This document shows positions 1 to 64,000 of a stretch of DNA of 64,000 nucleotides, in pieces. The position numbers and the translations under genes are program-made. Source of the stretch: Caldicellulosiruptor morganii (GTDB taxonomy: Bacteria; Bacillota; Thermoanaerobacteria; Caldicellulosiruptorales; Caldicellulosiruptoraceae); assembly GCF_026810225.1 (NCBI RefSeq), contig NZ_CP113865.1:1446001-1510000 (forward strand). Direction: 5' to 3'. The notes under the pieces are model-generated. The model saw only the letters and a program-made list of their open reading frames with translations. It did not search any database and was not told the origin of the DNA. Positions within the stretch are counted from its first letter, which is position 1. Every line of letters starts with the position of its first letter.

Positions 1-83
1 ATAACAACATCAAATTTTAGAACTTCATCACTTTTTGTATCAAAATCAACACAATATCTTTTAAATTCAATCAAACCAACCAT
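1..83 (-). CDS. nadB: L-aspartate oxidase, N-terminal fragment (cut by window edge)
   Basis: An open frame runs off the left edge, reading MVGLIEFKRYCVDFDTK and then ...KFDVV. A hydrophobic 'FDVV' at about residue 23 is where a flavoprotein's first beta strand and GxGxxG dinucleotide loop usually begin, but the glycine loop lies outside the window. It follows nadA on the same strand after 15 bases, and nadA-nadB-nadC is a common order for quinolinate synthesis, so NadB is the best guess. GGGG lies just upstream of the ATG at 83; a TTG at 74 is the other possible start and has better spacing. Identity rests mainly on context. Confidence 0.5.
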   Translation of the reverse strand, partial: MVGLIEFKRYCVDFDTKSDEVLKFDVV

Positions 84-98
84 CCCCAATTTTTTGAC

Positions 99-1010
99 TT
101 AGCTGAGCTCAAGCATTTTCAAAAGCGCTTTTCTTGCTCCTTCCATAATATCTTTCTCCACATCAATCACATATTTCTCTTCTAAAAGTGCATTCCTTAC
201 AGATTCCAGAGTATTCTTCTTCATATTAGGACATATCATCCCTGGATGAAGAATATAGAACTTCTTATCAGGATTTTTCTTTTTTAAAGTGTATAATACT
301 CCCATTTCAGTTCCGATTATAAATTCTTTTTTCTCTGAAGATGTTGCAAAATCAATAATCTGCTTGGTACTCCCGACAAAATCAGCAAGTTCAACAACTT
401 CAGGTCTGCACTCAGGATGAACCAAAAGCAATGCCTCTGGATGAGCATTTTTTGCCTTTAATACATCTTCTTTTTTTATCCTGTAATGTGTAATACAAAA
501 GCCTTCCCAGAGGACTATATCTTTTTCAGGTACCTGTTTTTTCACAAAGCTGCCCAAATTTTTGTCCGGCAAAAATATAATTTTATCATTCGGAAAGTTT
601 TTTACAATCTTCACCGCATTTGACGAAGTACAGACCACATCAGACTTTGCCTTGACAGCTGCCGGAGAATTTATATAGCACACAATTGAATAGTCAGGGT
701 ACTTTTCTCTCAGGCTATCAACGTCCTCTTCGGTTATCATATCAGCAAGGGGGCATCCAGCATCTATTTCCGGCAAAAGAACATTTTTTTGTGGTGATAG
801 AATTTTTGCACTCTCTGCCATAAAATGCACTCCACAAAATACTATCACATCCTCCGGTCGATCTGCGCACACCTTGCTCAGATAAAATGAATCGCCTACA
901 AAATCGGCAATTTCCTGAATTTCGTCAATCTGATAGTTATGAGCAACAATTACTGCGTTTTTTTGCTTTTTCAAATCTTCTATCTCTTTTTTAATTTTCT
1001 CAATATCCAA
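99..1010 (-). CDS. nadA: Quinolinate synthase NadA
   Basis: NadA condenses iminoaspartate with dihydroxyacetone phosphate to quinolinate in NAD synthesis, using an oxygen-sensitive [4Fe-4S] cluster. The sequence shows the AHNYQ segment near the N-terminus, [42 protein letters not shown] and the C-terminal [12 protein letters not shown]; the cysteines in the first, fifth and last of these suit the three cluster ligands. Length (about 303) matches the short bacterial NadA form. A GTG at 1031 would add seven residues but lies almost on the predicted transcription start; the TTG at 1010 has a GAGTGA ribosome site at good distance, so I prefer it. First gene of a likely nadA-nadB operon. Confidence 0.9.
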
Positions 1011-1045
1011 GAAAATCACTCGCTTTTCCACTTAGATTTATTACT

Positions 1046-1074
1046 AATATAGCATTTAAAACTTAGAAAATCAA
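1046..1074 (-). promoter_or_regulatory. Predicted sigma-A promoter of nadA
   Basis: On the minus strand TTGATT (1069-1074) and TATATT (1046-1051) are separated by exactly 17 bases. The predicted start site falls about ten bases before nadA. Confidence 0.5.
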
Positions 1075-1089
1075 CTTCTCAAGGGTATT

Positions 1090-1512
1090 CTAGGAATTCA
1101 TAAAGTCAAGATATCCTTGCAAGATGTACACAGCAGAGAGTTTGTCAATCACATTCTTTTTCTTTTTCCATGATCTATTTTCTTCTGCTAATACTCTTTC
1201 AACAGCTTTTGTGGAAAACCTCTCATCCCATTTAATAACTTCTACCTTATATCTTTTTTCAAGCTCATTACATATTCCATCAATCTTTTTGAGATTCTCG
1301 GTTTTCTCATCCGGGTGAAATTTACTCAGAGGATACCCCACAACTATTTTAGCTATTTGATATTTTTCAAACAGCTTATCCAGGGCTGAATATAAATCTT
1401 CACTTTTAAGGTCAACAGTACAAAGAGGCTGAGCGGTTATCATAAGAGGATCAGAAATAGCAATCCCAACCCTTCTTGTTCCTACGTCAAGACACAAAAT
1501 CCTCAAACTCAA
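1090..1512 (-). CDS. ruvX: RuvX/YqgF-family RNase H-fold nuclease
   Basis: YqgF-family proteins act in 16S rRNA 5'-end maturation and have been called Holliday junction resolvases because of their RNase H-like fold. The protein (140 residues, normal for the family) opens with LCLDVGTRRVGIAISD, whose first aspartate is the predicted catalytic residue. It continues with VVGYPLS, KWDERFST and a C-terminal DKLSAVYILQGYLD, which carries the last conserved acidic residue. In Firmicutes ruvX normally follows ireB directly; here ireB is 2.4 kb upstream on the same strand with two extra genes between them. Confidence 0.93.
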   Translation of the reverse strand: MSLRILCLDVGTRRVGIAISDPLMITAQPLCTVDLKSEDLYSALDKLFEKYQIAKIVVGYPLSKFHPDEKTENLKKIDGICNELEKRYKVEVIKWDERFSTKAVERVLAEENRSWKKKKNVIDKLSAVYILQGYLDFMNS

Positions 1513-1530
1513 ATCACCTGCACAATTTTT

Positions 1531-2478
1531 CTAAATTATCTTGAGCGCAAACACGTTGCAGTACCTGCTACAGTATCCACAGCATAAGCATTTTGTATAA
1601 TCAACAGTAACTTTGCCATCCTTCAGTTTCAGTGCTTTTTGATGGCAATACTTTACACATCTGCCGCACCCTTCACACCAGCTTTCTACATGAAGCCTTT
1701 TTGTTTTTATATTTTCAAGCAGCTTTTCATCTAAATACACTTTCCTTTCTTCAAAACATTTTATGTTGTAATCAATTTCAAATCTGCTTTGCATCCCAAC
1801 AGCAACAGAGTGAAGATATGGAAAGTCAAATACAAACTCAAGAGCATTTTTGAAATCCGAAAGAAGATTTCCACCACCAAATATTTTCATTGCAAAAATT
1901 CCTTTACCTAACCTATATGCTTCTTTTACAGCCTCAATCATCTGGTAAATTGTGCCATCCACAATCCCAATTCCTTTGAAATTGAATATTGGATGTATTA
2001 CTTCAATCTCAGAATACTTGAGTGAATCTTTTACTGCTTTGATATAATGTGTGGATATACCAAAATGCCTAACATATCCTTTTTCTTTTGCCTTCAAAAA
2101 GTATTCTATCGCCTCATAGTGCCCTTTAAAGGTGTGATCACCTTCCTGTTCATGCAACATAAATAAATCGATGTAATCAACATTCAACTCTGATAGTGCT
2201 TTTTTCAAAGATGCTTCTGCAGACTTTTTATCATAAGCATATGACTTTGTTGATATCACCGGTCTTTTCCCACCTATCTCAATAGACCTTCTTATATATT
2301 TGTATGTATCATAGAGTTCAGCCGTATCAACAAAGTTAATCCCTCTTTGATAAGCATATGCTAATAGCTCTGCTCCTTCGTCAACAGGAAGATTTTTCTG
2401 AAGAGGTCCTATGGTCAGTGTCCCAAAACAGAGCTTACTTACAACAAGAGATGTGTTTCCCAATTTAACGTACTCCAT
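1531..2478 (-). CDS. Aldo/keto reductase with C-terminal 2[4Fe-4S] ferredoxin domain
   Basis: An NAD(P)H-dependent oxidoreductase of the AKR fold fused to a bacterial ferredoxin module. The AKR tetrad is visible: DTAELY (Asp, Tyr), STKSYAY (Lys) and MLHE (His). The last 45 residues hold two CxxCxxCxxxC motifs (CEGCGRCVKYC and CLCCGYCSRYC), enough for two [4Fe-4S] clusters, as in the clostridial Fe-S AKR group. Substrate unknown. The frame is open to 2517, but that start lies inside the upstream gene without a ribosome site; the ATG at 2478 has GGTGG six bases upstream and begins MEYVKLG, typical for the family. It overlaps the end of the membrane-protein gene by 14 bases. Confidence 0.87.
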   Translation of the reverse strand: MEYVKLGNTSLVVSKLCFGTLTIGPLQKNLPVDEGAELLAYAYQRGINFVDTAELYDTYKYIRRSIEIGGKRPVISTKSYAYDKKSAEASLKKALSELNVDYIDLFMLHEQEGDHTFKGHYEAIEYFLKAKEKGYVRHFGISTHYIKAVKDSLKYSEIEVIHPIFNFKGIGIVDGTIYQMIEAVKEAYRLGKGIFAMKIFGGGNLLSDFKNALEFVFDFPYLHSVAVGMQSRFEIDYNIKCFEERKVYLDEKLLENIKTKRLHVESWCEGCGRCVKYCHQKALKLKDGKVTVDYTKCLCCGYCSRYCNVFALKII

Positions 2479-3964
2479 ACCCATCCACCATCTTTGTATA
2501 ATATATACCAAGAACAAAAAAACCCATAAGCAAGGCTATAATTATTGTGCCAGAATCGTTGACCAAAAACGAAAACAGTCCGATTATAAAAAATAACACA
2601 AATTTGTCTTTATGCGCTTTTACCGATGGCAGTATATCAAATCTATTTTGAATAACAATCCACAATAAAATCACAAAACTCAAAAGCACCGGTATTGTTA
2701 AAGGATAGCGGAAAAGATATGATAAATTCATTAACATCTTTCTTTTTAAAATAGAAACAAAAGTGCTATAATTTGCAAACGCATTGTATATGTAGCTATT
2801 TTTAAGAATCAAAACCATTGCAAGTGGAATAAAGGCAAATATAACTGCCAGTGTTTTAATTTTATGTTTTTCTTTGATAAATGCAAATACTGCAATGCCA
2901 GCTACAACAGAAAAAAATGCTCCAAAATTTACACCATAGTATGGAATTACTAAAACAAGAGCAACCAGGAATAAAGTTGCAAAAAGATTTCTAAAAGACA
3001 TATTGCTGACAACTGATAATACAAATACAAACCCCATCAAATAGGCAAAAAATTCATTTCCAATCCCATAGAACCTGTTAGCAAGTGAAGGATGATATCC
3101 GGCTGTTGACAAAAGCTGGAGAATATTATCCATTAAAAATGCTTGCCCTAAGATTGAAAATATACCAAAAAGAGCACAAACAAGCTGTGAAATTTTCAAA
3201 TCGAAACAAGAAGTGATGATTACTGTTAAAAAGAATATCAATAAAAATAAAAAAATATTGTTTACTTTCAGGATGAGCAAAGGAGAATAAATCACAAATA
3301 TATACCCCAAAATTATGCTGGCTGGTATAAACCTCAAAAAGAACCTATTATATTTTCTATCAGGTTTCGAAAGAAAAACTACAGCACCTATCGCTGAAAA
3401 GATAACTATAATAACATACATTAATATTAAAAAACGATTTAAATACATAAGCTGATAATTTAAAATCCAAAAAAAATCCCATAACTTTACAATAAAATCT
3501 TTTGAAATAGCAAGGTTACCAATTTTCTCATGGTTTTTTATCAATTTTAAAAACTCTTTATCCAGTAAAAGTCCTTTTCTTTTTGTTTCAACTGATTTTT
3601 CTGTCCAAAAGCCATCTTTTAAATTGCTGCCAAAAACAAATGCAAGTTTGTTATCACCGCTGTACAAAAAAAATAAGCCTTCTTGTTCAGTATTAATAGC
3701 CACCCTGTTTTTTTCTAAATCCATACCATTTTTCTCAAGATAATGTTTAACACTCAAAGAATCCTTTGAATCTTTAAGCACAACAATTGTTGCAAATCCA
3801 TTTTTCTTGTTCTTCAGTGCCCCTTTTACATATTCATAAAACTTGGAATTGCTGAAAACCCTGTTTTCAAATTTATAAAAATTCATCGAAAGACAATTAG
3901 CAAAAAAAACACTACTCAATATTATTGTCAATATAAAACTTAACAATCTCCTCCAGTATTTCAT
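2465..3964 (-). CDS. Polytopic membrane protein with an NRFYGIGNE motif, function unknown
   Basis: About 499 residues: an N-terminal membrane anchor, a roughly 140-residue extracytoplasmic domain (about residues 35-170), then ten or so hydrophobic helices. A short loop near the middle reads [18 protein letters not shown]; similar R-[FY]-YGIGNE loops occur in uncharacterised membrane proteins of Clostridia and Actinobacteria. I do not know the function. The frame can start at a TTG (3973) that sits too close to AAGGAG; the ATG at 3964 has the same site about 11 bases upstream. Its start overlaps ireB by about 50 bases and its end overlaps the aldo/keto reductase, so all three are probably co-transcribed. 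Confidence 0.75.
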
Positions 3965-4166
3965 CTTTTTCAATTCTCCTTATAATTGAACGAGCGTTTT
4001 TATGGTTGGTAATATAGGTGGGGTCACCGGATATCAAATACCCAACAAGCTGAGCTATTGGATTGTAGCCCTTTTCTTTTAAAGCACTGTAAACCTCACT
4101 TAAAATCTCTTTGACTTTTCTTTCCATGCCATCGTCAAATGAAAAGTATTGTGTCTTATCATTCAT
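3912..4166 (-). CDS. ireB: IreB-family regulatory phosphoprotein (UPF0297/DUF965, YrzL)
   Basis: IreB proteins are small substrates of the PASTA kinase/phosphatase pair (IreK/IreP in Enterococcus) that influence cell-envelope stress resistance. This one has 84 residues, the usual size, and begins [13 protein letters not shown], with threonine at position 5 near where IreB is phosphorylated. The body [20 protein letters not shown]...[12 protein letters not shown] is the family signature. An ATG at 4166 has AAGGTGGG eight bases upstream; the longer frame from 4208 does not. In most Firmicutes ireB lies between alaS and ruvX. Confidence 0.92.
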
Positions 4167-4194
4167 TTCAAAATCCCACCTTAAATTAATTTTT

Positions 4195-4231
4195 AAGCCC
4201 TCATCCACCTAAAAAATCCGGATGAAGGCTT
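4195..4231 (-). terminator. Hairpin between the SpoU methylase and ireB, possible terminator
   Basis: A 12-base stem with one G-T pair joins 4195-4206 and 4220-4231. On the minus strand it is followed by TTAAAAATTAATTT, a poor T-run. It may only attenuate read-through into ireB. Confidence 0.4.
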
Positions 4232-4238
4232 TAAAGAT

Positions 4239-5054
4239 TTATTTTTTTCTGAGCTCATACAGCACAATTGCAGCTGCTATTGCAGCATTTAAAGATTCTG
4301 CTTTGCCAATCATAGGAATTTTAACCTTCCTGGTTGCATTTTCTAAAAAAAGTTTATCAGCACCTTTCGATTCGTTGCCAATCACCACTGCAAACCTGTC
4401 ATCAACACAAAACTCAGAAATATCCAAATCTGCATACGGTGTTGTAACATACAAATAAAAACCTTTCTTTTTAAAAGCATCCAGAAGCTCTTCTTTTTTT
4501 ACTTCTCTTATTATATCTAAATGAAACATAGACCCCATGGCTGAGCGAACTACCTTGGGATTGTACACATCTGCTGTGCCATCTACGGTAACAATACAAT
4601 CAAATCCAAATGCATCGGCACACCTTATGATTGTTCCCAAATTGCCAGGGTCCTGTACAGCATCAACCACAACCACTCTTTTATACCCATCCAGGCTATC
4701 CAATTGTCTGTCAAAAAATGAACACTCTGCCAGAACCCCCTGCGGTGTTGTGGTGGTGCTTATGTGTTCAAAAACCCTCTCCGGCACCTGGACAATTCTT
4801 GGTATTTTCCCCGAATTAAAAAGATTCACACACCTGTTAAAAAATTCATTGTACTTTTTAACTGCTTCTTGCGAAAATACCAGAAGATTAATTTTCTCAA
4901 GGTTATATTCTATAGCTTCACTAACTACTTTTACACCCTCAACCAGAAAAGCTTTAAGCTCTTCTCTGTGTTTCTTTTCATGAAGTTTTCTCAATCTTTT
5001 TACATTCTCATTCTCTTTACTTGTTATAACCTCAATCCTTCTATTTTCGGACAT
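4239..5054 (-). CDS. SpoU/TrmH-family RNA 2'-O-ribose methyltransferase (YsgA-like)
   Basis: A SPOUT (knotted) AdoMet methyltransferase predicted to methylate a ribose 2'-OH in rRNA or tRNA. The three family motifs are present: DPGNLGTIIRCADAFGFD (motif 1, catalytic Arg and Asn), VVIGNESKG (motif 2) and IPMIGKAESLNAAIAAAI (motif 3). The N-terminal 100 residues form the L30e-like RNA-binding domain with a basic KRLRKLHEKKHREE segment. The start is the ATG at 5054, preceded by AAGGGTAAG; a GTG at 5078 has no ribosome site. In many Firmicutes this gene follows rplT, as here (36-base gap), so it may be read from the infC promoter. Confidence 0.9.
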   Translation of the reverse strand: MSENRRIEVITSKENENVKRLRKLHEKKHREELKAFLVEGVKVVSEAIEYNLEKINLLVFSQEAVKKYNEFFNRCVNLFNSGKIPRIVQVPERVFEHISTTTTPQGVLAECSFFDRQLDSLDGYKRVVVVDAVQDPGNLGTIIRCADAFGFDCIVTVDGTADVYNPKVVRSAMGSMFHLDIIREVKKEELLDAFKKKGFYLYVTTPYADLDISEFCVDDRFAVVIGNESKGADKLFLENATRKVKIPMIGKAESLNAAIAAAIVLYELRKK

Positions 5055-5090
5055 CTTTAAATTCTTACCCTTTTGCACAGGTTATCATCA

Positions 5091-5447
5091 TCAGCCGTTT
5101 ATTTGCTTTTTAGCTATTTCAACAAGCTCTGCAAAAGCCTTTTGATCGTTTACTGCCATGTCAGCTAATACTTTTCTGTTAAGGCTAATTCCTGCTTTTT
5201 TGAGACCATTTATAAATTTGCTATATGAAAGACCATTCTGTCTTGCAGCTGCATTGATTCTTGTTATCCAGAGTCTTCTGAAATCTCTCTTTTTAAGTCT
5301 TCTGCCAACATATGCATATCTCAGTGATCTCATAACAGCAATATGAGCCTGTTTGAATATCTTACTCTTTGCACCCCAGTAACCCTTTGCAAGCTTCAAC
5401 CACTTTTTATGTCTTTTACGTGCCCAAACACCGTTTTTGATTCTCAT
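5091..5447 (-). CDS. rplT: 50S ribosomal protein L20
   Basis: Binds 23S rRNA early in large-subunit assembly and, in Firmicutes, represses its own operon by binding the infC leader. The sequence is 118 residues, very basic, with the family signature [19 protein letters not shown] at the N-terminus and [19 protein letters not shown] in the middle. It is the last gene of the infC-rpmI-rplT operon, 40 bases after rpmI. Confidence 0.98.
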
Positions 5448-5487
5448 ATGTCAGTTACCTCCCATTTGATATTTTATTTGGTTTTTC

Positions 5488-5685
5488 TTATAGATAAGGT
5501 AAAAGCTTCTTCACTGCTCTTACATTTGTAGAGTCAACAACAACCGTCTTTTTTAAGTTTCTCTTTCTTTTTCTCGATTTACCACTCAAAAGATGGCTTT
5601 TGCCAGCTTTCTTTCTAAGATATTTCCTGCTTCCACTAACTTTAATCCTTTTTGCAAGGCCTCTGTGTGTTTTTAGTTTTGGCAT
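5488..5685 (-). CDS. rpmI: 50S ribosomal protein L35
   Basis: A 65-residue, strongly basic large-subunit protein beginning MPKLKTHRGLAKRIKVSGS, with the characteristic HLLSGKSRKRKRNLKK segment. Length and position between infC and rplT are standard. Confidence 0.98.
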   Translation of the reverse strand: MPKLKTHRGLAKRIKVSGSRKYLRKKAGKSHLLSGKSRKRKRNLKKTVVVDSTNVRAVKKLLPYL

Positions 5686-5713
5686 TCTGTTTACTCCTCC
5701 TCATCTAAAATTT

Positions 5714-6229
5714 TTATTGCTGTTTTGGAGCTATAACAGCTGTAATATTTTTGCCATCAAGTTTTGGCTTTTTTTCAACAATTCCATAATCTTTGACCAT
5801 TTCAATAAACCTGTTTATTATCTCCTCACCAATTTCAGGATGTAAAACCTCTCTACCTCTGAAACGAATGGAAACCTTTACCTTGTCGCCATCCTGCAAA
5901 AACCTGATAGCATTCTTAACCTTTACATTAAAGTCATGGTCCTCTATTGTGGTTGTAAGTCTTACTTCTTTTACATTGATAACCTTCTGATTTTTCTTCG
6001 CCTCTTTTTCTTTCTTGGCAAGTTCAAATTTGTACTTTCCATAGTCCATTATTTTGCACACAGGCGGGTTTGCATGAGGAGCAATCTTAACAAGGTCAAG
6101 TTTTTTCTCCTCAGCAATCCTCAGTGCTTCCCTGATGCTCATAATACCAAGCTGAACTCCGTTCTCATCAATCACCCTTACTTCTTTGTCTCTTATCTGC
6201 TCATTAATTGGCAAATTTTTATTATTTAT
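5714..6229 (-). CDS. infC: Translation initiation factor IF-3, probably starting at AUA
   Basis: IF-3 binds the 30S subunit and rejects non-standard start codons. N-terminal domain: LPINEQIRDKEVRVIDENG...LGIMSIREALRIAE; C-terminal domain: KVKVSIRFRGREVLHPEIG...MVKDYGIVEKKPK. The only conventional in-frame start is a TTG at 6214, which lies 23 bases from the ribosome site. The perfect GGAGGTG at 6237-6243 is seven bases from an in-frame ATA at 6227-6229, giving MNNKNLPINEQIR, a normal IF-3 N-terminus and 171 residues. A rare start in infC is known from E. coli (AUU), where it lets IF-3 limit its own synthesis. I infer the same logic here. Confidence 0.93.
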   Translation of the reverse strand: MNNKNLPINEQIRDKEVRVIDENGVQLGIMSIREALRIAEEKKLDLVKIAPHANPPVCKIMDYGKYKFELAKKEKEAKKNQKVINVKEVRLTTTIEDHDFNVKVKNAIRFLQDGDKVKVSIRFRGREVLHPEIGEEIINRFIEMVKDYGIVEKKPKLDGKNITAVIAPKQQ

Positions 6230-6243
6230 ATCAAAACACCTCC
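6227..6243 (-). promoter_or_regulatory. infC ribosome binding site with an apparent AUA start codon
   Basis: GGAGGTG at 6237-6243, a seven-base spacer, then ATA at 6227-6229 in frame with IF-3. No ATG, GTG or TTG lies at suitable distance in that frame. This site decides the infC start and probably mediates IF-3 autoregulation. Confidence 0.65.
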
Positions 6244-6264
6244 TGAAAAATAAATAACATATAC

Positions 6265-6410
6265 TAATTTAAACAAAAAGTGGATAGAAGCATAGTCTAT
6301 CCACTCAATAGGCGTACTTTGAGCCCACCTCTGGCTCAAACTCCTATTGACCTTCCGACATCACAAGCGTCGGATAGGTGAGAAGCGATAGACTTCTACT
6401 TCTTTTTTAC
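6265..6410 (-). ncRNA. L20-type leader of the infC-rpmI-rplT operon
   Basis: The roughly 145-base untranslated leader is highly structured. Stems: CAATAGG/CCTATTG (6306-6312 with 6343-6349) enclosing TTGAGCC/GGCTCAA, a CCGAC/GTCGG hairpin near 6356-6373, and a terminator at 6271-6304. An early segment at 6387-6394 is perfectly complementary over eight bases to 6294-6301, the 5' side of the terminator, so folding of one excludes the other. Rfam describes an L20 leader at this place in Firmicutes, where L20 binding favours termination; the assignment is by position and architecture, not by covariance search. Confidence 0.82.
6271..6304 (-). terminator. Regulated intrinsic terminator in the infC leader
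   Basis: Perfect 8-bp stem GTGGATAG/CTATCCAC (6280-6287 with 6297-6304) followed on the minus strand by TTTTTGTTT. It lies 28 bases before the infC ribosome site and can be disrupted by the upstream segment 6387-6394. Confidence 0.85.
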
Positions 6411-6417
6411 CTCTATA

Positions 6418-6447
6418 AGAATATCACAAGTAGCAGGATAATGTCAA
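6418..6447 (-). promoter_or_regulatory. Predicted promoter of the infC operon
   Basis: TTGACA (6442-6447), an 18-base spacer and TATTCT (6418-6423) on the minus strand. The transcript would begin near 6411, at the edge of the structured leader. Confidence 0.7.
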
Positions 6448-6472
6448 TACATTCACTTTTACTAAATGTTCT

Positions 6473-7054
6473 CTACTTAAAGCAGGAAAGATATGTATAC
6501 AAAACTGCTATCCCTTCCCGTAAATAACCACGAATCTCCTCATGAAGATACTGACCCACATAAACTCCGGACAGGCTTGCCTGTATTCCAACCCTTCTTG
6601 CAATAATACTTGCCCTTTTCAAGTGAAACTTATTTGACACAATCACTGCACTTTTCAAAGCGTATCTATCCATAAGCTTTTTGGAAAATAACAAATTTTC
6701 ATAAGTTGAAAAAGATTTATTTTCGATAAGAATAACCTCAGATGGCACCCCTCTTGTCACAAGGTATTCTTTGCCAGCCTCTGCTTCAGAAATATATTCC
6801 CCCTCTCCTTTTCCGCCTGAGACTATTATATATCTGCCAAAACCTTTATTATAAAGCTTCAGTGCTTCATCAAGACGGCTTTTAAAAAACGGACTTGGAA
6901 AGTTTCCATACACAGCACACCCCAGTACAATGATAGCATCAGATTTTTTTGGTTTGCTAATCATACCAAAGTAAATTATCATAAGCTCCACCAAAACAAA
7001 TATTAGAATTATACTGCTAACTGAAATTCCCAAAAATTTTACAACCCGTTTCAT
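6473..7054 (-). CDS. Membrane-anchored DUF218 (YdcF/SanA-like) protein
   Basis: 193 residues. One N-terminal membrane helix (about residues 5-28) is followed by a DUF218 domain: AIIVLGCAVYGNFPSPFFKSRL, IIVSGGKGEGEYISEAEAG, STYENLLFS and VIVSNKFHLKRA. These match the nucleotide-binding Rossmann-like fold of SanA/YdcF proteins, which are linked to envelope integrity; the biochemical role is uncertain. The start is the ATG at 7054 with GGGGAGG six bases upstream. It appears to be a single gene, followed by the infC promoter. Confidence 0.85.
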   Translation of the reverse strand: MKRVVKFLGISVSSIILIFVLVELMIIYFGMISKPKKSDAIIVLGCAVYGNFPSPFFKSRLDEALKLYNKGFGRYIIVSGGKGEGEYISEAEAGKEYLVTRGVPSEVILIENKSFSTYENLLFSKKLMDRYALKSAVIVSNKFHLKRASIIARRVGIQASLSGVYVGQYLHEEIRGYLREGIAVLYTYLSCFK

Positions 7055-7161
7055 TATCTGCCTCCCCATACTGTATTACTACCAATATATAAAATTTTTC
7101 CATTAAATATTTTCTCTGCTCTCAAAGTTAAAATCAAGCGCTTGTAGTTATTCAATTCTAT

Positions 7162-7190
7162 TTGCAAATTTTAAAAATCTGTGCTATAAT
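7162..7190 (+). promoter_or_regulatory. Predicted promoter of tRNA-Val
   Basis: TTGCAA (7162-7167), 17 bases, TATAAT (7185-7190), ending 30 bases before the tRNA. Confidence 0.65.
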
Positions 7191-7220
7191 AAGTACTGCT
7201 AAAAGTAAATAATAACCGGT

Positions 7221-7297
<77 letters not shown>

Positions 7298-7328
7298 TTT
7301 TATTTTCCCAAATAAGAACTACATGCGT

Positions 7329-8063
7329 TCAGTAAATGACATCTACAAGATAAAGCCCCCATGGTGGAAGAGTTTTACCGGCTCTTGTTCTATCTTTGCT
7401 CTCTATTATAAGTGGAATGTCAGTGGGTTTTATCCTGCCAGCACCCACATCCAAAATTGTCCCAGCAATTATTCTTGCCATATTGTAAAGAAACCCATTT
7501 GCTGTAATGTATATGGCAATACATTCATTCTCAAATGTCAGATAACAATCAAAAATTTTACGCACCTTTGAGCTTGTTTCACTGCCACTTGAGCAGAAGC
7601 TACTGAAGTCATACTCACCTATAAAATACTCACAGGACCTTTGCATTGAGACTATATCAAGATCATATGGAAAGTAATAAGCATAATTTCGTAAAATGGC
7701 AGGTCTTGTTCTGTGATTATAAATGAGATACTTGTAAGTCTTTTGCTTTGCACTGTAGCGTGCTGAAAACTCAAGCGAAACCTCAATTGCATCCTTGATT
7801 GAAATATCATTTGGAAGAACTGAATTGAGCGCAAAAGGAAATTTCTCTACTGGGATTTTGCTTGCTGTTTTAAAATTTGCCTTTTGAGCAAGAGCATGTA
7901 CTCCTGCATCTGTACGACCTGACCCCACAAGGTTTACCTTTTCTCCAGTTATATTTTTTATCGCCTCTTCAATAACACCCTGTATTGTTTTCTTATTGGG
8001 CTGTCTCTGCCATCCAAAATAGTTTGTTCCATCATATTCAATTGTTAGAAGAATATTTCTCAA
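7329..8063 (-). CDS. truA: tRNA pseudouridine(38-40) synthase TruA
   Basis: Makes pseudouridine at positions 38-40 in the tRNA anticodon arm. The catalytic aspartate lies in GSGRTDAGVHALAQKA near residue 52. LTIEYDGTNYFGWQRQPN at the N-terminus and NGFLYNMARIIAGTILDVG in the C-terminal half are also diagnostic. Length 244 is normal. It is the last gene of the ecfA1-ecfA2-ecfT-truA run, seven bases after ecfT, a common Firmicute arrangement. Confidence 0.97.
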   Translation of the reverse strand: MRNILLTIEYDGTNYFGWQRQPNKKTIQGVIEEAIKNITGEKVNLVGSGRTDAGVHALAQKANFKTASKIPVEKFPFALNSVLPNDISIKDAIEVSLEFSARYSAKQKTYKYLIYNHRTRPAILRNYAYYFPYDLDIVSMQRSCEYFIGEYDFSSFCSSGSETSSKVRKIFDCYLTFENECIAIYITANGFLYNMARIIAGTILDVGAGRIKPTDIPLIIESKDRTRAGKTLPPWGLYLVDVIY

Positions 8064-8070
8064 AAAGTTC

Positions 8071-8859
8071 TCACCTCACTATTATGGCTAAAGCTATTAA
8101 AATTGCTGATATCAAAAACGAAATATAGTCGTCCTTAGAATACTGGAGCTTTTTGAGTTTTGTTCTGCCCTCTGAACCCCTGTAGCATCTTGCCTCCATA
8201 GCAATTGCCAGCTCATCTGCTCTTTTAAATGCCGATATAAAAAGCGGAATCAAAAGCGGCAAAAGAGACTTTGCTCTTTTTACAAGTCCTCCACTTTCAA
8301 AATCAGCACCTCTTGACATTTGAGCCTTCATAATCTTGTCTGTCTCTTCATAGATTGTAGGAATAAATCTAAAGGCAATTGACATCATCATTGAAATCTC
8401 ATGAACAGGAAATCTGAGCTTCTTTAAAGGTCTCAGTAACTCTTCCAAAGCATCTGTTATCTCTATTGGAGAGGTTGAAAGTGTAAGCAGGCTTGTAGAA
8501 AACACAAGCAGTAATAGCCTTATTATTAAAAAAAGTGAAAGAATTATTCCTTTATCGGTAATGGTCAAAGCCCAAAATTTTACTACAGGTTTCCCTTGAG
8601 TCAAAAAAAGATTAAAAATAACAGTTATCAAAATTAAAACAAACACTGGTTTGGTACCGCGCAAAAGTAACATTGGGTTTGTCTTGGAAAAGATGGTCCA
8701 TAATACTATCAAAGCAAACAAAAATACATATCCATAAAAATCACTAACTGCAAATATCGAAATACAGAAAAAAATCAAAATTATTATCTTTGTACGCGGA
8801 TCAAGCCTGTGCACAAAAGAATCCCTTTTGATATACTGACCAATTACAAAGTCCACCAT
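8071..8859 (-). CDS. ecfT: ECF transporter transmembrane component EcfT
   Basis: The integral-membrane coupling subunit shared by many substrate-binding S components for vitamins and metals. 262 residues with five or six helices. The cytoplasmic coupling helices with Ala-Arg-Gly-like motifs are visible as AQMSRGADFESGG and AMEARCYRGSEGRTK, which contact the ATPases. Its start overlaps the ecfA2 stop by one base (TAATG). No S component lies in the window, so these genes probably serve S components encoded elsewhere. Confidence 0.95.
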   Translation of the reverse strand: MVDFVIGQYIKRDSFVHRLDPRTKIIILIFFCISIFAVSDFYGYVFLFALIVLWTIFSKTNPMLLLRGTKPVFVLILITVIFNLFLTQGKPVVKFWALTITDKGIILSLFLIIRLLLLVFSTSLLTLSTSPIEITDALEELLRPLKKLRFPVHEISMMMSIAFRFIPTIYEETDKIMKAQMSRGADFESGGLVKRAKSLLPLLIPLFISAFKRADELAIAMEARCYRGSEGRTKLKKLQYSKDDYISFLISAILIALAIIVR

Positions 8860-9731
8860 TATCTCCTGTCACCTTCTTTTGTAATGTTTCCCGCCAAATT
8901 TTTTACGATTATGTCTGCAACCTTTTCCACCTTGTACTCAAATCTTTCTATCTTAAAGCCTCTCATCTTCAGTCTGTGCTGAAGATACAATACATCCGGA
9001 GCAATTAAACCACTTTTCTCTAAAAGCTTGATGTTTTCAAACACCTCATGTTTTGGTCCATCAAAACTGATCTTTCCATTATTTAATACAATCACTCTCT
9101 CGCACAAATTAGCAACATCTTCTAAATTGTGTGAAATAAGGATTACAGTTTTACCCTTTTCTCGATGAAGTCTTTCTATAATATTGAATATCCTCTTTCT
9201 TCCCTTCATATCAAGCCCAGCAGTGGGTTCATCCAGAATTAAAACTTCGGGGTCCATTGCCAAAATTCCGGCAATTGCAACTCTGCGCTTCTGCCCACCA
9301 GAAAGCTCAAACGGTGATTTTTCCAGGATAGACTCGGGTATCTCTAAAAGCTCACAAACCTCTTTGACTTTTCTTTCGATTTCCTTATCAGAAAACCCCA
9401 AATTTCGGGGTCCAAATGCAATGTCTCTATACACTGTCTCTTCAAAGAGTTGATATTCAGGGTATTGAAAAACAAGTCCCACCCTTTTTCTAATCTCTTT
9501 TATCCTCTTTTTATCCTTGGTATTTATTCCATCAACAATTACATCCCCCTGCTGAGGCAAAAGAAGCCCGTTCATAAGCTGAACAAGAGTTGATTTCCCC
9601 GAACCAGTTTTTCCTATTATACCGATAAACTCACCTTTAGAAATTGTGAGGTTTACCCCAGATAATGCTTTTTTTTCAAATGGTGTTTTATCTCCATATA
9701 TAAATTCAACATTTCTCATCTCAATGAACAT
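8859..9731 (-). CDS. ecfA2: ECF transporter ATPase EcfA2
   Basis: An ABC ATPase that pairs with EcfA1 to power EcfT. Walker A is GKTGSGKSTL, the Q-loop is FQYPEYQLF, the signature is LSGGQKRRVAIAG, Walker B is EVLILDEPTAGLD and the switch is ISHN. The C-terminal tail of about 60 residues matches EcfA proteins and mediates dimer contacts. 290 residues. Its 5' end overlaps ecfA1 by 16 bases. Confidence 0.95.
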   Translation of the reverse strand: MFIEMRNVEFIYGDKTPFEKKALSGVNLTISKGEFIGIIGKTGSGKSTLVQLMNGLLLPQQGDVIVDGINTKDKKRIKEIRKRVGLVFQYPEYQLFEETVYRDIAFGPRNLGFSDKEIERKVKEVCELLEIPESILEKSPFELSGGQKRRVAIAGILAMDPEVLILDEPTAGLDMKGRKRIFNIIERLHREKGKTVILISHNLEDVANLCERVIVLNNGKISFDGPKHEVFENIKLLEKSGLIAPDVLYLQHRLKMRGFKIERFEYKVEKVADIIVKNLAGNITKEGDRR

Positions 9732-10552
9732 AAAAATCTCTCCATTTCATCAACTGTCCAGATTTCTTTTTCTATATTGATTCCCCTGTTTTTAAGCTCA
9801 TAAGAAAGCTTCAGGATCTGAGGCATGTCAAATCCCATTTCATAAAACCAGTCAAACTTCAAAATCTCTTCTGGAGTCCCCACATATTTTATTCTTCCAT
9901 TCTCCAAAACAACCACCCTGTTACCATATACCATCTCATCAATATTATGAGTAACCATGACTATAGTCTTTTTCTCTTCTCTGTTAAGTCTTAAAATAGT
10001 CGAAATGACCTCTTTTCTACCTTTCGGGTCAAGCATAGAAGTTGGCTCATCCAAAATTATGCATTCCGGTTTCATTGCCAGAACTCCGGCAATTGCAACC
10101 CTTTGTTTTTGTCCACCGGAAAGCTTGTAAGTTGCATGGTTTCTGTACTCTGTCATTTCAACAGCTTCAAGTGCTTCACTTACATTTCTTATTATCTCTT
10201 CACGTGCAAGCCCCAGATTCTCTGGACCAAAGGCAACATCTTCTTCAACTATTGAAGCAACCAACTGGTTGTCCGGATTTTGAAATATATAACCGCACTT
10301 TCTTCGTATATCCCAAATTCTATTTATATCCTTAGTACTAATACCGTCCACCAGAACGTCACCTTTTTCAGGTATCAAAAGCCCGTTTATAAGTTTTGCA
10401 AAAGTCGACTTCCCTGAACCGTTGAGTCCCAATATTACAACAAACTCTCCCTTTTCAATTTCAAGGTTTATATCTGTCAATGCAGGGCTTTTATTACCAT
10501 CCGAACCTGTATATGAAAAATAAACATTCTTAAATTCTATGAAGCTTCCCAT
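9716..10552 (-). CDS. ecfA1: ECF transporter ATPase EcfA1
   Basis: The partner ATPase of EcfA2, 278 residues. Walker A GLNGSGKSTF, Q-loop FQNPDNQLV, signature LSGGQKQRVAIAG, Walker B ECIILDEPTSMLD, switch VTHN. The signature and Q-loop differ slightly from EcfA2, as expected for an asymmetric heterodimer. It is the first gene of the run. In many Firmicutes rplQ lies just upstream, but here only a short intergenic region and a small plus-strand gene follow. Confidence 0.95.
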   Translation of the reverse strand: MGSFIEFKNVYFSYTGSDGNKSPALTDINLEIEKGEFVVILGLNGSGKSTFAKLINGLLIPEKGDVLVDGISTKDINRIWDIRRKCGYIFQNPDNQLVASIVEEDVAFGPENLGLAREEIIRNVSEALEAVEMTEYRNHATYKLSGGQKQRVAIAGVLAMKPECIILDEPTSMLDPKGRKEVISTILRLNREEKKTIVMVTHNIDEMVYGNRVVVLENGRIKYVGTPEEILKFDWFYEMGFDMPQILKLSYELKNRGINIEKEIWTVDEMERFLCSLR

Positions 10553-10736
10553 ATTTTTTATCTCCTCAAAATTTTTAGAATATTAGCATTAAAAATTTTT
10601 CCACAGGCCAAGCTACTCTTTATTATAGCAAAGATTTTGAAGTTTAAATATACCTGTATTTTTAAAGTATTCGTGCATACATCGAACATATTGATAAGAA
10701 AAGGGGTATAATATATAGTAGAAGGGGGGATGAAAA

Positions 10737-10925
10737 ATGTTTGCTCCCAGATGCGATATATTTTTTGATACAAACCTGGTAAATTTAAAAGAGTTTTCTC
10801 TTCCAATCGAAACAAAAAATGCGCTGTTAGAAGAGTTCTCGAAAATTGAAGATGTTTCAAAAGCAAAAAGTCACCTAATAGATGAATTAAAAGAACTTGA
10901 TGAAAAGATAAAGGAAATTCAGTAA
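10737..10925 (+). CDS. Small predicted coiled-coil protein, function unknown
   Basis: 62 residues. The first 25 are mixed (MFAPRCDIFFDTNLVNLKEF), then a charged helix rich in Glu, Lys and Leu runs to the C-terminus with heptad-like spacing. AAGGGGGG sits eight to nine bases before the ATG, and a TATAAT at 10707-10712 could serve as -10, though no good -35 is seen. I do not recognise the family. An antisense frame across the same region has no ribosome site and unlikely composition. Confidence 0.6.
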   Translation: MFAPRCDIFFDTNLVNLKEFSLPIETKNALLEEFSKIEDVSKAKSHLIDELKELDEKIKEIQ

Positions 10926-10962
10926 AGCATAGAGTAACAAGCAAATAGAATATTAGAAATAA

Positions 10963-10985
10963 GGGGATGCAGGCTGCGCATCCCC
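10963..10985. terminator. Convergent terminator hairpin
   Basis: Perfect 8-bp stem GGGGATGC/GCATCCCC between two converging small genes. The minus-strand side has the better T-rich tail (TTATTTCT); the plus side has TAAAATACTTT. Confidence 0.6.
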
Positions 10986-10999
10986 TAAAATACTTTATA

Positions 11000-11296
11000 C
11001 TATTTTGGTACGCTACTTCTTTTTTTGTATGTGTCCTTGAATATTTCATAGTTTCCGAATGATGCCATGCAAATTAAAACTGAATTAATCAAAAGCAGCA
11101 GTATATCTTTTACTGTATTTTTATGAGGTATAAATACAAAAGACAGTATAAACGCCACGAAAAATGTGTAAATTCTGATTACATAGTCTTTACATCGTTT
11201 TTTGAATATATCTTTTGTAAACTGAACAATAACATTTGTAGCAACTGTAATTCCCGCAAATGTGCCAAGCTCCTGAGCTGAGAAGTAGCTATCCAA
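11000..11296 (-). CDS. Small membrane protein, holin-like layout, function unknown
   Basis: 98 residues beginning at a TTG (11296) with AGGGTGAG six bases upstream. A soluble start (MDSYFSAQELGTFAGITVATN) is followed by an amphipathic segment with KDIFKKRCKDY, then two hydrophobic helices (about residues 43-57 and 64-82) and a basic tail. Similar small proteins occur as phage-derived holin-like genes in Clostridia, but there are no other phage genes nearby. Function cannot be assigned. Confidence 0.6.
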   Translation of the reverse strand: MDSYFSAQELGTFAGITVATNVIVQFTKDIFKKRCKDYVIRIYTFFVAFILSFVFIPHKNTVKDILLLLINSVLICMASFGNYEIFKDTYKKRSSVPK

Positions 11297-11367
11297 AGTT
11301 TTCTCACCCTATAAAATTTTATGTCCACTTTCATGTTATTCATATGGACCCAAATTTGTGAAAAACC

Positions 11368-12483
11368 TTACTTCAGCTTTTCAGGGTTTAAATCTTCAAG
11401 TTCAGGTATTACAAACCTTCCATCTTTTCTTATAAGTTTTCCATCAAAATAAATCTCCCCACCACCATATTCAGGAGTTTGAATAAGTACTATATCCCAG
11501 TGCACGGCTGACCTGTTTCCATTGTCAGCATCTTCATAAGCACTGCCCGGTGTAAAATGTATGCTCCCGGCTATTTTTTCATCAAACAGCGTATCTTCCA
11601 TGGGCTTTGTAATGTATGGATTAAGACCAATTGAAAACTCTCCAATATACCTCGCACCTTCGTCCGTGTCCAATATCTTATTTAGCTTTTCTGTATCATT
11701 TGCAGTAGCTTTTACAATTCTCCCATCTTTAAACTCAAATCTGATATTTTCAAACCTAAAACCTGCATAGTTTGAAGGTGTATTATAGGTTATATAGCCA
11801 TTGACAGAGTTCTTAACCGGCGCAGTGTATACTTCACCGTCAGGTATATTCATATGCCCATCACACTTGATAGCCTTCATACCTTTTATGGAAAATCTGA
11901 GGTCGGTATCCTTTCCTACTATTCTTACTTCATCTGTTTTTTCCATAAGCTCAACAAGCCTGTCCATCGCCTTTGACATTTTTCTATAGTCAAGATTGCA
12001 AACATTGAAATAAAAATCCTCAAATGCCTCCTTGCTCATCCTCGCTTGCTGTGCCATGGAATAATTGGGGTATCTTAAAATACACCATTTTGTCTTTGGC
12101 ACTCTTACCTCTCCATGCACTCTGTGAAGCCAGATTTTTTGGTACAAAGCCATCTTCTCATCCGGCACATCACTGAGTTCAAACGGATTCTGACTTGATC
12201 TAATACCTATATATGCATCCATCTGTTCCATAAGTTGTTTCTCGTTTTCAGCAATAACCTCTATTTGTTTTTCATTTGCGTTCAAAAGAAGCTTTCTCAG
12301 AAGACTTTGATTTTTAATCCACAAAAACGGAGTTGCACCTTTTTGATACGAAACCTTTATAAGTTCCTTAGCCAAATCAATTTCCTCACCGATTAGCTCT
12401 ATTAAAATCTTCTCGCCAATTTTCAAATCAACAGAATACTCAATGAGATTTTTAGCAAGGGTTTTTACTCTTTCATCAACCAA
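11368..12483 (-). CDS. M29-family metallo-aminopeptidase (aminopeptidase T/AmpS type)
   Basis: Removes N-terminal residues from peptides using a co-catalytic pair of metals. Visible M29 elements include the metal-binding segments FTPGSAYEDADNGNRSAVHWD and IGEFSIGLNP, and the substrate-side DGHMNIPDGEVYTAP. Starting at the TTG at 12483 gives 371 residues, the usual M29 length, with AAAGGAG nine bases upstream. The frame is open to 12555, but that extension overlaps rluB and looks unlike the family. It is the last gene of the long dnaJ-to-aminopeptidase run. Confidence 0.9.
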   Translation of the reverse strand: MVDERVKTLAKNLIEYSVDLKIGEKILIELIGEEIDLAKELIKVSYQKGATPFLWIKNQSLLRKLLLNANEKQIEVIAENEKQLMEQMDAYIGIRSSQNPFELSDVPDEKMALYQKIWLHRVHGEVRVPKTKWCILRYPNYSMAQQARMSKEAFEDFYFNVCNLDYRKMSKAMDRLVELMEKTDEVRIVGKDTDLRFSIKGMKAIKCDGHMNIPDGEVYTAPVKNSVNGYITYNTPSNYAGFRFENIRFEFKDGRIVKATANDTEKLNKILDTDEGARYIGEFSIGLNPYITKPMEDTLFDEKIAGSIHFTPGSAYEDADNGNRSAVHWDIVLIQTPEYGGGEIYFDGKLIRKDGRFVIPELEDLNPEKLK

Positions 12484-12508
12484 TCTCACCGTCTCCTTTC
12501 CAAAATCT

Positions 12509-13222
12509 TCACTTTTCAAACACCTTGTTTGCCATATTTTCATCCAAAAAAACAAATTCTCCTTCTTTTAGCCTACCAAGCTTAAGCTTACCTATTGCAA
12601 CTCTTTTAAGGCTCAACACCCTGTGCCCAATTGCATCGCACATCTTCCTTACCTGCCTGTTTCTACCTTCATGAATTTTTATCTCAACAAGTGAGCTCTG
12701 TTTGAAAACCTTCAAAACTTTAAGCTTTGCTGGTGACGTCAGCTTTCCATCAATCACAAGACCCTTTTCAAACCGCTCAATTTCATCTCTGGTTGGCACA
12801 CCAGAAATTAAAGCAATATACGTCTTTTCAATATCATGCTTTGGATGTGTAACCTTATATGCAAACTCCCCATCATTTGTGAGAAGTATAAGCCCTGTTG
12901 TATCAAAATCAAGTCTTCCAACCGGAAACACTCTAACATCCACTTTGTCTTTTACAAGGTCTATAACTGTTTTTCTGCCTTTCTCATCCTTTGCAGAAGA
13001 TATAACACCAAATGGTTTGTTTAGCATTATATATATCTTTTTCTGTACCGGGACAAGTTTTTTACCATCGACAAAGACCTCATCCTTTTGAGGGTCAACT
13101 TTAAATCCAAGCTCTGTAACCGTTCTTCCGTTTACCTTTACTCTTCCCTGGAGAATAATCTCTTCACATTTTCTACGTGATGCAACGCCACAATCAGCCA
13201 TAAACTTCTGAAGACGAATCAA
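12509..13222 (-). CDS. rluB: RsuA/RluB-family rRNA pseudouridine synthase
   Basis: 237 residues: an N-terminal S4 RNA-binding domain (RLQKFMADCGVASRRKCEEII...VKVNGRTV) and a pseudouridine synthase domain whose catalytic aspartate lies in GRLDFDTTGLILLTNDGE. HEGRNRQVRKMCDAIGH is the C-terminal signature. In Bacillus the equivalent protein modifies 23S rRNA near 2633 (E. coli U2605), so RluB is preferred over RsuA, but the site is inferred. It follows thiI with a one-base gap. Confidence 0.9.
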   Translation of the reverse strand: MIRLQKFMADCGVASRRKCEEIILQGRVKVNGRTVTELGFKVDPQKDEVFVDGKKLVPVQKKIYIMLNKPFGVISSAKDEKGRKTVIDLVKDKVDVRVFPVGRLDFDTTGLILLTNDGEFAYKVTHPKHDIEKTYIALISGVPTRDEIERFEKGLVIDGKLTSPAKLKVLKVFKQSSLVEIKIHEGRNRQVRKMCDAIGHRVLSLKRVAIGKLKLGRLKEGEFVFLDENMANKVFEK

Positions 13223-13223
13223 A

Positions 13224-14402
13224 TCACCTATCTTCTATCACCATCCATTCAGTATTTGAGATGGCATTTTCTATTAACAGTTGAATATCCAATTTTTCCT
13301 CTTCTTTTATAACTTCCTCAAGCCTTGGTTTTGTCTTCGGATGTTTTGGAACAAATACTGTGCAGCAATCTTCATATGGCAGGATTGAAATATCATATGT
13401 GCCAATATTTTTTGCAATCCTTATTATTTCCTTTTTGTCCATACCAACAAGAGGTCTTAAAACCGGCACTGATACAGCGGCATTTGTGCATATAATGCTT
13501 TCCATTGTCTGGCTCGCAACCTGTCCAATGCTCTCACCGGTAACAAGTGCCATACCACCGTTTAATTTGGCAATCCTTTCTGCAATCCTCATCATAAACC
13601 TTCTCATAATAATTGTGAGGTATTTTTCATCACATTTCTCATAAATAGTGGTTTGTATTTCAATAAAGGGCACAATATAAAGTTTTAGTTTATCTGTGAA
13701 CTGTGCCAAAACTTTGCAAAGGTCAATCACCTTTTCTTTTGCCTTTTCACCTGTATATGGAAAGCTGTAAAAATGCACCGCCTCTATTTCAACACCTCTT
13801 TTTGCTATCATAAACCCTGCAACAGGGCTGTCTATCCCGCCAGAGAGCAAAAGATGCGCCTTTCCACCTGTGCCAAGCGGCATACCACCAATACCCTTCT
13901 CTTCCGATGAGTATACATATGCCTTATCTCTTATCTCTATCTTTACTTCAAAATCCGGATTATGAACATCTACCACAAGCCCATACATGTCAGCAAGATT
14001 TTTAAGAAGATGTGCTCCGACAAGCCTTGAAATCTCAAGTGATGTAAGCTTGAATGTCTTGTCAGCCCGCTTTGTTTCAACCTTGAAGGTCCTCTTACCT
14101 TTTTTAATCTCATTAAGAGCTGCATTTAAATCTGCAGATTTTATAGCCTCTATCTCCTTTTCTGCAACCTCACAGATGGTAAAACCCACAAGACCGAAAA
14201 CCTTCTTTAACCTTTCAATTGCAAAATTGAAATGGTCTTCAGAAAGATTTTCAATAAATATTCTTCCCTGTTCTTTTTTAATTGAGATATTTTCAATATT
14301 TTTCAGTTTTTTTCTTATGTTTTTTATAAGCCTTTTCTCAAAAAAAGGACGATTTAATCCTTTCAGAGCAAGCTCTCCATATCTTATTAAAATAGCCTTC
14401 AT
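13224..14402 (-). CDS. thiI: tRNA 4-thiouridine synthetase ThiI
   Basis: Transfers sulfur to uridine 8 of tRNA and may supply sulfur for thiazole. Order: N-terminal ferredoxin-like region, THUMP domain (about residues 60-165), then an ATP-pyrophosphatase domain with the PP-loop LSGGIDSPVAGFMIAKRG. The C-terminal rhodanese domain of E. coli ThiI is absent, as in Bacillus, where a dedicated cysteine desulfurase (NifZ) donates sulfur directly; such a desulfurase gene lies immediately upstream here. The ATG at 14402 has AAAGGAT seven bases away and is preferred to the ATG at 14411. Confidence 0.95.
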   Translation of the reverse strand: MKAILIRYGELALKGLNRPFFEKRLIKNIRKKLKNIENISIKKEQGRIFIENLSEDHFNFAIERLKKVFGLVGFTICEVAEKEIEAIKSADLNAALNEIKKGKRTFKVETKRADKTFKLTSLEISRLVGAHLLKNLADMYGLVVDVHNPDFEVKIEIRDKAYVYSSEEKGIGGMPLGTGGKAHLLLSGGIDSPVAGFMIAKRGVEIEAVHFYSFPYTGEKAKEKVIDLCKVLAQFTDKLKLYIVPFIEIQTTIYEKCDEKYLTIIMRRFMMRIAERIAKLNGGMALVTGESIGQVASQTMESIICTNAAVSVPVLRPLVGMDKKEIIRIAKNIGTYDISILPYEDCCTVFVPKHPKTKPRLEEVIKEEEKLDIQLLIENAISNTEWMVIEDR

Positions 14403-14407
14403 TGCGT

Positions 14408-15562
14408 TCATCCTTTGCGTTTTATTTCTTGCAAAAACTTGAGTGATTTTTTCAATACTTCAAGGACATAGTCAACCTCTTCAGGAGTATTTAAATAAGA
14501 AAAACTAAAGCGTATGCTGCTCTGTGCAATTTCCATTGATTTTTTCATGCTGTAAAGAACCCTGTTGTATGTTCTACCTCTCGATGAACAGGCAGAACCA
14601 GAGGATGCAAAAACACCATAGCCTTCAAGAGTATGAAGCAAAACCTCGGATTTAATTCCCAAAAACGATACATTCAAGATTGCATCCGATGTCACATCAA
14701 GTGGGGAGTTTATAAAAACATCATCAAAATCCTGCAGTCCATCAATAAATCTTTGTTTTATCATCCTCAGTTTATCTGGCTGCTCATTTTGCAGTTTTTC
14801 ATACACTTCCATTGCCTTGTAAATTGAAAAAATACCCGGCATATTTTCTGTCCCAGGTCTTATTTTATTCTGCTGCTCCCCACCAAAGATTATAGGCTGA
14901 ATATTAACTCCTTTTTTGATATACAGCGCTCCAATTCCCTTCAGTGCGTGAATTTTATGTCCGCTCAGCGACATCAAATCAACATTCAAATCTCTTACAT
15001 CTATCTTTTCCTTCATAAATGCCTGAACTGCATCTGTGTGAACAAGCACATTGGGATTTTTTCTTTTTACAACTTGAGCTATCTTTTTTACATCAAAAAT
15101 ATGCCCTGTTTCATTATTTACAAGCATCACACTTACCAGAATGGTCCCTGTGTCCACTTCATTCTCAAGTTCTTCAAAATCAATATTCCCATTCTGGTCA
15201 ACCTTCAAAAAGCCAATCTCAAACCCACAACTTTTCAGGTAATCAAGCGTACTTGACACCGATGGATGTTCAACAGGGCTTGAGATAATCTTATTGCCTC
15301 TTTTCTTATTGGCAAAGGCAACACCAATCAGCGCCAGGTTATTTGCCTCTGTGCCACCCGATGTAAAATAAATCTCATCAGGAGTAGCACCTACTTTCTG
15401 GGCTATTCTGTGTCTTGCTTCCTTCAATACTTTTTCTGCACTTACACCAAGCCTGTGCAAAGATGAGGGATTCCCGTAATTCTGAAGCAAAAACTCCTTT
15501 AAACTTTCCACAACCTCATCAAATGGTCGCGTTGTCGCCGCATTGTCAAAATACACAACCAC
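14408..15562 (-). CDS. Cysteine desulfurase (NifS/IscS class, NifZ-like)
   Basis: A PLP enzyme that takes sulfur from cysteine as a protein persulfide. The PLP lysine lies in SLSGHKIHALKGIGALY, PLP contacts in SGGTEANNLAL and VEHPSVSS, and the catalytic cysteine in SSGSACSSRG. 384 residues. The GTG start at 15562 has AGGAAGG seven bases upstream. Its end is five bases before thiI, the same pairing as nifZ-thiI in Bacillus, so tRNA thiolation is its most likely duty. A role in Fe-S assembly cannot be excluded. Confidence 0.93.
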   Translation of the reverse strand: MVVYFDNAATTRPFDEVVESLKEFLLQNYGNPSSLHRLGVSAEKVLKEARHRIAQKVGATPDEIYFTSGGTEANNLALIGVAFANKKRGNKIISSPVEHPSVSSTLDYLKSCGFEIGFLKVDQNGNIDFEELENEVDTGTILVSVMLVNNETGHIFDVKKIAQVVKRKNPNVLVHTDAVQAFMKEKIDVRDLNVDLMSLSGHKIHALKGIGALYIKKGVNIQPIIFGGEQQNKIRPGTENMPGIFSIYKAMEVYEKLQNEQPDKLRMIKQRFIDGLQDFDDVFINSPLDVTSDAILNVSFLGIKSEVLLHTLEGYGVFASSGSACSSRGRTYNRVLYSMKKSMEIAQSSIRFSFSYLNTPEEVDYVLEVLKKSLKFLQEIKRKG

Positions 15563-15577
15563 CTTCTATCCTTCCTT

Positions 15578-16303
15578 TCATATCTCACCAAGAAGATGCA
15601 TAACAATAGAAATCGTAGAAATAGCAGCAGTTTCACTTCTTAAAATGCGCTTTCCAAGCGAGACAATCTTTACCTTTTGCAGTTTTTTAAAAATCTCTAT
15701 TTCCTCCTCTTCAAAACCACCCTCCGGACCAATCAATATACCCACTTTGCTTGTATCAGAATTAACAGCCAAAAAGTTTTTTCTTTCCTTTTCATATGGA
15801 ATTATAAGAAGGTCAAGATCATCAAGAAAGTCTTTGACTCTATCAATTTCAACAGGTTTTTGTATCAGTGGAGGGTATGGTCTTAGACACTGCTTTTGCG
15901 CTTCTTTCGCGATTTTCTGCCAGCGTTCTAACTTTTTCTCTTCCTTTTCACCGATATCAATGACAACTCTTTTTGATATAACAGGGATTATGCTCTTTAC
16001 CCCAAGTTCTGTTGCTTTTTGAATTATAATATCCATTTTTTGATTCTTTATAATACACTGAAATAAAAAAATGTCTTTTTTCGGCTCGCGCTGATTTTGC
16101 ACTTTTTCTTCAATTGCTACTTTAATACCATCCTTTGAAATTTCTAATATCCTGGTTCTGTAATCATATACACCATCGCAAAGATTTAAAACCTCTCCTT
16201 CTCTCTTTCGCAAAACCTTCACTATGTGGTTTATATCTTCTTTATCTCTTATATATGCAACGTCATTGACAATGTCCCTGCTATCAATAAAAAAAATAGG
16301 CAA
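15578..16303 (-). CDS. rsmE: 16S rRNA m3U1498 methyltransferase RsmE
   Basis: A SPOUT methyltransferase for uridine 1498 of 16S rRNA. Signatures: HIVKVLRKREGE near the N-terminus (PUA-like domain), ILIGPEGGFEEEEIE (AdoMet loop) and VSLGKRILRSETAAI (knot). 241 residues, TTG start at 16303 with GGGTGA upstream. It follows prmA, the usual Firmicute order. Confidence 0.96.
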   Translation of the reverse strand: MPIFFIDSRDIVNDVAYIRDKEDINHIVKVLRKREGEVLNLCDGVYDYRTRILEISKDGIKVAIEEKVQNQREPKKDIFLFQCIIKNQKMDIIIQKATELGVKSIIPVISKRVVIDIGEKEEKKLERWQKIAKEAQKQCLRPYPPLIQKPVEIDRVKDFLDDLDLLIIPYEKERKNFLAVNSDTSKVGILIGPEGGFEEEEIEIFKKLQKVKIVSLGKRILRSETAAISTISIVMHLLGEI

Positions 16304-16321
16304 TGTCTATCACCCTGTTTT

Positions 16322-17233
16322 TTATTTTCTCTTCGCCACAACAAGGCACCAGCTGTTAAGTTTTTTGATCTCAATTACATCTAAAAAACTTTCTTTTAAG
16401 CTTTTCAACACATCATCAAGTCTATCTTCAATAATACCAGAGGAAATGAAAAGTCCACCTTCCTTTAAAACATTTTTAACCTCTCCTGCCAATTTCATTA
16501 TTATATCAGCTATAATGTTTGCAATTGCTATATCAAACTTTTCTTCAATTCCAAAAACCAGATCATTTTGTTTAACTTCAATATCAACATTGTTCATGGC
16601 AGCATTTTCTCTTGCAACCTTTACAGCAACATCATCTATATCCACTGCCACAACCCTATTTGCACCAAGTTTTTTGGCTGCAATTGCTAAAATCCCTGAA
16701 CCTGTGCCAATATCAATTACATCAACTCCAGGTTTTATATACCTTTGAACTGCTTCCAAACAGAGTGCTGTGGACTCATGCGTACCCGTACCAAATGCCA
16801 TGCCAGGGTCAAGCTTTACAACAATCTTTTCACCGGTAGCCTGGTAACTTTCCCAAGATGGTACAATTATAATGCTCCCTATTTCAACCGGCCTGTAATA
16901 CTTTTTCCACTCCTCCGCCCAGTCTTTTTCATCAACCTCAGAAATTTCAATCCTTCCTTCGCCAATATCAAGGTACTGTGAAACATCTTTTAACCTTTCT
17001 TCAATGTTGAAAATAAGCTCAGAGATATTTACACTTTCAGGAAAATATGCACGGACAATTGCAAAGTTTTGTTTGACAAATTGATTTTCGTCTATATAGT
17101 CCCACGAGTTTGGATATTTTACAATCTCATCATCTTCTATCACAACACCATTTGCTCCAAGATCATATAAAACATTTGAAATGGCATCTTCTGCCTCTTG
17201 AACCGTCTTAATTGAAATCTCAAACCATTTCAT
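16322..17233 (-). CDS. prmA: Ribosomal protein L11 methyltransferase PrmA
   Basis: Trimethylates ribosomal protein L11. The N-terminal 100 residues form the L11-recognition domain; the class I methyltransferase core has VIDIGTGSGILAIAAKKLGA (motif I), VVAVDIDDVAVKVARENA (motif II) and IANIIADIIMKLA, with LDPGMAFGTGTHEST as the family signature. 303 residues. It follows dnaJ by 27 bases, so it is likely heat-shock co-transcribed. Confidence 0.96.
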   Translation of the reverse strand: MKWFEISIKTVQEAEDAISNVLYDLGANGVVIEDDEIVKYPNSWDYIDENQFVKQNFAIVRAYFPESVNISELIFNIEERLKDVSQYLDIGEGRIEISEVDEKDWAEEWKKYYRPVEIGSIIIVPSWESYQATGEKIVVKLDPGMAFGTGTHESTALCLEAVQRYIKPGVDVIDIGTGSGILAIAAKKLGANRVVAVDIDDVAVKVARENAAMNNVDIEVKQNDLVFGIEEKFDIAIANIIADIIMKLAGEVKNVLKEGGLFISSGIIEDRLDDVLKSLKESFLDVIEIKKLNSWCLVVAKRK

Positions 17234-17260
17234 ATTCCTGCATTTCTCCTTTTTGCAAGT

Positions 17261-18424
17261 TTACGAAAAAGCCTCTCTTATCCTATCCCAAAAATGTTTT
17301 TTCCTTTCATATCCTTCTTCAGATGAAAGCTCTTCAAACTTCCTCAAAAGCTCCTTTTGCTTTTCAGACAGCTTCTTTGGCACTTCAACAATGAATTTCA
17401 CAACCAAATCGCCTCTGCCTCTGCCCCTAAGATACGGCACACCTTTGCCCTTAATTCTTACTTCATCACCATTTTGTGTCCCCGGTTCAATTTTAACTTT
17501 TGTTCTGCCATCCAGTGTAGGTATTTCTATCTCACCACCCAGTGCTGCATTGACAAATGTAATTGGTACTTCCACATAAAGGTCCTGCCCGACCCGTTTA
17601 AAAACAGGATGAGGTGCTATTTTGATTCTAATGTGCAAATCACCATTTGGTCCACCTTTGATGCCACTTTCTCCTTCGCCCCTTAAAGTTATTACCTGTC
17701 TATCGTCAATTCCAGCAGGGATGTTTATCTTAACCCTTCTCTGGCGTCTGACATTCCCTGTACCACCACATTCCCTGCATGGATCGGCAATTATTGTTCC
17801 AGTACCACCGCAGGCATCGCATGTTTTTATTGTAGTAAACTCACCAAAGAATGTTGACTGCCTTGATCTTATCTGCCCGGTACCCCCACATTTTTGACAT
17901 CTAACAGGTGCTGATCCTGGTTTTACACCACTTCCACCACAGACAGAACATTTCTCTGTTCTGTAAATAGGAATCTCTTTTTCACAACCAAATACTGACT
18001 CTTTTAATGTCAGTTCTAAATCAACATATATATCAGCACCTTTCCTCGGTGTTTCTTTCCTTCTTCTTGATGACCCAAAGATATCAAACCCTTCAAAAAG
18101 GTCTTCGAATATGTCTCCAAAACTTCCAAAGTCAAAGTCGGCAAAACCACCAGAAAAACCACCAGAAAATCCTCCACCCTGAGCACCATATGTTGGGTCG
18201 AATGCTGCATGACCAAACTGGTCATACTTTCTTCTCTTTTCAGGGTCGCTTAAAACTTCATATGCCTCATTTATCTCTTTAAATTTTTCTTCAGCTTCTT
18301 TGTTGCCCGGGTTTGCATCAGGGTGATATTGCTTTGCAAGTCTTCTATATGCTCTTTTTATTTCCTCCTGTGTTGCATTTTTAGAAACACCCAATATTTC
18401 ATAGTAATCCCTTTTCTGTGTCAT
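17261..18424 (-). CDS. dnaJ: Chaperone DnaJ
   Basis: Co-chaperone that delivers substrates to DnaK and stimulates its ATPase. The J-domain (residues 1-70) contains the HPD motif in [10 protein letters not shown] Gly/Phe-rich linker with FSGGFSGGF repeats follows, then four CxxCxGxG zinc repeats ([32 protein letters not shown]) and the C-terminal substrate domains. 387 residues. Fourth gene of the hrcA operon. Confidence 0.98.
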
Positions 18425-18481
18425 TTTTAATCACCCACTTCGCTTACTGAATATTATTATATACACTTTTAACAAACTATT

Positions 18482-18523
18482 AAAAAGGACCAAAGCCACC
18501 TTTCAAATGAATGACTTTGGTCC
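18482..18523 (-). terminator. Hairpin between dnaK and dnaJ, likely partial terminator
   Basis: Stem GGACCAAAG/CTTTGGTCC (18487-18495 with 18515-18523), followed on the minus strand by TTTTTAATAG. It would reduce dnaJ-prmA-rsmE expression relative to dnaK. Confidence 0.7.
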
Positions 18524-18547
18524 CTCTTTTCAAAGAGAGTAAACTTA

Positions 18548-20386
<1,839 letters not shown>

Positions 20387-20392
20387 TTATTT

Positions 20393-21043
20393 TTAGTTTG
20401 CATTTGCGACCTTAACAAGGCTGTATCTTATAACCCTGTCTTTTATCTTATAACCCTTCTGGAATTCTTCAATTACAATATTTTTACCGTACCTTTCATC
20501 CTCCACATGCATAATAGCATTGTGAAGGTACGGGTCAAACTCCTTATTTAAAGCCTCAATGGGCTCAACCCCGAGCTTTGAGAAGATATCATCAATTTGC
20601 TTTTTTATCATCTCAAGCCCTTTTATGAACTCTTCGTTTGTATTTTCTGATTCCCTGGCAGAGCTAATGGCTCTTTCAAAATTGTCAACAATGGGAAGAA
20701 GTTTTCCCACAACGTCGGCAACAACCTCATAGTACATATTTTCCCTGTCCTTTGCAATTCGTTTTTTGTAGTTGTCAAAGTCAGCGGCAATTCGCTGACA
20801 CAAGCTTTTGTATTCTTCAACTTCCTTTTCCTTCTCTTCAAGCTGCTTCTTTAACACTTCAACCGGGTCTTCCTGGTCCTGAGTGCTGGTATCCTGCCCG
20901 GCATTTTCAGCCTGATCATTTTCACTCTGTCTACTTACATCCTGCTTCTGTAAAGCTTCCTTTTCTGTGTTTTCAGCATTCGGAGGACTTTCAGAAATGT
21001 TTGTCTCTTCATTTTTCAACTCTTTGTTTTCCATTTCACACAT
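20393..21043 (-). CDS. grpE: Nucleotide exchange factor GrpE
   Basis: Releases ADP from DnaK. The first 75 residues are acidic, low-complexity and rich in Glu, Asn and Gln. A long coiled coil (about residues 75-140) follows, then the beta domain with the signature EPIEALNKEFDPYLHNAIMHVED. 216 residues. The ATG at 21043 has GAGGTGATT ten bases away; another ATG three codons later is too far. Lies between hrcA (21 bases) and dnaK (24 bases). Confidence 0.96.
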   Translation of the reverse strand: MCEMENKELKNEETNISESPPNAENTEKEALQKQDVSRQSENDQAENAGQDTSTQDQEDPVEVLKKQLEEKEKEVEEYKSLCQRIAADFDNYKKRIAKDRENMYYEVVADVVGKLLPIVDNFERAISSARESENTNEEFIKGLEMIKKQIDDIFSKLGVEPIEALNKEFDPYLHNAIMHVEDERYGKNIVIEEFQKGYKIKDRVIRYSLVKVANAN

Positions 21044-21064
21044 CCCAAAAAATCACCTCTTTAT

Positions 21065-22096
21065 TTATTCTGTGAAAAGTCTTGTCAAAATATCAGATAG
21101 CTCATCGCAGATATAATCAATCAAAGAAACTGTTTGTGAATACTTCAGCCTCTTTGGTCCGATAATACCAATCGAACCTGCAATATTCTCTCCTATTCGA
21201 TAAGTGGAAAGAACAATACTGCATTCTTTCAGGTCTTCAATTGGATTTTCTGTGCCTATGCGTATGGTTATATGTTCGTGCATTGAAGAGTTTATAATTT
21301 TTCTCAGCATGTCCTTTTGCTCGAATATGTGTAAAAATATCTTGGCTTTTAAAACATCACTGAACTCCGGAAAGTCAAACATGTTTTTTATGCCACTTAG
21401 CACAACCTCTGTACTGTCTGCTGCACTGATTGTCCTAAGAACACTGTCAATAATTGGAGAGAGTATTGCCTTGTTCTTCCCCAAACTATTTTCAATGTCC
21501 AAAACAATGTTTTCATCAATATCTTCAAGCTTAAGTCCGCTTAGCTTCTCGTTGAGGACATTAGAGATATATACAAACTCCCTGGTTTCAATGTTCTCCG
21601 GTTTGTCCAAAAGTATATCCTTCACAAGCCCGGTATTTGTCACTAAAATCAGTATATACTTCTTGCTATCCACCGGCAGAAGCTGCAGATGTTTAATATA
21701 GCTTTTCTTCACATTCGGCGTTGAAATCACAGCTGTGTAGTTTGTAAGATTCGAAATAATCTTGGCTATATTTTCCATGTACTCATTTATCTCGTTAAAT
21801 TTTATATCCAGCTGGGACCTTATAAACGCAATCTCCTGAGGCGAAAGCCTTGTTACTCTCATAAGTTCATCAACATAATATCTATAGCCTTTATCAGATG
21901 GAATTCTCCCAGCCGAGGTATGTGGCTGTTCCAGATACCCCATCTCTTCCAGGTCAGACATCTCATTTCTGATTGTGGCAGAAGAAATACCAAAGATGTA
22001 CTTTTTGGCAATTGTACGTGAGCCAACCGGCTCACCCGTGTTTATATAATCATCTATAACTGCCTGAAGTATCTTTTTCTTTCTTTCATCCAGCAT
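21065..22096 (-). CDS. hrcA: Heat-inducible transcription repressor HrcA
   Basis: Represses the dnaK operon by binding CIRCE, and needs GroEL for activity in Bacillus. The N-terminal winged helix begins MLDERKKKILQAVIDDYI and includes GEPVGSRTIAKKY and SSATIRNEMSDLEEMGYLEQPHTSAGR (split here for length), a strong family match. The ATG at 22096 gives 343 residues, the usual start; a GTG nine bases earlier overlaps the ribosome site. A perfect CIRCE lies 16 bases upstream, so it is self-repressed. Confidence 0.97.
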   Translation of the reverse strand: MLDERKKKILQAVIDDYINTGEPVGSRTIAKKYIFGISSATIRNEMSDLEEMGYLEQPHTSAGRIPSDKGYRYYVDELMRVTRLSPQEIAFIRSQLDIKFNEINEYMENIAKIISNLTNYTAVISTPNVKKSYIKHLQLLPVDSKKYILILVTNTGLVKDILLDKPENIETREFVYISNVLNEKLSGLKLEDIDENIVLDIENSLGKNKAILSPIIDSVLRTISAADSTEVVLSGIKNMFDFPEFSDVLKAKIFLHIFEQKDMLRKIINSSMHEHITIRIGTENPIEDLKECSIVLSTYRIGENIAGSIGIIGPKRLKYSQTVSLIDYICDELSDILTRLFTE

Positions 22097-22112
22097 TTTC
22101 CTCACCTTACTG

Positions 22113-22139
22113 TTAGCACTCTCATTTGATGAGTGCTAA
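22113..22139 (-). promoter_or_regulatory. CIRCE operator (HrcA binding site)
   Basis: Perfect TTAGCACTC-N9-GAGTGCTAA inverted repeat, located between the predicted -10 element and the hrcA start. Confidence 0.98.
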
Positions 22140-22150
22140 TTCTAAGATAT

Positions 22151-22179
22151 AGGATATCACCTCAGTAGAAAATTGTCAA
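22151..22179 (-). promoter_or_regulatory. Promoter of the hrcA-grpE-dnaK-dnaJ operon
   Basis: TTGACA (22174-22179), exactly 17 bases, TATCCT (22151-22156) on the minus strand. CIRCE overlaps the expected transcription start, and a CtsR-type box lies just upstream. Confidence 0.85.
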
Positions 22180-22187
22180 GTAGATTT

Positions 22188-22204
22188 TTTGACTTTCTTT
22201 GACC
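22188..22204 (-). promoter_or_regulatory. CtsR-type heptad repeat upstream of the hrcA promoter
   Basis: On the minus strand GGTCAAA-GAA-AGTCAAA, an exact match to the CtsR consensus of two (A/G)GTCAAA heptads with an NAN spacer. It lies eight bases upstream of the -35 element. Dual HrcA and CtsR control of dnaK is known in staphylococci and streptococci. No ctsR gene is in the window, so the regulator is inferred. Confidence 0.75.
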
Positions 22205-22207
22205 TTT

Positions 22208-23338
22208 TTAGATAAACTCCTGCCATACTATATTTGCAAGATCTATACCTTTTTTTGTAAGTTTAAAATGCGAGTTTATTTCTACAAGCCCATATCTTTT
22301 TAGCTTTTCTATTTGAGTTTTATATTTCTCAGTGAAAACTACATTGAACCTTCTTTCAAACTCTGAAAGTTCAAAACCTTCAATCTTCCTTAGACCCAGA
22401 ATGATATATTCTTTTTCCTTCTCAAAGTCATCTATAAGTTGCCTATCCTCCCATGCAAACTCTCCATTTTTTATTCTACTTATATAATCTTCAAGGGAAG
22501 CTGTATTGAAATATCTGTATCCATCAAAAAAAGAATGAGCAGCACAACCAATCCCAATGTACTCTTCATAGTCCCAGTATTTAAGATTGTGCTTGCATTT
22601 AAAATTCTCCTTTGCAAAGTTTGATATTTCGTAGTGATGTATACCGCTGCTGTAAAGTGTCTGAACTGCAAACCAGTACATGTTTCTTTCTTCTTCCTCA
22701 GAAGGTAAATGACTTTTTATAGATTCATATCTATTATAAAAATGTGTGCCCTCTTCAATCTTCAGAGAATATACAGAGACATGAGGAGGATTAACTTTCA
22801 GTACCTTTCCCAGAGTATCCGAAAAACTTTCTATACTCTGGTGCACAATCCCAATCATTAAATCAACACTGAAGTTTTCAAAGTATTTTGTAACAAGCTC
22901 TAACATTTCCAGTGCTCGCTTTGATGTGTGGATTCTCCCAAGTGCTTTTAACTCAACATCATTTAAGGATTGAATACCAACACTCAGCCTGTTTATACCT
23001 GAAGAGCAGTAAAATTTGATCTTCTCCTCATCAAGGCTCTCCGGATTTGCTTCAATTGTAGTTTCGCAATAGTTTTCAACCTTGAAATTACAATATACAA
23101 ATTCAAGCAAACTTCCTATATGCGAGATAGCTACTACAGACGGAGTACCACCCCCAATGTAAATTGTATCTATCTTAATATCATAGTTTTCTTTGTAAAA
23201 AATAAGTTCTCTTTTCAGAGAACTAAAATATTCAGCAATAATATCATCTTCAACATCACTAAAAGAAACAAAATCACAATAAAAACACTTTTTCATGCAA
23301 AAAGGAATGTGAATATAAAGCCCTACATTTCTGCTCAA
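22208..23338 (-). CDS. hemW: HemW, radical SAM heme chaperone
   Basis: Once annotated as oxygen-independent coproporphyrinogen oxidase, HemW is thought to bind and transfer heme. The radical SAM CxxxCxxC motif is CMKKCFYC near the N-terminus, preceded by LYIHIPF. YIGGGTPS and RLSVGIQSLNDVELKALGR (split) are family signatures. 376 residues, TTG start with AAGGAAG eight bases upstream. Between lepA and hrcA, the common Firmicute order. The H-NOX protein in this window needs heme, which makes the heme link relevant. Confidence 0.93.
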   Translation of the reverse strand: MSRNVGLYIHIPFCMKKCFYCDFVSFSDVEDDIIAEYFSSLKRELIFYKENYDIKIDTIYIGGGTPSVVAISHIGSLLEFVYCNFKVENYCETTIEANPESLDEEKIKFYCSSGINRLSVGIQSLNDVELKALGRIHTSKRALEMLELVTKYFENFSVDLMIGIVHQSIESFSDTLGKVLKVNPPHVSVYSLKIEEGTHFYNRYESIKSHLPSEEEERNMYWFAVQTLYSSGIHHYEISNFAKENFKCKHNLKYWDYEEYIGIGCAAHSFFDGYRYFNTASLEDYISRIKNGEFAWEDRQLIDDFEKEKEYIILGLRKIEGFELSEFERRFNVVFTEKYKTQIEKLKRYGLVEINSHFKLTKKGIDLANIVWQEFI

Positions 23339-23353
23339 CTTTTACACTTCCTT

Positions 23354-25162
23354 TTATTCTTCCAGTTTCAACACAGCCATAAACGCCTCCTGTGGAATCT
23401 CCACCTCTCCTATCTGCTTCATCCTCTTTTTGCCCTCTTTCTGTTTTTCCAAAAGTTTCTTCTTCCTTGTCACATCACCACCGTAGCACTTAGCAAGGAC
23501 ATCCTTTCTTAGCGCTTTGACAGTTTCCCTTGCAATCACTTTGCTTCCTATACATGCCTGAATAGGTATTTCAAATAAATGTCTCGGAATCTCCTCTTTG
23601 AGTTTTTCAACAATCTTTCTTGCTCTCTGATAAGCCTTGTCTCTGTGTACAATGAATGAGAGGGCATCAACCACTTCACCTTTAATCATTATATCAAGCT
23701 TTACCAGCTTGGACTCTGCATACCCGATGAATTCATAGTCAAATGATGCATAACCTTTTGATCGTGATTTCAGAGCATCAAAAAAGTCATAGACAATCTC
23801 CATAAGTGGCATTTCATAGGTGAGAATAACACGTGTTGTCTCTATATATGACATATCTTTAAATATTCCTCTTCTTTCCTGACAGAGTTCCATTACTGCC
23901 CCAACATGCTCGTTTGGCACCATTATGGTTGCTTTTACCATTGGTTCTTCTATCTTGTCTATTTCATTTGGCGGCGGAAGTTTTGTCGGATTGTCTATAT
24001 ATAAAACCTCTCCATCTGTTTTTGTAACTCTAAAAACAACAGACGGTGCTGTGGTGATGATATTTAAATTATACTCCCTTTCAAGCCTTTCCTGGACAAT
24101 TTCCATGTGCAAAAGACCCAGAAAACCACATCTAAATCCAAAGCCCAGGGCAGCAGAACTTTCCGGCTCAAAAAAGAGTGCTGCGTCATTCAGCTGAAGC
24201 TTTTCAAGCGCTTCTTTGAGTTCTTCATATTTTGTATCTCCGGTTGGATAAATGCCACAGAAAACCATTGGATTTAGCTTTCTAAAACCAGGCAAAGGCT
24301 GATCAGCAGGATTGTTTGCATCAGTGATAGTATCACCAACTCTTGTGTCTCTAACAGTTTTTATTGATGCTGCAATGTATCCAACATCGCCCGCTCTTAA
24401 CTCTTCACAGGGTATGAGCATCCCTGGCTTGAAATATCCAACTTCTGTAACTGTAAACTGAGCACCTGTTGACATCATCTTTATGGTCATGTTAGGCTTT
24501 ACTACCCCATCAAACACCCTGACATATGCCAGAACACCCTTGTAGTTGTCATAAAGAGAGTCAAATATCAGGGCTTTGAGCGGTTTTGTATCATCGCCTT
24601 TGGGAGGCGGGATGTCCCTTACAATTCTTTCTAAAACTTCTTCAATGTTGATTCCCTGCTTTGCAGAAATTAAAGGTGCATCGGATGCGTCAAGTCCAAT
24701 TACATCTTCTATTTCCTTTTTAACCTCTTCGGGTCTTGCGCTTGGAAGATCAATCTTATTTATTACTGGTATTATTTCCAGGTTATGTTCAAGGGCAAGA
24801 TAGACATTTGCAAGAGTTTGAGCTTCAATCCCCTGGGTTGCATCCACCACAAGGATTGCTCCCTCACAAGCTGCAAGGCTTCTTGAAACCTCATAAGTAA
24901 AGTCTACATGCCCCGGTGTATCAATCAGGTGAAAGATATAGTCTTTACCATCTTTTGCCCTGTAATTTAGCCTTACTGCCTGTGCTTTTATTGTAATGCC
25001 CCTTTCTCTTTCTATCTCCATTGTATCAAGAACCTGGTCCTGCATTTCACGCTCACTTAAAGCACCTGTCAGTTCTATTATCCTATCAGCAAGAGTTGAT
25101 TTTCCATGGTCAATATGTGCTATTATGCAAAAGTTTCTGATTCTGTCCTGTCTTCTCTCCAC
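23354..25162 (-). CDS. lepA: Elongation factor 4 (LepA)
   Basis: A ribosome-associated GTPase that acts on stalled or initiating ribosomes. G1 is [11 protein letters not shown]2 [11 protein letters not shown]3 DTPGHVDF, G4 INKIDL; the EF-G-like domains and the LepA-specific C-terminal domain ([18 protein letters not shown]) follow. 602 residues, normal for the family. 15 bases before hemW. Confidence 0.98.
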
Positions 25163-25189
25163 CTCACGTAATCCCCCTACAAAATCAAA

Positions 25190-26431
25190 TTATTGCAATT
25201 TCTGAAGCTGATCTTTTACATTTTCCAATAGCTTTCCTGCATATTGGATATAAGACTTTTTTACATCAGTTCTATTTAAAATATCTTTTGCTTTCAGAAG
25301 AATAAAATCATAGTAATTCCCATTTGTTCTTGTCTTCCTGAAAATATATATGGGTTCTACCAAAATTCTTTTTGTAAGCCTGTTATCTTTTTTGGTAAGC
25401 TCAAGTCTTACTGTCAAACCAAATCTATTGTATGGGAAAATAACTGTCTGATCACAAAGGAAATTCCCCAGGGAATAAAACACTACTCCCTCTCTTTTAC
25501 CATAGTTTTCATCATCAATCTGTATCTTTTCAAAAGGCTGAATTGTATGCGTATGTGTTCCAATTACAATATCAGCACCGTATCTTACCAGCTCTTTCGC
25601 AAATTCTCTTTGTTCTGATGTTGTGCTTGTTGAATTCTCATATCCCCAGTTTGTATATGCTATTATAATGTCACAGCTTTTACCTTTCAAATACTCAAGC
25701 TCATTTTTTATAGTATCCCTGTCTAAAGTACTTACATACTCTTTGTATGATGAGCCGTCTTCAAGATAGATTCCTGAAAGTTCTTTTGTAAACGCAGCAA
25801 TGCCAATCCTAATATTGTTTATATCAAATACATTTGATGCATGTTCAGCTGAAGATAGCTTAACACCCACTGGACTTATCCCCGCATCCTTTAAATTTCT
25901 GATTGTATCTTCCAACCCCTGCTTTTTTGCATCAAAAATATGCGAAGAAGAAAGTACTGCCACATTTAAACCGGCTGATTTGAGCAAATTTAAAACCTCT
26001 CCGGGTGCATTGTATTTACCAGATGTTGAAACCGGTGTATTCTCAGACAAACTACTATCAAATTTGAAAACACTCAAATCTGCATATGTTATATCCCTAA
26101 CATTTTCCATAATATTACCAAAAGAATATGACTGTGTTTGCCTGTCGTAATATGACTTCAAAAGGTATCCGCTAAAGAATACATCGCCAACAAGCGCAAT
26201 TGTTGCTCTGTACTCTTCTGACCTGTTTTGTAACTGAACAGGAGATTTTTTCTGTGGCTGGGGTTTTTCTTTTGAAGATACAGCCGTTTTCTGACTTTTT
26301 GGAGTATTATAAACCTCTTCGGACACCGGGATGTAGTTTTTGATATACATGTTCTCATAATAAAATATTGCATTTATTCCAATCAAAAGTATTATAATGA
26401 ATGACCCCAGTACATACAAAACCTTTTTCAT
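25190..26431 (-). CDS. CapA-family protein (poly-gamma-glutamate synthesis type), membrane anchored
   Basis: 413 residues. An N-terminal membrane helix (about residues 4-26) and a low-complexity linker precede a CapA (PF09587) metallophosphatase-like domain: TIALVGDVFFSGYL, GVKLSSAEHA, IIAYTNWGYE, IVIGTHTHTIQPFEK and FYSLGNFLCDQ. The conserved His and Asn residues suggest a metal site facing outside. The exact substrate is unknown; there are no pgsB/pgsC genes nearby. Its start overlaps the pseudouridine synthase stop (ATGA). Confidence 0.88.
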   Translation of the reverse strand: MKKVLYVLGSFIIILLIGINAIFYYENMYIKNYIPVSEEVYNTPKSQKTAVSSKEKPQPQKKSPVQLQNRSEEYRATIALVGDVFFSGYLLKSYYDRQTQSYSFGNIMENVRDITYADLSVFKFDSSLSENTPVSTSGKYNAPGEVLNLLKSAGLNVAVLSSSHIFDAKKQGLEDTIRNLKDAGISPVGVKLSSAEHASNVFDINNIRIGIAAFTKELSGIYLEDGSSYKEYVSTLDRDTIKNELEYLKGKSCDIIIAYTNWGYENSTSTTSEQREFAKELVRYGADIVIGTHTHTIQPFEKIQIDDENYGKREGVVFYSLGNFLCDQTVIFPYNRFGLTVRLELTKKDNRLTKRILVEPIYIFRKTRTNGNYYDFILLKAKDILNRTDVKKSYIQYAGKLLENVKDQLQKLQ

Positions 26432-27363
26432 AGCTCAAGCCCTCTTTCTTTATAAACATTTATTGTTCCAAAGTTTTCAATTTGAACAGGAAATTCAACA
26501 ATATCTTTGACAATTTTCTTACCATCCAAATATCGCAAAATACCTTTTTTACCTATATCAAACCTGAGATAATACGCGCAAAGACACTGGATATTCGCAT
26601 TGTATTTCCTGTTCAGTTCCCAGTCACCGTATTTGTTATCACCCAATATGCAAAGCCCAACATGAGCAAGCTGCGCCCTTATCTGATGCGTTTTGCCCGT
26701 TTCCAATTCCACATCAACAAGCAGCAACTGGTCTGTGCCCCGTATTATCCTGTATCTGGTCACAATCTCTGAATACCCATCACCGGGTGAATCTGAAATG
26801 TAAACCTTACTCTTCCTTGAATCCTTTTTGAGATAGTGAACAAGCACTCCACTTTTCGGCAAATTCACCCTCTTTGTTATGCACAAGTACTTCTTTTTGA
26901 TTGCTCTTCTACTCATATATTTTAACATCTCATTTAAAACTTGTCTATTTTTTGCAATAACCATAAGTCCGGAAGTATTTCTGTCAAGCCTGTGGCAGAG
27001 TGCTGGCAGTTCATTACCAGAATAATTGTCTTCAATCCAGTTCACAACCGAGTATTCATTGTTTGAATCAGGATGAGAAGGAATACCATAGGGTTTGTCA
27101 ATGATAATTATATTGTCATCTTCATACACTTTTGTTATTTCAACCTTTTCTTGCTCCAAGAATTTTTCTTCTACATCAAAGCTAATCAAATCTCCAAATT
27201 GAAGAACCTGCCCTTTTTGCGCAGGCTCCGAGTTAACTTTTATCATTCCTTTTCTCAGAAGTTTAAATATAACGCTCATCGGAATTGTAGAATATTTCTT
27301 TTTTATAGCTTTTTCAATTTTCGTACCAGCAAAATCTTTCTCAACAAGCATTTCTATTATCAT
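26428..27363 (-). CDS. RluA/RluD-family pseudouridine synthase
   Basis: 311 residues: an S4-like N-terminal domain (SVIFKLLRKGMIKVNSEP) and a catalytic domain with HRLDRNTSGLMVIAKN (catalytic aspartate after HRL). TGKTHQIRAQLAHVG is the downstream signature. It probably modifies 23S rRNA, but which uridine cannot be told. The ATG at 27363 has GGGG nine bases upstream. The IS element ends about 40 bases upstream, so its native promoter may have been replaced. Confidence 0.9.
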   Translation of the reverse strand: MIIEMLVEKDFAGTKIEKAIKKKYSTIPMSVIFKLLRKGMIKVNSEPAQKGQVLQFGDLISFDVEEKFLEQEKVEITKVYEDDNIIIIDKPYGIPSHPDSNNEYSVVNWIEDNYSGNELPALCHRLDRNTSGLMVIAKNRQVLNEMLKYMSRRAIKKKYLCITKRVNLPKSGVLVHYLKKDSRKSKVYISDSPGDGYSEIVTRYRIIRGTDQLLLVDVELETGKTHQIRAQLAHVGLCILGDNKYGDWELNRKYNANIQCLCAYYLRFDIGKKGILRYLDGKKIVKDIVEFPVQIENFGTINVYKERGLEL

Positions 27364-27404
27364 CTCTACATACCCCGCTTTTTAACATGTTGAATAACAT
27401 AATC

Positions 27405-27474
27405 ATATAGTGAACTACCATCCACCTAAAGAGGTGAAGGCTTCATGAGAAGTTTGGTAGCATTTTATGCTACC
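27405..27474 (-). ncRNA. Candidate omega (right-end) RNA region of the first IS element
   Basis: Perfect hairpin GGTAGCA/TGCTACC (27456-27462 with 27468-27474) spans the tnpB stop, followed by the right-end hairpin. TnpB guide RNAs are known to be processed from this part of IS605 elements. Extent is inferred. Confidence 0.35.
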
Positions 27475-28682
27475 CTTATTCTCACAGGGTGGTTCACACA
27501 CCTGCTACTGGCTATCTGCTCTTTCACAGACTCACCAGCTACCTTTAAAAGTATGTTTATCGCCCCATTTATATCCGCATTCAATACATTCCCACATTTT
27601 TTGCATACATACAAGCCCCTGTGCTTTCTGTTACTTTTGTCAACCACTCCACATCTGCTGCACCTCTGTGAGGTGTAGCTTTTTTCTATCTCCACATACT
27701 CTATTCCATATAATCTGCACTTTGCTTCTAATTTTCTCTTAAACTTCTTGTACGGTATCCCAACAAAGTTCTGATTGTTCACCTTCCCCAGATCTATACC
27801 CTTCTTTATCTCTTTCATCCTGCCCACAACAACTACTCCTATTTTATTTTACAGACAGTGTTTAACTACAACGTTTACAGCCTGATTTAAAAAGTTATCA
27901 ACTATATGCTGTCTTTTAAGAGAAATTTGAGCAAGTTTTGAACCATATTTGATTCCCTGTTTGGAGTATACACTTTGCAGTCTTGCTTTTTCCTTGTTGT
28001 ACCATCGGTTGACTGATTTTAAAAACCTGCCCTCTATCAAAAAGGCAGTCCCAATGGTATCCGTAAGCGCTGCAAAGTTGTTTAATCCCAAGTCTATTGC
28101 CAAAATCTTGCTTCTGTCAAGCTTACAATCCTGCTCCTTTTCCTCATACACATACTCAATCTCAAACCACTTCCCATGGTATCTTGGTATTATCCTGACT
28201 TCCTTTATCTTTTTTCCTGCAATGTTTTTTGGCAAATCAAAATATAAGTATCTTACCCCAAACTCCTTTGAAAAACTTCTGCCAAGACTAAGTCTCACTT
28301 TTCTGTCTTCTATCTTGAACTGGTCTTTTGGGAAAACTATCTGATACATCCCATCCTTGGGTAAGTATCTTGGCATTAAAACTTTCTCTTTTACCTTTCC
28401 TTCCTTTTTGGCTTTCAAAAGGTTCAGAAAAGATTTAAAAGATTCATCCACCGAAATAAGTGTCTGCTGTGCAACCTGTGATGGCAAAAGCATATAGTTT
28501 TCGTTGTCTTTTGCAATGTGATACACACTTTCATATCGCAGGTGTCCATAGGTTTGAAAGTAGTGCTGTCTTACGTGATACAGAGCAAAGTTATACAGGT
28601 TTTTTGAAAAGTGACAGAGCTTTCGCAAAAGTTTGTATGTTTTCTTATCACATCTTATATGATTTTTTTGTGTTTTGTACAC
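27465..28682 (-). pseudogene. tnpB: TnpB (IS605 OrfB) interrupted by one in-frame stop
   Basis: Two segments, 277 and 120 residues, lie in the same reading frame and are separated by a single TAA (27849-27851) and a few codons. The join reads KHCL-stop-NKIGVVVVGRMKEIKKG, where other TnpBs read straight through, so a Glu or Lys codon probably became TAA. The first part has the N-terminal basic region and RuvC-I (ILAIDLGLNNFAALTD); the second has the zinc finger (CSRCG...CKKCG) and RuvC-III aspartate (NADINGAIN). Likely inactive as RNA-guided nuclease. Confidence 0.88.
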
Positions 28683-28742
28683 TTGACATCACCCAGAAAT
28701 ATTTTATCACATTTTTAGCAATTCATCTCCATCTTACAGAAG

Positions 28743-29795
28743 ATGGAGTCTTCTTGCTATGCTTCTGATAAACAAAACGAATACCTTATAATATGGCCCG
28801 ACAAGTCTGAAATAGAATTTGTCTCAGCAGAAAATATTAACATAAATCTTCTCCCTCAACAACTGGACAAATTCTGGGAGGAAATAATGATAAAGGAGAT
28901 AATAATTCAAAATGACATTGATATTTACCATGTGCCCCAAAACGGTATAGGTATTCCTCTCTCAAAGAAGTGCAGCTATATTATAACTCTTCATGATATA
29001 ATTCCATTTAGATTGCCTGAAACAGTAGGTCCAGGATATTTGAAAATATTTACCAAATATGTTCCAAAAATATTAAAAATTGTTGACAGTGTAATAACTG
29101 TTTCTGAGTTTTCTAAAAAAGATATATGTGAGTTTTTTGACTACAACCCATCAAAGGTATTTGTAACACATTCAGCACCAGAAGACATTTACAAACCACT
29201 TGATAAACAGGAAGTCGAAAGTACACTTAAACAAAGATTCGGTATTGACTTTCCTTACATCTTATATGTAGGAGGCTTTTCTCCTCGGAAAAATCTTACA
29301 AGACTGATCAAAGCTTATAATATGATAAAAGACAAAATTGACAGTATTCATCTTGTTATACCAGGAAAACTTAGCAGAAGTTTTGATGAAGTGAGGAACT
29401 TAGTAATTGAACTTGGTCTATCCGAGTATGTTCACTTTTTATCATACGTTGAGGTGGAATTTATGCCATATCTATACAATGGCGCTACCTTATTTGTATA
29501 TCCATCCTTATATAAGGGATTTGGGCTTCCACCACTTGAAGCCATGGCATGTAAAGTTCCTACAATCGCCAGCAACACAACTTCTATGCCAGAAGTGTTA
29601 AAAGATGCAGCATTGTTGGTGGATCCTTATTCTACTCTGGATATTGCAGAAAAGATTTTATTTGTACTTCAAAATGATAATTTTAGAAAGGATCTTTCAG
29701 AAAAAGGCTATAAACTGGCAAAGAACTATAGCTGGGAAAAGACTATAAGCTTAACTTTAACTATTTATCAGCAAATTTTTGCCTTGAAATCTTAA
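28743..29795 (+). CDS. GT4-family glycosyltransferase, probably 5'-truncated by the IS element
   Basis: 350 residues. The C-terminal GT-B half is complete: ILYVGGFSPRKNLTRLIKAY, HFLSYVEVEFMPYLYNGATLFVYPS (split), GFGLPPLEAMACKVPTIASN with the E-x7-E donor motif. The N-terminal half begins abruptly at DKQNEYLIIWPDKS; related enzymes carry about 35 more residues with a glycine-rich loop here. The ATG at 28743 lies inside the IS end hairpin and lacks a good ribosome site, so the frame looks created by insertion and deletion. It may be expressed weakly or be a pseudogene. Probable original role: polysaccharide mannosyl or glucosyl transfer. Confidence 0.75.
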   Translation: MESSCYASDKQNEYLIIWPDKSEIEFVSAENININLLPQQLDKFWEEIMIKEIIIQNDIDIYHVPQNGIGIPLSKKCSYIITLHDIIPFRLPETVGPGYLKIFTKYVPKILKIVDSVITVSEFSKKDICEFFDYNPSKVFVTHSAPEDIYKPLDKQEVESTLKQRFGIDFPYILYVGGFSPRKNLTRLIKAYNMIKDKIDSIHLVIPGKLSRSFDEVRNLVIELGLSEYVHFLSYVEVEFMPYLYNGATLFVYPSLYKGFGLPPLEAMACKVPTIASNTTSMPEVLKDAALLVDPYSTLDIAEKILFVLQNDNFRKDLSEKGYKLAKNYSWEKTISLTLTIYQQIFALKS

Positions 29796-29812
29796 AGAAG
29801 ATAGAATATAAT
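29784..29812 (+). promoter_or_regulatory. Predicted promoter of tRNA-Pro
   Basis: TTGAAA (29784-29789), 17 bases, TATAAT (29807-29812). It overlaps the end of the glycosyltransferase gene and lies 34 bases before the tRNA. Confidence 0.65.
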
Positions 29813-29846
29813 GTATGTGTAACAGATAAAATAACACAGAAGAGGT

Positions 29847-29925
29847 CGGGGCGTAGCTCAGTTTGGTTAGAGCGCTAGCTTGGGGTGCTAGAGGTTCGCT
29901 GGTTCAAGTCCAGTCGCCCCGACCA
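29847..29925 (+). tRNA. tRNA-Pro (anticodon GGG)
   Basis: A 79-base cloverleaf with encoded CCA. Acceptor CGGGGCG pairs with CGCCCCG; anticodon stem CTAGC/GCTAG encloses TTGGGGT, giving GGG; T-arm contains GGTTCAAGTCC. Confidence 0.96.
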
Positions 29926-30019
29926 TTTTATTTTTGCAGATTTTAAAGTTTTAATTTCAAGCACATATTAAAAATATCGAATATATTTTTTGCTAATGGA
30001 AAGAATTAACTAATATAAA

Positions 30020-30157
30020 ATGAAAATTCATCAATATATGGTGGTAATACCACTGCTGACAAATGGGTTTTTGTATTTGGCATTTAAAGATAGCTTTAAA
30101 AACACAGATGATAACAATGGCAGTTTCTATAAGGTGTTTATAAAATCAAAGGAATGA
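30020..30157 (+). CDS. Possible 45-residue protein, function unknown
   Basis: An open frame starting MKIHQYMVVIPLL with a short hydrophobic stretch (residues 7-22) and a polar tail. No convincing ribosome site is seen: GGAAAG lies about 14 bases upstream. Support comes from a strong terminator overlapping its stop on the same strand, which implies plus-strand transcription here. The region could instead encode a small RNA, as it also contains the palindrome GTGGTAATACCAC. Confidence 0.3.
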   Translation: MKIHQYMVVIPLLTNGFLYLAFKDSFKNTDDNNGSFYKVFIKSKE

Positions 30158-30181
30158 GAGAAAGCTTTCTCATTCCTTTTT
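30148..30181. terminator. Bidirectional terminator at the fur 3' end
   Basis: Perfect 12-bp stem (30148-30159 with 30168-30179), with five T's completing the plus-strand side. It overlaps the fur stop codon and can serve the minus strand too. Confidence 0.75.
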
Positions 30182-30613
30182 GCATTCTTTACAAATCCCA
30201 TAGAATTTTACCATATGATTTATCACTTTGAACCCTTTTTTATTTTCTATCTGTTCCTCCAAAGCTTCTAAAAGGTCGTCTTCTGCCTCTTCAACTTTAC
30301 CACATTTGATGCAAATCAGATGATGATGGTTGTGTGACTCTTCACTATTTGAAAGTTCAAACCTTGAACACCCATCGTCAAGGTCAATCTTATTGAGCAC
30401 CTTCAAATCACTCAAAAGCATTATTGTTCTGTAAACTGTCGCAAGTCCTATTTCTGGCATCTTTTCTTTTACTATTTTATAAATATCTTCTATGCTAAGA
30501 TGTTTGTCCTGATTATCCAAAATAGAATCAAGGATTATTCTTCTCTGTGTAGTCAATTTATATCCTTTTTGTTTCAACTGCTCTTTTATCTCCTCTAATT
30601 GATTTTTGCTCAT
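30170..30613 (-). CDS. fur: Fur-family metal-responsive repressor
   Basis: 147 residues. The N-terminal winged helix includes GYKLTTQRRIILDSIL and IGLATVYRTIMLLSDL (recognition helix). The C-terminal half has ESHNHHHLICIKCGKVEE and a closing ICKECKK, giving the histidine-rich metal site and two CxxC zinc pairs. It lies at the end of the feoA-feoB-Cys-rich block, so iron sensing (Fur rather than PerR or Zur) is the best reading, but specificity is inferred. A Fur-type box lies upstream of feoA. Confidence 0.9.
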   Translation of the reverse strand: MSKNQLEEIKEQLKQKGYKLTTQRRIILDSILDNQDKHLSIEDIYKIVKEKMPEIGLATVYRTIMLLSDLKVLNKIDLDDGCSRFELSNSEESHNHHHLICIKCGKVEEAEDDLLEALEEQIENKKGFKVINHMVKFYGICKECKKE

Positions 30614-30692
30614 AGATTTTCTCCAACTCCGTTCAAAGTTGTGGATTTGTCTATTTTATGATATACATTTTATTCTTAAAGCAACCATCATG

Positions 30693-30839
30693 TCAATATT
30701 TTATATGGCAGCTTTTTTTACAGGTTTTACAATTACCCGTGCACTTTAAAAAATCCACAACAGGGGTGTTGCAGCGAGGACATTTTTTATTGGAAGCAAC
30801 ATCAACTTCATAACCACATACAGGACACTTTACTTTCAT
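30693..30839 (-). CDS. Cys-rich 48-residue zinc-ribbon protein in the feo-fur block
   Basis: Read directly from the sequence. It begins MKVKCPVCGYEVDVASNKK, continues CPRCNTPVVDF and ends CTGNCKTCKKSCHIKY, giving a CxxC...CxxC zinc ribbon and a second CxxxCxxCxxxC cluster. GGAAGGG lies ten bases before the ATG at 30839. It sits 30 bases after feoB and before fur on the same strand. Short Cys-rich proteins often accompany FeoB, though this is not the usual FeoC or the membrane-bound type. An iron- or zinc-handling partner is a reasonable guess. Confidence 0.75.
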   Translation of the reverse strand: MKVKCPVCGYEVDVASNKKCPRCNTPVVDFLKCTGNCKTCKKSCHIKY

Positions 30840-30869
30840 TTTAAAACTACCCTTCCTTCAGGAAATTTT

Positions 30870-32696
30870 TTAGACAATTATAATATGAGCCAAAATCCCA
30901 CCTACAAGTAAAGCTATTGCCGCCGAAGAAATCCAGACAAAAAGTGAATATTTCAGCCCGTTTTCTTTTGTTATCAGAGCGAAAGAAGTTACACAGGGAA
31001 CAAACAAAGTAGTAGTTACAAGTGTTACAAACATCTGGTTTTTTGTTGTGGGAATTGTCACAAGCCCTGCTGCACCATAATCCCGTCTTATAATACTCAG
31101 AATAAATACCTCTGTCATCTGTTTTGGAAGTTTTAAAAAACCTGTTACAACAGGCTGTGTAAAATCTTCTATAATTTTGAGCAAACTTGTTGCATCCAAA
31201 AACCCAAGCAATAGTGTAGCAACTATAAAAATGGGGAAAGCTTCAACCAAAAATCCCTTAGATTTGTAATATGTCTTTTTCAAAATGTTAGAAAGCTGTG
31301 GAATTCTCAAAGCAGGAAGATCTATGAAAAGTGAGGTTGATTCGCCTTTTAAAATTTTGCTCAGCACCTTGCCCACTGTACCAAATATAAATCCAATTAT
31401 CAAAACATAAGCAACAAGATACCAGAATCCAAGCTTGGAAATCAATCCACTAATTATACCAAGTTGGGCAGAACATGGTATTGTAAGCCCCAACAAAAAT
31501 ATTGTAATAAGCCTCTCTCTTTTTGAGTTAAGTATTCTTGTTGTCATTGTTGCCATTGTAACACAACCAAAACCCAAAATTATGGGAATGATAGACCTGC
31601 CATTCAAACCTATTTTATTCAAACTTCTGTCCACAAGTGTTGCAATTCTCGGAAGATATCCACTATCTTCTAAAATGCTCATGAAAAAGTGAAAAGCAAC
31701 GACAAGAGGTAAGAGCAATCCAAAAAATATTATTGGAAACATTGACAGTATTCCATAACTACCCACCAGTAATTTTTGCAAAAACACAGAAGATACAGCA
31801 CCTTTTATGACTTTTTCCACAAACCCGAAGTAGTACTCACCCATAACTTTATTCATAGTAAAGTCAACAAGCTTCTGGGCAACAAGCACTCCCAAGAAAT
31901 AATACATAATATAAAGCATGGCAGCCAAAAAAGGAACTCCCGTCAGGGGATTTATAAGGATCTGACTCAATTTATTCTGAAAAGCAAGATGTTTAGAGTC
32001 ATATTTTTCAACCTTGCTATATATCTCATCAATATATTTTCGTCTCAGAGCATAAATTTTTTCCTGCAGATCTGAAATGGATGTATCAAAAATGTTTTCT
32101 GCCTCTGCAAGATCTTCACAACAAGTCTTTTTACCCTCAGACTCCAAAAGTTTGTCAAGATTCGGAGTTGAGTTACCTTTTTTGAACAGATTCTTATCTA
32201 TTGCCTCTTTTAATTTATCCATACCAATTCCTCTGCTTGCCGAAGTAGTTATTATTTCAACCCCAAGGTATTGTTTTAGTTTTTCAACATCAATTTTAAT
32301 GCTATTTTTCTCAACTTCGTCAACCATATTTAGCACCACAATAATTTCTTTTTGATAGTCTATAAGCTGTTGAGTCAAAAACAAATCTCTGTCCAAATGT
32401 ACACTATCAACAACATTTATAATCCTGTCAGTGCTCATAACTATGTCACGTGTTACAATTTCATCTTCACTGAAAGAAGATATTCCATAAACTCCGGGAG
32501 TATCAACAATGATGTAATCTTTATAATAACCATAGTTAACATCTACTGTTGTACCAGGGAAATTTGAAACATCTACATATTTCCCAGTAAGTTTATTGAA
32601 GATAACAGACTTTCCCACGTTAGGATTCCCAACAAGAGCTATTATTTCTTTGTCTTCCTGAATTTTTAATAGTTGATGTACAGTATCACAGTTCAA
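30870..32696 (-). CDS. feoB: Ferrous iron transporter FeoB
   Basis: Imports Fe(II). The N-terminal G domain has ALVGNPNVGKSVIFNKLTG (G1), NFPGTTVDVN (G2), DTPGVYG (G3), NMVDE (G4) and TTSASRG (G5). A helical linker and about eight membrane helices follow, with two Gate regions (PRIATLVDRSLNKIGLNGR and PVVTGFLKLP). 608 residues, at the short end of the family. It follows feoA by 23 bases. Confidence 0.95.
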   Translation of the reverse strand: MNCDTVHQLLKIQEDKEIIALVGNPNVGKSVIFNKLTGKYVDVSNFPGTTVDVNYGYYKDYIIVDTPGVYGISSFSEDEIVTRDIVMSTDRIINVVDSVHLDRDLFLTQQLIDYQKEIIVVLNMVDEVEKNSIKIDVEKLKQYLGVEIITTSASRGIGMDKLKEAIDKNLFKKGNSTPNLDKLLESEGKKTCCEDLAEAENIFDTSISDLQEKIYALRRKYIDEIYSKVEKYDSKHLAFQNKLSQILINPLTGVPFLAAMLYIMYYFLGVLVAQKLVDFTMNKVMGEYYFGFVEKVIKGAVSSVFLQKLLVGSYGILSMFPIIFFGLLLPLVVAFHFFMSILEDSGYLPRIATLVDRSLNKIGLNGRSIIPIILGFGCVTMATMTTRILNSKRERLITIFLLGLTIPCSAQLGIISGLISKLGFWYLVAYVLIIGFIFGTVGKVLSKILKGESTSLFIDLPALRIPQLSNILKKTYYKSKGFLVEAFPIFIVATLLLGFLDATSLLKIIEDFTQPVVTGFLKLPKQMTEVFILSIIRRDYGAAGLVTIPTTKNQMFVTLVTTTLFVPCVTSFALITKENGLKYSLFVWISSAAIALLVGGILAHIIIV

Positions 32697-32719
32697 CCAC
32701 CTCAGCTCCTTTCCATTTT

Positions 32720-32941
32720 CTATTTGTGAATCTCTACTTCAATTTCCTTGGCAAAACCCTGACCTATGGCTATTTCCTGATGATTTTTTCGCAGAATAAC
32801 CGGACCATTTTTTATTTTACCTATGCATTTAACTTTGCTTCCCTCACTTATTCCAAATCTTAAAGCATATATTTTTGCATTTTTATTTTTTATACTCTTT
32901 ATTACCACTTCCTGCCCCTTTGGTACCATGTCAAGTGTCAT
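32720..32941 (-). CDS. feoA: Ferrous iron transport accessory protein FeoA
   Basis: A 73-residue SH3-like protein that assists FeoB. Typical features: MVPKGQEVVIKSI, ALRFGISEGSKVKCIGK and NGPVILRKNHQEIAIGQGFAKEIEV (split). The first gene of the feo-fur block, about 80 bases downstream of a Fur-type box. Confidence 0.92.
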   Translation of the reverse strand: MTLDMVPKGQEVVIKSIKNKNAKIYALRFGISEGSKVKCIGKIKNGPVILRKNHQEIAIGQGFAKEIEVEIHK

Positions 32942-33010
32942 ATATACTCACCCCACCTTTTATAATCACAAAAACCTTGAAAATATTTTTGAAAATAAGC
33001 TGCAATTGAG

Positions 33011-33039
33011 ATTTTATTTTAGTTGATAATAATTTTCAA
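33011..33039 (-). promoter_or_regulatory. feoA promoter with overlapping Fur box
   Basis: TTGAAA (33034-33039), 17 bases, TAAAAT (33011-33016) on the minus strand. A 7-1-7 Fur-type element, TGATAAT-A-ATTTTCA (33024-33038), has one mismatch to perfect symmetry and covers the -35 and part of the spacer, so bound Fur would block polymerase. Confidence 0.75.
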
Positions 33040-33177
33040 TTACATGATAACAGATCTTCTCTGCCAAGTCAAGTATAGTTTTTAAAATTTCTAAATCCAA
33101 AAGCAAAATCACAGCCGGATAAGAAAAGATATTATTTTTTCAAATTTTTCAGATATTTTAGACTAAAATTAATAAAT

Positions 33178-33223
33178 TTTGACCTTTTTTGACCTTGACA
33201 GAATTTATATTTGTAATTATTTT
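33178..33223 (+). promoter_or_regulatory. Promoter of the KaiC-like gene with abutting CtsR-type box
   Basis: The sequence has TTTGACC (33178-33184), a TTT spacer and TTTGACC (33188-33194), which on the other strand is GGTCAAA-AAA-GGTCAAA, a perfect CtsR heptad repeat. It runs directly into TTGACA (33195-33200), with TATTTT (33218-33223) 17 bases on. Another TATAAT lies at 33240-33245. This region plus the feoA promoter accounts for the 330 bases between feoA and the KaiC-like gene. Confidence 0.7.
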
Positions 33224-33271
33224 TATAATTGGAAGAGTGTATAATCCTCCTTTAACAGGGGAGGTGAAAAA

Positions 33272-34171
33272 ATGAACAGGGCAAACAGCGAAGTTCAGGT
33301 AACCCTGGATGCTGTTAAACTCAAAGACCTTTCAAAATCTGCACCAGAGCTTTTTGGAGTCAAAACGGGAGTTGACGGCGTAGATAAGCTTTTTTACAAA
33401 GTTGAGTTTTCCAGAGAACTTGGAAAACCCATCATAAAGCCACTCGGTGGAATTCCAGCATACTCTGTCATGAACCTTAGCGGCGTTGCTGATACAGGTA
33501 AAAGCCTGTTTGCCGAACAGTTTGCTGTAGCTCAAGCAAATGAAGGAAATAGTGTTTTGTATATAACTGTTGAAACACCCGCAGAGTTTCTGTACCCTTC
33601 ACTTCTTTCACGTGCTGCTGCTATGAGTATTGATAAGTCAAAGGTTGAAGAAAATGTATATATGCTCGATATTACCAGAGACTTTAATATACGTGGTAAT
33701 ATAAACAACTTTATTAAAACAATCGAAAATGCCATAACAAGATTTGACATCAAAAATGTTGTTATTGACTCTGTGACCGGATTATTTGAATCAAAAGAAA
33801 TCTATGCAAGAGAAATTGTGAGGACTATTTATAACTTTTTAAAATCGAAAAGGCTCACAACTTTGATGATTTCACAAAAGCGAAGTGGTCAGGAACACCT
33901 TTCGGCCGAAGCTGCAGGCGGATATGCAGTAAGTCATATTGTTGATGGAACAATTGTTTTTTCGAAACAGGTCATAATGAACAGGTTTGACAGTAGCACA
34001 TTCAAAAGACCTATTGGCGATGTAATTAGACTTTTGAGGGTAGATGGTTGCAGAATGTGTGGCCATGACTCCAAGACATATGTATTTGAAATTGATCAAA
34101 ACGGACTTATAAAGGTTCTGTACCCGCTTGGCTATATTGCAGGGCAGCAAAAAGAAGACAAACAAGAGTAA
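33272..34171 (+). CDS. KaiC-like RecA-superfamily ATPase (thermophile-associated)
   Basis: 299 residues with a single KaiC/RadA-type domain. FGVKTGVDGVDKLFY is the KaiC N-terminal signature; Walker A is G71-S78 (GVADTGKS); Walker B is NVVIDSVTGLF; LTTLMISQKRSG follows. Near the C-terminus CRMCGHD is a CxxC pair, possibly metal binding. From memory, this resembles a TIGRFAM KaiC-domain family (AF_0795 type) found sporadically and almost only in thermophiles, always beside a small HTH partner, as here. Function is unknown; regulation by ATP-dependent assembly is inferred. A strong GGGGAGGTG ribosome site precedes the ATG. Confidence 0.85.
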   Translation: MNRANSEVQVTLDAVKLKDLSKSAPELFGVKTGVDGVDKLFYKVEFSRELGKPIIKPLGGIPAYSVMNLSGVADTGKSLFAEQFAVAQANEGNSVLYITVETPAEFLYPSLLSRAAAMSIDKSKVEENVYMLDITRDFNIRGNINNFIKTIENAITRFDIKNVVIDSVTGLFESKEIYAREIVRTIYNFLKSKRLTTLMISQKRSGQEHLSAEAAGGYAVSHIVDGTIVFSKQVIMNRFDSSTFKRPIGDVIRLLRVDGCRMCGHDSKTYVFEIDQNGLIKVLYPLGYIAGQQKEDKQE

Positions 34172-34204
34172 CAAAAAAACTAAAAAAATAAGGGGGTCAG
34201 GACC

Positions 34205-34567
34205 ATGAAAAAAATTGAATTGATTCAGCAAAATGTTGATGAGGTTATAAAACAAATTTTCTCAATTGCAATTGACATATTAGGTGGTCCAAGAAAACTT
34301 GTTGAGTACAGAAGACTTACGTGGCTTGCATCATTAATGGAAGCTATTTTTGTCATTTACCTTCACAATGAAGAAAATAAATCAGCAGATGAGATTGCAG
34401 AATTTCTGGGAATCAGCACTCAAACAGCCAAAGCAATCCTGCAGAGCAAGCCCGAGTATGCAAAGATCAAACTTGAAAGTGGTGAAAGTTGCGAAAAAAC
34501 GCATATTGCAGGCGGTATTGCAAAGCTTGCATACAAAACGTGGAAGGAAACACAAAATGGTAAATAA
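34205..34567 (+). CDS. HTH partner protein of the KaiC-like ATPase
   Basis: 120 residues. An N-terminal helical region (about 1-55) includes DILGGPRKLVEYRRLTWLAS, then a helix-turn-helix at about 58-80, SADEIAEFLGISTQTAKAIL, and a basic C-terminal helix. It follows the KaiC-like gene by 33 bases with an AAGGGGGT ribosome site. I recall a domain model described as a probable regulatory domain found next to KaiC-like genes, which fits. DNA binding is inferred; target genes are unknown. Confidence 0.8.
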   Translation: MKKIELIQQNVDEVIKQIFSIAIDILGGPRKLVEYRRLTWLASLMEAIFVIYLHNEENKSADEIAEFLGISTQTAKAILQSKPEYAKIKLESGESCEKTHIAGGIAKLAYKTWKETQNGK

Positions 34568-34572
34568 AGATG

Positions 34573-34612
34573 GGCTCTATGCACACAATCTGCATAGAGC
34601 CGCAATTTTATT
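34573..34612. terminator. Terminator of the KaiC-like pair, also facing cysK
   Basis: Perfect 11-bp stem GGCTCTATGCA/TGCATAGAGCC (34573-34583 with 34591-34601), then GCAATTTTATTTT on the plus strand. Convergent with cysK, which ends at 34613. Confidence 0.85.
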
Positions 34613-35539
34613 TTATATATTAACGTTAAATAAATCTGTTGATAAGTATCTCTCTCCTGTATCAGGAAGAAGAACAATAATCATCTTCTTTTTATTCTCA
34701 CTTTTTTTGGCAACCTCGACTGCTGCATACAGTGCTGCACCTGATGAGATTCCAACCAGAATACCTTCTTCTCTTGCTAAGTACCTTGACATTTCAAATG
34801 CATCCTCAGATTTTACCTTTATTATCTGGTCGTAAATCTTTGTGTTCAAAACCTTTGGTACAAACCCAGCACCAATACCCTGTATTTTGTGGGGTCTTGG
34901 CATCTCACCTGACAGCACTGCAGAGTCAAAAGGTTCAACTGCAACAATCTTCACATCGGGCTTTTTTTCTTTCAACACTTCTCCAACACCTGTAATTGTC
35001 CCACCCGTACCAACCCCTGCAACAAATATGTCAACCTGACCATTTGTGTCGTTCCAGATCTCAAGTGCTGTTGTTCTTCTGTGAATTTCCGGATTTGCCA
35101 GGTTTTCAAACTGCTGAGGCATAAAAGCGTTGGGAGTCGAATTGTAAATCTCAAACGCTTTTTCAATTGCTCCTTTCATTCCTTTTTCGCCAGGTGTCAG
35201 AACAATCTCTGCACCGTATGCCCTGAGAAGCTTTCTTCTTTCGATACTCATTGTCTCAGGCATGGTTAAAATTAACTTATAACCTTTTACAGCGCACACC
35301 ATTGCAAGTGCAATACCCGTATTGCCACTTGTTGGCTCCACTATTACTGTGTCTTTGTTTATCAGTCCCTTTTTCTCAGCATCTTCAATCATTGCAAGAC
35401 CAATCCTGTCTTTTACACTTCCACCAGGATTGAAATATTCTATTTTTGCAACAATTTCGCAATTAAGATCTTTTGAAAGTTTGTTCAGTCTCACAAGTGG
35501 CGTCTTTCCTATAAGTTCGGTAATACTATTGTAAATCAT
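34613..35539 (-). CDS. cysK: Cysteine synthase A (O-acetylserine sulfhydrylase)
   Basis: Makes cysteine from O-acetylserine and sulfide with PLP. The PLP lysine lies in [15 protein letters not shown], the substrate loop is [14 protein letters not shown], the glycine-rich phosphate loop is [15 protein letters not shown]. 308 residues, usual for CysK. It stands alone with its own promoter and may feed the cysteine desulfurase and Fe-S systems nearby. Confidence 0.95.
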
Positions 35540-35552
35540 CTATATACCCCCA

Positions 35553-35566
35553 ATTTCAATCGAAAT
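35553..35566 (-). repeat. Palindrome in the cysK 5' untranslated region
   Basis: ATTTC-AATC-GAAAT lies between the predicted transcription start and the cysK start, about 14 bases before the latter. It could be an operator for a sulfur regulator or a small RNA hairpin; nothing more can be said. Confidence 0.35.
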
Positions 35567-35582
35567 AGTAGACTTTTATTTT

Positions 35583-35611
35583 ATTATACAACTTCTTTAT
35601 TGTTATGTCAA
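35583..35611 (-). promoter_or_regulatory. cysK promoter
   Basis: Consensus TTGACA (35606-35611), exactly 17 bases, consensus TATAAT (35583-35588) on the minus strand, predicting strong expression. Confidence 0.85.
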
Positions 35612-35631
35612 AAAAAATTAAAAAGGTGGTT

Positions 35632-35940
35632 TTAATTCCCCTGAGATTTTGAAATCTCTTCTCTTACAATTTCTCTTATTCTTTCTTCTGTTAAAATTTC
35701 CGATTTTGTAGCAAGGTTCATCTTGCTTAGAATACTCTCAACCTGCTTTGATATATATTCGTTTAGCTCTTTTTTCTGCTCTTCCCCTTTTTCCATTATC
35801 TTTTGAATTACTTCGTGCACTTCATTCTTGCTAATCTCACCTTTCTCAGCAAGATCGTTTACAATCTTTTCTACCTTTTCTTTGGAAAGAGCAAATACAC
35901 CAAGACCAATGTTGATAAGCTTTTCCAAAAGATCTCTCAT
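35632..35940 (-). CDS. Phasin-like coiled-coil protein paired with an ABC1 kinase
   Basis: 102 residues, almost entirely helical and charged. RDLLEKLINIGLGVFALSKEKVEKIVNDLAEKGEIS resembles the PhaF/phasin-like family (shown in parts), with repeated EKGE segments and a heptad pattern to the end. The ATG at 35940 has GGAGG 11 bases upstream. It follows the ABC1-family kinase by 22 bases; I recall the same pairing in other thermophilic Clostridia, although these organisms are not known to make polyhydroxyalkanoate. A membrane or lipid-linked role is possible. Confidence 0.75.
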   Translation of the reverse strand: MRDLLEKLINIGLGVFALSKEKVEKIVNDLAEKGEISKNEVHEVIQKIMEKGEEQKKELNEYISKQVESILSKMNLATKSEILTEERIREIVREEISKSQGN

Positions 35941-35962
35941 CTTTTTACACACCTCCAGAATT

Positions 35963-37606
35963 TTATTTTTCCTTTCTTATAATCATAAGAAGCATCACAA
36001 TGATAAGAACAATCAATATTAATATACCCAATCTCAAAGCCCACAAATACCAGGCTGATAAAATTGTTTTATACAAAGCTGGTGACAATAGCCCACCGAT
36101 GGTCATTCCTGCAATTATAATACTCACAGAAAGAAGTATTATCGAAAGTGAAAATTTATTTGCAAGTCTTTCCATTCTCTGCAGAAGTTTGTCTAAGCTT
36201 TTAAGTTCTATATTTATTGTGAGCTCCTCATCTTCTACTTTATCCAGGATTGTTTCTACTCTTTTGGGTAGAAGTTCGAATAGATTAAAATATGAAAATA
36301 GTATATTCAGGATGTTTGCAGCTTTCAGTTTTGACAATCTGTTTTTTAAAATTAGCCTGTTCACATAAGGTAGGATAGCTTCCAAGACATTCAAGTCAAC
36401 CTTCAAAATTGCTATGTCGTTTTCAAGAAGACTCAAAGTCCTTCCCAGCAAAACAAGCTGCTCTGGAATCTTCAGCTTATATTTAAATGTGAGTTTGAAT
36501 ACATCATTGAATATATCCGCAATTTTAATCGAGGCAACTGGCTGGTTGATATAGTGATTAAATATATTCTCAACTTCCCTGTAAAAATTGTCGGTATCAA
36601 TACCCCTTCCAATTATTCCGAGCTCTTTAAATGCCCTTATCGCCATCTTTTTGTCGTTTAGAACTATCCCAAGCAATAAATTTGAAAGGTTTTCTTTTTC
36701 TTTGCTGGTAAGTTTTCCTATCATGCCGAAATCTACAAAAGCTATTTCATGGTCATTTGTAATTAGAATATTCCCGGGGTGAGGGTCGGCGTGGAATATC
36801 CCAATTTCAAATATCTGAGACAGATAAAGATTTATAAGCTTTTTGCCAAGTCTTAATCTGTCACTTTGCAAAATAGAGTCAACATCAAGAGTATTCAAAG
36901 TTTTTGCTTCAATAAAGGTTGTAACCAGAACTCTGTCTGACGAGAATTCTTCATAGACATCCGGTATAATAACTTCTTTATTTACCAGAGCCTTTTTGAG
37001 TTTTTTTATATTGTTCTGCTCGAACCTAAAATCAATCTCATGCAGAAGGACATTTGCAAGCTCATTTACAATGTCTGAAAAACTTACAATACCTTTAACC
37101 GGTGAATACCTGTCCAGGATGGAGGCAAGTTTTTTCAATATCTCTATATCAGTTTTGACTTCACTATCGATATTCGGTCTTCTAATCTTTATAGCAACTT
37201 TCCTGCCATTTACATATCCCGCATGTACCTGCCCAATGGATGCTGTTGCAACCGGTCTTGATTCAATATGTTCAAACTTATTCAGCAAATTTTCCTCTTC
37301 CAATATCTTTTTAACCTCTTCAAAGGAAAACGGTCTTACATTCTCCTGAAGTTTCTTAAGCTCCACAACAATATCCTCGGGCACCAGATCAGGTCTGTTT
37401 GCAAGAAGCTGACCCATCTTTATAAATGTTGTACCGAGTTCCTCCAAAGCATTTCTTAACCTTACTCCTCTGTTTATCCTGTTTTCAGAAAACCTTTTAA
37501 ACCGCACAAGCGGAGTGCTGCTAAACACATAACCAAATCCATGTTTGATAAAAACATTGGTTATGAACTTAAGCCTGTTGATTCTTCTTTTTCTCGCATC
37601 TGCCAA
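35963..37606 (-). CDS. ABC1/UbiB-family atypical kinase
   Basis: 547 residues. The ABC1 signature is complete: the KxGQ motif in TTFIKMGQLLANRPDLVP, the Ala-rich loop ATASIGQVHAGY in place of a glycine-rich loop, the lysine in VAIKIRRP, the catalytic GIFHADPHPGNILI and the metal-binding VDFGMIG. Two C-terminal membrane helices (about 495-545) anchor it. UbiB acts in ubiquinone synthesis, but this lineage lacks ubiquinone, so a different lipid role is likely. Lies six bases after ligA. Confidence 0.92.
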   Translation of the reverse strand: MADARKRRINRLKFITNVFIKHGFGYVFSSTPLVRFKRFSENRINRGVRLRNALEELGTTFIKMGQLLANRPDLVPEDIVVELKKLQENVRPFSFEEVKKILEEENLLNKFEHIESRPVATASIGQVHAGYVNGRKVAIKIRRPNIDSEVKTDIEILKKLASILDRYSPVKGIVSFSDIVNELANVLLHEIDFRFEQNNIKKLKKALVNKEVIIPDVYEEFSSDRVLVTTFIEAKTLNTLDVDSILQSDRLRLGKKLINLYLSQIFEIGIFHADPHPGNILITNDHEIAFVDFGMIGKLTSKEKENLSNLLLGIVLNDKKMAIRAFKELGIIGRGIDTDNFYREVENIFNHYINQPVASIKIADIFNDVFKLTFKYKLKIPEQLVLLGRTLSLLENDIAILKVDLNVLEAILPYVNRLILKNRLSKLKAANILNILFSYFNLFELLPKRVETILDKVEDEELTINIELKSLDKLLQRMERLANKFSLSIILLSVSIIIAGMTIGGLLSPALYKTILSAWYLWALRLGILILIVLIIVMLLMIIRKEK

Positions 37607-37612
37607 AAAAGC

Positions 37613-39670
<2,058 letters not shown>

Positions 39671-40771
39671 TCAGTAAACCCTGGTATAACCTGTGTCCAC
39701 CTGCGATTTGTAAATTTTCAGCCTATCTTTTTTATCAAACTTATTCAGAAGCTCATACACAACATCAACAAAAACCTTTTCACTTTCATAATGACCGATC
39801 TCAACAGTACTGACTCCAAGCGATCTTGCAAAAACAACTCCATGATGCCCTATCTCTCCAGAGATGAGACAGTCTGCGCCTTTAAAATAGGCATCTTTTA
39901 TGAAATCCTTGCCAGAGCCGCTTACAATTGCAACCTTCTTAAACCATTCTTTCGTAAGATTTGCTTTCACATGTGAGAGATTGAGTTTCTCTTTCAGTTC
40001 CTTTATAAGCATTTCAGCTTCAATATTTTTCTGCCCTATAACACCTATATACTCATATGAAATCTCATTTTCAAGCCTGTATATATCATATGCAACCTCT
40101 TCATACGGATGAGCCTTTAACATAGCTTTTACAACATTTTTGAGCCTGTCTTCCGGAACAATGCTCTCAAGTCTTACCTCACTCACCCTTTCAAGCTCGC
40201 CAACTCTTCCTATAAATGGATTTGCTCCCTCGTGTGGCTTAAAATGACCCTGCCCTTCAATTGCAAAAAAGCAGTGGCTGTATTTGCCAACAAAACCAGC
40301 TCCTTCTTGTGCCATTGCTTCCAGTACCGCATCTTTGTACTCTGATGGAACATACACAACAATCTTAAAATACTCATTTTTTTGCTTTACACTCAGACCC
40401 TCAATGCTTTCAAGATTTAAAAGCTTTGCAAGGTAATAATTTATCCCACATTTTGAAACATCCGCATTTGTGTGAAAGGAAAGAATACTTATATCACTTT
40501 TGATAGCTTCTGCGATTAATCTTCCCTCAGGGGTATCGTTTTTGATGGATTTTAATCCCTGAAATATCAAAGGATGATGCGACACAATTAGCCCCGCCCC
40601 AAGGTCTTTTGCTTCGTTCAAAATATCTTCTGTAACATCAACACAGATTAAAACCGAGTCCACCTTTGCCGAAAAACTTCCTACCTGAAGCCCTGCATTG
40701 TCCCAATCATATGAGAGTTTCCTGGGAAAATAGTTTTCAAGATATGCTGCAATTTCCTGCACGCTTACCAT
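39671..40771 (-). CDS. NIF3-family dinuclear-metal protein (YqfO-like)
   Basis: 366 residues. The two halves of the NIF3 fold, with SVLICVDVTEDIL, LIVSHHPLIFQGLKSI and SFHTNADVS near the N-terminus and GADCLISGEIGHHGVVFA plus EIGHYESEKVF near the C-terminus, provide the conserved histidines and acids that bind two metals. A PII-like insert (about residues 130-235) marks the long Firmicute form. Biochemical role is uncertain. Its start overlaps trmK by seven bases; trmK-yqfO is the standard order. Confidence 0.92.
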   Translation of the reverse strand: MVSVQEIAAYLENYFPRKLSYDWDNAGLQVGSFSAKVDSVLICVDVTEDILNEAKDLGAGLIVSHHPLIFQGLKSIKNDTPEGRLIAEAIKSDISILSFHTNADVSKCGINYYLAKLLNLESIEGLSVKQKNEYFKIVVYVPSEYKDAVLEAMAQEGAGFVGKYSHCFFAIEGQGHFKPHEGANPFIGRVGELERVSEVRLESIVPEDRLKNVVKAMLKAHPYEEVAYDIYRLENEISYEYIGVIGQKNIEAEMLIKELKEKLNLSHVKANLTKEWFKKVAIVSGSGKDFIKDAYFKGADCLISGEIGHHGVVFARSLGVSTVEIGHYESEKVFVDVVYELLNKFDKKDRLKIYKSQVDTGYTRVY

Positions 40772-41472
40772 TTGCCCAAAACCTCCTCAATCATCTTTAG
40801 CATCCTTTTCTCTTCCGAATAATCCTTCTCATTTGCTTTTTTCATCTCTGCTATCTTTCTGAGTTTCTCCTTTTTTCTCAAAATATATTCCAGCGACTCT
40901 CTGCTTTTTGTGTGAATGTGTCTTCCTATATATATGTCCATGTCTGAATACTCAAGCTTACCGGACATTTGTGTTTTGATCACTATATAGAACCTTCCTT
41001 TATCGTTTACAACAAACTCCTCATTTATATCAAATTTATTTTCAAAAAGCCACCTTCGCAAAATTTCTGTATCCTTCATTGGCTGCAAAACAAGCTTTGT
41101 ATCTTTAAGCCTGTCCTTTGCAGAAGACAGGATGCTCAAGATTGTATCCCCACCCATTCCTGCAATAACAGCCTGACAGACAGGTTCTTCAATCGGCTCA
41201 AATCCATTGCCCACGAAAAATTCTATTTTTTCAAAAACCCCTTCTTTTTTTGATAGATCAATTGCCTTTTGAAGAGAATTGGGATGTAAATCCACTGCAA
41301 TTGCCTTTTTAGCAACCTCTCTTTTTATCGCCTCAACAGCCACATAACCGTGGTCACAGCCAATATCTGCAAGCGTGTTGCACTTTTCAAGAGTTTTTAA
41401 TATTGCTTCAATTCGTTTTGAGTACACTTTTGATCTTTCCTTTTTCAGGTCCTGAATCTTTTCTAATAACAA
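40765..41472 (-). CDS. trmK: tRNA m1A22 methyltransferase TrmK
   Basis: Methylates adenine 22 of tRNA. Class I methyltransferase with LADIGCDHGYVAVEAI (AdoMet motif I), AVDLHPNSLQKAIDLS and QAVIAGMGGDTI. 235 residues, including a C-terminal coiled coil. First gene of the trmK-NIF3-ligA-ABC1-phasin run. Confidence 0.93.
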   Translation of the reverse strand: MLLEKIQDLKKERSKVYSKRIEAILKTLEKCNTLADIGCDHGYVAVEAIKREVAKKAIAVDLHPNSLQKAIDLSKKEGVFEKIEFFVGNGFEPIEEPVCQAVIAGMGGDTILSILSSAKDRLKDTKLVLQPMKDTEILRRWLFENKFDINEEFVVNDKGRFYIVIKTQMSGKLEYSDMDIYIGRHIHTKSRESLEYILRKKEKLRKIAEMKKANEKDYSEEKRMLKMIEEVLGKW

Positions 41473-41531
41473 TTATAATTTTTGTAAATAATAATATCAA
41501 ACTTTTGTTGAAAAAGAATAGAGCATGAAAA

Positions 41532-41684
41532 ATGAAAAGAAACAGGGATTTTGAAAATGATAAAGAGACATTTCAAAATTTTCTACACATCAATAACATA
41601 AGTTTACAGGATGAGGTTACAACCACAATTGAAAACCAGAACCTTCCAATCTTCAAAAAATCGGAAGAAAAAAAGAGGTTGTGA
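41532..41684 (+). CDS. Possible 50-residue protein, function unknown
   Basis: An open frame starting MKRNRDFENDKETFQNFLH, hydrophilic throughout and ending KKSEEKKRL. The ribosome site is weak (GAG eight bases upstream). It overlaps a terminator hairpin at its 3' end, whose tail is stronger on the opposite strand. Could be a chance frame. Confidence 0.3.
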   Translation: MKRNRDFENDKETFQNFLHINNISLQDEVTTTIENQNLPIFKKSEEKKRL

Positions 41685-41700
41685 TCTTTACACAACCTCT
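41664..41700 (-). terminator. Terminator of the glycosyltransferase pair
   Basis: Perfect 10-bp stem AGAGGTTGTG/CACAACCTCT (41674-41683 with 41691-41700), then TTTTTTTCTTCC on the minus strand. It overlaps the stop of the upstream gene. Confidence 0.85.
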
Positions 41701-42770
41701 TTGCTCTTCTCTTCAGATTTTATCAAATCCTCAATGCAAAGTCTTGCCAGAAGATAGCAAATTGTAGATTCTGCACCCTGGTTTTGATTTATTCCATCTT
41801 CTTCAATTCCGTCTCTGCAACCACCGGTATTTTGGTCATATAAAGGCTGTTTATGGATATTTTCTCCCAAAAACCATTTAAATGCTTTTAATGCTTTCTC
41901 TTTGTACTCTTTTTCTTCAGTAATCCTGTATGCCTCTGTATATGCAAGCACACAATCGCATGCATCTATTGGCTGTTCATCAAAATATGGACGATCTTTG
42001 CCTTTTTCATACCAGCCTTTGTTTCCAATCACGCGCAAAATCCCATTTTCAAATAAAATAGGCGTGAGAAAATCAAGCGACTCTTTTGCAACCTTCAAAT
42101 ATTTCTCTTTTTCAGTTACTGCAAATGCTCTGAAAAGCGCATATGGGATAATTGCGTTTGCATATGTGAGCCTGTCAGAAAACCATTTCCAATTTTCATC
42201 AGAATATTTTCTGTAAAGGTTTAGCAGCTTCTCAGACAGAGCTTCCAAATACATCTTTGCCTCGTTTGTAAACTCTTTGATATCGTGCAATACAGACAGA
42301 GCTACAATCGCATACGCCATACTGATAGGATATTTTAGCTCAAGTACATTCCTGAGCAATCGCTTTAACATTACATACGCAAGTTCTTTTATGCTACTGT
42401 CAAGCACCTCAGAAGAATAAACATAAGATAGGGCTATCAACGACCTTGCAAAACAGTCCTCTGTTCCTTTTTCATCAATGAAAACCCTTGAGTAGCTCAT
42501 AAAGTTTTTAAAGTACCCATCTTCAGTATAGCTATTATACAAAAACGCCATGTACCTGTAAACCAAATCAAGGTATGATCTGTCTCCTGTCTTTTCATAG
42601 AGCCTGAGTGCAACAATTAAAGCTCTCGCATTGTCATCTGTTGTATAACCTTCCTTGTAGTTTGGCACAGAAAATTTAGCATGCTGCAAAATACCAGTGG
42701 AGTCTGTCATTCTAAACAGATGCCTTGTGTTTAAAGAAGGCAGGGCAAGTCGTTTTGTCCCTTTTTTCAT
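41688..42770 (-). CDS. (alpha/alpha)-barrel glycosidase-like protein paired with a GT4 enzyme
   Basis: 360 residues, with repeated helical pairs typical of an (alpha/alpha)6 toroid: YTTDDNARALIVALRLYE, GTEDCFARSLIALSYVY, ISMAYAIVALSVLHDI, DEQPIDACDCVLAYTEAY and NQNQGAESTICYLLARL. Conserved acids in TTDDNAR and GTEDCFAR could be catalytic. Similar proteins sit beside GT4 enzymes in other bacteria, but I cannot name a substrate. Its start overlaps the glycosyltransferase stop (ATGA), so the two are translationally coupled. Confidence 0.8.
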   Translation of the reverse strand: MKKGTKRLALPSLNTRHLFRMTDSTGILQHAKFSVPNYKEGYTTDDNARALIVALRLYEKTGDRSYLDLVYRYMAFLYNSYTEDGYFKNFMSYSRVFIDEKGTEDCFARSLIALSYVYSSEVLDSSIKELAYVMLKRLLRNVLELKYPISMAYAIVALSVLHDIKEFTNEAKMYLEALSEKLLNLYRKYSDENWKWFSDRLTYANAIIPYALFRAFAVTEKEKYLKVAKESLDFLTPILFENGILRVIGNKGWYEKGKDRPYFDEQPIDACDCVLAYTEAYRITEEKEYKEKALKAFKWFLGENIHKQPLYDQNTGGCRDGIEEDGINQNQGAESTICYLLARLCIEDLIKSEEKSKEVV

Positions 42771-43927
42771 GCTATCACCCCAACCTTCTTATTTAGTTCT
42801 ACCACATCGTAAAATATATCAATCATCCTCTTTGCAACATTGTGCCAGTACATCTCTTTACCAACTTCTGCTGTCCTTCTCTCAATCTCTTTTCTGAGAT
42901 TTTCATCCTTCAACAGAGTAATAATAGCATCTGCTATAGAATAAGCATCTTCAAACTCAACAAGCATTCCTCTTCCATCAGACAGCATCTCCTGAGCATA
43001 AGTGTACGGTGTTGAGACTATAGCTTTACCACTGCCAATTGCATATGCCAGTGTTCCTGATACCGCCTGCTCCCTCCCTATGTAAGGAGTGAGGTATATG
43101 TCAGACAGGCGCAAATACTCCATTATCTCTCTTTTTGTTAAATATTTGTCCACAAATACAACATTATCTTCTAATTTTAATTCTCTTACCATATTTACAA
43201 GCTTGTCTCTGTATTCTTCACCTTTTATTCTCTTTATGTTTGGATGTGTCTGACCCAAAATTAAATACACTGCATCTTCAAATTCTTTCCTTACCCTGTC
43301 CATGGCTTGTATAGCATACTCCAGACCTTTTCCAGGGCTGATTAATCCAAATGTGCTTATAACCTTTTTCCCATCAAGATTATATTTTTTCTTTAAGATT
43401 TCTTTGTCCTCCAATTCCATATATGGTACTCCATGATGGACCACTTCTATCTTTTCTTCCTCAACATCATACACATCCATCAGTATCTCTTTTGTTGTCT
43501 TTGCCATAGTAATTACCTTGTAGCTTGCATCAGCAAGCTTTTTGAGTATCTCAAACTGTTTTGCTGTTGGGTTTTTCAAGACCGTGTGGAATGTGGTAAT
43601 AATTGGCTTTCTGATGAGCTTCACAAAAGGGACTATATAGTCTCCATCTTCTCCGCCAAATATACCATATTCATGCTCAATTACAACAACATCTATATCT
43701 GACATATTAATCAAGTTTACAGCTTTAACGTAATTTGAAAATTTATCCTGATTAATGTCATATAAAACTCTATTGTCATAAATATGTTTGTCTTTGCTAA
43801 GAGCAATGACATAACAATATTTAACATCATTATATTTTTCAATTGCATTTACCAAATCCTGTGTAAATGTAGCAATGCCACATTCTCGAGGGGGATAAGT
43901 GCTCACAAAAACTGGTTTAATAGACAC
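42767..43927 (-). CDS. GT4-family glycosyltransferase
   Basis: 386 residues, GT-B fold. The N-terminal domain starts PVFVSTYPPRECGIATFTQDL; the C-terminal donor domain has ISTFGLISPGKGLEYAIQAM, DIYLTPYIGREQAVSGTLAYA and SGKAIVSTPYTYAQEML. The usual E-x7-E motif is altered to EQAVSGTL-type residues, as in some sucrose or mannan-type GT4 groups. GTG start with GGGAGGG upstream. Long leader of about 160 bases from its own promoter suggests post-transcriptional control. Confidence 0.9.
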   Translation of the reverse strand: MSIKPVFVSTYPPRECGIATFTQDLVNAIEKYNDVKYCYVIALSKDKHIYDNRVLYDINQDKFSNYVKAVNLINMSDIDVVVIEHEYGIFGGEDGDYIVPFVKLIRKPIITTFHTVLKNPTAKQFEILKKLADASYKVITMAKTTKEILMDVYDVEEEKIEVVHHGVPYMELEDKEILKKKYNLDGKKVISTFGLISPGKGLEYAIQAMDRVRKEFEDAVYLILGQTHPNIKRIKGEEYRDKLVNMVRELKLEDNVVFVDKYLTKREIMEYLRLSDIYLTPYIGREQAVSGTLAYAIGSGKAIVSTPYTYAQEMLSDGRGMLVEFEDAYSIADAIITLLKDENLRKEIERRTAEVGKEMYWHNVAKRMIDIFYDVVELNKKVGVIA

Positions 43928-44092
43928 TTTAATCCCTCCCTTTTAAATAAATTTTTATTAAAGGGACATAATTATCTTTCCCTATTTATTTGAGTATATA
44001 CCTTTTATGTTCTACTCCCTGGAAACCCAAAAACGACATGAAACTTTGAGCCTATACCCCGACTTGTCTTACTTTGACCTTCCTTGATTTTC
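43928..44092 (-). other. Long untranslated leader of the glycosyltransferase gene
   Basis: About 160 bases between the predicted start site near 44086 and the GTG. Contains GC-richer segments (GGGGTATAGGCTC, GGGTTTCCAGGGAG) in an AT-rich region. I do not recognise a known riboswitch. The rest of the 43928-44343 gap holds this promoter and the divergent csoR-like promoter. Confidence 0.4.
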
Positions 44093-44120
44093 ATTATAAA
44101 CATCTGCGAATTTTTGTCAA
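44093..44120 (-). promoter_or_regulatory. Promoter of the glycosyltransferase pair
   Basis: TTGACA (44115-44120), 16 bases, TATAAT (44093-44098) on the minus strand. Confidence 0.75.
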
Positions 44121-44274
44121 ACAAATAAATTGGTTATTTCAGGCTATTTTTAAGCTTTATTTCTTATTTTTGTGGTATATTCGCAATATTTTTAATTATA
44201 TCTTTGATTTTCTTCAAAAATCTTATTCATGTATATTCATTCTATTAGTTCTATTAATTTCATAAAAATTTTTG

Positions 44275-44302
44275 TTGACAAAAAGATGAAAGTGGGTATA
44301 AT
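44275..44302 (+). promoter_or_regulatory. Promoter of the csoR-like gene and trxA
   Basis: TTGACA (44275-44280), 16 bases, TATAAT (44297-44302). Downstream (44314-44330) is a tandem GGTATA-C-GGTATA preceded by GG, and the -10 itself is embedded in GGGTATAAT; these repeats could be the operator of the repressor it encodes. Confidence 0.75.
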
Positions 44303-44343
44303 AAATAAGTGATAGGGGTATACGGTATATGGAGGGTTGAAAA

Positions 44344-44613
44344 ATGGATGAGCTTCAAAAAGAAAAAGAAAATCTGCTTTTAAGACTTCGCAAAATTGAG
44401 GGACAGATAAAGGGTATCCAGAAGATGATTGAAAATGACAAGTCGTGCAATGATGTTTTGACCCAGATAGCAGCGGTAAAGGCTGCACTAAACAAGGTAG
44501 GAGCAATTATTCTTGAAAAGTATTCAAAGTCCTGCATTGCTGAGTACAAAAACACTGAAAATGAAAAGAGCATTGACGATCTGATAGAAACCCTATTGAG
44601 GTTTATCAAATAA
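44344..44613 (+). CDS. CsoR/CstR-family repressor lacking the metal-site histidine
   Basis: 89 residues, the all-helical DUF156 fold with RLRKIEGQIKGIQKMIE and VLTQIAAVKAALNKVG. Copper-sensing CsoR uses Cys-His-Cys; here the equivalents are C35, Y60 and C64, so the histidine is missing. The two-cysteine pattern recalls CstR, which senses persulfides. The downstream gene is thioredoxin, which supports thiol or sulfur sensing over copper. Strong promoter with GGAGGG ribosome site. Ligand is inferred. Confidence 0.88.
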   Translation: MDELQKEKENLLLRLRKIEGQIKGIQKMIENDKSCNDVLTQIAAVKAALNKVGAIILEKYSKSCIAEYKNTENEKSIDDLIETLLRFIK

Positions 44614-44657
44614 ATAAAAATGGGTATATATAAAAATTGAAAGGAGTTGTGATAAAA

Positions 44658-44984
44658 ATGGCAAACAATATTGTAACTTTAACAAGCGAAAACTTTGAAA
44701 GAGAAGTTTTGCAGTCTGAAATTCCGGTTGTTGTTGACTTCTGGGCTGCATGGTGCGGTCCATGCAGAATGGTTGCACCTGTAATTGAAGAACTTGCACA
44801 GGAATATGCCGGTAAAGTCAAGTTCGCAAAATTGAACGTTGACGACTATGGTGACATCGCGTATGCATTCAGAATTATGAGCATACCAACAATTATGCTC
44901 TTTAAAAACGGTAAGGCTGTTGACAAGATAATCGGTGCAAGACCAAAGAGCGATTTTGTAAACTTCATAAACAGAAATCTGTAA
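44658..44984 (+). CDS. trxA: Thioredoxin
   Basis: 108 residues from the ATG at 44658, with AAAGGAG about 11 bases upstream. Active site WCGPC in [15 protein letters not shown]; cis-proline in [12 protein letters not shown]. Co-transcribed with the CsoR/CstR-like repressor, 44 bases apart. A TTG at 44637 in frame would put residues before the ribosome site and is unlikely. Confidence 0.97.
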
Positions 44985-44998
44985 ACTCAAAATTGAAA

Positions 44999-45030
44999 GA
45001 AGGCGGCAAACTCATTTGCCGCCTTCTTCA
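44999..45030 (+). terminator. Terminator of the repressor-trxA operon
   Basis: Perfect 12-bp stem GAAGGCGGCAAA/TTTGCCGCCTTC (44999-45010 with 45015-45026). The T-tail is modest (TTCATTATTT). Confidence 0.8.
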
Positions 45031-45034
45031 TTAT

Positions 45035-45763
45035 TTAGTATATCAAAGTTACCTCTGCTTTTATCTCAATTGTTCCGGGTTGTATCTGCGTTGAAGATGA
45101 AGAAACCGACGCTAATTCTTTGTAGACAATGGGCGGTGTGTTTATATAGGTATTTTCGGTAACAGATTTTGGCTTTCCCAGACTGATACCAAGACCTTTA
45201 GCAAGTGTAGCAGCCTTTTGTTTTGCATTTTCAAGTGCTTTTGAAAGCGCCTGATTGTAAAAAGTAGCTGAGTTTGATACATCAAAAGTCAGGCTACTGA
45301 AAGTATTTATCCCATTTTTAAATGCTGTGTCAACAACTTTGCCAAGTTTAGAAAAATCTCTTACCGTTATATTCAGATCAGTTGATGCGTAGAACCCTGT
45401 TATTTTTGAAGTTCCATCATCTTTGTTATATGAATACTTAGGATATACATTCATTCTGAGCGTTTTTATATCCTTTGAATTAATACCAAGCTTCTTTAGC
45501 TCTGAAATAACCCTGTTAATCTTTGAAGAAGTCTGGAAATACGCCGTCTCTGCCCTATTACCTTCACTAATTACACCGAAAGTTAAAACAGCAATATCCG
45601 GTTCAGCATATATAGTTGCCTGTCCTCTAACAGTAACCTCTGTTTTTGACTGGGCAGAACCTGAAGAAGCATTAACCTTAATTCCAAAGATGGTTAGAAA
45701 AGCTGCTAACAGTAAGAGGCTTGCCAGACCAACAGCCAGTATTTTTCTGCTCTTCATTTTCAA
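45035..45763 (-). CDS. SIMPL-domain (DUF541, YggE-like) exported protein
   Basis: 242 residues. A signal peptide or anchor (residues 5-31, SLLLLAAFLTIFGIKVNA) is followed by the SIMPL domain: EVTVRGQATIYAEPDIAVLTFGV, DIKTLRMNVYPKYSY, ITGFYASTDLNITVRDFSKLG and ALENAKQKAATLAKGLG. Relatives such as YggE and BP26 are periplasmic or surface proteins of unclear function, some forming ring assemblies. TTG start at 45763 has GGAGGGG nine bases upstream. Confidence 0.88.
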   Translation of the reverse strand: MKMKSRKILAVGLASLLLLAAFLTIFGIKVNASSGSAQSKTEVTVRGQATIYAEPDIAVLTFGVISEGNRAETAYFQTSSKINRVISELKKLGINSKDIKTLRMNVYPKYSYNKDDGTSKITGFYASTDLNITVRDFSKLGKVVDTAFKNGINTFSSLTFDVSNSATFYNQALSKALENAKQKAATLAKGLGISLGKPKSVTENTYINTPPIVYKELASVSSSSTQIQPGTIEIKAEVTLIY

Positions 45764-45852
45764 GTTTAAATTCCCCTCCCCAAAATTTTTGTTGCTTCTA
45801 CTTTAATATAACGTTTAAACTTTCCTAATGTTGCTCTTCAAATTAAGATTTT

Positions 45853-46674
45853 CTATCCGAATAGTTTTTTGAATTGCATTGGAGTAATCCCTTCCAATTT
45901 TTTAAACATATAACAAAAGTAGCTTGGGTTTTTAAAACCAACTTCATAACAAACCTCTTTTACCTGTATTACCGGATTTTTTATTAGCAACTCTTTTGCC
46001 TTTTGAATTCTGATTCGTATTAAATACTCATATGGAGTTGTCTGAAAAGTCTTTTTGAAGATTGAACAAAGATGCTGGGGAGAAAGCCCCACCAGTCTTG
46101 AAAGTTCTTCCAGTGTTATATTTTTAAAATAGTTTTCTTCAATGTATCTCATTATGGGCAAAAGCTTTGTGTAATTGTTTTCAAAATTCCTTTCTATTTT
46201 GTTTTGCAAATTTAATGCCATATGAAGTATAAAATTATATATCAGCTGTGAACACTCTATAGAGACAATATAGTTGTAAAATGAAGCCTTATTTGAAATA
46301 GCCTCCAAAATACCTTCTAAATATTGTTTGCTTGAGAGCTTAAAAACTTCAAACGGTTTTATACCCATGGTTTTAAGTATCATATCACAGGCAGGACCAT
46401 TAAAAGTGAGCCAGATGGTGGACCATTTGGGTGTTGCTGCAAAATACTCATGTGCAACCCCCGGATACAGGAAAAAAGCAGTACTCTCATCGACCAGATA
46501 CTTTTGTGTGCCAACAATTAAATATCCTTTCCCCTCCAATGTATGCAGATAATGATAATCCGGATGTCCACTTTTTCGCACTATGTGTTCCTGGTACTGG
46601 TTGCAGCCCACGCTTTTAAGATATATTGGAAGTCCTTTTTCAAGTGACGTATTTACAATAAAACATGTTTTCAT
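45853..46674 (-). CDS. AraC-family transcription regulator
   Basis: 273 residues. A cupin-like N-terminal sensing domain (YHYLHTLEGKGYLIV, FFLYPGVAHEYFA) and two C-terminal helix-turn-helix motifs: LEELSRLVGLSPQHLCSIFKKTF and VKEVCYEVGFKNPSYFCYMFKKLEG (split), ending GITPMQFKKLFG. Carbohydrate sensing is typical of this layout. No obvious target operon is adjacent; the small EamA gene lies upstream on the same strand. Confidence 0.92.
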   Translation of the reverse strand: MKTCFIVNTSLEKGLPIYLKSVGCNQYQEHIVRKSGHPDYHYLHTLEGKGYLIVGTQKYLVDESTAFFLYPGVAHEYFAATPKWSTIWLTFNGPACDMILKTMGIKPFEVFKLSSKQYLEGILEAISNKASFYNYIVSIECSQLIYNFILHMALNLQNKIERNFENNYTKLLPIMRYIEENYFKNITLEELSRLVGLSPQHLCSIFKKTFQTTPYEYLIRIRIQKAKELLIKNPVIQVKEVCYEVGFKNPSYFCYMFKKLEGITPMQFKKLFG

Positions 46675-46722
46675 AGCAAAGACCTATCACCTTTCCCCGA
46701 AAATCTCTATTCTAAAATTATT

Positions 46723-47154
46723 TTAACCCAGAGCAATAAAAATTGAGCCAGCAACCACAAGCAAAACCCCCAGACCGGTATAAAATGAAATCCTCTCTCC
46801 AAGAAAAATTGCAGCAAGTACTATCGCAAAAACAACAGAGAGTCTATCAATTGGTGCAACCTGCTGAACCTTTCCATTTTTGAGAGCCAAAAAATAAAAT
46901 AGCCATGAAAGTGCCCCTGCCACACCACTTAAAACAATAAACAAAATGGCCTTTTTGTTTGCCAGTATCTCTCCTACCCTGTTTAGTCTTCCCTGAAATA
47001 TGATTACCAGGACCAAAAACAGGGCCATAATTACAGCTCTTATCGCCGTTGCCACATTTGTGTCAAGACCTTTCAAGCCAATCTTCCCAAAGATTGCAAC
47101 CAGAGCAGCAAATAGAGCTGATAAAAGTCCAAATAAGAGCCACAAATAGTTCAT
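46723..47154 (-). CDS. Single-domain EamA-type membrane transporter
   Basis: 143 residues with five predicted helices: one EamA half-repeat rather than the usual two, as in small multidrug-like proteins that dimerise. KKAILFIVLSGVAGALSWLFYFLALKNG and APIDRLSVVFAIVLAAIFLGE (split) are family-like. Ends ALG after a final helix. GGAGG lies ahead of the ATG. Substrate unknown. Confidence 0.88.
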   Translation of the reverse strand: MNYLWLLFGLLSALFAALVAIFGKIGLKGLDTNVATAIRAVIMALFLVLVIIFQGRLNRVGEILANKKAILFIVLSGVAGALSWLFYFLALKNGKVQQVAPIDRLSVVFAIVLAAIFLGERISFYTGLGVLLVVAGSIFIALG

Positions 47155-47251
47155 CTTTTTCTCCTCCGTATCAAAGATGTATAATTAATTACATTTTAGA
47201 CAATAATCAAAATGATATCAATTACAACTTTAAAGAAAGGGATGATAAAAG

Positions 47252-47452
47252 TTGAAGCAAACCGTTGATGTTCTCTCTCAAATAGCCCAGTTAAAAGAGG
47301 TGGATTATAAAAATACTCTTATGATTACCTCTTTGATAGAAGTACTGGTGGACAAAGGTATAATAGTAAGAAAAAAAATCTTCGAAAAGTCAATCTTCCT
47401 TGACAAACTTGTTGAAAGTGAAGCAAAAAGGCGCTTTGATAAGGGCACGTGA
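47252..47452 (+). CDS. Small protein, function unknown
   Basis: 66 residues from a TTG with AAGGGATG seven bases upstream. Predicted mostly helical: MKQTVDVLSQIAQLKEVDYK, TSLIEVLVDKGIIVRKKIFEK, and a charged end. It has its own terminator and precedes the H-NOX chemoreceptor, with which it may share regulation. No family recognised. Confidence 0.6.
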   Translation: MKQTVDVLSQIAQLKEVDYKNTLMITSLIEVLVDKGIIVRKKIFEKSIFLDKLVESEAKRRFDKGT

Positions 47453-47472
47453 AAAGATGTGCTCTTTTTTTA
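47443..47472 (+). terminator. Terminator after the 66-residue gene
   Basis: 8-bp stem with one G-T pair (starting at 47441, closing at 47466) followed by a seven-T run. It overlaps the stop codon. Confidence 0.8.
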
Positions 47473-47577
47473 TTTTCCGGAGTTTCAATTTTTCTTTATT
47501 ATTGATGACAAAAAACTATATTTTTGTGGTATTATTTAAATATACTCACCCAATTCTTAGAAAGGAGAAGTGGAGCA

Positions 47578-49395
47578 TTGAAAGGAACGGTTGTTTTGAC
47601 ATGGTTAGAGACAATCGGCAATATATGGGGAAATGATGTAAAAGAACATGCTAAAAAAGGGCTGGGCTTAGATGAATCAACCATCATCTCGCCAACCGAT
47701 GATATTGATGATAATCTGGTTCATAAAATGATTGAAAATGCCTGCCAAAAAGCAAACATACTACCCCAGCAGATGTGGAGAGAGATTGGTAAAAACAATA
47801 TAAAAACTTTCAGCAGGTGGTTCCCTTCGTACTTTCAAAGACTTTCTCTAAAAAGCTTTTTAGAATATATGGATGATGTACACTCTCAGCTGACTCGCAT
47901 GATAAAGGGAGCAAAACCCCCGCGTATTGTCTTTGAAGAAATTTCGCTGAACCAAGCATACATAACATACATCTCAAAACGCGGTTTTTACGATTACTTT
48001 TTAGGACTTTTAGAAGGAAGTGCCGAGTTTTTCAATGAGAAACTGGACTTTGAAGAAATTGAGCGATTCAAAGATGAAGAAGGTTTTTATCATTTAAAAA
48101 TAAAAATCAGATTTGAAAAGACCAATCGAAAAGCTAAAAAAGCTTTCTTTAATATAATTGCAGGGTTGGGATTTATAAGATCACTGGAATTCAAAATTTC
48201 CATCTTCTCTACAATAGCTGTAATTGTACTGGGTTTTATTCTTGATCCAAACAAAGAAGAATATGTAAACCATCTTCTTACGGCTGGGCTCACATTTATC
48301 ACAACTTTTATTGCTGCATTTTTCATATTAAGACCACTGAGGTCAATAATAGACGAGCTTAATTCTCTTAAAAATCTTGATTTTAGTGGATCGCTTTTTA
48401 TAAAAACAAATGACAAGCTTGAAGACTTTGCAAAGATTGTTGCAACAACAAAAAGCTCAATTAAAAAGGATTTGCTTTTGCTGAAAGGTGGAAGCGATGA
48501 AATTTACAACTTCTCAAAGAATATCAAAGAAATTGCCGATAAGATGAAAAGTCTCTCAGACTCTGTTTCGGGAATTGTAAACGATGTGGCTCAGGGCGCT
48601 GTACACCAGGCAGAAGAAATCGAAAAAGCTGTTACAATTTTGAATGAGAATATAGAAAGCCTAAAGTCAATTGTATCCCAGCAGACACAAACAAGAGATG
48701 TTCTTGCTGACGTGAACCAGAACCTAAACAGCTCCGGCAAAGATATTTTAAGCGCTGCAAAAGATATTAACCTTCTCTCTGCAGAATTTTCTGAGATAGT
48801 TCAAAAAGGTTCAAAGCTATCTGAAGAAGCAAACGAGGTTATGAAGATTACATCAACTGTTGCTGAAATTTCAAACCAGATAAATATGCTTGCACTGAAT
48901 GCTTCCATTGAGGCAGCAAGAGCAGGAAATGTTGGTGTTGGTTTTGCAGTTGTAGCTGACGAAATCAGAAAACTTGCGGACAGTACAATGTCTTTTGCCA
49001 AGACAATAAATAAGAGTTTAAAATCGTTTGTTGAAGAGGTTGAAATGCTATCTTTAACTTTAACCCAGCAGTTTGAAAAGCTTGTAAAAAGTGAATCTAC
49101 GTTGACCGATGTTGTGAATAAGAACAGTCAGAATATCGAAAGAATATCCAATGTGGTTGAAACTTTAATTTCTCAGATAGAAACCCTGTCTTCTGAGGCA
49201 GAAAGGATTTCGTCGGTATTTGAAACAATTACTTCACTTTCAGCAATATCACAGGAAAACTCTGCATCAGCTCAGGAGATGGCAGCTTCCATCTCTATGT
49301 ATGCAGAGTCAATAAAAGAGCTGCTGACAAAAGTGTCTGACCTTGAAAATCTTTCAAACGTCTTTAAAGAAGAGCTTTCAAAATACCGATTATAA
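47578..49395 (+). CDS. H-NOX-fused methyl-accepting chemotaxis protein (predicted oxygen sensor)
   Basis: 605 residues from a TTG at 47578. Residues 1-185 are an H-NOX heme domain that aligns with that of C. tengcongensis Tar4 without gaps in the key positions: MKGTVVLTW with W9, N74, proximal heme H102 in [15 protein letters not shown]115, the Y131-x-S133-x-R135 heme-propionate motif and Y140. Two membrane helices (about 205-260) follow, then a signalling domain with the tip [18 protein letters not shown]9, N74 and Y140 are the residues that stabilise bound oxygen in Tar4, so aerotaxis or oxygen avoidance is predicted. No che genes are nearby. Confidence 0.93.
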
Positions 49396-49419
49396 ACTTA
49401 AAGGGAGGGATTTTGGAAA

Positions 49420-49677
49420 ATGTGTCAGACTTTTATTGCTGCTATTCTGGTCGATAACAGACTCCATGATGCTCCAAAATTGCAAGAAATTTTGACAAAA
49501 CATGGATGTTTAATAAAAACAAGACTTGGCATACACGAAGCTGGCAGTGATAGCTGCTCAAATCAGGGACTTATTATACTTCATATGCAGGCAAAAGAAG
49601 AAGAGATAAAGGCTTTTGAAAATGACATTAAAACCTTAGAACACGTAAAGCTTCAGCTTATGAAATTGGACTGTTAA
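49420..49677 (+). CDS. TM1266-like (hydrogenase-associated) small ACT-fold protein
   Basis: 85 residues. The ferredoxin/ACT-like pattern FIAAILVDNRLHDAPKLQEILTKHG (split), then LIKTRLGIHEAG and LIILHMQAKEEEIKAFENDIKTL (split), resembles the TM1266 family annotated as putative regulators near [FeFe] hydrogenases. It adds C2, C30, C46 and a terminal Cys. No hydrogenase gene is in the window. It follows the H-NOX receptor by 24 bases with GGGAGGG, so the two are probably co-transcribed. Confidence 0.75.
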   Translation: MCQTFIAAILVDNRLHDAPKLQEILTKHGCLIKTRLGIHEAGSDSCSNQGLIILHMQAKEEEIKAFENDIKTLEHVKLQLMKLDC

Positions 49678-49708
49678 ATAAAAATATATGGTTTGGGTGA
49701 AATCCAAA

Positions 49709-50374
49709 ATGAACATTTTTGATGTGAATGAGATAATAGTCCAGAAGTTTGAAAATATCGCTGCAAGAATTGCCGGCAAAACAAACCTGCCTCAAAGCTT
49801 TAAAGCAGTTTTTCAAAATAGTTTCACAGCTTCTGTCAGCAGGGATTTGTCACAGGATGCTGTGAAGCAAATGCCGGCATCTGATACTAAAAAAATGACT
49901 CAAAATGACAATATCCTAAGCAGCCCATATAATCTTGAAAAATCAAGCTATATACCTTCATACAGTAGTATAATCCTGAGCAAAAGCGAAATTGCCCGGA
50001 TTGCAACAAAAAAGGCAAAAGAGTATAATCTGCCGCCAAGCTTAGTTTTGAGTGTGATTGAAGCCGAATCAGGTTTTCGGCAGGACGCAGTATCAAAAGC
50101 TGGAGCGATTGGGCTTATGCAGCTTATGCCAGACACTGCAAAAGCGCTTGGTGTCAACCCTTACGACCCGGTTGAAAATTTAGATGGCGGAATAAGATAT
50201 TTAAAAGAAAAGCTTGAGCAGTTTGGAGGCAATATAGAGCTTGCGCTTGCAGCGTACAATGCAGGTCCTGCAAATGTGATAAAGTACGGCGGTATCCCAC
50301 CGTTTGAGGAAACTATTAAGTATGTTCAAAAAGTGCTTTTGCTCTCTCAAAAATACAGAAGTTTTGATGTATAA
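49709..50374 (+). CDS. Lytic transglycosylase (SLT/Slt70 fold)
   Basis: 221 residues. The C-terminal domain is a goose-lysozyme-like [34 protein letters not shown] (split) with the catalytic glutamate in EAES, then [16 protein letters not shown]. The N-terminal 100 residues are low in structure and lack a classical signal peptide, so export is unclear. The ATG at 49709 has GGGTGA eight bases upstream; a TTG frame start at 49688 does not. Likely cleaves peptidoglycan, possibly for envelope-spanning structures. Confidence 0.9.
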
Positions 50375-50427
50375 ACCCCCTCCTGTTTTGAGCACAATAA
50401 GTGGTAAGAGGGGTGTGATAAGAAAAC

Positions 50428-50586
50428 ATGAGACAAAGAAAGCTTTATAACAGACACAAAGATATGTACAATGTTTACTTGAGGCATAAGAAAAGTGTTT
50501 TAAAAATGCTTGGAATGTATTTAACCGGGCTTTGCAAGGGTATGATGCTGGGAATACTAATTGGCAAGAGACTAAAAAAAGATTAA
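50428..50586 (+). CDS. Small basic protein with one hydrophobic segment, function unknown
   Basis: 52 residues. A basic N-terminal half (MRQRKLYNRHKDMYNVYLRHKK) precedes a hydrophobic stretch MLGMYLTGLCKGMMLGILIG and a basic end. GAGGGGTG lies about 12 bases upstream. A strong terminator follows 20 bases after the stop, supporting a real transcript. No family recognised. Confidence 0.55.
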   Translation: MRQRKLYNRHKDMYNVYLRHKKSVLKMLGMYLTGLCKGMMLGILIGKRLKKD

Positions 50587-50605
50587 ATGAACTTTTCAAA
50601 AAAGC

Positions 50606-50657
50606 AGGCTGTTTTGCTTCTAATATTGTAGAGCAAAGCAGCCTATTTTGTTATTTT
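50606..50657 (+). terminator. Terminator after the small basic gene
   Basis: 13-bp stem with one G-T pair (50606-50618 with 50632-50644) followed by ATTTTGTTATTTTT. Confidence 0.85.
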
Positions 50658-50763
50658 TGTATATCTTTTTAGAATACAGATTGATTTTAATCTCAATTTA
50701 TTCTATACTCTTTATTTGTAAAAACACTTTGTACAAAAGTTCTTTCAGGAGGCAAAAAACAAG

Positions 50764-51852
50764 ATGCGGCTTGGAATTGTTGGACTTCCGAATGTGGGAA
50801 AAAGCACCCTTTTCAATGCAATAACAAAAGCCGGAGCAGAGGCTGCAAACTATCCATTTTGTACAATTGAGCCAAATGTTGGGGTTGTGGCTGTACCCGA
50901 TGAGAGGCTTGATATTCTGGCAAAGATATATAACCCAGAAAAGGTAACACCTGCTTTTATCGAGTTTGTGGACATTGCAGGGCTTGTTAAAGGTGCAAGC
51001 AAAGGCGAAGGGCTTGGCAATAAGTTTCTATCTCATATAAGAGAGGTTGATGCCATAGTTCACGTGGTAAGATGCTTTGACCATTCTGATATAGTACATG
51101 TTGAAGGAAGTGTTGACCCAAAGAGGGATATTGAAACAATCAATTTAGAACTCATATTTGCTGACATGGAAATTTTAGAAAGACGCATTGAGAAAACCCG
51201 GAAGCTTGCAAAAAACAGCAAAGAAGCAGCCCATGAGCTCGAAATCTTAGAGAAGATATACTCCACCCTTGAAAGCGGAAAAATGGCACGTACTTTAAAG
51301 TTTGATGATGAGGAAGATTTAAAGTTTGTAAATTCTTTAAACCTTCTTACATTCAAGCCCACAATCTATGCAGCAAACATCTCAGAAAATGACATCGGAA
51401 AGGAAAATGATTATGTAAAGGTTGTAAAAGAAATTGCAGCACAGGAGGGCTCAGAAGTAATTGTCATCTGTGCAAAGATAGAAGAAGAGATTGCTGCTTT
51501 GCCGGATGAAGAAAAGAAGGAATTTTTAAAAGAGCTTGGAATTGAAAAGTCAGGACTTGACAATTTAATCCAGGCAGGGTATAGGCTTTTGGGGCTCATA
51601 TCTTTCTTAACAGCCGGTGAAAAGGAAGTAAGAGCCTGGACCATCAAAAAAGGCACAAAAGCACCGCAGGCAGCCGGAAAGATTCACAGCGACTTTGAAA
51701 AAGGGTTTATCAGAGCCGAAGTTGTACCTTTTGATGTTCTGGTTGAGTGCGGCGGATTTGCCCAGGCAAAAGAAAAAGGTCTTGTGCGATCAGAAGGCAA
51801 AGACTATGTTATGCAAGATGGTGATGTTGTAATCTTTAGATTCAATGTTTGA
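50764..51852 (+). CDS. ychF: Redox-regulated ATPase YchF (Obg family)
   Basis: 362 residues. G1 is GIVGLPNVGKSTLFNAI, G3 DIAGLVKGASKGEGLGNKFLSHIRE (split). The G4 position reads NISE instead of NKxD, the change that gives YchF its preference for ATP over GTP. The coiled-coil insert and C-terminal TGS domain (FLTAGEKEVRAWTIKKGTKAPQAAG, split) are intact. Binds ribosomes; role in stress responses. The second IS element begins directly at its stop codon. Confidence 0.97.
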   Translation: MRLGIVGLPNVGKSTLFNAITKAGAEAANYPFCTIEPNVGVVAVPDERLDILAKIYNPEKVTPAFIEFVDIAGLVKGASKGEGLGNKFLSHIREVDAIVHVVRCFDHSDIVHVEGSVDPKRDIETINLELIFADMEILERRIEKTRKLAKNSKEAAHELEILEKIYSTLESGKMARTLKFDDEEDLKFVNSLNLLTFKPTIYAANISENDIGKENDYVKVVKEIAAQEGSEVIVICAKIEEEIAALPDEEKKEFLKELGIEKSGLDNLIQAGYRLLGLISFLTAGEKEVRAWTIKKGTKAPQAAGKIHSDFEKGFIRAEVVPFDVLVECGGFAQAKEKGLVRSEGKDYVMQDGDVVIFRFNV

Positions 51853-51960
51853 CCTACTCCCCGCCCTTGAAGGGGCGAGGATTCTCTTGGTAGCTCGGTT
51901 TAGGCTACCTTCCCAGTAGAATGGCTTTTATTCCACGGATGAATATTCCATTCTACTGGG
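51853..51960 (-). ncRNA. Candidate omega (right-end) RNA of the second IS element
   Basis: Hairpin GGTAGC/GCTACC (51889-51894 with 51904-51909) overlaps the tnpB 3' end, followed by the end palindrome. The first IS element has the same GGTAGC hairpin at the same place. The guide would extend into the 3' end of ychF. Boundaries are approximate. Confidence 0.4.
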
Positions 51961-53156
51961 CAACGCAGGTGCGCTTTGTACCTCACACCCACGGGGCAGG
52001 CCAATCGCCCTACTACCAGGCTACTGCCTGTATACTTGCTGTAGATGTTTATCGCTCCTATTCCATCTCTGTGGTACCTAAACCCACAACTTTTGCATTC
52101 ATAGTTCCTGTCTTGTGGTTTATTCTTACTGCCACATACAGGACAGGTTTGCGACGTCATGTTCTCCTTCACATATACAACCTTTATGTCTGCAAATTCT
52201 GCTTTCTGTTCTATCATCCTGCTTATCTTCCTGAACAACCATTGATGCACTTTCTGGTTTACTACCTTGCCTTTCTTTTCCTTGCTGTTCCTTATGCCTT
52301 TTACATCGCCACAAACTATTGTCGTGATACCATTTTCTACACAGTACCCTATCAGGTGAGATGTGTATTTTCCCAACACATCTCTTATCTGGTTTGAAAG
52401 CCTTCTTAATAGTTTTATCTTCGCTCTTTGTAGTTTTACCCACCTTTTTGAACCCTTCTGACATCCTGAAATCTTGCTCTGTAGCTCAGATAGTTTCTTG
52501 TTCCTGTATCGCAAAATAGAGTTTAAAACTCCTCCATTGTACACGGCTACCTTCTTACCATCAAAACATACCATCGGGTGTATTACTCCAGGGTCTATTG
52601 CCAGCACATTACCTTTTTGTCCCCTATCCTTTTGCCTTCCTGCAATTTCAACAACTACATGAACATAGTATCTGCCTTTATCTGCATGATAAAGCAACTC
52701 TGCATACTTGGGTTTTATACCAAGTCTTACACTACCTATAACTATCCTCTCTGCACCTTTCATGTTTGAAAGTATCAAGCTATTCCCTTCCAGCCCTATT
52801 GCCGAGTCTTTAAAGCAAACCTTGTAGTATTTCTTGTTCCTGTACGGTAGTCTAATCTTTGAAGTGTTTTTATTCTTCTTTTTTGCCTTTTTGATTTTTC
52901 GCAATGTAGCAGTGTAGTTTGTCCATGCCTGCTGGTATGCTGCCTGCTTGCTCTGACTGTGCAATATAAATCCCTTCTGGTGTATCCACCACTCCATGTA
53001 TCTGTAGAATGTCTTTTGCTTTATCCTTAGTCCTTTTCTGTTTATCTTCTTAAAAAAACTTACAGCTTTGGAGTAGATTTTTCCTGATTGCATTGAAAGC
53101 TCTCTTGCTAAAACCTGATACTCATTTGGAACTGGCAGAATATATGTTTTATCCAT
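51900..53156 (-). CDS. tnpB: TnpB, RNA-guided nuclease of IS605 type (derived RuvC-II)
   Basis: 418 residues. RuvC-I aspartate in VLAIDPGVIHPMVCF; zinc finger CPVCGSKNKPQDRNYECKSCG (split); RuvC-III aspartate in HRDGIGAIN. The usual RuvC-II glutamate position reads TTIVCGDVKGIRN, with glycine in place of the catalytic glutamate. A downstream helix offers ISRMIEQKAEF, where the catalytic acid may have moved, as reported for some TnpB lineages. Activity is likely if that compensation holds. In TnpB families this protein biases element retention by cutting empty sites. Confidence 0.93.
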   Translation of the reverse strand: MDKTYILPVPNEYQVLARELSMQSGKIYSKAVSFFKKINRKGLRIKQKTFYRYMEWWIHQKGFILHSQSKQAAYQQAWTNYTATLRKIKKAKKKNKNTSKIRLPYRNKKYYKVCFKDSAIGLEGNSLILSNMKGAERIVIGSVRLGIKPKYAELLYHADKGRYYVHVVVEIAGRQKDRGQKGNVLAIDPGVIHPMVCFDGKKVAVYNGGVLNSILRYRNKKLSELQSKISGCQKGSKRWVKLQRAKIKLLRRLSNQIRDVLGKYTSHLIGYCVENGITTIVCGDVKGIRNSKEKKGKVVNQKVHQWLFRKISRMIEQKAEFADIKVVYVKENMTSQTCPVCGSKNKPQDRNYECKSCGFRYHRDGIGAINIYSKYTGSSLVVGRLACPVGVRYKAHLRCPVEWNIHPWNKSHSTGKVA

Positions 53157-53559
53157 CTTCTTCTACCTTCTCCCATTGTGCTTCTATATACTTTTTTATT
53201 GTTTCAGAAGACACATTGCCTGCTGTTGCAACAAAGTATGCCCTTGTCCAGACTGAACCTTTCTGCTTGTACTGAGGGAACCTCTGACCTATCTTTCTGC
53301 CAGTAGCACCTTTTATCACATTGATAAGTTGGCTTGGTGAATACCTTGGAAGTGATGAGATAAACAAATGGATATGGTCAGGCATTATCTCAAGCGCTAA
53401 AATGTCAAACTTATATGCTTTAGACAGTTCTTTTATTGTGTCTTCGACAATCTTTTTTACTTCAGGGTCTTTTAAAAAGTCCTTACAATATTTTGGTATC
53501 CAAATAAAGTGGTAGTTGATTAAAAATTTGGCATGTCGTGTTGACTTGTAGGTATTCAT
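53149..53559 (-). CDS. tnpA: IS200-type TnpA (Y1 HUH transposase)
   Basis: 136 residues. The HUH pair lies in IMPDHIHLFISSLPRYS and the catalytic tyrosine in ETIKKYIEAQWEKVEE; NYHFIWIPKYCKDFL is the N-terminal signature. Acts as a dimer on single-stranded DNA with the end hairpins. Intact and probably active; it could mobilise the first, tnpA-less element only if the end hairpins are compatible, which they are not obviously. Confidence 0.95.
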   Translation of the reverse strand: MNTYKSTRHAKFLINYHFIWIPKYCKDFLKDPEVKKIVEDTIKELSKAYKFDILALEIMPDHIHLFISSLPRYSPSQLINVIKGATGRKIGQRFPQYKQKGSVWTRAYFVATAGNVSSETIKKYIEAQWEKVEEDG

Positions 53560-53699
53560 TATGACTCATACTTTTAGTTTCAAAAGTTTAAATTAATTAT
53601 ATCATATTTTCTATTCACTATCAAGTTTGCATTCATCCCCGCCCTCAAAGGACGAGGCTTTCTGCAAAATTCTTTGTAAACCGGACATTTAATGTTAAA

Positions 53700-53755
53700 G
53701 GGCTGGGGAATAAACCTGCTATTATCTTTGATGGCAACCCCCAGCCCATTTTATT
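53700..53755. terminator. Terminator of the lar operon
   Basis: Stem GGGCTGGGG/CCCCAGCCC (53700-53708 with 53739-53747). Plus-strand side has ATTTTATTTT, minus side a short TTTAACATT. It lies between larC and the IS left end. Confidence 0.7.
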
Positions 53756-54085
53756 TTACTCGGTCAATTTTTTAATGTCTTCAAACTCCAATTTCAGCCT
53801 TTTTATGTCTTTATAAGAACTGATCTTCAGCCTCAGTGGCAGTTCTTTTATATCTTCCTGCCTTCTTTCCATTTCAATACGCTCAAGCTCAACATACCTG
53901 ACACCTATTGTAGATGTCCATCTAAAGACCGCATCCACTACATTTTCAAAATCATCATATCTAACAATCACCCCGAGCTTGTATGCAGGTCTTCCTTTTT
54001 TCATATAAATGGGAGTAAAATACACATCCAGTGCACCGGATTGCATTATTCTATCCAGAGCAAATGAAAGCTCTTCCCCAGTCAT
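53756..54085 (-). CDS. larC: LarC C-terminal part (second frame)
   Basis: LarC inserts nickel into the pincer cofactor. This 109-residue frame begins MTGEELSFALDRIMQSGALDVYFTPIYMKKGRPAYKLGV (split), the standard LarC C-terminal domain. The same frame is open upstream through ...EYFEIFANIDDM, matching the ETNIDDM of other LarC proteins, back to the A9 tract at 54134-54142, where it meets the larC1 frame. There is no ribosome site ahead of the ATG at 54085. It is therefore almost certainly made by -1 frameshift as the end of one protein of about 370 residues. Confidence 0.9.
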   Translation of the reverse strand: MTGEELSFALDRIMQSGALDVYFTPIYMKKGRPAYKLGVIVRYDDFENVVDAVFRWTSTIGVRYVELERIEMERRQEDIKELPLRLKISSYKDIKRLKLEFEDIKKLTE

Positions 54086-54129
54086 ATCATCAATGTTAGC
54101 AAATATCTCAAAATATTCTTTGCTTTTAT

Positions 54130-54870
54130 TCAGTTTTTTTTTCCTATAATAGCTCTCACTATATTTGGAATAGGAAGGTCTTTTGTCCCACTGCCATATC
54201 CAATTTTTTCTATTTGCATTCTTGGCATATTCACAAATCCATTTGAAACTGCTGCCGCAATCCCTATACCGGTTGGAGTTACAAGCTCAGAGTCAATATC
54301 AAGAGTTGCAAGAGGAATACCATTTTGTCTTGCTATCTCCAAAACAGCCGGTGCCGGCACAGGAATTATTCCGTGCATTGACTTTGTAAACCCTCTTCCA
54401 TCACAAAGTGGTGAGAACAAAACCTCCTGAGGCTTTAAATACTCCATACAGAGCGAAAAAGCGACAATATCCACAATTGAATCATCAGCGCCCACTTCAT
54501 GAAACGCAACCTCTTCAATGTCCATACCATGGACAGCTGCCTCGGCTTTTGCAATCTTTTCAAAAATCTTAAGTGATAGGTCTTTTACGGTTTCTTGCAG
54601 CTTACTTTCCTGCAAAAGCTTTTTGATATCTTTAAAGGTTCTGTGGTGATGGTGACCCTGATCATTGTTATGATGGTGATGCAGCACATCCACAACAAAG
54701 CTTTTGGCTTTAATACCATTTACCGTTTTCTCTTTTATACCAATTTCAACATCAAGCCCAAGCAAATCTATATTCGACTTTAAATACTCAAAGTCAACCC
54801 CGGCATCAATCAAAGAGCTGACAAGCATATCTCCCGATATTCCAGATGGCGCATTAAAATAGATAATCAT
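54130..54870 (-). CDS. larC: LarC N-terminal part (first frame), nickel insertion
   Basis: 246 residues: MIIYFNAPSGISGDMLVSSLIDAGVD (split) with the GISGDM signature, a His-rich segment HHHHNNDQGHHHH (about residues 66-78) that could store or bind nickel, VAFHEVGADDSIVDIVAF and YGSGTKDLPIPNIVRAII (split). It ends GKKN at the slippery site. Works after LarB and LarE to place nickel in pyridinium-dithiocarboxylate mononucleotide. Upstream gene larB ends 28 bases away. Confidence 0.93.
   Translation of the reverse strand: MIIYFNAPSGISGDMLVSSLIDAGVDFEYLKSNIDLLGLDVEIGIKEKTVNGIKAKSFVVDVLHHHHNNDQGHHHHRTFKDIKKLLQESKLQETVKDLSLKIFEKIAKAEAAVHGMDIEEVAFHEVGADDSIVDIVAFSLCMEYLKPQEVLFSPLCDGRGFTKSMHGIIPVPAPAVLEIARQNGIPLATLDIDSELVTPTGIGIAAAVSNGFVNMPRMQIEKIGYGSGTKDLPIPNIVRAIIGKKN
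54133..54142 (-). promoter_or_regulatory. Programmed -1 frameshift site in larC
   Basis: On the minus strand nine A's and a C give the slippery heptamer A-AAA-AAC (54133-54139), directly before the larC1 TGA (54130-54132). A -1 slip joins larC1 to larC2. LarC from Lactobacillus plantarum is known to use frameshifting between two ORFs, so this is expected rather than an error. Any stimulatory structure lies downstream. Confidence 0.8.
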
Positions 54871-54898
54871 AGCCTTTCAAATCCCCTCTTTCAAAACT

Positions 54899-55660
54899 TT
54901 ACAAATTACCGTTTGCCAGAGAATTTATCATATGCGCAACAACCGCCGCACCAAACCCGTTGTCAATGTTGACAACCGCAACACCGTTTGCACATGAATT
55001 CAGCATGGTAAGAAGAGCCGAAAGCCCTTTAAAGTTCGCACCATACCCTACAGATGTTGGCACAGCAATCACAGGTTTTGACACAAGCCCAGCCACAACA
55101 GATGCAAGCGCACCTTCCATCCCCGCAACTGCCACCACAACATTTGCCGACTGAATTTCATCAAGATGAGAAAACAGCCTGTGAATTCCCGCAACACCAA
55201 CATCATATATCCTTTTCACATTATTCCCCAGAATCTCCAAAACAACTGCTGCCTCTTCAGAAACTTTAAGATCGGCTGTCCCGGCTGACACGACTGCCAC
55301 ATGACCTTTTGGGTTTTTTTTAACCTCAACTCTTTTGGCACAGACAATCCTTGCGGTTTCATAATAGACTATATCTTCTTTCAGGTTTTCTTTCAAATAC
55401 TCATAAAGACTTCTACTTGCCCTTGTGCCGATAATATTTACCTCGCCCTTTTCTATCATCCTCTCAAAAATCTTCAAAACCTGCTGCTCAGTTTTACCTT
55501 CACAGAAAATAACCTCGGACATACCCTGGCGAATCTTTCTGTGATGGTCTATCTTTGCAAAGTCTATGTCTTCAAACGGAAGTGAGGAAAGCTTTTTTAA
55601 AGCTTCCTCAACAGAGAGTTTATCCGCCTTCACATCTTCCAGAATTTTTTTTATATCCAT
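54899..55660 (-). CDS. larB: LarB, pyridinium biscarboxylate synthase (cofactor synthesis)
   Basis: Carboxylates and hydrolyses nicotinate adenine dinucleotide in the first step of nickel-pincer synthesis. The C-terminal half is AIR carboxylase (PurE)-like: VAVVSAGTADLKVSEEAA, NVVVAVAGMEGALASVVAGL, VIAVPTSVGYGANFKGLSAL. The ATG at 55660 has GGAG eight bases upstream and gives 253 residues; a longer frame to 55720 overlaps larE. Feedstock is nicotinate adenine dinucleotide, which links to nadA in this window. Confidence 0.95.
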   Translation of the reverse strand: MDIKKILEDVKADKLSVEEALKKLSSLPFEDIDFAKIDHHRKIRQGMSEVIFCEGKTEQQVLKIFERMIEKGEVNIIGTRASRSLYEYLKENLKEDIVYYETARIVCAKRVEVKKNPKGHVAVVSAGTADLKVSEEAAVVLEILGNNVKRIYDVGVAGIHRLFSHLDEIQSANVVVAVAGMEGALASVVAGLVSKPVIAVPTSVGYGANFKGLSALLTMLNSCANGVAVVNIDNGFGAAVVAHMINSLANGNL

Positions 55661-55683
55661 ACCCTTCTCTCCATATTTAGATT

Positions 55684-56499
55684 TTATTGCTGGTTCATAC
55701 TCCCCATCCTGTAGCCACAAAGATCAAGTGTGACAAATTTAAATCCAAGACTTTTAATTCTATTTGAAATATCCTTTATCAAATCCAGATCGAAAAAACC
55801 TGGAAGCTCATCAAAATCAACTTCAATTCTGGCAATATCGCCATGGTGCCTGACTCTTACCTGTCTAAAACCATTCTTTGCCAAAATCTCCTCTGCTTTT
55901 TCAACCATCTCAAGCTTTTGCAGTGTCAACTGGCTACCATAGGGAATGCGGGTAACTAAACATGCCATTGATGGCTTATCAAATGTAGGAAGACCAAATT
56001 CTTTTGACAAAAATCTTATTTCATCCTTGGTAAATCCAACTTCAAATAAAGGGCTTTTAATACCCTCTTCTTCCAAAGCTTTTCTGCCAGGTCGAAAATC
56101 TTTCAAGTCATCTATATTTGAACCCTCAACTATCTGATTCAGCCCCAGGCTCTCTTTTAGCTGCTTTAGTCTTTTTATCAAATCCTTCTTGCAATAATAG
56201 CATCTGAACATGTCATTTTTTAAAAAATCTTCATTTTCAAATATATCTCTCTCGAGCACTATCAGTTTTGCACCAATAAAATCAGCAAGCTTTTCTGCTT
56301 CCTGTTTTTCTTTCTTTGGACTTAAGACAGAGCTTGAAAAAACAGCAATGCAATTCTCTCCCAAAACATCATGGCACACCTTTAACAAAAAGGTAGAATC
56401 AACCCCTCCCGAGAATGCAACAAGTACACTCTTGTACGATAACAAAATCTCTTTTAGCCTTTCAAGCTTCTCATAAGCAAGCTTTTTATCAGCCATCAT
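55684..56499 (-). CDS. larE: LarE, sulfur transferase for the nickel-pincer cofactor (three-Cys type)
   Basis: 271 residues. The PP-loop is AFSGGVDSTFLLK. Cysteines C100 and C103 (RCYYCKK) and C180 (SMACLVTRIPYG) are conserved in the group of LarE that carries a [4Fe-4S] cluster; the Lactobacillus enzyme instead sacrifices its single cysteine as sulfur donor. The presence of three suggests catalytic turnover with an Fe-S cluster, as reported for Thermotoga-type LarE. First gene of the lar run. Confidence 0.93.
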   Translation of the reverse strand: MMADKKLAYEKLERLKEILLSYKSVLVAFSGGVDSTFLLKVCHDVLGENCIAVFSSSVLSPKKEKQEAEKLADFIGAKLIVLERDIFENEDFLKNDMFRCYYCKKDLIKRLKQLKESLGLNQIVEGSNIDDLKDFRPGRKALEEEGIKSPLFEVGFTKDEIRFLSKEFGLPTFDKPSMACLVTRIPYGSQLTLQKLEMVEKAEEILAKNGFRQVRVRHHGDIARIEVDFDELPGFFDLDLIKDISNRIKSLGFKFVTLDLCGYRMGSMNQQ

Positions 56500-56514
56500 T
56501 AAAACCTTCCTTTT

Positions 56515-57387
56515 TTACTTTTCATTCAAAACAATAGCAAATGAAGCCTTAAAGGTATCATCTGGTTTTAAATAATAGTATTTGTTCTGAAGATATCCCT
56601 CATGTTCTCCCATCCATGGCTCTATACAGACAAAATTGTAGTCTTTTAAAGCCCATACAACAATGTTTTTAAAAATTCTGTCTTTTACAAGCAAAAGCTT
56701 TTTGTCCCTGTCAAGAGTAAACTCAATACTATCGCTTCCAACATCAAAAAAATCAAGGTTTATCTCGGGCCTGGAAAAATCCAGCTCTTTGAAATTTTCA
56801 AGGTCTACAAACCTCTTTTCAACATCATCAAAACACTTCTCACAGTCAAGCTTCAATGTAAACTCATCCTTGTTACACAGAAAATAAGGATGAAACCCTG
56901 CATAAAATGGTAAAGCTTCACTATCATTGTTTTTAACAAGCATTTCTACCCCGAAAATTTCATCGTTTATTGTATATTTGATAAAAAGTTCAAAGTCATA
57001 TGGATAAAATGTCTTTGTGAAGCTATTGCTTGAAAGCCTCAATACTACCCCATTTTGAAAAAGCTCATCTATATATCCCACAACTTCCCAGGCAGCATCA
57101 CGCGCAAAGCCGTGATTCTTCATAGGATATTCCTGGCCTTTGAATGTAATCCTGCCATCCAGAACTCTTCCACAGACAGGAAAGAGAATGGGAATCCCGC
57201 CACGGACGTTCTTTGTCCTGTCAAAAAGAGTATCTCTGTTAAGATACAGTATGTCTTTACCACTTAAATTGAGTAAAACAACAATTGCACCTCTCTCGGG
57301 TGCAACTGTAAAGTATGAGTTCTTTGTCTTTGAGTACACTTTAATAAACTCAAAGCCATTTTCTGCAAAGCTTTCCACAAAGTCCAA
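56515..57387 (-). CDS. Aldose 1-epimerase-like protein
   Basis: 290 residues, beta-sandwich mutarotase fold. GGIPILFPVCGRVLDG, QEYPMKNHGFARDAAWEV (first catalytic-site His in NHGFAR), YAGFHPYFLC (second His) and CIEPWMG (catalytic Glu) are present. This sub-group also includes glucose-6-phosphate 1-epimerase, so the sugar is uncertain. It lies 15 bases before larE on the same strand. Confidence 0.88.
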   Translation of the reverse strand: MDFVESFAENGFEFIKVYSKTKNSYFTVAPERGAIVVLLNLSGKDILYLNRDTLFDRTKNVRGGIPILFPVCGRVLDGRITFKGQEYPMKNHGFARDAAWEVVGYIDELFQNGVVLRLSSNSFTKTFYPYDFELFIKYTINDEIFGVEMLVKNNDSEALPFYAGFHPYFLCNKDEFTLKLDCEKCFDDVEKRFVDLENFKELDFSRPEINLDFFDVGSDSIEFTLDRDKKLLLVKDRIFKNIVVWALKDYNFVCIEPWMGEHEGYLQNKYYYLKPDDTFKASFAIVLNEK

Positions 57388-57406
57388 ACTTTTTCACTCC
57401 CTTTTT

Positions 57407-58879
<1,473 letters not shown>

Positions 58880-58907
58880 TCAATCTCCTTTTAAAAAAGT
58901 TTTTTGA

Positions 58908-59432
58908 TTATCTGTAAATCTGATATGGCTTTTTCTGCAAAAATTTCCTGATAGCTTCAACAATTTCATCATTGGGCTCAAACAATATGCGTGTCTTTTT
59001 GCCATCCAGGTTTGTAATTATGGCATAAACATTTTCTTCACCTTTGTTAGATGTGCAGTCAAATGACTGGACAATGCTTTTATCATTCTTTTGAGCATTG
59101 AACATGCCGCTGTCTTTTGAAGATATGAAATAGTCTATCTTTCGAATATCCAGAGATACAACCCTGCTTCGTTTCCTCTGGGCAACAATCTTGTCTATAT
59201 CAAGATAATAATTTGTGACAGCATACTCATATTCAACATTGTAGTTTCTTGAAAGATAAATCGCACCCCAGATTGCCAAAATTAGCAAAACCGGTCCCAA
59301 TGTGTTTAGAACGGGAATAAAGAAGGTGGCAAGTCCCAAAAGCACTCCACCCACTATCATCAAAACCTGTTTTGCCTTCTCACCCGAGGTTTTCTTTCTT
59401 ACTATAAGCTGTTCATGAAATACGTCATTCAT
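58908..59432 (-). CDS. DUF6106-like membrane protein
   Basis: 174 residues. Two membrane helices (about residues 21-60), then a soluble domain: NYNVEYEYAVTNYYLDIDKIVAQRKRSR and RILFEPNDEIVEAIRKF (split). It resembles a clostridial family I recall as DUF6106; function unknown. It lies between lepB and guaB on the same strand. Confidence 0.8.
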   Translation of the reverse strand: MNDVFHEQLIVRKKTSGEKAKQVLMIVGGVLLGLATFFIPVLNTLGPVLLILAIWGAIYLSRNYNVEYEYAVTNYYLDIDKIVAQRKRSRVVSLDIRKIDYFISSKDSGMFNAQKNDKSIVQSFDCTSNKGEENVYAIITNLDGKKTRILFEPNDEIVEAIRKFLQKKPYQIYR

Positions 59433-59474
59433 ACTTAAAAATCAACCCTCCGCCTCAATTTATCTTTAAAAAAA

Positions 59475-60026
59475 CTATTTCACAACCCCTATCCTTGAAA
59501 GAGGCCATATCCTGAATTCAACCTTGCCAATAATATCATCACGCGGAACATATTTGTGCTCCCAGAACCTGCTGTCGTGCGAGTCGTTTCTGTTATCACC
59601 CATCATGAAATAATGCCCGGGCGGAACTTTGTAAGGTCCAAAACTCCCAATCATTGGCTCTTTCAGGTAGTTTTCTTTGTATACTTTTCCGTTGATGTAC
59701 AGAACACCATCTTTTATCTCTATTGTATCACCCGGAAGTCCTATTACCCTTTTGACATACAGTGTCTTTCTGTCATCAGGATATTTGAAAACAACAATAT
59801 CGCCACGTTTGACATCCTGTATATGCATTGCGTATCCAAGCTTGTACACAAAAAGTCTATCGTTGAGTTGAATTGTGTTCAGCATCGACCCTGTGGGAAC
59901 AATCACAAGAGAAAACACATACGTTCTTAAAATGAGTGCAACCAGAACCGCTCCGCCTATCCATAAAATCCATTCAATAACTTCCTTTAATAAATTGTTC
60001 TGCGTTTTTAATGTGTGTTCTTCCAT
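59475..60026 (-). CDS. lepB: Signal peptidase I
   Basis: Cleaves signal peptides outside the membrane. 183 residues: one N-terminal helix (about 15-38), catalytic serine in VPTGSMLNTIQ, catalytic lysine in KTLYVKRVIGLPGD and MMGDNRNDSHDSRFW. A single-helix, Bacillus-type enzyme. Confidence 0.96.
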   Translation of the reverse strand: MEEHTLKTQNNLLKEVIEWILWIGGAVLVALILRTYVFSLVIVPTGSMLNTIQLNDRLFVYKLGYAMHIQDVKRGDIVVFKYPDDRKTLYVKRVIGLPGDTIEIKDGVLYINGKVYKENYLKEPMIGSFGPYKVPPGHYFMMGDNRNDSHDSRFWEHKYVPRDDIIGKVEFRIWPLSRIGVVK

Positions 60027-60117
60027 TTCTGTGCTCGTCTCCTTCTTTGTAAAGAATAGAATTAAAAGCTTAAATATAAGTTTAAATGAATTTATTTATC
60101 AAGTCAATAATTACAAA

Positions 60118-62478
60118 CTACTCTTTCAGTTCTACAATCGTAACACCCTGTTCGCCTTCACCATATGTTCCGTCTCTGAAAGACTTCACAAGCGGATGGT
60201 GTTTCAAAAAGTTCCTGATTGCCTGGCGCAAAACCCCTGTGCCCTTGCCATGAATTATTGTAACCTGCCTCAAGCCGCCTGTGTACGCATCATCCAAATA
60301 CTTGTCCACATCCAAAATTGCATCATCGCTTGTTTTACCCCTGACATCAATGAACAGATCAACCCTTTTGTCTTTAAGTTTTACATTCTTTGAGGCTATA
60401 TATGCCTTTTCTTCTTCATCCTCTACCTCCTCAATATCCGAGATATTGACATTTAGCTTCATGATTCCTATCTGAACTGTCAAATTCCCTTTTGAGTCAG
60501 GCAGGCTTTCGACAAAACCCACAGCATCAAAGCTTCTCACATACACCTTTTGCCCCTGGCGAATATCTTTAGGTGGTTTTTTAGTTTTTGAATCCGAGTT
60601 TTGACTTTGTTGCTGCGAAATACTCTGAATCAGTCTTTCATACTCTTTTTTCTTCTCTTCTAACTCCTTTAAAATTTCTTTTTCTTTTAAGTTTTCTGCA
60701 AGTTTTCGCAGGTCTTTGAAAAGATTTTCTATCTCATACTGTGCTCGTTCTACAATTTCTTTTGCTTCATTTATTGCCTTTTTGCGAATCCTCTCTTTTT
60801 CCTGCTCAAACCTTTTCTTCTCCTCTTCATAAGCCGCCTTTAAAGACTGTGCTTCAAGCTTTAATTTCTGAGCAAGCTCAAAACTTTCCTCTGCCTCTTT
60901 TCTCTTCTGGTCCATTTGGTTTATTATCATGTCAAGCTCAATTGTCTTTTGAGACAAATACCCGCGTGCCATCTCAACAATGCTTCTATCAAGCCCAAGG
61001 TTTGATGAGATTACAAGTGCATTGCTCCTTCCAGGAATTCCTATCAAAAGTCTGTACGTGGGTCTGAGCGTTTTTACATCAAACTCACAAGAAGCATTTT
61101 CAAACCGCTGTTCTTGCTGGGCAAATATCTTTAGCTCGCCATAGTGTGTTGTGGCTATAACCCTGCAACCTTTTTTGTGAAGATATTTCAAGATTGCCTT
61201 TGCCAGGGCTGCACCTTCTTCAGGGTCTGTCCCCGCTCCAATCTCATCCAATAGCACAAGAGTTTTATCATCTGCATTTTTTGTTATTTCAATTATATTT
61301 TTCATATGTGCTGAAAAGGTTGAAAGGCTCTGGACTATACTTTGATCATCTCCTATGTCAGCATAAATCTTTTGAAATACGCAAAGCTGGGAGCCCTCAT
61401 CTGCCGGGATGAATATTCCGCTCTGGCAAAGAAGGCAAAAAAGCCCAACCGTCTTCAGTGTCACAGTCTTACCACCTGTGTTTGGACCTGTTATTATAAG
61501 AACATCAAAATCTTTGCCCAAATGAATATCAATTGGGACAACCCTGTCTTTATCTATCAGTGGATGTCGAGCTTTTTTAAGATTTATAATGCCATCTGTG
61601 TTAATGACAGGTCTTACTGCATTCATTTCTTTTGCCCAGATAGCTTTTGTAAATACTATGTCAAGCTCAACAAGCGCATAAAAAGAGCTTTCAATCTCAT
61701 TATAGTAGCTTGCTATTAAAGAAGATATCACCTGTAAAATCCTTTCTATTTCCTCTTTTTCCTGGTTTTTTAGAATCCTGATTTGATTCGATATCTCAAC
61801 ACACACAAAAGGCTCAATAAATAAAGTTGCACCTGTTGCAGACTGGTCATGGACAATTCCTTTTATTTCGTTTCTATACTCTGCCTTTACAGGAAGCAGT
61901 AGTTTTTCACCTCTGATTGTAATAATCGGCTCCTGTAAAAACCTCTGGATTTTTGGGTGGCGAATCATGCTGTTAAGTTCGTCTCTTATTCTACTTTCAA
62001 GCTTTCTGATTTTCTCTCTTATTTCTTTGAGAACTGGTGATGCAGTATCCAAGATTTCATCTTCACTTAAAAATGTCCGGTCAATTCTGGATATTATCTC
62101 TTTAAAATTCCCAAGCCTGCCTTTTATACTTTCAAGATAGTCAAAGTCCTGTGTATGCGAAAGATAAGATCGAATTTCATGAGAAAGTCTTAAAACTTTT
62201 GCAATTTGCAAAATCTCCCGAGGATTTAAAGTTGCCCCCAGCTTTGATTTTTTAAGACCCGGCAGTATATTTTCAAACTCCAAAACTGGTGGATTTCCAT
62301 ACTTCAGAACGTACCTGTAGCCCTCATCCACCTTGTTTAGTTCATTTTCAATGTTGGTAATATCTGCTGATGGTACAAGGTTTTCGAAGTATTCCTTTGC
62401 AGGAGCTGACATTGCCATGTTCTTTAAAATTTCTATTATCCTGTCATACTCTAAAGCTTTTAGCGTCTTTTGGTTCAA
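60118..62478 (-). CDS. mutS2: Endonuclease MutS2
   Basis: 786 residues. MutS core with Walker A ITGPNTGGKTVTLKT, Walker B TLVLLDEIGAGTDPEEGA and THYGELK; a long coiled coil (about 510-620); a basic KOW-like segment (RQGQKVYVRSFDAVGFV); and the C-terminal Smr domain with LFIDVRGKTSDDAILDVDKYL (split) and IIHGKGTGVLR. MutS2 acts against homologous recombination or in rescue of collided ribosomes. TTG start at 62478 with AAGGGG nine bases upstream. Confidence 0.97.
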   Translation of the reverse strand: MNQKTLKALEYDRIIEILKNMAMSAPAKEYFENLVPSADITNIENELNKVDEGYRYVLKYGNPPVLEFENILPGLKKSKLGATLNPREILQIAKVLRLSHEIRSYLSHTQDFDYLESIKGRLGNFKEIISRIDRTFLSEDEILDTASPVLKEIREKIRKLESRIRDELNSMIRHPKIQRFLQEPIITIRGEKLLLPVKAEYRNEIKGIVHDQSATGATLFIEPFVCVEISNQIRILKNQEKEEIERILQVISSLIASYYNEIESSFYALVELDIVFTKAIWAKEMNAVRPVINTDGIINLKKARHPLIDKDRVVPIDIHLGKDFDVLIITGPNTGGKTVTLKTVGLFCLLCQSGIFIPADEGSQLCVFQKIYADIGDDQSIVQSLSTFSAHMKNIIEITKNADDKTLVLLDEIGAGTDPEEGAALAKAILKYLHKKGCRVIATTHYGELKIFAQQEQRFENASCEFDVKTLRPTYRLLIGIPGRSNALVISSNLGLDRSIVEMARGYLSQKTIELDMIINQMDQKRKEAEESFELAQKLKLEAQSLKAAYEEEKKRFEQEKERIRKKAINEAKEIVERAQYEIENLFKDLRKLAENLKEKEILKELEEKKKEYERLIQSISQQQSQNSDSKTKKPPKDIRQGQKVYVRSFDAVGFVESLPDSKGNLTVQIGIMKLNVNISDIEEVEDEEEKAYIASKNVKLKDKRVDLFIDVRGKTSDDAILDVDKYLDDAYTGGLRQVTIIHGKGTGVLRQAIRNFLKHHPLVKSFRDGTYGEGEQGVTIVELKE

Positions 62479-62533
62479 CTTCCAAAACCCCTTCTTAATA
62501 TGAAATTTGAACTCTCAAGTTTTAATTATACCA

Positions 62534-62577
62534 CAAAACAAAAGCGGGCTGTCTTCATATTTTCGTGAAAACAGCCC
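62534..62577 (-). terminator. Terminator after the HEPN gene
   Basis: Stem GGGCTGT...ACAGCCC (62546-62552 with 62571-62577) extended by TTCA/TGAA, with CGCTTTTGTTTTG on the minus strand. It separates the HEPN/MNT pair from mutS2. Confidence 0.8.
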
Positions 62578-62592
62578 TTGATACATTTTCTT

Positions 62593-62997
62593 TTATTTTT
62601 CTTTAAAATGCTCATAGATAAACCTTTCAACTTCTTTAATAAAAAACTCAGCATTCTTCAGTTGATTTTCTGCTTGGTCTCTTGATACCACATAAAAATC
62701 ATCATAATCACATCTTTCTCTTAATTTAAATGCCGAAGCTACTATTTTATAGAGTTCCCCGTTAAATTTATCAGTATGAATAAAATGTTGATTAAAATAT
62801 GAAATTACCCCTGAATGTCTTTTCGAATCAAATTTGTTTATTGCATTAACGGCTCGAATAGCATGAAATATTGCATAATAAGACCTATTAACAGAAGCTT
62901 TGTAAAGTCCATTCTCATAATTTACTTTAGCAGATTTTAAATCCTCTTTGGCTTTTTCCAGACGGTAAAATGAAAGAGCTTTAGTATACTCATCCAT
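62593..62997 (-). CDS. HEPN-domain protein (toxin-type partner)
   Basis: 134 residues, all helical. The HEPN R-x(4-6)-H motif is R38 to H45 (NRSYYAIFHAIRA). In HEPN/MNT pairs the HEPN protein is an RNase and the MNT protein adenylylates it. The ATG at 62997 overlaps the MNT stop by eight bases, so they are coupled. Whether it is toxic here is untested. Confidence 0.85.
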   Translation of the reverse strand: MDEYTKALSFYRLEKAKEDLKSAKVNYENGLYKASVNRSYYAIFHAIRAVNAINKFDSKRHSGVISYFNQHFIHTDKFNGELYKIVASAFKLRERCDYDDFYVVSRDQAENQLKNAEFFIKEVERFIYEHFKEK

Positions 62998-63337
62998 ATA
63001 ATACAATCCCTTCGTTCTCTATGTTTTTATAGTAAGGTAAGATTTCTTTAAATTGCATATATCTCTGATAACTGATATCTACTATAGAAATTAATTTCAA
63101 GCTTTTGTATCCAATTTCACTTATTATTTCAACCAATTTATTTTCATAGTCTTTTAACACTTGCTCGTCCTCATCAACCAATACTGCTATATCAATATCA
63201 GATTCTTCATTTTGAGTTCCTTTAGCATATGAACCATAGAGGACTATCTTTTTTAGTTTATCACCATATAACCCTTTTAACTCTTCAACCACCTCATTGA
63301 TAATATCCTGGTACTTCTCCAGTTTGATATCACTCAT
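62990..63337 (-). CDS. MNT-domain nucleotidyltransferase (antitoxin-type partner)
   Basis: 115 residues. The minimal nucleotidyltransferase motif GS-x10-DxD is complete: LYGSYAKGTQNEESDIDIAVL. A C-terminal helical part follows. It lies 22 bases after proA and overlaps the HEPN gene. As MntA it would modify and silence HEPN by adding AMP. Confidence 0.88.
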   Translation of the reverse strand: MSDIKLEKYQDIINEVVEELKGLYGDKLKKIVLYGSYAKGTQNEESDIDIAVLVDEDEQVLKDYENKLVEIISEIGYKSLKLISIVDISYQRYMQFKEILPYYKNIENEGIVLYG

Positions 63338-63359
63338 AACAAATCAGCCCCAATTTACC

Positions 63360-64000
63360 CTATTTCCTTATCTGCCCGCTTCCATAGATAATGTATTTTA
63401 TAGTGGTAAGCTCTTTTAACCCCATAGGTCCTCTTGCATGAAGCTTTTGGGTGGAAATTCCAATCTCCGCACCAAAGCCAAATTCAAATCCGTCTGTAAA
63501 CCTTGTTGAGGCATTTACATACACTGCCGCTGCATCTACACAGTCCAGAAACTTTTGAGCATTGAAATAATCTCTTGTTACAATTGCCTCTGAGTGCTTT
63601 GACCCATATTTGTTTATATGCTCTATTGCTTCTTCTACGCTATCAACAACCTTCACACCCATTATTAAATCCAAATATTCTGTGTACCAGTCATCTTCAG
63701 TCGCCTGTTTTATTTCAATACCATTTTTACTGCAGATTTCAACCGTCCTGCTGCAACCTCTTATTTCAACACCTTTTGACATCAGTTCTTTTACAATCAT
63801 TGGCAAAAAGCTCTCTGCTATATTTTTGTGGACAATGAGCTTTTCGGCTGCATTGCAAACGCCGGGTCGCTGTGTCTTTGCATTAATTACAATGTCTTTT
63901 GCCATCTCAAAATCTGCGCTGCTATCTACAAACACATGGCAGTTACCAACACCTGTTTCTATCACAGGCACAGTTGCATTCTGGACAACTGTCTTTATCA
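63360..64000 (-). CDS. proA: Gamma-glutamyl phosphate reductase, C-terminal part (cut by window edge)
   Basis: Reduces glutamyl-5-phosphate in proline synthesis. The frame runs off the right edge through [19 protein letters not shown]. The catalytic cysteine lies in [28 protein letters not shown] and [21 protein letters not shown] (split) are family signatures, ending [19 protein letters not shown]. The N-terminal half is outside the window. Confidence 0.95.

Follow-up and report, generated by a model that had tools for sequence, protein, structure and literature searches.

Within the window (the whole 64,000-nucleotide stretch of Caldicellulosiruptor morganii DNA that was analysed), a gene for a KaiC-like ATPase and a gene for a small partner protein lie behind a promoter that carries a putative CtsR operator. 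KaiC-like ATPases are widespread in thermophiles outside the cyanobacteria, and their function is mostly obscure. The features of the locus, followed by those of the window's hrcA operon, are:

33178..33194, minus strand: putative CtsR operator (box), a perfect match to RGTCAAA-N3-RGTCAAA, conserved in 12 of 12 genus genomes
33195..33223, plus strand: sigma-70-type promoter, TTGACA-N17-TATTTT, its -35 element invariant in 12 genomes
33246..33264, plus strand: predicted Shine-Dalgarno-sequestering hairpin CCTCCTTT-AAC-AGGGGAGG, arms at 33246-33253 and 33257-33264, formed in 12 of 12 genus genomes
33272..34171, plus strand: thermo_KaiC_2 open reading frame (TIGR03878), a KaiC-like RecA-fold ATPase with a single KaiC domain, 299 aa
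34205..34567, plus strand: near_KaiC_dom open reading frame (TIGR03879), an all-helical HTH-like partner, 120 aa
34573..34601, plus strand: terminator-like hairpin closing the kaiC operon
22188..22204, minus strand: second CtsR box of the window, perfect, upstream of hrcA-grpE-dnaK
22113..22139, minus strand: CIRCE element TTAGCACTC-N9-GAGTGCTAA in the hrcA leader, by direct sequence reading

The sequence-only reading of this DNA had described a perfect heptad repeat, GGTCAAA-AAA-GGTCAAA on the minus strand, at the -35 element of a KaiC-like ATPase gene with a small partner, and the description was borne out on both counts. A pattern scan of the window places the 17-mer GGTCAAAAAAGGTCAAA at 33178-33194 with no mismatches; TTGACA (33195-33200) comes directly after it, and TATTTT (33218-33223) follows at a 17-nt spacing. 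The two proteins score 421 bits against TIGR03878 (cut-off 232.2) and 123 bits against TIGR03879 (cut-off 65). Because the adjacent open reading frames have a promoter of their own and end at a terminator-like hairpin, they look like a bicistronic operon. The same hairpin is terminator-like on the minus strand too, where it would serve a convergent cysK-like gene.

The ATPase has a Walker A motif (GVADTGKS), a Walker B strand (VVIDS), and the motifs SQKRS and DGCR..HD, all of which are kept in 116 relatives that span archaea and many phyla of bacteria. Its AlphaFold model is confident (pLDDT 89.6), and Foldseek places it nearest to the solved structures of PH0284 (2dr3) and of the KaiC CI domain. 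We considered a circadian clock KaiC, which has CI and CII domains with phosphorylation sites in CII. The 299-aa protein scores 38.7 bits against circ_KaiC, where the cut-off is 546, and its single KaiC domain sets it apart from clock KaiC proteins. AlphaFold models the partner as all-helical (pLDDT 87.9). Its best Foldseek match, a weak one over ~50-60 residues, is a DeoR DNA-binding domain (E ~0.7-1.4, probability 0.92), and its match to Sigma70_r4_2 falls below the cut-off. Judged by their gene arrangement, the ATPase and its partner most likely act together. A PADLOC search gave no match to defence systems.

The sequence of the box, its conservation, its specificity across the genome and the adjacency of the two genes are direct observations. 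Both the TIGR03878 gene (above cut-off) and ctsR (PF05848) are present in all 12 genus genomes, the ctsR of the window's own genome being confirmed at 121 bits. At the homologous position of the kaiC promoter, all 12 carry the box, five of them perfectly and seven with one mismatch, which is always a single change to GGTCAGA in one heptad. In the alignment of the 12 promoters, the 17-mers over the box and the -35 element are the best conserved (15/17 positions invariant, against a mean of 6/17), while the kaiC upstream regions overall are 63-78% identical to the window's. The gene upstream of kaiC is feoA in four of the genomes and varies in the rest; the box is always with kaiC. Divergent feoA was considered as the owner of the box and ruled out, as the box is still at kaiC in genomes without feoA. 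Since the box stays with kaiC and is highly conserved despite changed neighbours, the operator belongs to the kaiC operon and is under constraint.

Perfect RGTCAAAN3RGTCAAA sites number five in the 2,475,467-bp genome, where Markov models of order 1-4 predict ~0.3 per genome and ~3e-5 per 250-bp promoter, and the reversed control pattern has no perfect site in any of the 12 genus genomes. When three mismatches are allowed, the window has 11 sites against 9.3 expected, which is chance level, so weight was given only to sites that lie at conserved positions and have at most one mismatch. The four perfect boxes other than that of kaiC lie at operons that, from their translations and general family knowledge, we take to be ctsR-mcsA-mcsB (one box, locus L001), hsp20-clpB (two, locus L002) and hrcA-grpE-dnaK (one, in the window). 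All three are textbook CtsR promoters, the CtsR regulon of Bacillota being known for ctsR-mcsA-mcsB-clpC, the clp genes and dual CtsR/HrcA control. The perfect box and the CIRCE element at 22113-22204 of the window would place hrcA-grpE-dnaK under such dual CtsR/HrcA control, and of the two hsp20-clpB boxes (L002:1501-1580) the second comes shortly before the Shine-Dalgarno sequence of hsp20. The likeness between the kaiC promoter and the known CtsR regulon extends to the heptads and their spacing, to the presence of ctsR in the genome, to a box that overlaps or abuts promoter elements, and to an hrcA operon in the same window with a CtsR box and CIRCE. It differs in its target, which is neither a chaperone nor a protease but a KaiC-like ATPase and its HTH-like partner, and in the placement of the box, which abuts the -35 element and has the minus-strand orientation with respect to the gene. 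The company kept by the other perfect boxes, together with the conservation of this one, supports the earlier placement of the pair in the heat-responsive CtsR regulon, for which both the box upstream of orthologues and a CtsR in the genome are now found throughout the genus. On this sequence evidence we hold CtsR control of the kaiC operon to be highly probable, and its extension across the whole genus very likely. Further CtsR targets were sought among the one-mismatch sites of the genome, which are mostly intracoding and were taken as chance background. In other genomes of the genus, perfect sites away from kaiC and the classical targets were likewise set aside; these are intragenic (L149, L151 and L152) or unassigned (L150).

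The leader holds a feature that the sequence-only reading does not mention. Between the promoter and the start codon, a predicted 8-bp stem, CCTCCTTT/AGGGGAGG, buries the Shine-Dalgarno sequence. Elsewhere in the genus, CCTCCTTT pairs with AAAGGAGG or AAGGGGGG across loops of 7-9 bases; among all 12, both the sequence and the length of the loop vary, one-sided U-A/U-G changes preserve pairing, and the inner end of the stem has a C-A mismatch in one genome. Apart from that one base, the left arm is invariant in a leader that varies otherwise, and because this arm hardly varies, no compensatory double changes are seen in the stem across the 12 genomes. A search for a hairpin followed by a start codon matched the kaiC leader in 12/12 genus genomes, and nearly all other matches resemble intrinsic terminators, as judged by the T-rich sequence after them. 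For the window's kaiC, the predicted unpaired probability of the Shine-Dalgarno sequence rises from 0.01 at 37 C to 0.16 at 70 C and 0.22 at 75 C, the last value being the second lowest among the 28 window genes that have such a sequence (median 0.79 at 75 C). When leaders are shuffled, only 0-4 of 400 have a Shine-Dalgarno sequence equally closed at 70 C. At 37 C, the leader of one genome (G008) is predicted to favour another fold and that of a second (G006) to be half closed. Conservation, low accessibility and the shuffling result together make the hairpin well supported as a conserved feature of the leader.

This hairpin is a candidate RNA thermometer or a candidate brake on translation. 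It is predicted to be closed at 70-75 C and, in most species, to open no lower than ~85-90 C. Because the folding energy parameters are extrapolated at growth temperature, the stem has no compensatory changes, and Rfam covariance models, including those of known thermometer families, gave no match to the kaiC leader, we can only infer opening with temperature, and the odds that the leader is temperature-responsive stand about even. Some of these points favour the strongest alternative, in which the heat response is transcriptional only, through CtsR, and the CCTCCTTT...GGAGG hairpin is a constitutive brake or an mRNA-stability element: the predicted opening comes close to, or exceeds, the likely upper limit of growth, and neither covariation in the stem nor a known RNA family speaks for a thermometer. 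However, the anti-Shine-Dalgarno arm is invariant in an otherwise varying leader, the hairpin arrangement is essentially unique to kaiC in the genus, and the operon is already linked to heat. We regard the constitutive alternative as a serious one, with somewhat less than an even chance of being right. Elsewhere in bacteria, kaiC leaders that occlude the Shine-Dalgarno sequence are represented by one strong case, and the median unpaired probability is otherwise 0.71 at 70 C. That case, in another Bacillota genus (L064, ~2325-2365, minus strand), is a very stable hairpin, CCTTCCAAGGTAAAATTTTACCTTGGGGGG, unlike the genus stem in sequence, with an unpaired probability of 0.03 at 70 C; its gene has neither a CtsR box nor an adjacent partner.

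Outside the genus the arrangement changes. TIGR03878 occurs in 13 of the 398 genomes of the phylum sample searched, eight of which are of the genus and five from three other genera. All five of the latter have ctsR, and four have a perfect or one-mismatch CtsR box near it, but none has such a box at the KaiC gene. The near_KaiC partner is absent from beside the KaiC gene in all five (L064-L068), unlike in most other lineages, and a genome-wide search of four of the five gave no near_KaiC_dom protein over the cut-off. Because these five Bacillota have both ctsR and the KaiC gene and have no box there, CtsR control is, on the genomes compared, a trait of the genus and not ancestral. In a tree with long branches, the genus kaiC groups with archaeal sequences, apart from those of other Bacillota, which makes acquisition by transfer plausible, not proven. 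At 67 distant loci, the partner is on the same strand as the KaiC gene, and in 62 it is downstream, nearly always immediately. The genus pair resembles those of archaea, Nautiliaceae, Dictyoglomaceae and others in being adjacent and co-directional, and differs in its short partner (120-127 aa), most archaeal and Nautiliaceae partners having ~200-230 aa with an extra C-terminal part. Nothing convincing came from motif searches in the upstream regions of distant loci, 80 of which were scanned for CIRCE, HAIR, HSR1, CtsR and sigma-32-like elements and another 30, all archaeal, for HSR1, Phr and CIRCE; a Phr protein query (checked against 2p4w) found solely distant homologues in the searched phylum sample.

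These comparisons also bear on what might read the box in the genus. Another repressor could use it, or the HTH partner itself in an autoregulatory loop, the CtsR match then being incidental; the operon does encode an HTH-like protein, and any repressor could act at a site abutting the -35 element. Against this, the same 17-mer pattern at zero mismatches marks the canonical CtsR regulon and nothing else in this genome, and relatives with the same partner family do not have the box, so that we consider this quite unlikely. That the box is a functionless chance or inherited sequence retained through close kinship is less credible still: 12 species of one genus are non-independent samples, yet box and -35 element have stayed nearly invariant within much more divergent upstream regions, a chance match at any one promoter is very rare, and the box was kept while the gene neighbourhood changed.

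The explanation we favour is a CtsR-repressed heat-shock operon whose leader acts at least as a translational gate, a combined account to which we give a probability of roughly 0.78. At normal growth temperature, CtsR on the direct-repeat box touching the -35 hexamer would block RNA polymerase; under heat stress it would be released, as at its ctsR-mcsA-mcsB, hsp20-clpB and hrcA-grpE-dnaK targets. For the steps that follow, as for CtsR binding itself, we infer events from the sequence: the mRNA would start a few bases past the promoter, and its 8-bp leader hairpin, pairing CCUCCUUU with the Shine-Dalgarno sequence, would keep translation low. As the hairpin is predicted to open solely at higher temperature, it may form a second gate at the level of RNA, and the kaiC operon is then probably a heat-shock operon in which heat is sensed twice, by the CtsR box and by the Shine-Dalgarno hairpin. 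The ATPase, which by analogy with KaiC may be an oligomer, would switch the DNA-binding or signalling state of its partner during heat stress.

The combination had been put forward as undescribed. Our search of the open-access literature turned up no study that connects CtsR with KaiC-like genes and none of relevance on KaiC in Caldicellulosiruptor. A heat-induced pair of a KaiC-domain protein and a regulator has, however, already been reported: in Pyrococcus furiosus, PF1931 (KaiC-domain) and PF1932 (a predicted regulator) are strongly heat-induced and have palindromic Phr motifs, according to a 2023 study (PMC10746257). Matched by description alone, that pair shares with ours the protein types, neighbouring locus numbers and heat induction, and differs in its repressor, Phr, and in its domain of life (PMC10746257). 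For the leader, the closest parallels are the translational RNA thermometers fourU and ROSE and Yersinia lcrF, where thermosensing is by protein plus RNA (PMC3280987). The likeness lies in a Shine-Dalgarno sequence paired in a short leader hairpin, together with a heat-responsive transcription regulator. Unlike these, the candidate thermometer of the kaiC leader has a simple 8-bp CCUCCUUU/AAAGGAGG stem outside the Rfam families and a thermophile host.

The tie to a defined heat-shock regulon gives the KaiC pair a setting in physiology and a regulator that is concrete and testable. Should the leader hairpin be a thermometer, then protein and RNA thermosensing would act on one operon in a thermophile, and should PF1931 and PF1932 belong to TIGR03878 and TIGR03879, an archaeon would have this pair under another heat-shock repressor. 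With the Pyrococcus report, the CtsR tie suggests that the pair was taken up for heat stress separately in two domains of life; if true, this would open a family of long-obscure function to direct tests. We offer as a possible, tentative generalization that the KaiC-like ATPase/HTH pair, shared by thermophilic bacteria and archaea, serves heat stress in general and that different lineages have each connected it to a repressor of their own (CtsR here, Phr in Pyrococcus), with double gating in this genus by the repressor and an RNA thermometer over the ribosome-binding site.

Elsewhere in the window, an open reading frame at 27849-28682 encodes an OrfB_IS605-type, TnpB-like transposase, the C-terminal part of which is apparently missing in this frame. 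The TTGACA/TATAAT promoter of a glycosyltransferase gene (42770-43927, minus strand) is followed immediately by a degenerate triple heptad, AATCAAGGAAGGTCAAAGTAAGACAAG on the minus strand, at 44063-44089; it has the geometry of the ctsR promoter and is possibly a weak CtsR site.
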